27,473 bases of DNA from a virus: the IMG/VR virus record IMGVR_UViG_3300048780_000008, positions 1 to 27,473 of that record. One strand, 5' to 3'. This document shows, one piece after another, positions 1-27,473 of the stretch (its first letter is position 1; each line of letters starts with the position of its first letter). A model generated the notes under the pieces. The model ran no database searches, was not told where the DNA came from, and saw only the letters and a list, made by a program, of their open reading frames with translations. The translations under genes were made by a program, and so were the position numbers.

Positions 1-1743
1 GCGCGTCTGCGCCTGAACGGTGGCGTTCCCCTTGGTTTGGGTAGTGGCTGTCGCCGTAACAGCGGTGCCAACGTTGCTGGTCCCATCGAATACGTTGAAC
101 TGTGGCGGAGTGGTGCAAGTGCCACCAAGAGAAGCAATGACTTGGAGATTGGTAAAGTGACCAGCCTGAGATGCCTTCGTTCCAGCAATGACAGTGTTAA
201 GAGCAGAAGCGCCGAATAGGCCGGGACCAGCCGAGATCGTCCCCTGCGAAATTACGAATGCTGTGGTGGCTATCTTGGTGCTGGAATCCCCCGCAGGCTG
301 AGTGGTGGCGGTGGCCCCGTTGGTAAGCACAGGTGCTACCAAAGTAAGAACGTTGGGAGTGGTGATGCCAAAATCTATCGCGTTACCAGCAGTATTGACG
401 AGCAACTGGAAGGTGGTTCCTGTCTGGAGTAATATAGGACCGGAAGTAGTCTGTAGTGTGATGTAGCTACCAGAGGCACTAGGACCTCCCTCATATATTG
501 TTATTCCACTACTGCTGTTGTCGTAAATCTCAGTTCCCGCGTTACTGATCAGAGTCATAAAAGAGGCAGAAATAAGCTCTAGACCATGAGTTGACGTGTC
601 AGTCAAACTTGTGCCATTTACGGGATCGCCCAAAACTAATTCTGCCGGGCTGCCGCTAGCTGCCACCATATCCGTTTTTCCGGAAGATACAGAATAGAAA
701 GTGGTGCTGGCATCTTGAGTAGAGTCCAACGTTACTTGATCTGGGTTAGTCACGTTGTAGTCGAAAAGACTTTTCGTTCCAAGCTGGATAAGTTGGTACT
801 TCTGGATGAAATTTTCTTGAAGCTCACCAGTTGTGGAACCGTTGGAGTTGGACATTGAAACGTAGTCGTAGTTTGCATACGGTCCAGCAACTATCCCACC
901 ACCATCTTCAAGGTAGGTATCTCCGCCCAGATTCCCATCCATAAAGAGTGAGCCACCACCACCACCAGCTGTTTCATAAATTGAGCCGTTATTATCAATG
1001 CCAACTATGCCATCACTACCAGTTAGTTGAATCTCTCTCGTCGCACCAATATTAATGTCTCTTCCCGCACTCAACTCTATATCGGTACTTGAATCTTTGG
1101 TGGCTGCAATATAGAGCAGATCAGGTCCAGTAACGCCAAAATCAATCGTTCCGTTTCCAAGGGTGTTTGTCCCGGTCGCAAGCGGATAGTACCCCGATGT
1201 CAGTGTGCCGGAGAGATTTCCTCCGCCGCCGCCAGAACAGTTGGCATAACTTCCGTTTGTTAGCCAGCAATTCGAGGATGATCCACCGTTGTTAGCTTCT
1301 AACCCGGTTCCCGTAATGGTGCCAGGGAACACCGGGTTATTAAGAGGGGTTCCGTCTGGAGATGCCGTCATGTTGATTTGAGCGGCCCCGGAAGAAAAAC
1401 TCGATGCCTGTACAAGCACGAAGGTAGAAAGCCCGTTGGCAACGGACCAATTTCCATTACCTGTAATCTGCGCTTGCAGGCTCCATGTCTGCGAGTTGAG
1501 ATTCTGAAAGCTAGCATTCGGCGAAGTGACCGAATAGACTTGGAGCGTACCCGACCAAGTGCCGGAGACTTGAATAGTCACCCATGCCGTATTGGGGGGA
1601 ACCTGAAAATACACGCATCCACGCGCCGTGCATTGATTGCTCGTCGCGGCGGCGTTGATCGTTCCTGATGTGGATGTGTTTTGGGCGTAGCAACATGAGG
1701 CGAGGATAAGCGCCCATGTAAATAAAAGAACTCGTCTTGTCAT
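1..1743 (-). CDS. Tail fibre-like protein with signal peptide (3'-partial, runs off left edge)
   Basis: I translated the minus strand from ATG 1743 to base 1 and found 581 open codons with no stop, so the gene continues beyond the window. The N-terminus (MTRRVLLFTWALILASCCYA, then Q) is a basic, hydrophobic, Ala-ending Sec-type signal peptide; its CC pair leaves a lipoprotein signal as an alternative. After it comes Ser/Thr/Gly/Asn-rich sequence with a glycine run (SGGGGG) and, near residue 500, the motif DSSTKIATTAFV, which is common in phage tail-fibre repeats. The start is chosen because AAAGGATAC lies just upstream. In-frame ATGs at 1764 and 1782 would only lengthen the N-region. The composition is visibly AT-richer than the capsid genes. 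A receptor-binding fibre is the likely role; enzymatic activity is not visible. Confidence 0.85.
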   Translation of the reverse strand, partial: MTRRVLLFTWALILASCCYAQNTSTSGTINAAATSNQCTARGCVYFQVPPNTAWVTIQVSGTWSGTLQVYSVTSPNASFQNLNSQTWSLQAQITGNGNWSVANGLSTFVLVQASSFSSGAAQINMTASPDGTPLNNPVFPGTITGTGLEANNGGSSSNCWLTNGSYANCSGGGGGNLSGTLTSGYYPLATGTNTLGNGTIDFGVTGPDLLYIAATKDSSTDIELSAGRDINIGATREIQLTGSDGIVGIDNNGSIYETAGGGGGSLFMDGNLGGDTYLEDGGGIVAGPYANYDYVSMSNSNGSTTGELQENFIQKYQLIQLGTKSLFDYNVTNPDQVTLDSTQDASTTFYSVSSGKTDMVAASGSPAELVLGDPVNGTSLTDTSTHGLELISASFMTLISNAGTEIYDNSSSGITIYEGGPSASGSYITLQTTSGPILLQTGTTFQLLVNTAGNAIDFGITTPNVLTLVAPVLTNGATATTQPAGDSSTKIATTAFVISQGTISAGPGLFGASALNTVIAGTKASQAGHFTNLQVIASLGGTCTTPPQFNVFDGTSNVGTAVTATATTQTKGNATVQAQTR

Positions 1744-1762
1744 TTTGCTGTATCCTTTGAGC

Positions 1763-1936
1763 ATGTTAGAAACACTCGTCATTGGGTATGCCTTCGCTTG
1801 GATTGCGGTGAAAGTCATTGCATCGGTGATTGAGTGGGAATGTCGGCGCTCGATGTGCTCAGATTCTGCGCCGGTGCCATTGCCGCAAGCGAGAGCAATG
1901 CGGTCAATCCTATCATCTTTGCGAGTCGACTCATGA
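1763..1936 (+). CDS. Small single-span membrane protein, copy A (antisense to phage genes)
   Basis: This 57-residue plus-strand ORF starts MLETLVIGYAFAWIAVKVIA and has one transmembrane-like segment (about residues 4-24), followed by EWECRRS. It is paralogous to the ORF at 2098: over the first 30 codons 17 residues are identical, and most other changes are conservative. I counted nucleotide differences by codon position as 8, 4 and 18, the pattern expected of selection on this plus-strand frame. It overlaps the 39-codon minus-strand ORF at 1815-1934 antisense. No Shine-Dalgarno is visible upstream; the GTATCCT there is the complement of the fibre gene's ribosome site. The part after residue 30 does not match copy B. 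Function is unknown; a holin or other membrane effector is only a guess. Confidence 0.5.
   Translation: MLETLVIGYAFAWIAVKVIASVIEWECRRSMCSDSAPVPLPQARAMRSILSSLRVDS
1815..1934 (-). CDS. 39-residue peptide with signal-peptide-like N-terminus
   Basis: ATG 1934 overlaps the stop of the 49-codon gene (ATGA), the coupling used throughout this operon. The product starts MSRLAKMIGLTALLSLAAMA and then PAQ, a basic end plus hydrophobic core plus A-x-A-like site with Q after it, as in the neighbouring tail proteins. Only about 16 residues would remain after cleavage. It lies antisense to the plus-strand ORF at 1763, and its end (SADIPTQSPMQ) resembles the end of the 549-residue protein (GDTPNQSAQPQQ) because both are antisense to the duplicated plus ORFs. 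It could be a tiny exported peptide, the remnant of a longer tail protein, or a chance ORF. Confidence 0.45.
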   Translation of the reverse strand: MSRLAKMIGLTALLSLAAMAPAQNLSTSSADIPTQSPMQ

Positions 1937-2080
1937 CTTTTTTAGCTCCTGACTTCCTTTTTTCGCGTGACCTAGAGATGGGTTCTGGTGAAGCTCCTGC
2001 TTATCCTTGGCCTTCTGTGCCGCGGTAAGCGGGGAATACTTGCTCAAGAGTAGGCGCACCTGTTTACGTGTCCATGGCAT
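1931..2080 (-). CDS. Small conserved phage protein, 49 residues
   Basis: The minus-strand ORF from ATG 2080 (ribosome site GAGGATAC 6 bases upstream) encodes 49 residues. It starts MPWTRKQVRLLLSKYSPLTA and goes on through a QELHQNPSLGHAKKGS segment. I recognise this layout (MPW...KQVR.LLS..SPL...QK.K...ELH.NP..GH..KGS) from many small phage proteins of unknown role. It is basic, soluble and probably helical. It sits after the ejection-protein genes and is coupled by ATGA to the following 39-codon ORF. The ORF is too short for most gene callers, but the internal family pattern makes it one of the safer small calls here. Confidence 0.8.
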   Translation of the reverse strand: MPWTRKQVRLLLSKYSPLTAAQKAKDKQELHQNPSLGHAKKGSQELKKS

Positions 2081-2097
2081 AGGCGTATCCTCAATTT

Positions 2098-2295
2098 ATG
2101 CTGGAATCGTTAATCGTCGGCTGCGCCTTCGCGTGGATCGCTGTCACTGTTGCGGTTGCGCTGATTGATTGGGAGTGTCGCCGGTCGAATTCTCCTGTCC
2201 AACGGAAGAAAACGATCCAAGAGATGTTGCGTAGGATTGAACGCGAGCGAGAGCTTGAGCATAAGGAATCTTTCCGCCCTTGCTCACCGCGATAG
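2098..2295 (+). CDS. Small single-span membrane protein, copy B (antisense)
   Basis: This 65-residue plus-strand ORF begins MLESLIVGCAFAWIAVTVAV, has one membrane-spanning segment, then IDWECRRS and a basic/acidic helical tail (QRKKTIQEMLRRIERERELE). It is the paralogue of the ORF at 1763. Third-position changes dominate between the two, including many synonymous ones (GGG/GGC, ATT/ATC, GCG/GCT, GTG/GTC, GAA/GAG, CGG/CGC). From 2144 on it is antisense to the last codons of the 549-residue ejection-type gene. No Shine-Dalgarno is visible; GTATCCT sits at the same distance before the ATG as in copy A. The charged coiled tail after one membrane span resembles small holin or anchor proteins in general shape only. 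Confidence 0.55.
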   Translation: MLESLIVGCAFAWIAVTVAVALIDWECRRSNSPVQRKKTIQEMLRRIERERELEHKESFRPCSPR

Positions 2296-3793
2296 CTAAC
2301 CTCGACTTTATGTTGGGATTGTCCAGCACCGCCTTTGCAACCATCGCCACTTTGCCGAGCGTAGTGCTGCCAGTAACAGCCGTCGCTGCTGCTCCAGCAA
2401 CAGGCGTTCCAATCCCAATGATCTGATGGTTAGAGATGCGATTCACAGCACGCTCAAGAACTGGTTGCAAATCCAACAGTTTCCCCTCTGCGGCATTCAG
2501 GTTGCTGATTTCTGGAAACTGCGTAGCGATCTCTTCTTTCAGACCACGCGCAAGTGCCTTTTGAGCCTCAACCGTTGCGCTTCCCTGCTCTCCATATTTA
2601 CCCTTAAGCACACCATAGGTTCCCTGCTTCATGGCTTGCGCGTCAATAGCATTCATCGGAGGGGCTGGGGTTGGAGGAACTGCGGGTGTTCCACCATTCA
2701 TTACAGATCGCCCATACGCATCGAGTATTCCAGTTGGCTGAGGGGGGATAGCAGGGACACCCGGACGAGCTCCGCGCTCGGCGAGGAACTGCTGACGGGT
2801 CGCTTCGATAGCGTTCAAATCCGGCTGTGCAACAACTTGATTACCGAATCTATCGAGCGTTGGCTGAATGCGCGTTGCTACTGCGTTCGGATCAATCGTC
2901 CGTGTCGGGTCTTGCGCAATGGTTCCCTTGATCTTGTCGTTGAGATCGTCGATCAAGTCGCCGAGCTTCTCCACGCCTGCCTTGGATACCGGGATGGCAT
3001 TCTGAAGCCCGGTCTGCACCATCGAAGCCCGATCCGCTTGGCTGATAGTGGTTCCCGGCTTCATGGCGCTTTCGTATGCAGCCTCCGGCGTCTTGCCAAG
3101 CAGAACTGCGCGGCCCGCTACGTTCGGCACGGCATTCATCGCGGCCTTTGCGACTGGTGCGGCAATGCGTCCGCCTTCGTAGGCTCCTAACGCCTGCCCT
3201 GTCAAGTTCTCAGCTGCCAGCGGAACGCCGCCTTGTTGGTAATCGTTCTGTACTTGTTGCCCGATGGCCTTGGCAGTATCGATAGGATGGCGCACCGTGT
3301 TGTACAGGCCCTCTAACGTGTCGAGGGGGTGAATCACCGGCTGCACCATCGCCTTGACCGCTTGGCCACCAACTTGGAGCGCGCCCCCGAGAACACCTTG
3401 ATCGCGGCCACCAGAGCCGACAGGATTTGTGAGTGCATCCCAGTAGCTTGCCTTTGCAGCGTCTGGTACTTCGAGCGGAACCATTTTGAAACCCTTCGCT
3501 GCGGCATCGGGAACACTCTCAGCGGGGATATACCCATTTTCCCCGTCAGGAGAAGTCATCTGCACGGCCACTTTGAATCCTGCCTGCTTGGCTGCCGAAA
3601 CATTCGTAATCGGAACATCTCCCGTATGCCCATCGGGTGACAGCATCGTTATGGTGGTATTCTCCGGCGGAGGATTGTTTACGTTAGACACCTCTCCGCC
3701 ATTAGGAGGCGTGGAGATTCCTTCCCGAGAGGAATCTAGCGGAGGCCTTGGAGTGGCGCTGATGCCGGTATAAAGCTGCGGAGTGGTTGCCAT
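2144..3793 (-). CDS. Putative ejection/internal virion protein, 549 residues
   Basis: The start ATG overlaps the stop of the 543-residue gene upstream (TAATG). The N-terminus is Pro/Ser-rich. Two tandem copies of a roughly 27-residue module follow at about residues 49-75 and 79-105 (core SPDG-x-x-G-x-x-P, ending in AGFK or KGFK). A long Ala/Gly/Val-rich central part with helical stretches comes next, then a Pro-rich linker near residues 345-380 and an AAATAVTGSTT-like hydrophobic segment near residue 465. It is the third of three consecutive large genes in the place of the P22 ejection proteins (gp7, gp20, gp16), so a role in DNA delivery is inferred from position and composition. I see no enzymatic motif. 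Its last 50 codons are antisense to the plus-strand ORF at 2098. Confidence 0.7.
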   Translation of the reverse strand: MATTPQLYTGISATPRPPLDSSREGISTPPNGGEVSNVNNPPPENTTITMLSPDGHTGDVPITNVSAAKQAGFKVAVQMTSPDGENGYIPAESVPDAAAKGFKMVPLEVPDAAKASYWDALTNPVGSGGRDQGVLGGALQVGGQAVKAMVQPVIHPLDTLEGLYNTVRHPIDTAKAIGQQVQNDYQQGGVPLAAENLTGQALGAYEGGRIAAPVAKAAMNAVPNVAGRAVLLGKTPEAAYESAMKPGTTISQADRASMVQTGLQNAIPVSKAGVEKLGDLIDDLNDKIKGTIAQDPTRTIDPNAVATRIQPTLDRFGNQVVAQPDLNAIEATRQQFLAERGARPGVPAIPPQPTGILDAYGRSVMNGGTPAVPPTPAPPMNAIDAQAMKQGTYGVLKGKYGEQGSATVEAQKALARGLKEEIATQFPEISNLNAAEGKLLDLQPVLERAVNRISNHQIIGIGTPVAGAAATAVTGSTTLGKVAMVAKAVLDNPNIKSRLAIAVSKGGKIPYAQALARVQSYATSLGSFSSVGQENSTGDTPNQSAQPQQ

Positions 3794-5424
3794 TAGTGAG
3801 CCTTTCCGCCGAACTGCGCAAACGGATCATTGCTATTGTTTTGTACCGAAGCGCCCTGTGGAGTGGCGTTACCCTGGTTCATTCTCGCGGCGAAAGAGGG
3901 ATCGAGTGCGGCCCGCGCCTTAATCGCCTGCGGGCTGATACCAGGCATCGGTGCTTCGTATGCTTTGCTGGGGGCGGCGTTCTGCCATTGCTGCTGGAAG
4001 CTGTCCAGTTTATCGCCCATCGACTGCGCCTGCGTCTGGATCGCTGCTTTCCGGTTTCCGGGGAGTTGCGCTGTGAGCGTCTTCTTAATAGCATCAATCG
4101 CGGGAATAGTAGCATCGCCGTAGAATTTCGCGAGTTCGGAGGCTACGGTGTCGGCCTTGTTCTGGTAGGCGTTATAGTCGGGAGTTCCTGGAATATGGCT
4201 CTCGACTGTGTTCATTTGTTGGAGTTCGTTGAGATGGGAAAGAGCCGTCCCTCCAGAGTTGATTGCAATGCTGGTTTTCCCGGAGGTAAAATCCTTGTAC
4301 GTCGCGGGATATGATTGGGCTTTCGAGCCGTCAAAGGATGGATCAATCTGCATCACTCCTGAAATTAAAGCAGGATTCCGAGCAAGCAAATACCCCATTC
4401 TGTCAAGGGGAATATGACCACTCGCGATAGCCTGGGCCAGATCACTTGGTTGCCCATTCGTTCCAATTCCCATCTGCTGTTGCTGGAGTGCCGTGCGCTG
4501 CGCTTCAAGTCCCAATGTCTGCTGGCGGAAACTGTTCGTTTCATTCCTTTGGGATGCTGTGGCCTGTGAGGTCACAACTTCGGCAGGTGTCATTCCAGCT
4601 TGAAGAATCTTCTGCTGGTCAAACTGTTGCGGAAAGTTCTTCGCAATCTTCATCGGCAACTCGCCAAGCGCGGCCTGATAGGTCGCCTGGTCAGGAGACG
4701 CCGCAAGCTGTTGCGCCGCATTCTTGAGCACCAGCGAATCCGATGTAGCCTGTTCGCCGGGGGCCTTGATTCCTGCCGTCTGCGCGCCGGTCTGCGCTGT
4801 CTGCATTCTCGCAACCGACGCAAGGAATGCGGAACTGACCCCGAGCCCATGCTGCATCGACTTCAGTTGATCGTCCGTAATCGCCGCCGGATTCTGCATC
4901 ATCTGCTGAGCCTGTTGTGGCTGGATCGCCTTGGCCTGGACGGCAGTCTGAATCAACGGCGTCATTAATTGCGCGCGCTGTTGCGGGTCGGTCACGCCTA
5001 TAACGCCATTGATGCCGTTATAGACGTTATTCGATAGCTCCTGCTGATTGGCGAGCTGATCCTTGGTCATGGTCAGCACGGTCTGCTGGTGCTGCATGAG
5101 TTGCTGTTGGGCAGCCATGATGCCCTTGCCAGAGACTCCGGATTGCGCAAGTGTCTTGCCGACCTTGATGGGATCGAAAGCGTTCGGATCAGACGGGTCA
5201 ATACCCATAAACCACTTAGAGATTCCCTGCTGGTCCTTCAAGTCCTGCTGCCTCTGTTGCAGTTCAAGGCCGCCCTGCTGCACTTGTTGCTGGGCGGCTT
5301 GCTGCTGCAATGGTTGCATAGCCTGTTGATTCTTTATCTGCATCAGTTGCCCGTACTGCTCCAGCACGTTAGGCGAGGGAGAGGGCGGGCGTACATCTAA
5401 AGCCGGGAGAGGAATCGAACTCAT
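3793..5424 (-). CDS. Putative ejection protein, Gln-rich, 543 residues
   Basis: The gene starts at ATG 5424, overlapping the stop of the preceding gene by ATGA. Residues 20-75 and 105-180 are extremely rich in Gln and predicted to be helical (for example QPLQQQAAQQQVQQGG). The second half contains HIPLDRMGYLLARNPALISG, then a segment with QIDPSFDGSKAQSYP, DFTSGKTSIAINSGGTALSH and LNELQQM. This order (last-residue list, DP.F, YP, F.SGK, N.GTAL.HL) is one I associate with phage internal virion/ejection proteins. No lytic transglycosylase catalytic motif is obvious. It acts presumably inside the virion and crosses the envelope with the DNA. Assignment rests on position between two other ejection-type genes plus this segment. 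Confidence 0.7.
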   Translation of the reverse strand: MSSIPLPALDVRPPSPSPNVLEQYGQLMQIKNQQAMQPLQQQAAQQQVQQGGLELQQRQQDLKDQQGISKWFMGIDPSDPNAFDPIKVGKTLAQSGVSGKGIMAAQQQLMQHQQTVLTMTKDQLANQQELSNNVYNGINGVIGVTDPQQRAQLMTPLIQTAVQAKAIQPQQAQQMMQNPAAITDDQLKSMQHGLGVSSAFLASVARMQTAQTGAQTAGIKAPGEQATSDSLVLKNAAQQLAASPDQATYQAALGELPMKIAKNFPQQFDQQKILQAGMTPAEVVTSQATASQRNETNSFRQQTLGLEAQRTALQQQQMGIGTNGQPSDLAQAIASGHIPLDRMGYLLARNPALISGVMQIDPSFDGSKAQSYPATYKDFTSGKTSIAINSGGTALSHLNELQQMNTVESHIPGTPDYNAYQNKADTVASELAKFYGDATIPAIDAIKKTLTAQLPGNRKAAIQTQAQSMGDKLDSFQQQWQNAAPSKAYEAPMPGISPQAIKARAALDPSFAARMNQGNATPQGASVQNNSNDPFAQFGGKAH

Positions 5425-6440
5425 ACGGATGCCCCCAATTCGTTTACTGGTTGGCCTGAAGGGTTATAGTTATAGTTGGCGGTATTTGAGTTGTTCCCCA
5501 GAAGCGAATTCAGTTGCAACATCTGGCTCAAGCTATTCGTGCCTCCATTGATCGCGCCTCCCAAGGCGTTCGCACTTCCGACGTACCCTGATGCCGTCGC
5601 TGCGGCCGCGTTTGTATTTTGCTGCCCGACTTGCTGCCCAGTATTGCTGAGCGTGTTCGCTACCTGGCCGGCGCTTTGGAGGCCCGCTGAACTCAGTTGC
5701 TGCGCCGTCGTCTGCCCCAGTCCCGATTGCGCGGCGAGTTCGTTGTACTTGGTCGCGTTCTGATTCGCCCAAGTATTGTAATTCGTGTTGTAGGTCTGGA
5801 GCGCTTGATTGTAAACATTGTTGTAATTGGTGCTGGCGAGCCCCTGCGCATACTGGTCAAGGGCATTCATCGTGCCGCCGGTAAGAAGTGAGCCGTTCGC
5901 GGCGGCGCTGCCCTGCACGGCGCCTTCGCCCTGCTGGAGCGCGAATTGTTCACCCGGAGATGCCGCCGCTTGTGCTGCCGTGGGAGCCGCGAACTGCCCC
6001 CCAGAGTAAGGCTGCATCAGTGAGCCATAAGCGCCTAGATTCGTGTTTGCCGTTCCCTGCAATCCCTGGACGCCGGGGAGCGTTACCGTGCCGTTGGCGC
6101 CGGGGATGCTTAGCGTTTGGCTCGCTCCAGTGGTGTTGCTTCCCACGGTGCCGCTCGTGCCGCCCTGTCCAAGTAGATAATCGAGGCTTGCGAGGTTATT
6201 GGCTCCGCTCTGTAGCCACGGTTGGTCATTGGCCTGGGCCTGTTGGTACTGGTAATTCTCATTCTGAAGCGATTCCTGGCCGAGATCCGCCTGCATCGCA
6301 GCGTTATTCTCAGCAGCGGTAGCCTGAGTAGAGGCTGCGTTTTGAGAGGCATTCGAACCGATGATGCCGCTGGCAACGCTTCCCCCCGCCGCCAGAGCAC
6401 CGCCAATAAGTAACGCCGTGCCTGTTGCGATTCCGCTCAT
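5421..6440 (-). CDS. DNA-transfer (ejection) protein, p32/gp7-like
   Basis: 339 residues. The first 25 residues are Gly/Ala-rich and hydrophobic (ALLIGGALAAGGSVASGIIG), a membrane-interacting N-terminus typical of ejection proteins. An Asn/Ala/Gln-rich helical part and the pair DQPWLQSGANNLASLDYLLG follow. The diagnostic core is at about residues 155-215: SPGEQFALQQGEGAVQGSAA, then a GSLLTGGTMNALDQYAQGLA run and NYNNVYNQ. This PG..F.LQQG...Q.SAAA.G.L.SGG....L..Y.QGLA...Y.NV.N pattern marks the phage DNA-transfer protein family. It is the first of the three ejection genes and starts directly after the cupin-like gene (TAAATG). Confidence 0.8.
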   Translation of the reverse strand: MSGIATGTALLIGGALAAGGSVASGIIGSNASQNAASTQATAAENNAAMQADLGQESLQNENYQYQQAQANDQPWLQSGANNLASLDYLLGQGGTSGTVGSNTTGASQTLSIPGANGTVTLPGVQGLQGTANTNLGAYGSLMQPYSGGQFAAPTAAQAAASPGEQFALQQGEGAVQGSAAANGSLLTGGTMNALDQYAQGLASTNYNNVYNQALQTYNTNYNTWANQNATKYNELAAQSGLGQTTAQQLSSAGLQSAGQVANTLSNTGQQVGQQNTNAAAATASGYVGSANALGGAINGGTNSLSQMLQLNSLLGNNSNTANYNYNPSGQPVNELGASV

Positions 6441-6827
6441 TTATGCCTCTTTGCTCCTTCGAGAGAGCAAGTCTTCCGATTCATCTGTAAACTCTGCCTC
6501 TGCCTCTTCTACAGTCTTCGCAGCGGATGGGAAAAGCATCGTGATTTCTGTTTCATTTTCTCCGAACGTGGCATAAGCCTGAATGCGATGGGCGCTGGCT
6601 GCGAGCACATTGTAGCCACTCATAATATGCCATTTACCATCGACAAACACGCAGCATTCGCCATGAACAATAACTAGAGTCGGAATCTTGATCATGACGC
6701 TGGTAAAAGCCATATTCGGAGCAACCCGCGATGTACGCGCATACATCCCGCCGTGCAAATGGTGCTCCATCTTGCACCTGAAACTTGCCTCATGCGGCCT
6801 TATTTTTGCAGAAGCCTCGCGGATCAT
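6441..6827 (-). CDS. Cupin-like accessory protein
   Basis: The frame is open from 6956, but that start would overlap the acetyltransferase gene by 112 bases. ATG 6827 lies 17 bases after that gene's stop and is preceded by GAGGTTGAGGCA, so I use it (128 residues). The fold pattern is a short beta-barrel: MEHHLHGGMYAR, then a hydrophobic strand, PTLVIVHGECCVFVDGKWHI, SGYNVLAASAHRIQAYAT and EITMLFPSA. Phages carry many such single-domain proteins (HH..GLYAR, H.N...G...V...G...I..P......P...R) beside fibre genes. The acidic C-terminus (EEAEAEFTDESEDLL) is also typical. Ligand and reaction are unknown; a small-molecule or glycan-modifying role with the neighbouring acetyltransferase is conjecture. 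Confidence 0.6.
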   Translation of the reverse strand: MIREASAKIRPHEASFRCKMEHHLHGGMYARTSRVAPNMAFTSVMIKIPTLVIVHGECCVFVDGKWHIMSGYNVLAASAHRIQAYATFGENETEITMLFPSAAKTVEEAEAEFTDESEDLLSRRSKEA

Positions 6828-6844
6828 TGCCTCAACCTCGGGTG

Positions 6845-7306
6845 TTACCGGAGGGAGCGCATAAAGACCGCATTCGTCCGCTGGTAAGGCCGGAGGCACG
6901 ATAACAACCTCTCGAATTGGCTCCCTGTCCGCGCACTGTACGAGATCACTTCGCAATCCTTCTCCTTCCCGTAAGCCTCAATCGCATTCATGAGCGCATT
7001 TCCGGCGCGGCAAGTGCGATAGACCGGAGACACAAAGAGGCTTTCGACATTCGCAATCTTTCGCCCATAGTGGGGCAACATAAAGTCTAGCGCCGAAGCA
7101 AATCCAATTAACTCGGAACCTGCGAACGCGCCGAAAGATTGGAACATGCCGGAACGTTCCATTTGCGCGTACATTTCCGGCTGTGGGTTCGTCTCGCCAA
7201 TCTCCGGGATCGAGCATTCTGCGCTGTAGGCCGCAAGCAAGATTGCTGCGTTCGAAGCGCCTAGAATCTCTGCGTAACTGATTGGCCGCACATCAAGAGT
7301 CGCCAT
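6845..7306 (-). CDS. GNAT-family N-acetyltransferase
   Basis: 153 residues. The acetyl-CoA binding region is visible: a beta strand NVESLFVSPVYR, then R-T-C-R-A-G-N-A-L (the Q/R-x-x-G-x-A/G motif), an alpha helix (MNAIEAYGKEKDC) and EVISYSA. The C-terminus SQFERLLSCLRPYQRTNAVF is a usual GNAT ending. Length and order fit the superfamily, which transfers acetyl from acetyl-CoA to an amine or similar acceptor; the acceptor cannot be read from sequence. The start ATG 7306 is fixed by an upstream stop in the same frame. The good ribosome site AAGGAGG is about 20 bases away and better placed for an 8-codon ORF overlapping this start. The gene lies between tailspike and cupin-like genes. Confidence 0.75.
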   Translation of the reverse strand: MATLDVRPISYAEILGASNAAILLAAYSAECSIPEIGETNPQPEMYAQMERSGMFQSFGAFAGSELIGFASALDFMLPHYGRKIANVESLFVSPVYRTCRAGNALMNAIEAYGKEKDCEVISYSARTGSQFERLLSCLRPYQRTNAVFMRSLR

Positions 7307-7319
7307 ATGCTCGTTTCAT
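7293..7319 (-). other. 8-codon leader ORF overlapping the acetyltransferase start
   Basis: The strongest Shine-Dalgarno here (AAGGAGG, around 7327-7333) is ideally spaced from ATG 7319, which opens the tiny frame MKRAYGDS and stop. That frame overlaps the acetyltransferase start at 7306. Terminating ribosomes could reinitiate or couple to the downstream start. Alternatively the ribosome site serves 7306 directly at poor spacing. Confidence 0.3.
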
Positions 7320-7332
7320 TATTGTGCCTCCT

Positions 7333-10050
7333 TCAATTGCAAGTGCATGATCCATTTGAAGCCACCGCGGTTGAGCAATAGCCAATCACACCGTTGGCCT
7401 TCCAACAGGCGGCGGCATTTACTGACGGCGTAACCGCGTTGATCGTGTCGCCGGCCGCATCGTATACCGCCATGCCGCCCGTGCTCGGATTCCCTGTTGA
7501 GTGCTGAAGCTTGACTCCCGTACCCTGATTGTCGGTCAAGGCACTTCCACCGCTGAGGGTAAAACTCGTACTGAGAGTGTCGCTGTCAACCGGCCTGATC
7601 CCAATCCACGCCACCGCGCCGTTCTGCGTTGCGGAGAGCAGTGAGATGCGGAACTGATCGCCACCTAACCCGGTAGCATCTGCGTCACAGGAGGCGATCT
7701 GGTAGCTCGTTCCCACGCCGGTAACTGTCGCACAGGATGCTATGCTCGTCCAGACCGAAGCCTCGTCCGCCTGTAGATAAATCGACCAGTTCGACGTACT
7801 CGCCGCCGATGCGATCTTGGCGTAGAAGCGGAACTTTCCTGCCGGGATTTGCGAGCCGATATAGAAGTTTGTGCCATTAGCTCCGTAAAGATAGAAGTTA
7901 GCTCCTGAGACCGTAGCAAAATTCTCCCCCGTCTCCGAGTTGGCATCAGGAACCGGCACGGGCTGTGTTGCTCCCAAACCAGTCAACTCATCTGGCCACA
8001 TCCACAAATCCTGAGAATTGAAGTAGTAGCTAGATGCGCCCGTGTTGATGAAGTCGGAGCGCCTATCGAACGCTTTGCCCCCGTGCGAAAGGTTAGGAGG
8101 CCCGAAGGCACTAACTTGCAATCCGTAGTATTGTTCTCTACCCGCCTGATGGCCTCCGTAGGGATTTGAGGATGATGCTGTGGTAAACGTGTTACCGCGC
8201 CCCGTGATGGTCGGTGTCGCAGCGCTCGTGAGCGCATTTCCACCGTGCGGCGATGTAAAAAAGTTAAGGTCTCCCGTCACATTGAAGGCCGCGATGTGGT
8301 TAACGTACATATCCTTGAGTGTTGAGGAGGAGGCATCCCATTGAATCGTTCCAGGATTGCTTGTGCACATCGCCGCTTGGAAGCGATCCAGCGTGTGATT
8401 CAACCCCGACAAGCGCAGCGCCGTGTTTGCGGCTGGACAACTGCTGTCCGGCTCCATCTCCCGAATATCGATCACCCAGTCGGAAGGCGTGGATTCAACA
8501 CTCAATGATGAAATAAACTGCGGTCCTGCGTCCACTCCGGCAATCTGCATTGCGGAGATCGTACCGAAGCCCGCGGCGTAGGTCTGGAACGGATACTTGG
8601 CTCCGATAAAGATATTCTGCCAGGTGTTGAAATCGTTGTTTCCTGCCCACATCGAGGCAGTTGGGGCCACGGTACTCTCAGGCACATAGGAAAATCCCCA
8701 TGTAGCGCTCACAGTAACGTTCTGCCAGCGCGTCCAGGTCGGTGCTTCGTTGCCCTGAAAGAAGAATCCGCAACTGGTGTTTAGTTGACTGTTGCTCAGG
8801 GATTCAATAGCAAAATTAGTAAAATCGCTCTTGAAAGGTCCCGCGTCTAAAGGCGCTGTCGCCGCTCTATCGGGATATGCGAAACCGCAGTTGCCGATGG
8901 TTGCTGTGACAGGGAGCCCAAGAATGCTGATATAGGCATTGAGTCCTGTTCCACTCGGAACTGTGGTGGCGAGTGTGACCTGTGTCGGGGATTGGTAGGA
9001 AAGTATTGTGGTTGTAGTCGAGCCGACCGTGATTGCTTGGTTAGGGGTCGCGTCTCCCGGTTGAAACAAGCACTGTGCCGCAGAGGTGATGACCGCTGTA
9101 CCATTCGCCACGACGTCCATGCAAATGCGACCCGGCTTGCGGTAAGGGAAACTCGCGGAGGCATCCACCGAGTCATCCACGATCACTGCGAAATCACGCA
9201 TGGCGAACGAAGGAAGCGGCGCGATTCCGCCATCGGCAGCATCCACCAGCGCGAACACGTCCTGACTCGGAGCGCCGCGAACGGCGACAGGCAGCGTATA
9301 CTGGTAGAAATTTCCCGGTCCGCTGCCCCCTGGAGGCCCGAACATGCTCACACCCTTAGGATTTATCGCAGTTGCGATGTAGTAGACAGTCTGAGTCGTT
9401 GCGCTGGGATTTGATGGAAAGAATACACTGGCACCCGACACATAGGCCGCATCGATTGCCCTCTGGATTGCATCGTGGTTATTCGTGCATCCTGCCGTTG
9501 AGCCGGAGCCCGTGCAGTCGCCAAGCGCATTGTAGGGCGGGGCGGCAACGTTGATGATGCCGTTCACATTGGCGTTGTTCACGCTGCTCGGTGCAATTGG
9601 ATTGCCGTTGACGATGTTGACTGCAGCTCCCTGCGCTGTCGTCGCGCCTGTGCCGCCCCAGAGGATTGGGCAAACTACGCCTGTATTCGGACCGCAGCCG
9701 ATGAATCCCTGGATCTGGTCAACAGTCCACTGCTCTACGCCAGAGGCGCAATTCGTGCCGCCTGTGCTGAACCCTACGAACTTGTAGGCATTGGCGCTGA
9801 GCCAGATCACAGCGCTGCCGGTGGAATCAAGGGGAATCGGATTCGGATTTGCGGTGCCACCTGTGTAATCGGTATAGGTCGCTAGTGGCGTTGACGTTCC
9901 ACCCGAGTACGTGAAGATACAGCCGTTCGCCAGCGGTACGCCGTTCGGATCAAGGAAGGTGGCGCGCGGGGTCTGAAACGGCGCTACCGTAACCTGTGCG
10001 AGTGCCGATGCCGCAAATGCGAAAGCGAGAAGCGCGAATAACTTCTTCAT
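7333..10050 (-). CDS. Tailspike with pectate-lyase-like beta-helix and signal peptide
   Basis: 905 residues from ATG 10050, which has GAGAGGAT five bases upstream. The N-terminus MKKLFALLAFAFAASALA followed by Q is a clear Sec-type signal peptide. Residues about 24-115 form a virion-attachment-like domain: FLDPNGVPLANGCIFTYSGG, a DYTGGTANPNPIPLDSTGSA stretch and AVIWL..NAYKF, the known phage layout (NG..F.Y..GT, Y.D..G..NP..LD..G.A..WL....YK). From about residue 195 a pectin-lyase-like start follows: NHDAIQRAIDAAYVSGASVF and FPS, then a long beta-rich repetitive body. Such spikes bind and often cleave surface polysaccharide. The catalytic residues cannot be assigned by eye. The C-terminus is an Asn/Gly/Thr-rich trimer-like region ending in GSCTCN. 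Confidence 0.8.
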   Translation of the reverse strand: MKKLFALLAFAFAASALAQVTVAPFQTPRATFLDPNGVPLANGCIFTYSGGTSTPLATYTDYTGGTANPNPIPLDSTGSAVIWLSANAYKFVGFSTGGTNCASGVEQWTVDQIQGFIGCGPNTGVVCPILWGGTGATTAQGAAVNIVNGNPIAPSSVNNANVNGIINVAAPPYNALGDCTGSGSTAGCTNNHDAIQRAIDAAYVSGASVFFPSNPSATTQTVYYIATAINPKGVSMFGPPGGSGPGNFYQYTLPVAVRGAPSQDVFALVDAADGGIAPLPSFAMRDFAVIVDDSVDASASFPYRKPGRICMDVVANGTAVITSAAQCLFQPGDATPNQAITVGSTTTTILSYQSPTQVTLATTVPSGTGLNAYISILGLPVTATIGNCGFAYPDRAATAPLDAGPFKSDFTNFAIESLSNSQLNTSCGFFFQGNEAPTWTRWQNVTVSATWGFSYVPESTVAPTASMWAGNNDFNTWQNIFIGAKYPFQTYAAGFGTISAMQIAGVDAGPQFISSLSVESTPSDWVIDIREMEPDSSCPAANTALRLSGLNHTLDRFQAAMCTSNPGTIQWDASSSTLKDMYVNHIAAFNVTGDLNFFTSPHGGNALTSAATPTITGRGNTFTTASSSNPYGGHQAGREQYYGLQVSAFGPPNLSHGGKAFDRRSDFINTGASSYYFNSQDLWMWPDELTGLGATQPVPVPDANSETGENFATVSGANFYLYGANGTNFYIGSQIPAGKFRFYAKIASAASTSNWSIYLQADEASVWTSIASCATVTGVGTSYQIASCDADATGLGGDQFRISLLSATQNGAVAWIGIRPVDSDTLSTSFTLSGGSALTDNQGTGVKLQHSTGNPSTGGMAVYDAAGDTINAVTPSVNAAACWKANGVIGYCSTAVASNGSCTCN

Positions 10051-10199
10051 TGAATCCTCTCTAGGTTGGGGCCACATATAGAAGCTGAGATAATCTTGCC
10101 GAGCGATATGGAGGATGATCCCATATCTGCATCTTACGCACTGCCTTTCAGTCCCCGCGTCACTGCACGTTCAGGCTCAGGCTCAATAGTTGAAGGCAA
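10051..10199 (-). promoter_or_regulatory. Leader region of the tailspike gene
   Basis: This is one of the larger non-coding gaps among the tail genes (149 bases). It holds an inverted repeat (10105-10127) and the ribosome site of the tailspike gene. A 23-codon minus-strand ORF beginning MQIWDHPPYR (ATG near 10132) has no convincing ribosome site and I do not call it. No convincing promoter pair was seen. Confidence 0.35.
10105..10127. repeat. Perfect 7 bp inverted repeat upstream of tailspike
   Basis: GATATGG (10105-10111) and CCATATC (10121-10127) flank a 9-base spacer. It can be an operator-like dyad or an mRNA hairpin in the tailspike leader. No T-run follows on the minus strand, so it is not a Rho-independent terminator. 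Confidence 0.45.
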
Positions 10200-11495
10200 C
10201 TACGGTAACCACGCGCAACTGCTGCCAGCCTGCACCGTTAAAGTCCCGGCATTGATCTTGGCATAAAGCGTGATCGTCTGAGCATTGGTGTTCGTGCTCA
10301 CGGTGAAAGCTACGTGCGTTTGGTAGAAGGTTGTGGCTCCTGCTGCGGTCAGTGCTGCCGTGAAAGCTGTCTGAGTGGCCGAAGTGACTACCGCGACAGG
10401 CAGGAAGTTCGTGACCGTGCTGGTAGAGCCATAAGTTTGTGATCCGGCGATCCAGAGGCCAGTCAGGGTAGCACTTGTGTTCAACGCAAAGGTCGGTGTA
10501 TCGGCGGTGGCACTGGTCTCCCAGATAATATCGCACTCGCCTTGGCGCGTGGTGCTGGCGGGCACGGCCTGCATCACCAAGCTGGTCGTGGTCAACGCGG
10601 CAAAGGATGTGGAGGTGGTGGTACCGTTCGCGGCCATGACCGTTGTGTTTTTACTGATCAAAATGTTATTTACCGTTGTTATCCCACTAAAGGTGTTCGT
10701 ACCGGAGAATGTCTGGTTTACCCCTAGAATCGCAAATGTGTCGGGCCCTCCCAAGGCCGGTATTTGGAGAGTATGGTTTCCGGTTGGAGGGGCCGCGCTG
10801 ATAGTCACAGAGTATGTCGCACCGCCGAGGATGAGGGCGCCGAACCAGTTAGAGGCTGTGCCTCCAATCGATCCGTTTCCCGCACCGTTGGATACTAGAC
10901 CAGCATTAAAAATTGGAGCTATTGCAAATACAGGGGCCGTCGTGCTAAAAGTTGGTCCTGCTGTAAATGTCTGCACGGTTCCTAGCACGGCCAGCGTGTC
11001 CGTAGCTGCTGGAACCGTCATGATGAAAGCTGAGGTCGCCGCCGCTGGAGTAAGCGATACGCTGCCGGTAGCAGTTGAGGATGACAGCTTCAGAATGCCT
11101 GTTGTGGTTCCAGCTACGCCGACAGTCAGTGTCGGTGAAGACCACGTCAAGTTGGCGCTGCCTGCAAGTGCTGAAGTTGTTCCGGCACTGTACAAAAGCT
11201 GTGTCCCAGTGATATTGGCCAAGGTGCCTAGTTGTGCTGCGGTGGCTGCTGCCGGAGCGCTAGAGGTAGAGTTGAACTGGAAACCGGATATTGCTGCCCC
11301 GCTCAATGTCTGTACCGTTCCCGCCGCCGAATAATATGGAACATCATACTGAGCCGCTGCATTCACGGTCGGTGCCCCGCTCAACGAAGAGTACGGATAA
11401 CCGTTATTGGCTGACTGAGCGTGCGCTATCCCTGCAAACAAGGCCAGCGCCAGACCGAGCTTAATTAGTGCGTTCAACTTCTGCATGAAGGTCAT
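10200..11495 (-). CDS. Tail appendage protein with signal peptide, 431 residues
   Basis: The frame is open to 11585, but ATG 11495 has GGGGA four bases upstream and starts MTFMQKLNALIKLGLALALF, then AGIAHA and Q: a signal peptide. This start overlaps the previous gene by 35 bases. An alternative is ATG 11486. The body is almost all Ser, Thr, Ala, Gly and Val in short alternating strands (beta-rich repeats with recurrent L.G....F....TS.P motifs), like phage fibre shafts. The last 150 residues form a distinct module that begins TVMAANGTTTSTSFAALTTT and ends CAWLP, probably a compact jelly-roll receptor-binding head. The order after gp10-like and before the tailspike supports a tail-appendage role. 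Function beyond that is not recognised. Confidence 0.7.
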   Translation of the reverse strand: MTFMQKLNALIKLGLALALFAGIAHAQSANNGYPYSSLSGAPTVNAAAQYDVPYYSAAGTVQTLSGAAISGFQFNSTSSAPAAATAAQLGTLANITGTQLLYSAGTTSALAGSANLTWSSPTLTVGVAGTTTGILKLSSSTATGSVSLTPAAATSAFIMTVPAATDTLAVLGTVQTFTAGPTFSTTAPVFAIAPIFNAGLVSNGAGNGSIGGTASNWFGALILGGATYSVTISAAPPTGNHTLQIPALGGPDTFAILGVNQTFSGTNTFSGITTVNNILISKNTTVMAANGTTTSTSFAALTTTSLVMQAVPASTTRQGECDIIWETSATADTPTFALNTSATLTGLWIAGSQTYGSTSTVTNFLPVAVVTSATQTAFTAALTAAGATTFYQTHVAFTVSTNTNAQTITLYAKINAGTLTVQAGSSCAWLP

Positions 11496-12612
11496 AAGTC
11501 CCCGTTCCGCTGGTGCAAGCTGTGTAAGTGGTGGTGTAACTGATGGCCGAAGATGTAGCCGACCAGAAAGGGAGCGCAACATCAACGAAGCCGCTAGCCG
11601 TAGAGATGGTGGTATTGGTGAGCGTCAAAGGAATGGTCTGCGCCGTGTGCGCGGCAGTTGCATCTGTCCAACTAACTGTTGCGTAAACCGAACCTGTGCC
11701 AGTCGTGCAGAGCGCGTTCTGATCCAGGTAAAAACGGACAAGGTAGTGCCCTGCCGCGCCCGTAGAAGCGATGAGGTTTTGGGTGGTCAGAGACGAAGAT
11801 TGCGCCGTCTTATCTGAAACACCTTCAACGGTGACGAGCCCAAGACCCGCCGTGGTAATACCATCGTAGGTTGTTGCCGCGCCGCTGCTGTTCAGAATGA
11901 AGCCGCTGAGACAAGCGAGTTGTGTTGCCGACGAACCGTAAACCACTTGGCCAGTTCCGCAGCTCGAAGGGTGCCCAACCGTACTCCAAACCGGAGCGGA
12001 GGCTCCCTGCCCGATCAAGGGCATGTTCGATGCACCCTGCGCAGTGGATGTGGGTGCGCCACCCGTTCCGCCTCCTAACAAGATGCCGTATTGCGTGAGA
12101 AGGCCGGTCGATCCCCAGGCGCTGTTGCTCGAAAAGTAGACGATGCCTCCGCTCGTACCTGAGATGGTCATCGTCACGGACCCAGTCGAACCGCTGTTGG
12201 TGACCACCGTTCCATCGCCCGTAAACGAGGCGACGCCAGAGCCAGTTCCTGTGGCCGGATTCTGCAACTCCATGTCGGTTCCGTCGTAGATGAATGTGGC
12301 GATCTGAGTTGTGATCAAATCGTTCGCAGCCAGCGCCGAGGTACCCTTCTTGGTGATCGTCTTTGCGCCAAGGCCACAGAAGTTGAGCGTCGGCGTAGTG
12401 ATCGAATTGGCGTGAAGCGGTAGCACCTTGATAAACATGCCGGTGGTGTAGGCGGCTGGGCAACTGTTCACCGTGGCCGTGAGCACGTTGGCGGCACCAG
12501 TGTCAGCCGCGTAGGAGGGTTGCAACTGCACTTCAGGGTAGTTAGCCGTCTGCGCCAAAGCCTGAAGACTCAAGACGCCGGTGATCGCGAGAAGCGAAAG
12601 AAACTTTTTCAT
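11461..12612 (-). CDS. Tail appendage protein with signal peptide, 383 residues
   Basis: The start ATG 12612 follows GAAGGAGATTTTC, the best ribosome site in this part of the operon; the longer open frame to 12813 lies inside the upstream gene. MKKFLSLLAITGVLSLQALA followed by Q is a signal peptide. Residues about 30-110 hold a Cys-containing beta domain (NSCPAAYTTGMFIKVLPLHA, LNFCGLG), followed by a Gly/Thr/Ser-rich fibre part. A C-terminal domain of about 140 residues begins YDGITTAGLGLVTVEGVSDK and includes GHYLVRFYLDQNALC and ATVSWTD. That last domain looks like the beta-sandwich heads of other phage fibres. It is likely a tail fibre or adhesin; the partner is unknown. Confidence 0.7.
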   Translation of the reverse strand: MKKFLSLLAITGVLSLQALAQTANYPEVQLQPSYAADTGAANVLTATVNSCPAAYTTGMFIKVLPLHANSITTPTLNFCGLGAKTITKKGTSALAANDLITTQIATFIYDGTDMELQNPATGTGSGVASFTGDGTVVTNSGSTGSVTMTISGTSGGIVYFSSNSAWGSTGLLTQYGILLGGGTGGAPTSTAQGASNMPLIGQGASAPVWSTVGHPSSCGTGQVVYGSSATQLACLSGFILNSSGAATTYDGITTAGLGLVTVEGVSDKTAQSSSLTTQNLIASTGAAGHYLVRFYLDQNALCTTGTGSVYATVSWTDATAAHTAQTIPLTLTNTTISTASGFVDVALPFWSATSSAISYTTTYTACTSGTGTYDLHAEVERTN

Positions 12613-12623
12613 GAAAATCTCCT

Positions 12624-13460
12624 TCAATACCTGTAGTCTGCCATCAAAGCCCCAGCCGTCCATGAGGCCGCAGTTACCATTGTGTTGCCGGTTATCGAAG
12701 TTATCGCGGTCGGCGGCAAACGAACAAACGGACCACCGGTATATTCCTGCACGTAGAGATGAACACTTGTCGAAGCCGGAAGCGCGGATATAGGCGCATT
12801 GGCAAACGTCCACGCCGTACCGCTGCCTGCAAGGATCTCATTGTCGGCAAAGTTTGGCCCTGATCCGCCCGGAAGGGGGGTCCAAGCCCCCGTGCCGCCG
12901 TCTACATATTCGCCCGCCAGCGGCGTTCCAGTCCCTATCTGACTTTTCGCTGCGGTCCCGCTAATATCCGAGAATGCGGGCTGCGATTGGGTAAAGTTTC
13001 CTGTTGCTTGGTCGTAGCTTGCCAGCCATTCATGAGATGTAGGCGCCTGGGTCTGAGCGCGCGCTACCCACTGCCAACTCGCTCCATCCCACTCCAGAAC
13101 ATTACCTGTGAGCGGATTCGAGAGTGCTAGAAATGCGATCTTACCGCCCGCAAGCGGGCTACCGGTCCCGTCCGCGATGTAATCGATATTTTGATTCTTA
13201 TATATGCGGGAGAAATCGATTCCGTCAGCAGTAATGACGCCATTTGCATCGATATTCTGCGTGATCGTGCCAATCGTCCCTTGCTTGCCAATGATCGCTA
13301 CTTGTTGCGCGAGGGCGCTAATTAGATTTCCCTCGGTACTTAGCCCATTCTGGAGTTGCGTGTTCCAGACAAGAAACGTCTGCAATCCGGCCCATGTAAG
13401 GGTTCCATCTGGGTTGACGGCAGCGGCGCGAGCTAATACGAAGGTGTTAGATTGCGTCAT
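12624..13460 (-). CDS. Tail needle/fibre candidate, 278 residues
   Basis: The ATG is one base after the stop of the gp10-like gene. No signal peptide is present, unlike the next three tail genes. The N-terminal 90 residues (FVLARAAAVNPDGTLTWAGL, NTQLQNGL, ALAQQVAIIG) look helical and could dock onto the hub. The middle has a W/G-rich beta segment (LEWDGASWQWVARAQ). The C-terminal module starts NFADNEILAGSGTAWTFANA and ends MADYRY, a module type seen at the ends of phage tail proteins. In P22 the gene after gp10 encodes the gp26 needle, so needle or plug is a positional suggestion, not a sequence match. Confidence 0.6.
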   Translation of the reverse strand: MTQSNTFVLARAAAVNPDGTLTWAGLQTFLVWNTQLQNGLSTEGNLISALAQQVAIIGKQGTIGTITQNIDANGVITADGIDFSRIYKNQNIDYIADGTGSPLAGGKIAFLALSNPLTGNVLEWDGASWQWVARAQTQAPTSHEWLASYDQATGNFTQSQPAFSDISGTAAKSQIGTGTPLAGEYVDGGTGAWTPLPGGSGPNFADNEILAGSGTAWTFANAPISALPASTSVHLYVQEYTGGPFVRLPPTAITSITGNTMVTAASWTAGALMADYRY

Positions 13461-13461
13461 C

Positions 13462-14979
13462 TTAAGTCATCTTTGCGATTTGCTTAGCATACCGCTCGGT
13501 TGGCTCTGTAAATCCAGGCGAAGCCTTCAAGTAGGCATCTATGACCCGCCAGGTAATCGGGTCGCTGACCGCCATCTCATAAACACGGTCGCGGGAGTAG
13601 CCAAGCCGGTTCCAGAGAACGCGGGTGCGATAGGTTCCCACTTGCCCAGCGCCAATCCAATGCTCATTGCTCCATGAGCGGCCGCCATCGTCAGACCAAC
13701 GCAACATTACTTGAGGATCGCGGGGATCGCCGTTCGCATCTACAAGTGGCGGACTGGGGCCATCTCCAACTTCCATATCGATCTGCATCTGCTGGTGGAA
13801 AATACGCTGTTGCTCACTCGAAATATGCGGGGCGCGGCGGAAGCGGCGAATCGGTTTCCCATTGTCGTCGAGAATGGTAATCGACATGGTATATATGTTG
13901 CCACTATTCCAATCGCCTACTAAATGCTGTCCAAAAGCGTAGCAGTGACAAGTCGAGAGATGCGCGCTGTATCCCGTCACTCCCTGCTGAATCCAGTACC
14001 CGCGCTCATGCCACATCTGCGTAGCGGCGTCATATACCCACGTCGCTCCCTGGCCGCCGTTCGCGCTCGGGAAGCGTAGCACCCAGAATGTGTGCCCTTG
14101 GTCGATATAGGCATAGCCAACAGCGTCCGCGCTGCCCTGCGGATAGGTCGCCCAGGCAGTTTCTATCGCATGGTTTGAAATCCTCAGTGGTGAATAACCA
14201 TTCGCGCGCCATGCGATTCCCACTCCATTTTTGTTGCCGCCAATCCAGAAAGGCGTATTGTCCAGCACACATATGGAATTCGGCGCGCTGATGCCCTGTT
14301 CCATGAATGCGCCGGAGATTACATCGAACGGAGTGTATTGGTTCGCTCCGGAGTCGTAGTAGATCTGCGCGTGTCCATCAATTCCCAGGACAAATAATTG
14401 CCGAAACGCCTGCTTGATTGCGCCGACATTCTCGGGGAATACGGAAACCTGCTGAACGCCCAGCGGATTCCAGGTTGTCATATCTTCCAAGTTCGATACC
14501 TGAAACTTGTTGGAATTAGCCAGCAACGCGATCCCATATCCATCGCACCATTCAACCATGGAAGGCGTTCCTTCAAGCGGGGGCACAATGGTAAAGGTAC
14601 TGGTTTTCAGATTGAAAACGTAAAGGTTTCCGGCAGAACAGACGCATACCTGATTCCCGGCTGTGCCATTAGTGACCATCGTTACCGGGTTGCCGTCGTT
14701 CCCCACGTCGCCAAGTTCGGTGGCTGTGCCGCCACTCAGAATCTCGTAGAGCTTCGATCCACCCACCGCGAAGGCCCGCCCATTGATCTCCAGCAGCCCC
14801 CTCACGGGGTTTGTTGGCAGCTCAACGAACAGCGCGAGCCCCGGAGTGCAATACATAGGCATCTGCGACTTGCCTTGGCCGCTCTCGTCGCTTTCAGGGT
14901 AGAAGTTGAACGTCCGCTGACAGTCAGCGATGATCGACTGCGACTGGTACGTTGGTCCGCAGAATGAAAATCGAGCCAT
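13462..14979 (-). CDS. P22 gp10-like tail hub / packaged-DNA stabilisation protein
   Basis: 505 residues (P22 gp10 is 472). It starts MARFSFCGPTYQSQSIIADC followed by QRTFNFYPE, the family signature (G..Y...S...D.Q...N.YPE). The body is a beta-propeller-like series of W/G-containing strands (CTPGLALFVELP, VRGLLEINGRAFAVGGSKLY, WIGG, YWIQQGVTGYSAH). The C-terminus has APHISSEQQRIFHQQMQIDM, RWSDDGGRSWSNEHWIGAGQ and LWNRLGYSRDRVYEM, which is the typical end of these proteins (R..R.P.I......I....m.i...G, sWSDDGGrtWs). In the virion it would form the hub ring below gp4 and hold the needle. It follows gp4-like with a 7-base gap. Confidence 0.85.
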   Translation of the reverse strand: MARFSFCGPTYQSQSIIADCQRTFNFYPESDESGQGKSQMPMYCTPGLALFVELPTNPVRGLLEINGRAFAVGGSKLYEILSGGTATELGDVGNDGNPVTMVTNGTAGNQVCVCSAGNLYVFNLKTSTFTIVPPLEGTPSMVEWCDGYGIALLANSNKFQVSNLEDMTTWNPLGVQQVSVFPENVGAIKQAFRQLFVLGIDGHAQIYYDSGANQYTPFDVISGAFMEQGISAPNSICVLDNTPFWIGGNKNGVGIAWRANGYSPLRISNHAIETAWATYPQGSADAVGYAYIDQGHTFWVLRFPSANGGQGATWVYDAATQMWHERGYWIQQGVTGYSAHLSTCHCYAFGQHLVGDWNSGNIYTMSITILDDNGKPIRRFRRAPHISSEQQRIFHQQMQIDMEVGDGPSPPLVDANGDPRDPQVMLRWSDDGGRSWSNEHWIGAGQVGTYRTRVLWNRLGYSRDRVYEMAVSDPITWRVIDAYLKASPGFTEPTERYAKQIAKMT

Positions 14980-14986
14980 TTGTCAG

Positions 14987-15946
14987 TTACCTCGGCAGCG
15001 AATCGTAATAGTTGAAGCCGCCATGAGTGCCGATCCCAGGCATCCCGGCATCGCCTGTCACTCCCCGTGGCGACTTGGCATTATTTGATTCGACCGCCTT
15101 CATGGCCAGAACCCAACTGCTCTCCTGCTGCTGCGACCACTGCGCAGAGAATGCGCCGGCCATTGTGCGCGCCAGATTCATGGTGATTGCGTCTTGGTAG
15201 CCAGGCGGAAGACTGAAAACGTAGTTCAGCGCTGGGAATTGCGGAATTGATCCCCAAATCTCAAGCCGCACGCCGTAGTTATAATTCGGCACAGGCCAGA
15301 AATAGAGCCCTCCGTTCGGAAAATCTGTCGAATAATAGAGATCGGTCGGAACGTTGCTCTCGAGAGCCTTGATGCGATTGTTCATCCACCAGTCGTCATC
15401 CCTGATATTTATCGGGATTTCTACATTAGGCGTCTGATCGGTCAAAATAAGGCTTGCAGCCTCGATACGCTGCGGGCGCTGACCCATGTTGGGGGTGGCG
15501 AAGGTCGGAAGAGCACTCCCCGCCAAAACCGCGTTGCCGGTATCGGCCGCCAGAGCAACAGCAGCTCTAATGAGCGGAATACTGAACTTTGCTGCCGTTG
15601 CCGATTGGACATTCCCAGTCCCGCTGAGTCCATTCGTGGAGTTTGGGATCGTGGCCGACTGCCCATTTACGAAATTGTTCTGCGCGATGTAGGTAGCAAC
15701 TATTCCATTGCTCGAACTCTGAGTAATCTGCGCTTTCGGCCCAATCGTATGCGGGGATAGACCGGCAACCAGCGTAAATGTCGGGAAAGTCACATTGTAG
15801 ATGTAGACCTTCCGCGCAGCCCAGTTATCGAGTAGGCGATTGAGCTTCCGCAAACCAAAAGACGCATCTCCGGGCTGCGCAGTCTCCCCCTGGGCGACTA
15901 CGTTCAACTCCATCAATGCGTCTGTGACAATATCCAGGGCGGTCAT
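14987..15946 (-). CDS. P22 gp4-like head-tail connector (tail accessory factor)
   Basis: 319 residues; the start overlaps the upstream stop (TAATG). The N-terminal helical region DIVTDALMELNVVAQGETAQ, GDASFGLRKLNRLLDNWAAR and VYIY matches the gp4-type pattern (DI..DALr.lGVla.GE.p...da..gLr.LN.mLd.W). The second half has FPNGGLYFWPVPNYNYG, RLEIWG and LPPGYQDAITMNLARTMAGA, also known in this family (FP.g.ly.wPvP......l.l.......LPpgy..ai..nLA). A Ser/Gly-rich insertion at about residues 75-120 makes it longer than P22 gp4 (166). It binds the portal and closes the packaged head. Confidence 0.85.
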   Translation of the reverse strand: MTALDIVTDALMELNVVAQGETAQPGDASFGLRKLNRLLDNWAARKVYIYNVTFPTFTLVAGLSPHTIGPKAQITQSSSNGIVATYIAQNNFVNGQSATIPNSTNGLSGTGNVQSATAAKFSIPLIRAAVALAADTGNAVLAGSALPTFATPNMGQRPQRIEAASLILTDQTPNVEIPINIRDDDWWMNNRIKALESNVPTDLYYSTDFPNGGLYFWPVPNYNYGVRLEIWGSIPQFPALNYVFSLPPGYQDAITMNLARTMAGAFSAQWSQQQESSWVLAMKAVESNNAKSPRGVTGDAGMPGIGTHGGFNYYDSLPR

Positions 15947-16482
15947 TATGCCGCCTCAGTTACTTCCTTGCGGGGCCGGCCAGGGCCTCGGCGCCGTGCG
16001 TCAATCTGCTCCTGCACCTTCTCCGCTTCCGCCGCCAGCTTTGCCGACAAATGCTCGTTGGGCATTTCGCGGAATTCCGGCGCTTCTTCACTCCAACCGT
16101 CTCCCAGCGCCCGCTGAAGCTGCTCCTCAGTCTCGACGACAAGCGTAATAACCTTTGCTGGCACATGGAAGGTATCAGTCCCCATGCCAACGCGCGATGG
16201 CCGCTCCTCGTCGTAGGCCGAATGGCTGTTTGCATGGTCGTAGAGCATCATCGGGAACTTTTGGAAATGGTATTGCTCCTTAGGCGGGTTGTTCAGGTCA
16301 AAAACCTGCATCGGCTTGTGTTCTGAATCGTGCTGGGCAAGAATCTGCCGCATGTGAGCAACTTCCTGCTCGCTCAGCTGCTGAGTTGGCATAGTAACTC
16401 CATAGATCGCAGCAAGTTGATCTTGCTGCTGCTGTTTCGTGAGATTAGATCGACGAATACTGCCGGGTTCTGGAATTGGCAT
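15946..16482 (-). CDS. Phage structural-cluster protein with C-terminal AT-hook motif
   Basis: 178 residues, unrecognised by name. The N-terminus is Gln-rich (LTKQQQQDQ). The middle has NNPPKEQYHFQKFPMMLYDH, then RVGMGTDTFHVPAKVITLVV and EEQLQRALGDGWSEEAPEF. The FP.MLY..., vv...EE...AL..GW pattern is seen in many small phage head-region proteins. The C-terminal RRRGPGRPRKE contains the AT-hook core GRP, which contacts the minor groove of AT-rich DNA. There is no Shine-Dalgarno: the ATG follows the T-run of a possible terminator (16482-16514). It ends by overlapping the gp4-like start. Confidence 0.7.
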   Translation of the reverse strand: MPIPEPGSIRRSNLTKQQQQDQLAAIYGVTMPTQQLSEQEVAHMRQILAQHDSEHKPMQVFDLNNPPKEQYHFQKFPMMLYDHANSHSAYDEERPSRVGMGTDTFHVPAKVITLVVETEEQLQRALGDGWSEEAPEFREMPNEHLSAKLAAEAEKVQEQIDARRRGPGRPRKEVTEAA

Positions 16483-16514
16483 AAGAAAAAGGGCGGGGAG
16501 CCCGAAAGCTCCCC
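16482..16514 (-). terminator. Possible Rho-independent terminator between decoration gene and gp4 module
   Basis: On the minus strand a 7 bp GC-rich perfect stem (GGGGAGC / GCTCCCC, 16495-16501 with 16508-16514) and loop TTTCGG is followed by GCCC and then TTTTTCTT. The four-base gap before the T-run weakens it. The T-run touches the next start codon. It may partially stop transcription after the coat-protein genes. Confidence 0.5.
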
Positions 16515-16520
16515 TAATGC

Positions 16521-16976
16521 TTAGAACGTGACGAGTCCGAGCCCGTAAATAGAATAGGTCGGGGTTTGGCCGATTGCCGTAACTTCCAACAGGTACTCTT
16601 CCTGATGGAGATACGGAATCTGGCTTGTGGCTGACGTGCCGGTCAATGTTCCGCCCGTTCCTGCCGAAAGCGTCAAGGTGCCCGCTCCGGCAGAGATATT
16701 GCGGATCATGAAACGGATGGTTGTGCCCACCGCAGCCGCCTCAATCTGCGGAACCAAAAGCGCGGCGGTCGGAAGGACATCCGACACTGCACCGCTGCTG
16801 GTATCGCGCAGAATAAGGCCTGCGAGTATCTGCGCAGGGGTCAGCGTAACCCCGGCGCCGATAATCGTGGTAGGCGTAAGTTGCTGATTGATCAGGCCGG
16901 AAAAACTCGGTGACTGCTTCTCCGGGGTGTAATCAGCAATCGGATGCAAATTGGCTGTTGCTGGAATTGTGCTCAT
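16521..16976 (-). CDS. Probable capsid decoration protein
   Basis: 151 residues, starting two bases after the coat gene stop (ATG 16976). The sequence is small, hydrophobic and beta-rich with few charges: ITIIGAGVTLTPAQ-like strands, a LRDTSSGAVSDVLPTAALLV segment, TIRFMIRNISAGAGTLTLSA, GTGGTLTG and YLLEVTAIG. The N-terminal 25 residues are polar (DYTPEKQSPSFS). Beta-rich small proteins encoded immediately after the coat gene are commonly head decoration or head-fibre proteins; this is inferred from place and composition, without a family match. The following hairpin would limit its transcript. Confidence 0.55.
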   Translation of the reverse strand: MSTIPATANLHPIADYTPEKQSPSFSGLINQQLTPTTIIGAGVTLTPAQILAGLILRDTSSGAVSDVLPTAALLVPQIEAAAVGTTIRFMIRNISAGAGTLTLSAGTGGTLTGTSATSQIPYLHQEEYLLEVTAIGQTPTYSIYGLGLVTF

Positions 16977-16978
16977 GG

Positions 16979-18223
16979 TTACGCTCCTGCCACGGCGACT
17001 GCGCCGTTATCCTGATAGAGGTTGCCCAAGCCGAAAAGTGAGTCCATGCGGTTCACCTGGACGCTGCGCACGGGGTCCCACGCCTTGACCTTGCGGACGG
17101 AGAGGCCGGTATCGGGGTCCTGAGCCGATCCGCTCTCTTCAACTGCCTTCGGCGAGTACAGTTTCGAGCCGACGAAAGCGAAAGCGTCACGAGTCAGGTT
17201 CAGGCCAACCGTGCCGACCTTCCCATTAGGGGCTGTGGTTCCAGGCCAGAGAGTGAGTGCCACGCCGCTAACCGGCAGCGCGTCCACGTTCTGGTACTGT
17301 GAGGGCGGCCCGTAGATCGGGGGCAGGAAATTGATCGTGTCCGCTCCCACGCCGCCGGCAGCCGTAAGCGCCTGGGTGATGGTGAAGACCTTGTTTGTAG
17401 CGTGGCCAGGAACGCGGCGAGTCATCGGGTTAACGGTATTCACATTCAAGATGGAGAACTTGTCCCCCACATTGAAGGTGTCGCCTGCCGTGGCCGTGAT
17501 GACTAACGAGGTTCCACTCTGGTTTGATCCGTAAACCACTACGGACGCAGCCCAGGTGCCTGCCGTGTGCGAGTAGAGCGATTGCGACTCATAGAATGTC
17601 GCGCCGCCCAACTTGCCGATGGTGCCTTCTTTCCACATCTGATCGATTTCATCGGCAGGGTGGAAGATGTTGGTGATGTTGGTCCCGAGCGAAGTCATCA
17701 TGCTCGAAGAAATCAGCATCGCACGCTTGCCAAGGACGCCGGCCGCGTTTTCTTCGAGGCGCTGGCGGGCTTGGTAGTAGGTCTGGACGGTGGTTGGGTC
17801 AACTCCGAGAGCACCCACGGTCATGCTGGCATTCTGGTAAGCCCATTTGGCGCAGCGCGAGTCGCATTCCTGCGCAAGAGCCGCGGCTGCTGGCTCGAAA
17901 TACTGATCTTCGAGTTCCTCCTCCGAACGCTCCAACTTGACAGCCTGTTCGTAGTCGTCCCACTCGAAAGCAACCTGCAGCCATTGATTGAGATTGACGG
18001 CAGTTTGCAGACGGTTGATCCCTTGCGGTTGGTAGCCCATGCCATCGGACACCGTAAAGCGCTGAGGGAATTTAACCGTTACCTGGGAGCCGGGCGCGAA
18101 TTCCTTTTCGAAGTCCTTTTCCCATGAACGGTTGAAGTATTCCGCGACTACCAGCTTGTTGAGCAAGAGGCGCAGTACCTTCATCGATACCCATTGCGTA
18201 TTTAGAAAATTGTTGCCTGCCAT
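16979..18223 (-). CDS. Major capsid protein, P22 coat type
   Basis: 414 residues (P22 coat is 430). The N-terminus MAGNNFLNTQWVSMKVLRLL, then NKLVVAEYFNRSWEKDF, GSQVTVKFPQRF and EWDDYEQAVKLERSEEELED follow the P22-type HK97-fold pattern (A.......t..vs.e.l..l.n.lv....v.r.....f....G.tv.v..P). Later AMLISSSMMTSLGTNITNIF, IGKLGGATFYESQSLYSHTA and an insertion domain around residues 225-310 (beta strands VGDKFSILNVNTV, VFTITQAL) fit the extra I-domain of P22 coat. The C-terminus VRSVQVNRMDSLFGLGNLYQ is typical as well. The ribosome site is GGAG nine bases before the ATG. It forms the capsid shell with the scaffold encoded just upstream. Confidence 0.9.
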   Translation of the reverse strand: MAGNNFLNTQWVSMKVLRLLLNKLVVAEYFNRSWEKDFEKEFAPGSQVTVKFPQRFTVSDGMGYQPQGINRLQTAVNLNQWLQVAFEWDDYEQAVKLERSEEELEDQYFEPAAAALAQECDSRCAKWAYQNASMTVGALGVDPTTVQTYYQARQRLEENAAGVLGKRAMLISSSMMTSLGTNITNIFHPADEIDQMWKEGTIGKLGGATFYESQSLYSHTAGTWAASVVVYGSNQSGTSLVITATAGDTFNVGDKFSILNVNTVNPMTRRVPGHATNKVFTITQALTAAGGVGADTINFLPPIYGPPSQYQNVDALPVSGVALTLWPGTTAPNGKVGTVGLNLTRDAFAFVGSKLYSPKAVEESGSAQDPDTGLSVRKVKAWDPVRSVQVNRMDSLFGLGNLYQDNGAVAVAGA

Positions 18224-18226
18224 TGG

Positions 18227-19294
18227 TTAAGCTCCGCGGCGGCGCCGCATATCTTTGGCATCTTCGGCGCGCTTGAACGCCCGAAAATCACCGGCTTTGA
18301 ACGCTCTTCCAGTCTCATCGACTGGCCCTGATCCGCGATGGTTGATTTCAATCGGCGGCTCTGAGGCGCTTTCTGGGCTTTTCTTGGCGGGAGTTATTGA
18401 CCCTTTAGGTTCTGGCGCTACAAATTGACCTTGCTCATTGCGTATGGTGGATTCCGTGGCGCTCTTGCCCTTCGCAAGCTCTGCGATGATCTCCTGCTCC
18501 ATCAGCAGGGCAACACGCAGCGCTTTAGAGGGATTCGAGCGGCAGGCGGCGAGAAAATCCGCCTTGCTTTCCTCGGTTCCACCAATCGTATAGAGCAGAT
18601 CCGCCAGAACTGGAGAATCATTCATTACCGAAAACACTTCGCGCGGAACATCCGGCTTCAAAAGCTCCCGAACGACCGGCGCTGCCACGGATTCATAGTC
18701 CGGGTAACGCTTTTTGGCCTCTTCGAGCTTCTGAGATACCGTTTGGCGCAACTGCGTAACTTGCTGCTCACGTTCACGATACTGGTCCCGCACATCTGCC
18801 AGGTGGTCCGCCTGTGCCGCCATAAGGTCTTCCCAAGTCGCCTGCGGATTGTCGGTTGCGTACTTGTTCGCCCATTCGGTAGGCTTGAAGGCTTTTCGCC
18901 ATTCCTGGTAAGTCTGGGGCGCTGCGGGCTCACTTGCCTTTGCGGGTGACGGTTCCGCTTGCGTCGATTTAGGCTTGCGCGCTTCTTCCAGTTCCGTTTC
19001 GATTCGCTTGAGTTTCGCGGTCAATTCACCAATGCGAGCTTCCGCGCCGGGTTTCCGGCGTGACTCCTGCGTAGTTTTGCCCGGTTCCGTGCCGGGGGCA
19101 ATTTCAGGCTTTGCAGCCTCGGAAGTCGTCTCTTTCGACGTGTCAGCGGAAGCCGTATCCGCAGTTTCAGGCTTGGAACTTGGCTTTTCCGGCAGGGTTC
19201 CGCTGAGGCGCCATTCGGCATACTCGCTGGTTCCGCTGCGGGGAATTTCGATTGCTACCGGTGCGGATGACGGAGCCGCTTGTTCTACGTCCAT
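18227..19294 (-). CDS. Scaffolding-protein-like gene
   Basis: 355 residues. The first 110 residues are Pro/Ser/Thr/Glu-rich and probably disordered. A charged helix follows (ARIGELTAKLKRIETELEEA). A conserved-looking middle includes YQEWRKAFKPTEWANKYA and DVRDQYREREQQVTQLRQTV. Then come YPDYESVAAPVVRELLKPDV, a SPVLADLLYTIGGTEE segment and LAACRSNPSKALRVALLMEQ. The basic C-terminus (RRRRGA) could bind the coat protein, as in P22 gp8. Position between portal and coat is the strongest evidence; no sequence motif proves it. The gene ends four bases before the coat start. Confidence 0.7.
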   Translation of the reverse strand: MDVEQAAPSSAPVAIEIPRSGTSEYAEWRLSGTLPEKPSSKPETADTASADTSKETTSEAAKPEIAPGTEPGKTTQESRRKPGAEARIGELTAKLKRIETELEEARKPKSTQAEPSPAKASEPAAPQTYQEWRKAFKPTEWANKYATDNPQATWEDLMAAQADHLADVRDQYREREQQVTQLRQTVSQKLEEAKKRYPDYESVAAPVVRELLKPDVPREVFSVMNDSPVLADLLYTIGGTEESKADFLAACRSNPSKALRVALLMEQEIIAELAKGKSATESTIRNEQGQFVAPEPKGSITPAKKSPESASEPPIEINHRGSGPVDETGRAFKAGDFRAFKRAEDAKDMRRRRGA

Positions 19295-19306
19295 GATTGA
19301 ACCTCA

Positions 19307-21418
19307 TTACTGATTTGATTCTCCTTGCGCCGGAGTAGCGGAAACTTGTTGGGCCTGCGCGGACTGCTGCTGCGCCGCATCCTGCGCACTCTGCTGCGAC
19401 TGGGCCTGTACCTGTTGCTGCCCCATCTGCTGCTGGTGCTGCTGATCCTGAGCCTGCATGGCCGTCTCGTGCGCAGAGCCGTGCAGTAACTGATAAACAT
19501 CGATCTCGCGGTCAGCAATGCCCTCATGAATATCCTTGCTGGCATTCATCTGAGCTACAGCTAACTTGGTAGCTTCCTGCATCTGCACGACTTGCGCCTT
19601 ACCTTGCTGCTCAATAACCTTGCCTTCGCGCTCAATCATCAGCTTTTGCAAAACAGCCTGCATTTTCTGCATCTGCTCTCCTTGCTGCTGAGATTGCGCC
19701 TGCAATTGCGCAAATTGCTGCTGCTGTTGCGCGCCCTGGTTCGGTGGATCAATCGCATCCGCCATCTGATCCCCCAACGGCCCTAACTGCTTCAGCCGAA
19801 TACCTAGCGCCATCAACTTCTGCATCTGCGGGGGCGCAAGCGGAAGGTTCTTCAGGTTCCCCATCAACGTATCGACGAATTCAGAACCCTCTTCGCGCTG
19901 CGATTCGTGAGATGGGCCGCTGCTGATCGTGACCTGATAGCGTCCCTTGTCGTCCTCAATGGGAAAGTGGTAGGTGTGATCCCCATCCTCGATAGGCTCG
20001 TCGCTATTGATCTGCACCAACTTGTGCTTTCCGTCCGCTAGACGCACCGGCTTGGTCGTCTGGCCCAGGTCCGTCTCGCTCAGCCAATGGTTGATAATCC
20101 GCCCAGTGAGCTTAATTGCCTGGTCGTAAGCATCCACCAAGTGATAACTGCCAATCGCTTGCTCGGACTGGATCTTTTCAAGAGCTACGCCCGACTTTTG
20201 ATTTTGGCGCTGAGCGGCGGTAGGTAGCGGCGCCACGCCCATAGCGGACTGGATTGCCCGGTGACAGATATCGACGCCCGTAGCGTAAGCCTGGAAGTCC
20301 GGAGTCAGCGGCGTGCGCTGCGGAGGTGGCAACGTTTGCCCACTAGCTGGGTCCACAATCGGATCATATTGGATCGTGGGGTGGAAAACCGTGTTGACGG
20401 TCCCCCAAGCCTCGGAATCTGACTCAAATTGTCCTTTGGCACCAATGTAAGTCGTCTTGGGAAGCTGGCCTACATTTTCCAACATCGCGCTCATCACATA
20501 CGCAAGCGCCTTCTGCGGATCACGCGCCAGGGATACTAACGATAACAGTACGCGCTCAGGGACGCCGCCATCCTCGATCCATAATTCCTTGCCGAACACT
20601 GGCACAATGGGAATATACGGCCCAGGCTGGATATCGCCCTTTTGCAAGATTTCGACCCCATTGGTAATATATTGGCAAATCGTGCGCGCTTGGACAGTGC
20701 GCTCTTTCTTGCCCACCTTCTTCTTTTTGTACTCGACCTCCCAATAAGAGGTAATCAGGATCGATTTCCCGTCATACCAGAGACTGCTGTCCTCCCCAAA
20801 GTCTGCTGCGGCGAAACTGACCTTCTCAGCGTCTGGAAACATTCTCTCAAACTCGTTGAGTGGCATCCGGTCCAACTCAAACGCCCATTCAATATCTGAG
20901 CCGTCAAGTTCTTTGTAATCAGGATCAATAAGCACTGCGTCTGGGTTCATGATCGGCAAGATCAGGATTTCCTGCTCATCGGTTTCATCATTCACATACG
21001 CCCTGCTGACCTTCCAGAAGCCCAGATTGCGCTCTACCGCGCCTTGCAGGCCGCCGATATAGACCCGGCTCGCATTGCAGCCATATTCAATCGCCCGGAT
21101 GCGGTTCTCGCGGTACTCTGCCAGCTCGTCAGTGGCATTATTGCCGGCCGGGTCTACTTTAATGCCGCGGGGGTTCTGGCGGGCAGTGTTACACACCTGG
21201 TTGACGTACTGATTTAGCTCGTCCGCGCAAACAGTTGGCCGACCCTTACGGGCCAGCTTATCTTCGTCATCCCATGGGTCTCCGGAGATGTAGCGGATAT
21301 TCTTCTGGCCCTCTTCACGGTTCTTCCGCCACTTCTCCATGCCATAGCGGTAGCGTTCGCGGATACGCTTCAGCAGCGCGTCATTTCCAGTACCGAGGTC
21401 GGGATCTTTATCAGCCAT
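19307..21418 (-). CDS. Portal protein, P22 type
   Basis: 703 residues (P22 gp1 is 725). The N-terminus LLKRIRERYRYGMEKWRKNR, then GDPWDDED, RPTVCADELNQYVNQVCNTA and RQNPRGIKV match the P22-portal pattern (R..PcltiN.l...vnqv.gd.RQnrp.ikv.P). Further family features are AIEYGCNASRVYIGGLQGAV, GFWKVSRAYVND, PNAVLIDP-like MNPDAVLIDPDYKELDGSDI and the catalogue of W/Y strands up to YHLVDAYDQAIKL. The last 120 residues are extremely Gln-rich coiled-coil-like helices (barrel region). The portal forms the dodecameric DNA-packaging channel at one vertex. The start overlaps the preceding gene by eight bases. Confidence 0.9.
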   Translation of the reverse strand: MADKDPDLGTGNDALLKRIRERYRYGMEKWRKNREEGQKNIRYISGDPWDDEDKLARKGRPTVCADELNQYVNQVCNTARQNPRGIKVDPAGNNATDELAEYRENRIRAIEYGCNASRVYIGGLQGAVERNLGFWKVSRAYVNDETDEQEILILPIMNPDAVLIDPDYKELDGSDIEWAFELDRMPLNEFERMFPDAEKVSFAAADFGEDSSLWYDGKSILITSYWEVEYKKKKVGKKERTVQARTICQYITNGVEILQKGDIQPGPYIPIVPVFGKELWIEDGGVPERVLLSLVSLARDPQKALAYVMSAMLENVGQLPKTTYIGAKGQFESDSEAWGTVNTVFHPTIQYDPIVDPASGQTLPPPQRTPLTPDFQAYATGVDICHRAIQSAMGVAPLPTAAQRQNQKSGVALEKIQSEQAIGSYHLVDAYDQAIKLTGRIINHWLSETDLGQTTKPVRLADGKHKLVQINSDEPIEDGDHTYHFPIEDDKGRYQVTISSGPSHESQREEGSEFVDTLMGNLKNLPLAPPQMQKLMALGIRLKQLGPLGDQMADAIDPPNQGAQQQQQFAQLQAQSQQQGEQMQKMQAVLQKLMIEREGKVIEQQGKAQVVQMQEATKLAVAQMNASKDIHEGIADREIDVYQLLHGSAHETAMQAQDQQHQQQMGQQQVQAQSQQSAQDAAQQQSAQAQQVSATPAQGESNQ

Positions 21419-21980
21419 TCGAGGTCGTTCTCAGTGCGGTGGGGCATTCAGGGCATATTTCCCGCGGCGGTTCATGCTTGAAGTCGTAAATCCATCCATC
21501 CCGACGCGCTTTCAGGATCACATCGACGTTCGTTTCTTCGCCAACTGCGTAAAAGATGCCCGTTCTTGTGCATTTTCCACAAACCAAAGTAAGTGTTCGT
21601 TCTGCCAGTGACCTAGCGATGGCATTCTCGGCATCTTTGATAGTCGAAGACACGTCTGCGGCGGGCTTGAACGCCTGCAAGTGTCCGTTTTCACCCAGCG
21701 TGGGCCATTGTTCGCGCTCTGCACGTTGTCCGGCCTGCGAAACGTACCAGTCAAGGGTCTTAGCCTCGAACCTCAGGTGCGGGCGGAGCGATTCATATAG
21801 TTCCTGACGAATTTCCCCGTCTACCTCGGTCAGCAGCCGCTCAAAATGCTTATGATCGCGCACCAGACGCCCCATCTGAGCGATTGCTTTGGCAATATCC
21901 GGCTCCAGGCCCATGCGCTTGAGCGAGGCTTTGAGAAAGTCCGCCTCATCGCGGATTCCACCGAGATCAACGACCGCCAT
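21411..21980 (-). CDS. Unknown phage protein with C-terminal zinc ribbon
   Basis: 189 residues. The N-terminal 120 residues are mostly helical and charged (DEADFLKASLKRMGLEP, MGRLVRDHKHFERLLTEVDG, QELYESLRPHLRFEAKTLDW). A C-terminal four-cysteine unit, CGKC at about 134-137 and CPEC at about 176-179, brackets ILKARRDGWIY; this arrangement (C..C...DA...AR..GW.Y.....CP.C) occurs in small phage proteins. The zinc site is inferred from cysteine spacing. It sits directly before the portal and overlaps it by eight bases. Role unknown; a packaging or head-assembly accessory factor is possible from location only. Confidence 0.75.
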   Translation of the reverse strand: MAVVDLGGIRDEADFLKASLKRMGLEPDIAKAIAQMGRLVRDHKHFERLLTEVDGEIRQELYESLRPHLRFEAKTLDWYVSQAGQRAEREQWPTLGENGHLQAFKPAADVSSTIKDAENAIARSLAERTLTLVCGKCTRTGIFYAVGEETNVDVILKARRDGWIYDFKHEPPREICPECPTALRTTSNG

Positions 21981-22125
21981 AGCTGGTATGCTCCTGCGAT
22001 CCGGCCGCGCGCGGCGAGGGTTGGCGACTAGGGGGACTGCTCAGCCGTAGCTTAGGAGGCTCCGCCAGTTTCGGGGCCGCGGTGTGCAGAAGCATGGCCT
22101 GAATTTTTGGAGCGGTCCAAGCCAT
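21967..22125 (-). CDS. 52-residue Pro-rich phage peptide
   Basis: I translated this frame by hand because it is below the usual ORF cut-off. ATG 22125 overlaps the stop of the upstream gene (TAATG) and its stop at 21967-21969 lies inside the next gene by 14 bases. The sequence begins MAWTAPKIQAMLLHTAAPKL and becomes Pro/Ser/Arg-rich. The coupled stop-start at both ends and the otherwise unused space support translation. No function is recognised. Confidence 0.6.
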   Translation of the reverse strand: MAWTAPKIQAMLLHTAAPKLAEPPKLRLSSPPSRQPSPRAAGSQEHTSYGGR

Positions 22126-22394
22126 TACTCTTCGGCCTCCTTTTCTTCCTCTTCCCGCTCAGGCTCGGCCTTCTCTTTGCCCTCAGGGATGCTCAGATGA
22201 TTGGCGATATGTGCCAGCATCTCGTGGCCCTCAGCCGGCCCAAAGACATGATGCTCCGGCTCTTCATAGCCAGGCATGACGCCCATCTTCGAGCTATGAC
22301 GCGGCCGCTCCTTGTAGTGATGAGTGATTGTATGGCCGCCATTCTCGGCAGGTTCAATCTCCATCCGCCTGATTTCGCGATGTTCTTTCGCCAT
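22125..22394 (-). CDS. Small conserved phage protein (THHY/HVFGP type), 89 residues
   Basis: ATG 22394 has AGGAGAATC immediately before it, so the longer open frame from 22598 is not used. The sequence MAKEHREIRRMEIEPAENGG, HTITHHYKERP and EEPEHHVFGPAEGHEMLAHI is of a type I know from many phages (ENGGHT..H......EP..HVF...EG..mLaHi..HL), of unknown role. The last 20 residues are nearly all Glu, Lys and Ala. It lies between terminase and portal genes, in step with packaging and head genes. Confidence 0.75.
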   Translation of the reverse strand: MAKEHREIRRMEIEPAENGGHTITHHYKERPRHSSKMGVMPGYEEPEHHVFGPAEGHEMLAHIANHLSIPEGKEKAEPEREEEEKEAEE

Positions 22395-22422
22395 GATTCT
22401 CCTTTGTGTACCAAACTGGTTA

Positions 22423-22626
22423 TTACTCGCCGAGTAGCCGATTCGCCTTGGCGCGGATCTTGGCTGCAGCCCCGCTGGACAGCTTACCCTTCGCCACCAT
22501 CTGGGTCGCGCGCGCCTTCGCATTCGCGGCATGAGCACGATCTGGCATGGGGTATTTGCGCAATCCGGGGAGCCCAAACTCGCTCTTGGGAATTGCATTA
22601 CGTTCTGCTGCGACTAACTTTGCCAT
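22423..22626 (-). CDS. Small basic phage protein (DUF6582-like), 67 residues
   Basis: ATG 22626 lies one base after the stop of the large terminase, with GGAGTTGAG upstream spanning that stop, so the longer open frame to 22770 is rejected. The product, AERNAIPKSEFGLPGLRKYP, then MPDRAHAANAKARATQ and GAAAKIRAKANRLLG, fits the small-protein pattern S.F.LP..R.YP..D..HA.NA.AR..Q....G.l......I..KA. I associate this with the DUF6582 type; the name is from memory. Function is unknown. Confidence 0.7.
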   Translation of the reverse strand: MAKLVAAERNAIPKSEFGLPGLRKYPMPDRAHAANAKARATQMVAKGKLSSGAAAKIRAKANRLLGE

Positions 22627-22627
22627 C

Positions 22628-23929
22628 TCAACTCCACGCCGACGCCAGCGCCGGTCTTTGCTTCTGTTGCGGTTTAGGGCCTGTCGGTTCTTTGATGCCC
22701 ATTGCCAGCGTACGGAGCGCGTCTGCTGGGTGACTCGCATCATCGTGCAGCGGTTGACTGCGCGGCACACCTAACGCTGTGGCTGGTCCCCACTGGTAGC
22801 GCCTGAGATAGCCTAGGCCGTCCGAACAGAGCCCCGCGTCAAAGTACAGCTGCGGAAATATCGTCCGCACCGCGTTGATGCCATCTGCCACGTTCGTCTG
22901 CCGGTTGACTTGGACCTTGAAGCCCTTAGCGCGCATCAGCTCTTCGATTGATCGTCCAGTGCCAAGCTGCTTTGTGCCGCCGTCCCACGGAAGATAACAG
23001 GTACCAAGAACGTAGCCCCATGTCTGAATCTCGCGCAGGTAATAGTCAATCGCTTGGTGGTCGCCCTCGAAATACCTCAGCACCTTGATTTTGAACGGCG
23101 TCCGCTGCGCTGCCCAAATCGCTACTCTGTCGGCGTACCCCAGATCCCAGAACGTATCGACCGGCCGCATTCCATCATAAGGAACAGCGCGTATCTGGCC
23201 CTCAGTCTCAGCTCTCTGAATCTCTGCCTTATATATGGCACCTTCGACAGTTGACCGTGTGGCGCCCTCGTATACGTGATGAAATGTGTCATAGTCGCGT
23301 TCCTTGAGGGTAGCAATCTTCTGCTTGGATTCTTCTGAGAGCCAGTTGTTGTCGTGATAGCTGATCTTGCAAAGGAATGAGCCTTTTGGGGGATCAATTA
23401 CGAAGTCCTGATAGACCGCGTCTGTCTCGAGATCAGGATTTAGGGACCACCAAATCTCTGAGCCTGGCTTACGAATAGTAGGAAGCAGGATCGTTAGGCT
23501 GCGTCGGCTTACCGTGCTTGCCTCTTCTCCCCAGAATATGTCGATAGCCTCGTAGGACTTGATGCTCGAGACTGTCTGCTTGCGGAGACCAGCGAATACA
23601 AACTCTGTGCCGTTCTTACCCCTGATTTCGCTCTGAAGGGGTGTGTAGAAGTCCTCGAGGCCTAAATTCACGATCTGATCAGTCAAGAGCTGATGAACTG
23701 ACTCACGAATGGAATCCATCGTTTCGCGGCCACAGAGGATACGAGGTCCATCCATTCGCCCTGGCCATAGAATGCTTGGGTTTGCCCCGATGATCAGCAG
23801 CGCTCGAGCAATAGACCACGATTTGCACCCGTCTCTGCCGCCATACAGCGTTTTGTAGGGGTGCGGCTCAAACAGCGGCGCCAGCTTCTCGGGAAACTCA
23901 GCCTTTACTTTGCGCGGTTCCACTGTCAC
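22628..23929 (-). CDS. terL: Terminase large subunit (PBSX/Sf6-like)
   Basis: 433 residues; the start is a GTG at 23929, overlapping the small subunit by 32 bases. The ATPase half has the Walker A-like YGGRDGCKSW at about 29-38, with Cys where most families have Gly or Ala before Lys, and Walker B-like IDIFWGEEAS at about 129-138. The nuclease half has DTFWDLGYAD at about 258-267 and HDDASHPADALR at about 395-406, both family hallmarks with the acidic metal ligands. The protein pumps DNA into the procapsid through the portal and cuts it. The order small subunit, large subunit, small genes, portal is that of P22/Sf6-type phages. Confidence 0.92.
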   Translation of the reverse strand: MTVEPRKVKAEFPEKLAPLFEPHPYKTLYGGRDGCKSWSIARALLIIGANPSILWPGRMDGPRILCGRETMDSIRESVHQLLTDQIVNLGLEDFYTPLQSEIRGKNGTEFVFAGLRKQTVSSIKSYEAIDIFWGEEASTVSRRSLTILLPTIRKPGSEIWWSLNPDLETDAVYQDFVIDPPKGSFLCKISYHDNNWLSEESKQKIATLKERDYDTFHHVYEGATRSTVEGAIYKAEIQRAETEGQIRAVPYDGMRPVDTFWDLGYADRVAIWAAQRTPFKIKVLRYFEGDHQAIDYYLREIQTWGYVLGTCYLPWDGGTKQLGTGRSIEELMRAKGFKVQVNRQTNVADGINAVRTIFPQLYFDAGLCSDGLGYLRRYQWGPATALGVPRSQPLHDDASHPADALRTLAMGIKEPTGPKPQQKQRPALASAWS

Positions 23930-24311
23930 CCGTCTTCACAAACTCCACGCTGATTGCAGACTGAATCGGACCGCCGCCCGGACCGCTGATGAACTGCTCA
24001 ACCTTATCGCCATATTTCTTCGGTTTGCGCTTCCCAGCAGTCCATTGAGCCTGGCGGCATTGAAACTGAACGAGTTGCCAGTTATCGACCGTTGCAGTCT
24101 TAGCTAGCGCGTTGGTGCGGTCAATCTCAGCCTCGCTTGCCGCTGCTTGCGCGCGCGCGATAGCACTCTCAAAGTCTTCGTCCTCTAAGCGGTGCCTGTA
24201 AAAGCTAGGCTCGCTAATGCCAATTAACTCAGCGATTTGCGCAATAGGAGTGCCAGCAAGAATCTCATCCTCACAGGTTGCAACCATTTGCGCTGTCCAC
24301 TTGATCGCCAT
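23898..24311 (-). CDS. terS: Terminase small subunit (Sf6-like)
   Basis: 137 residues. The N-terminal half is a helix-turn-helix: ILAGTPIAQIAELIGISEPS, then FYRHRLEDEDFESAIARAQA. The second half has RTNALAKTATVDNWQLVQFQ and CRQAQWTAGKRKPKKYGDKV, the characteristic W.AGKR.PK.YGDK box of this family. The C-terminus is Gly/Ser-rich and extends into the large-subunit gene. The protein recognises the packaging site and stimulates the large subunit. It starts four bases after the upstream stop. Confidence 0.9.
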   Translation of the reverse strand: MAIKWTAQMVATCEDEILAGTPIAQIAELIGISEPSFYRHRLEDEDFESAIARAQAAASEAEIDRTNALAKTATVDNWQLVQFQCRQAQWTAGKRKPKKYGDKVEQFISGPGGGPIQSAISVEFVKTGDSGTAQSKG

Positions 24312-24314
24312 ACG

Positions 24315-24617
24315 TCACTGAATAGCCTCGGTATAAAACTTATCCGCCTCGAATGCCGTTCGCCGCTCGATCATGTAAGCAGCCTGTGCGCCGATTGGCG
24401 GCTTGAAGGTGATTCCTGGAAGCTCAGCGCAGTCGAGCAACTCCCGTTCCGCTGCTTGCTTATTGCGCGCCTGTATTGATTCTGGGATGGTTAAGTCGCG
24501 CACTGACACGTTGATTTCTACCCAGGCGCACGCACATTGTTCAATGGCGCGCAGGGCTTGATTCCGCTTGAGGCGAAACCCGCGTGTGAGATTGAGGATT
24601 CTTGTGTCTTGGCTCAT
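24315..24617 (-). CDS. Unknown 100-residue protein before the terminase genes
   Basis: ATG 24617 opens a frame beginning MSQDTRILNLTRGFRLKRNQ. It is a soluble helical protein with AIEQCACAWVEINVSVRDLT and IQARNKQAAERELLDCAELP. No ribosome site is seen before ATG 24617, but no better in-frame start exists. The end lies four bases from the small terminase start, so it belongs to the packaging operon. I do not recognise a family. Confidence 0.6.
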   Translation of the reverse strand: MSQDTRILNLTRGFRLKRNQALRAIEQCACAWVEINVSVRDLTIPESIQARNKQAAERELLDCAELPGITFKPPIGAQAAYMIERRTAFEADKFYTEAIQ

Positions 24618-24674
24618 TCTGGGAGGTCGCGGGCTGCGTGCCCGGAGGACGAGAGCAAAATAGCTCTATTCGGT

Positions 24675-24703
24675 ACGGTAACGCGTTTGTTTCAGCGTGT
24701 CAA
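24675..24703 (-). promoter_or_regulatory. Promoter-like sequence for the packaging/late operon
   Basis: On the minus strand TTGACA (24698-24703) is followed after 17 bases by TACCGT (24675-24680), a perfect -35 but a weak -10. It lies about 60 bases upstream of the first packaging gene, inside the only non-coding stretch of this part, and overlaps one of two tandem repeats. Confidence 0.4.
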
Positions 24704-24719
24704 TGCGCTTCTTTCAGCG
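24679..24719. repeat. Two tandem imperfect 19 bp repeats (operator-like)
   Basis: Plus-strand copies at 24679-24697 (TAACGCGTTTGTTTCAGCG) and 24701-24719 (CAATGCGCTTCTTTCAGCG) start 22 bases apart, about two helical turns, and share TTTCAGCG. They overlap the promoter-like TTGACA, the arrangement expected of paired regulator sites. Confidence 0.5.
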
Positions 24720-24725
24720 ACCCAC

Positions 24726-24851
24726 TCACGACGCCCGCTTCTCCGGGTAGATCGCAATGCGCTGAGAGTGCAGGACGAGTGCACCGCGCGTCTCGACCAA
24801 GTGTACGGTCGTGCGGACTTGCACTCGCGGGATTGTGGACGTCTTTTGCAT
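24726..24851 (-). CDS. Possible 41-residue peptide
   Basis: The frame begins MQKTSTIPRVQVRTTVHLVE and ends EKRAS. Its alternation of hydrophobic and polar residues looks protein-like, and it fills the gap between the early and packaging genes. No good ribosome site precedes the ATG. A 53-codon frame overlaps it on the same strand (24700-24861); that one has a His/Cys/Pro-rich composition that looks less coding. Uncertain. Confidence 0.35.
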   Translation of the reverse strand: MQKTSTIPRVQVRTTVHLVETRGALVLHSQRIAIYPEKRAS

Positions 24852-24875
24852 CGTTGCACATTGGATGCAAGTTTA

Positions 24876-25058
24876 TCACCTTTCGCGCGAATTACGTGTT
24901 GAACCTAGCACATTCTTGGATTGCTCTGCAAGTATTCGTTTCTTGCGCGCGGCTTTTATTGCGTTTAACTCTAATGTTTTGTGATACTTCTCTGCCTTGG
25001 CCAGCTCAAAGATCTGGTGGATGGCGAGGTAGGCTTGCGGCGTTGTCGATGGTTTCAT
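24876..25058 (-). CDS. Small basic helical protein, 60 residues
   Basis: ATG 25058 overlaps the stop of the upstream gene (ATGA), so I prefer it to the longer open frame from 25145. The product, MKPSTTPQAYLAIHQIFELA, then KAEKYHKTLELNAIKAARKK, is helical with a basic end. It is the last gene of the early cluster and is followed by the 260 bp sparse region. No family is recognised. Confidence 0.65.
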   Translation of the reverse strand: MKPSTTPQAYLAIHQIFELAKAEKYHKTLELNAIKAARKKRILAEQSKNVLGSTRNSRER

Positions 25059-25366
25059 GCCCTTCGCGCCCCCCCCTTCGCCGACAGCCGCATCATTTCC
25101 GCCACGGTCGCGCGCACAACCGGCTTGGCGGCAGATGCGCGCCATGTTACCGGCGGGTGCGCTGGCATCGGTGCCGACGTTCGCAGGATTATGCGCCTCG
25201 CCTCATCGTCTGCACAGTGCATAAGCTGGTCAAGTAATACCTTTATGTTTTTGACCTTGCGCGTCTGCGCGTAGGTTAGCCCAAATTGCGCCATGAGCAC
25301 AGCCCGCACGGGGTTGAGTTTGCACCCGACCTTCTGGGGCCTGGCTGGGTCTTTGCGAGCGGTCAT
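25055..25366 (-). CDS. Unknown basic protein, 103 residues
   Basis: ATG 25366 overlaps the zinc-ribbon stop by ATGA and the stop overlaps the next start the same way. The first half is VGCKLNPVRAVLMAQFGLTY and AQTRKVKNIKVLLDQLMHCA, a helical and basic stretch that could form a DNA-binding helix-turn-helix-like unit. The second half is Ala/Pro/Arg-rich. Near the 3' end is a run of C bases (about 25070), which could hide a sequencing frameshift. Function is not recognised. Confidence 0.6.
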   Translation of the reverse strand: MTARKDPARPQKVGCKLNPVRAVLMAQFGLTYAQTRKVKNIKVLLDQLMHCADDEARRIILRTSAPMPAHPPVTWRASAAKPVVRATVAEMMRLSAKGGARRA

Positions 25367-25539
25367 GCGAACAAATCTCCCGACTGCGCCGGTTCTGGCG
25401 CTTTCTCTTTAGGGCCTTTGTTGTAACACGCAGTGCAGTAAGACGGGCGACCGCGGTTGACAGCCCACATTGTGTCCTTCCCGCACTTCTTGCAGTAGAT
25501 CGACGCCTCGACTGTGCTTTTCGTAAAGAAGTGTTTCAT
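25363..25539 (-). CDS. Zinc-ribbon peptide, 58 residues
   Basis: I translated this frame by hand: MKHFFTKSTVEASIYCKKCG, then KDTMWAVNRGRPSYCTACY. Two C-x-x-C pairs (CKKC, CTAC) 16 residues apart form a zinc ribbon. ATGA overlaps occur at both ends, coupling it to the genes on either side. Such peptides in phage replication clusters are usually nucleic-acid-binding; the target is unknown. Confidence 0.75.
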   Translation of the reverse strand: MKHFFTKSTVEASIYCKKCGKDTMWAVNRGRPSYCTACYNKGPKEKAPEPAQSGDLFA

Positions 25540-25964
25540 GACGCCTTGTCCCTCTGAATCTCATTCATCACCGCGCCACAGGGAATAGAGTTACCCGCCG
25601 CGTCGTGCTGAGGCCCATTGCGAGCCGTACCACGGCAGATGCGGGGCCTATCGTCGGCAGGATCTATGAAACCCGTCATGGTCACGCCGCAGTCAGGGCA
25701 GCGCCAGCGGACTTCATCCCTCAGACCGCTATTCTTCGCAATGCGCGACAGGCGCGCGCGCTCGGCCAAGGGCTTGAGTTCGGCTGGCATGGGAAGATAT
25801 TTTTCGGTCTGCCACCAGATTTCCAAGCCGCCGCGGATATCGGCCGCATCGAAGCCGCCCATGGTCTGCCGCCAGATCTTCTCTTGCGCGTCGTCTGGAA
25901 CCGGCCGGGTTGAGGCTGCGCGGCAGGCTTCCTGGTAAATCACTTTCATTTCACTGGGCTTCAT
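25536..25964 (-). CDS. Helicase-loader-like zinc protein, 142 residues
   Basis: The frame is open to a TTG at 25988; I choose ATG 25964, which overlaps the upstream gene by 14 bases and has AAAGGGTG upstream. The N-terminal helical part (MKVIYQEACRAASTRPVPDD, IWRQTMGGFDAADIRGGLEI, YLPMPAELKPLAERAR) resembles phage G39P-type helicase loaders (W...f..yd...v..al..w.....y.P.paelk). The C-terminal half has WRCPDCGVTM and later Cys residues (RICRG, SIPCG), a probable zinc site. It would work with the replisome organizer encoded upstream. Confidence 0.6.
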   Translation of the reverse strand: MKPSEMKVIYQEACRAASTRPVPDDAQEKIWRQTMGGFDAADIRGGLEIWWQTEKYLPMPAELKPLAERARLSRIAKNSGLRDEVRWRCPDCGVTMTGFIDPADDRPRICRGTARNGPQHDAAGNSIPCGAVMNEIQRDKAS

Positions 25965-26706
25965 CGTCGTCACACACCCTTTCTTCAAATGCTCTACGGG
26001 CCGCTTCTTTGGGGCTCAACTTCGCATCCGCACGCGGCCAGGTCTGCGGAGCATCCCAATTCCCAGACATGAAAAACTTGTAACTCGATCCGTAAGACCA
26101 TTCCAGCAACGGGGAGGCCTGCTGGTATTCCACCCATCGGGCGATCATGTGCTCAATTGCAGTCTCGACGTTCCGGCCGGTTTCCTTCATGTGCACCGCC
26201 AAGAGCCGGTTCATCCCTGCCTGCTCTTTCATCCCGAAGATGCCGACGCTTTCTGAGAGGCAACGGGTGTCTACGCTATCGGGACTTTGATTGCCGGGGG
26301 TGTCTTCTGGTCTGTTCTGTATCTGCTCTGTTTCTGTTCTGTTCTGTTCTGGTGCCGTTACAGTAACGGGGATAACCGTTTCATGTAACGTTTCATCCTG
26401 TTTCTTAGTTTGTCTAAAGCGGCGAACACGATCAGTAGAACTATCTGATAAGAATTGACGGCGGTTCCAATTAAGGAGATTCCAATCTTCATCGATGAAT
26501 CCTTTTTCGATGAAAGCAGCCTTGGTTTTAGTGAGTTCCTCGTCACTTATCCGCCAATGAAACGCCCGCTCCGTTTCATGTAACGTTTCATCTTTACAGC
26601 GGGAACAGAACAGCATCACCAGGCGGCGCTGGAGAGCTTCACTCATCATTTGCACTTTAGGATCGTCTGAAAATTCCGAATACAATCTAAACCACGGATT
26701 TGCCAT
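25951..26706 (-). CDS. Phage replisome-organizer-like protein
   Basis: 251 residues from ATG 26706, which follows GAGAGAGGGAAGA; the longer frame to 26760 lies inside the upstream ORF. The N-terminus MANPWFRLYSEFSDDPKVQM, MSEALQRRLVMLFCSRC, then WRISDEELTKTKAAFIEKGF and NLLNWNRRQFLSDSSTDRVR is the pattern of phage replication proteins (WF..Y.E...D.K...L......vv.lW......G..........v.......f.e.gl......i.nW..rQ...D.s..R.R.yR). A linker of Glu/Gln/Thr and a C-terminal part with WVEYQQASPLLEWSYGSSYK, FFMSGNWDAPQTW follow, also common in such proteins. It probably binds the origin and recruits helicase. Confidence 0.75.
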   Translation of the reverse strand: MANPWFRLYSEFSDDPKVQMMSEALQRRLVMLFCSRCKDETLHETERAFHWRISDEELTKTKAAFIEKGFIDEDWNLLNWNRRQFLSDSSTDRVRRFRQTKKQDETLHETVIPVTVTAPEQNRTETEQIQNRPEDTPGNQSPDSVDTRCLSESVGIFGMKEQAGMNRLLAVHMKETGRNVETAIEHMIARWVEYQQASPLLEWSYGSSYKFFMSGNWDAPQTWPRADAKLSPKEAARRAFEERVCDDDEAQ

Positions 26707-26899
26707 TCTTCCCTCTCTCAGTAAGGCTGGTGGAGGAAGCTGAGAGACTTCCCCCACCACTTGCGGTCCCGGTGATCAGCCAGGGCACCCGATGTCGCCC
26801 GCCGCGCTCGCAGTGAGGACATCTGCCATCATAATGCACCTGCGCCCCGCGTTCAAGCAAAATCTGCAGGGACTTATGTCCCTTTTGTTGAGAGTTCAT
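26687..26899 (-). CDS. Small cysteine-containing protein, 70 residues
   Basis: ATG 26899 overlaps the methylase stop (ATGA); the longer frame to 27115 is inside the methylase. The product begins MNSQQKGHKSLQILLERGAQ and continues VHYDGRCPHCERGGRHRVPW. One C-x-x-C with nearby His could bind metal, alone or as a dimer. The last third is Ser/Gly-rich and overlaps the replication gene by 20 bases, carrying that gene's ribosome site. No family is recognised. Confidence 0.55.
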   Translation of the reverse strand: MNSQQKGHKSLQILLERGAQVHYDGRCPHCERGGRHRVPWLITGTASGGGSLSASSTSLTERGKNGKSVV

Positions 26900-27473
26900 G
26901 CAAAAAGTCTTTCCTGCGCCGATCTTAAGCAATGCGGACTGAAATAAACCCGCTCCTTTGAGGAGTTCTCGCGGGCGCGGTTCTTGCCCTGAGAACCATA
27001 GCCGCCTCTCGCCTTCCACTCCACGCAATCCCACGATCCCGGCATATCGTGTTCCCCCTCGTATCCGCAGAGCGCAATCCTGATTAGCGCGTCGTCTCCA
27101 TGCGCGATTGCCCACTCTCTGACCTCGTGCGCCACCGTGAGGCTATCGGTGCTGTAGAGGGCATCTGTGCGCCCGTCAAGGTATGGCGGATCGAGGAAGA
27201 CTCCCGTAGTACCAAGCTTGACCGTTGGCGTAGGGCCGCAAACTCGGGACCAGTCTCCGCAGCATACCCGCACGCGACGCAATCGTTTGGCTAGTTCGTT
27301 CATGTACTGAAACAAAAATTCCCGCGTTCCCGAGGTGCGGTCGCTTAGGCATTCGTCGCCGCCCGTTCCCGCGTTCCCGAGGTGCGGTAGCTGCCTGTTT
27401 ACTCCTCGACCCGCGTCCCCGAGGTGCGGTAGCTGCCTGTTTACTCCTCGACCCGCGTCCCCGAGGTGCGGTA
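26896..27473 (-). CDS. DNA adenine methylase (D12/Dam-like), 5'-partial
   Basis: The stop is at 26896 and the frame is open to the right edge (191 residues seen), so the start lies outside the window. An internal TTG at 27315 is not the start. LGTTGVFLDPPYLDGRT contains the catalytic DPPY motif of N6-adenine methyltransferases. Upstream, RRVRVCCGDWSRVCGPTP is a box I associate with phage members. Residues before that consist of repeats of LPHLGDAGRGVNRQ, then LPHLGNAGTGGDECLSDRTS and GTREFLFQYMNELAKRL. The enzyme methylates adenine in DNA, likely for protection or regulation. The AdoMet-binding N-terminal motif is outside the window. A multi-copy in-frame insert in the middle of the enzyme is odd. 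Confidence 0.85.
   Translation of the reverse strand, partial: PHLGDAGRGVNRQLPHLGDAGRGVNRQLPHLGNAGTGGDECLSDRTSGTREFLFQYMNELAKRLRRVRVCCGDWSRVCGPTPTVKLGTTGVFLDPPYLDGRTDALYSTDSLTVAHEVREWAIAHGDDALIRIALCGYEGEHDMPGSWDCVEWKARGGYGSQGKNRARENSSKERVYFSPHCLRSAQERLFA
27319..27341. repeat. Out-of-phase extra copy of the methylase repeat core
   Basis: These 23 bases are identical to 27366-27388 but lie 47 bases away, not a multiple of three. On the minus strand they are read as DRTSGTRE in the methylase core, while the other copy is read as LPHLGNAG. Confidence 0.85.
27379..27473. repeat. 42 bp tandem repeat in the methylase gene
   Basis: Two full identical 42-base units (27379-27420 and 27421-27462) and a partial third (27463-27473) run to the edge. 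Forty-two bases is fourteen codons, so the array keeps frame and encodes LPHLGDAGRGVNRQ repeatedly. A further degenerate copy lies at 27319-27341, out of phase. Confidence 0.9.

Follow-up and report, generated by a model that had tools for sequence, protein, structure and literature searches.

The locus raises the question of how one stretch of DNA came to be read in two frames within a single enzyme, and whether the two readings still influence each other. The virus record IMGVR_UViG_3300048780_000008 is complete at 27,473 bp and was analysed as a whole (the window); its end falls inside a 42-bp tandem array in a gene resembling phage DNA methylases. An earlier note on this DNA had described a 42-base in-frame repeat and a 23-base stretch of it which recurs 47 bases away in a second frame, and both were confirmed by TRF and by exact matching. 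The features concerned are the following.

26896..27471, minus strand: predicted methylase, C-terminal 191 codons, in an open frame; the contig end truncates the gene and the 5' half is missing
26896..27317, minus strand: conserved catalytic half, from FLFQYMNELAKRLRRVRVCCGDW through DPPY to the stop codon, kept across 90 homologues
27321..27346, minus strand: frameshifted (+1) copy of KRPHLGNAG, read SDRTSGTR; 24/24 specified bases of the 26-nt unit template
27347..27360, minus strand: spacer encoding GDECL, from the last in-frame unit to the frameshifted unit, as read from the sequence
27361..27473, minus strand: in-frame 42-bp array (TRF), two units PHLGDAGRGVNRQL and the last partial unit PHLGNAGTG, running off the contig

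The window fragment lacks the N-terminal half and for this reason does not match PF02086. The full-length, near-identical homologue L028 (L numbers denote homologous loci) passes the gathering cut-off of PF02086 MethyltransfD12 (4e-11, 43.5 bits; cut-off 22). The fold of its AlphaFold model, in which the catalytic half mostly has a pLDDT of ~90, resembles those of E. coli Dam, T4Dam and DpnM, and the best Foldseek matches were E. coli Dam (E 3e-7 and 5e-8). The DPPY motif was invariant (90/90 homologues). With 41.7 bits, the curated cut-off of 114.85 for the Dam subfamily proper (TIGR00571, GATC methylases) was not reached. Judged by sequence and model, the window gene can be assigned as a phage Dam-like (MethyltransfD12) N6-adenine DNA methylase. 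The neighbouring genes are of phage type and encode a DnaD-like helicase loader, the small and large terminase, the portal and the major head protein. The helicase loader gene itself contains about nine imperfect copies of the pentanucleotide TTCTG (window 26305-26351, TRF score 62); as this unit has 5 bases and lies in a coding frame, a change in its number could cause a frameshift.

TRF described the array as a 42-base period at 27368-27473 with 2.5 copies, 98% match and a score of 205. The repeat encodes LPHLGDAGRGVNRQ on the minus strand within the open frame 26896-27471, and the consensus of the 14-aa unit is LPHLG[DN]AGxGV[NH]R[QK]. In the 156 canonical units counted, positions G5, G8, G10 and R13 were invariant, the invariance of G8, G10 and R13 being wholly or almost wholly imposed by the search pattern, and variability was greatest at positions 1, 2, 6, 9, 12 and 14. 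The 42-bp unit is a multiple of three and the units are in frame in the listed homologues, which speaks against on/off phase variation. A residue shared by two units used the same codon in 92.7% of cases within an array vs 42.7% between loci, which is a mark of concerted evolution in the array. Concerted evolution of coding minisatellites makes the units of one genome alike and lets those of different genomes diverge; here the units are indeed homogenised within each genome.

Phage sequences that are otherwise identical carry different arrays. The window and L109 show 0 differences from 27343 back to 21041 (6.3 kb) and 14 in the last 130 bp, and the comparison with L028 gave 0 differences over 3.4 kb and 18 in the array; the short-read repeat assembly caveat is strongest for the window, since its contig ends in the array. 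Loci L002, L003 and L028, whose methylase flanks are identical to each other and to the window, have 6, 5 and 5 units, and the close group L004/L005/L009 has 3, 6 and 2 units, these array sequences and copy numbers coming mainly from metagenome contigs in which partial mis-assembly is possible. The close groups L023/L024 and L073/L075/L158/L181/L182/L185 are likewise variable in their arrays. In L073, two adjacent methylase genes (1451-2323 and 2596-3501) on one phage contig have different array units, and L075, L158, L181, L182 and L185, from the same metagenome, carry further array types. Outside the array, L110 differs from the window by a 6-base insertion (GCGCCG as aligned) at window position 25413 and by five substitutions, and L109 by none.

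From the model, the array is expected to occupy the place of the DNA-binding hairpin of E. coli Dam: it is flanked by the final helix of the bundle on one side and by the helix preceding the DPPY half on the other. The hairpin of E. coli Dam comprises residues 118-139 (PMC10073500). The sequence alignment to E. coli Dam reaches the N-terminal motifs only, and the correspondence is therefore based on the order of the elements. This position makes a role in specificity plausible. Such a role is the essence of an alternative view of the locus, or an extension of the main one, according to which the array is a specificity module whose unit number and type alter the methylated sequence and so help to evade host restriction, with the variability being selected. 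The location of the array after the helical bundle and ahead of the DPPY half, the extreme variability between otherwise identical phages and the units themselves, which are glycine-rich with an invariant Arg and several variable positions, fit this view. However, neutral minisatellite turnover would look alike, and no structure was predicted for the units: in the AlphaFold models, neither the five units of L028 (residues 133-210, pLDDT <50) nor the one unit of the homologue L188 (residues 127-132 and 137-148, pLDDT <50) formed a recognisable hairpin. We therefore regard a selected specificity module as possible but rather doubtful.

The second-frame segment lies next to the array. The plus-strand sequence TTCCCGCGTTCCCGAGGTGCGGT occurs at 27319-27341 and at 27366-27388 with 23 identical bases, and since the offset is 47 the two sites are out of frame: the former is read as DRTSGTRE, the latter as PHLGNAG. 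With up to 3 mismatches allowed, the 20-nt core of the match is found at 4 sites of the window, every one of them in the methylase gene, against 0 expected from shuffling. Synonymous codon randomisation of the core segment gave a match of 15 nt at most and never 23 (300 trials), and in 5/5 tested loci the randomised sequences remained below the observed match, so that chance and codon bias were rejected. A second overlapping ORF in the PHLG frame of the copy was dismissed as well, at least one stop being present in 26/27 loci, with the window as the exception. A dispersed or mobile element was rejected since, in the phage records searched, the motif was found at the methylase array only (present in 7/8). 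Shared DNA links the repeat to the second-frame segment in the window and in 26 other loci. The offset is 2 mod 3 in all 27 copy-bearing loci, which come from many metagenomes and one MAG, and this recurrence of the frame relation excludes an assembly error as the cause of the 47-base offset, a possibility raised in the earlier note.

The family was traced in two viral scans, which gave 309 and 296 stretches encoding relatives (the best 80 of the 309 from the first scan being kept), and 19 more relatives were taken from bacterial genome records, largely MAGs; only 3 came from named phages. Almost every homologue has the 14-aa repeat, those lacking SGTR included, and the suggestion of LPHLGDAG-type repeats in other phage methylases proved to be right. 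The methylases of L032 (ORF from 1747) and L053 are also interrupted between the ND.D motif and NFWRA, in both cases by a large insert which stays in frame and shows intein-like features (CVAPDTRILMSDLSW..., CLAPETRLLTTDLQW...TFIAEGLASHNC). In a tree of 113 rows, calculated with the repeat region left out, the SGTR copy occurs in 27 rows, and a second-frame copy was found also in L064. The 27 loci fall into one 32-row branch (SH-aLRT 97), 5 members of which have no copy; a smaller, careful tree resolved the copy-bearing loci poorly, yet just 4 changes were needed. Exact out-of-frame matches of 15-34 nt characterise the SGTR loci and are nearly absent from the remaining homologues; against the unit template, the 27 loci scored 20-24 of 24 and the others usually no more than 14. 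Where the copy is missing, the last repeat leads directly into the catalytic half. As the array is nearly family-wide and SGTR is limited to a clade, the array is older and SGTR derived. DRTSGTRE had been noticed to lead into a conserved block, and it does adjoin RLRRVRVCCGDW; SGTR itself is not conserved in the family and does not belong to the conserved core.

Two loci illustrate the likely origin of the segment. In L014 and L027, the copy can be aligned with the tandem array of the same locus over 47-48 nt with one 1-nt gap: the entire last unit is kept and one base is lost in the Val codon (GTA to GA, GTG to GG), so that TGVHR[KQ]RPHLGDAG is now read TG[DG]IASDLTSGT. The spacer is missing in both and the frames are separated by the 1-nt deletion only. 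Inspection of L014 and L025 shows that their frame is restored by the loss of 2 nt behind the copy. The other copy-bearing members have extra in-frame spacer codons, which give offsets of 44 to 56, and the frameshifted terminal unit generally reads (I/V)(A)SDLTSGTR in place of (HR)KRPHLGNAG. Together with the wide distribution of the array, the whole unit minus one base in L014/L027 argues that the repeat gave rise to SGTR, which is a terminal array unit shifted by +1 and not the core of the enzyme. We suggest that the last unit was shifted when the Val codon lost 1 nt (GTN to GN) and that a second indel just downstream would have restored the frame of the catalytic half, an order of events read off the simplest members and not from ancestral inference. 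The shifted segment probably survived because the loop is unstructured and tolerant. In L058, compared with L020, the frameshifted unit was apparently lost by an in-frame deletion which left its last residues (GDAGGETREYLLQYM vs GNAGRGDECLSYRTLGTREFLFQYM).

L064 has a VHLG-type array, and its copy matches this array in 24/26 bases (best elsewhere 20) and shows the same Val-codon deletion as L014/L027. This frameshifted unit with a different array sequence gives partial support to the idea, put forward in the earlier note, of a recurrent process. However, L064 pairs with L052, which has no copy, in both trees and a single clade was not rejected (AU p = 0.77), so that an independent second origin was not established.

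The copy follows the array of its own genome. At three variable silent sites in 27 loci, the copy base equalled the own-array base in 80/81 cases (Pro3 26/27, His3 27/27, Leu3 27/27 loci), the only mismatch being in L013 (array CCT vs copy CCG); because the loci are related, just about six independent array changes lie behind this tracking, which is too few for a sign test. The changes required in the arrays on the tree were at least 3 for Pro3, 1 for His3 and 2 for Leu3. When the copy's own number of changes was placed at random on the tree, the maximum was 70-71/81 vs 80 observed (P = 5e-5, 20,000 trials), and this result held on two trees and with the conservative (most favourable) root. 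Copies also reflect the type of the donor unit: in L020 and L082 a KLPHLG unit is copied and gives SYRT/SYPT, and in most others KRPHLG gives SDLT. We consider it likely that the position of the DNA-recognition loop is filled by a 42-bp minisatellite whose terminal unit was frameshifted and is still overwritten from the in-frame units. The covariation suggests that the shifted unit continues to be treated as homologous DNA and to be overwritten repeatedly, and non-reciprocal exchange between units irrespective of frame could proceed by gene conversion, slippage or template switching.

The absence of any ongoing tracking, with a single old frameshift followed by independent divergence and a resemblance due to shared descent and codon bias, would agree with the L013 mismatch, with the restriction of the copy to a clade and with a tree which is only partly resolved. 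We consider this improbable since matches approaching completeness were obtained at sites that changed at least six times in the arrays, well above the maximum of the null, and L012, L011, L016, L082 and L031 show 27-34-nt exact identity to particular units. Maintenance of the ~20-nt sequence for a function as DNA or RNA in any frame, such as a protein-binding site or a recombination signal, would explain near-perfect copies whatever the frame, but the silent sites differ between phages and match within a genome only, distant homologues use other codons, and in 8 phage records the sequence did not turn up anywhere outside the array, all of which makes such a function very unlikely. The birth of the repeat by out-of-frame duplication of a pre-existing SGTR core with subsequent in-frame expansion, the direction proposed in the earlier note, can be virtually dismissed despite the 23 nt of DNA common to the two frames, as the family-wide array, the presence of SGTR in a minority of tree rows and the full-length unit with a 1-nt gap in L014/L027 reverse it.

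If the array overwrites the copy across frames, third-base changes that are silent in the array alter the amino acid encoded by the copy: CCG/CCT/CCC correspond to R/L/P, CTC/CTT to S/L and CAC/CAT to T/I. The locus would thus be a natural case of homogenisation at the DNA level overriding the reading frame, in which 20-30 bases stay identical while encoding different peptides and silent drift at one place turns into amino-acid change a few dozen bases off. More speculatively, the array might be an evolvable specificity module in which the number and type of units set the DNA bound and methylated and recombination, including conversion of the frameshifted unit, makes new variants; we think this unlikely on the present data. 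In any case, these phage methylases form a large family which has been little described and which carries a hypervariable insert where DNA recognition is expected.

We found no relevant open-licence literature on Dam-type phage methylases with a repeat array or on concerted evolution across frames. The family shares the N-terminal motifs FGGK and FFGSG, the five-helix region, DPPY and the fold with the Dam/MethyltransfD12 enzymes E. coli Dam, T4Dam and DpnM. In contrast to Dam, it has a 14-aa tandem array in place of the DNA-contacting hairpin, and its score is far under the cut-off of the Dam subfamily. In DOMO, the recombination-driven change of target-recognition domains (TRDs) in restriction-modification systems, whole TRDs move between two repeat-flanked positions of type I S or type IIG subunits (PMC3077401). 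DNA repeats in the specificity region of a methylase drive rearrangement in both cases, but in the window family the loop consists of the repeat itself, one unit of which is translated in a different frame. Phasevarion methylases with simple sequence repeats (PMC5149525, PMC10073500) similarly undergo changes in repeat number within a methylase gene, whereas the 42-bp unit keeps the frame and a change in copy number therefore alters length and not an on/off state. Unlike in other coding minisatellites, an out-of-frame unit joins in the exchange and turns silent changes into amino-acid changes. The processes involved, a coding minisatellite, concerted evolution and recombination in the recognition region of a methylase, are thus known ones, and what is unusual is homogenisation that crosses reading frames.
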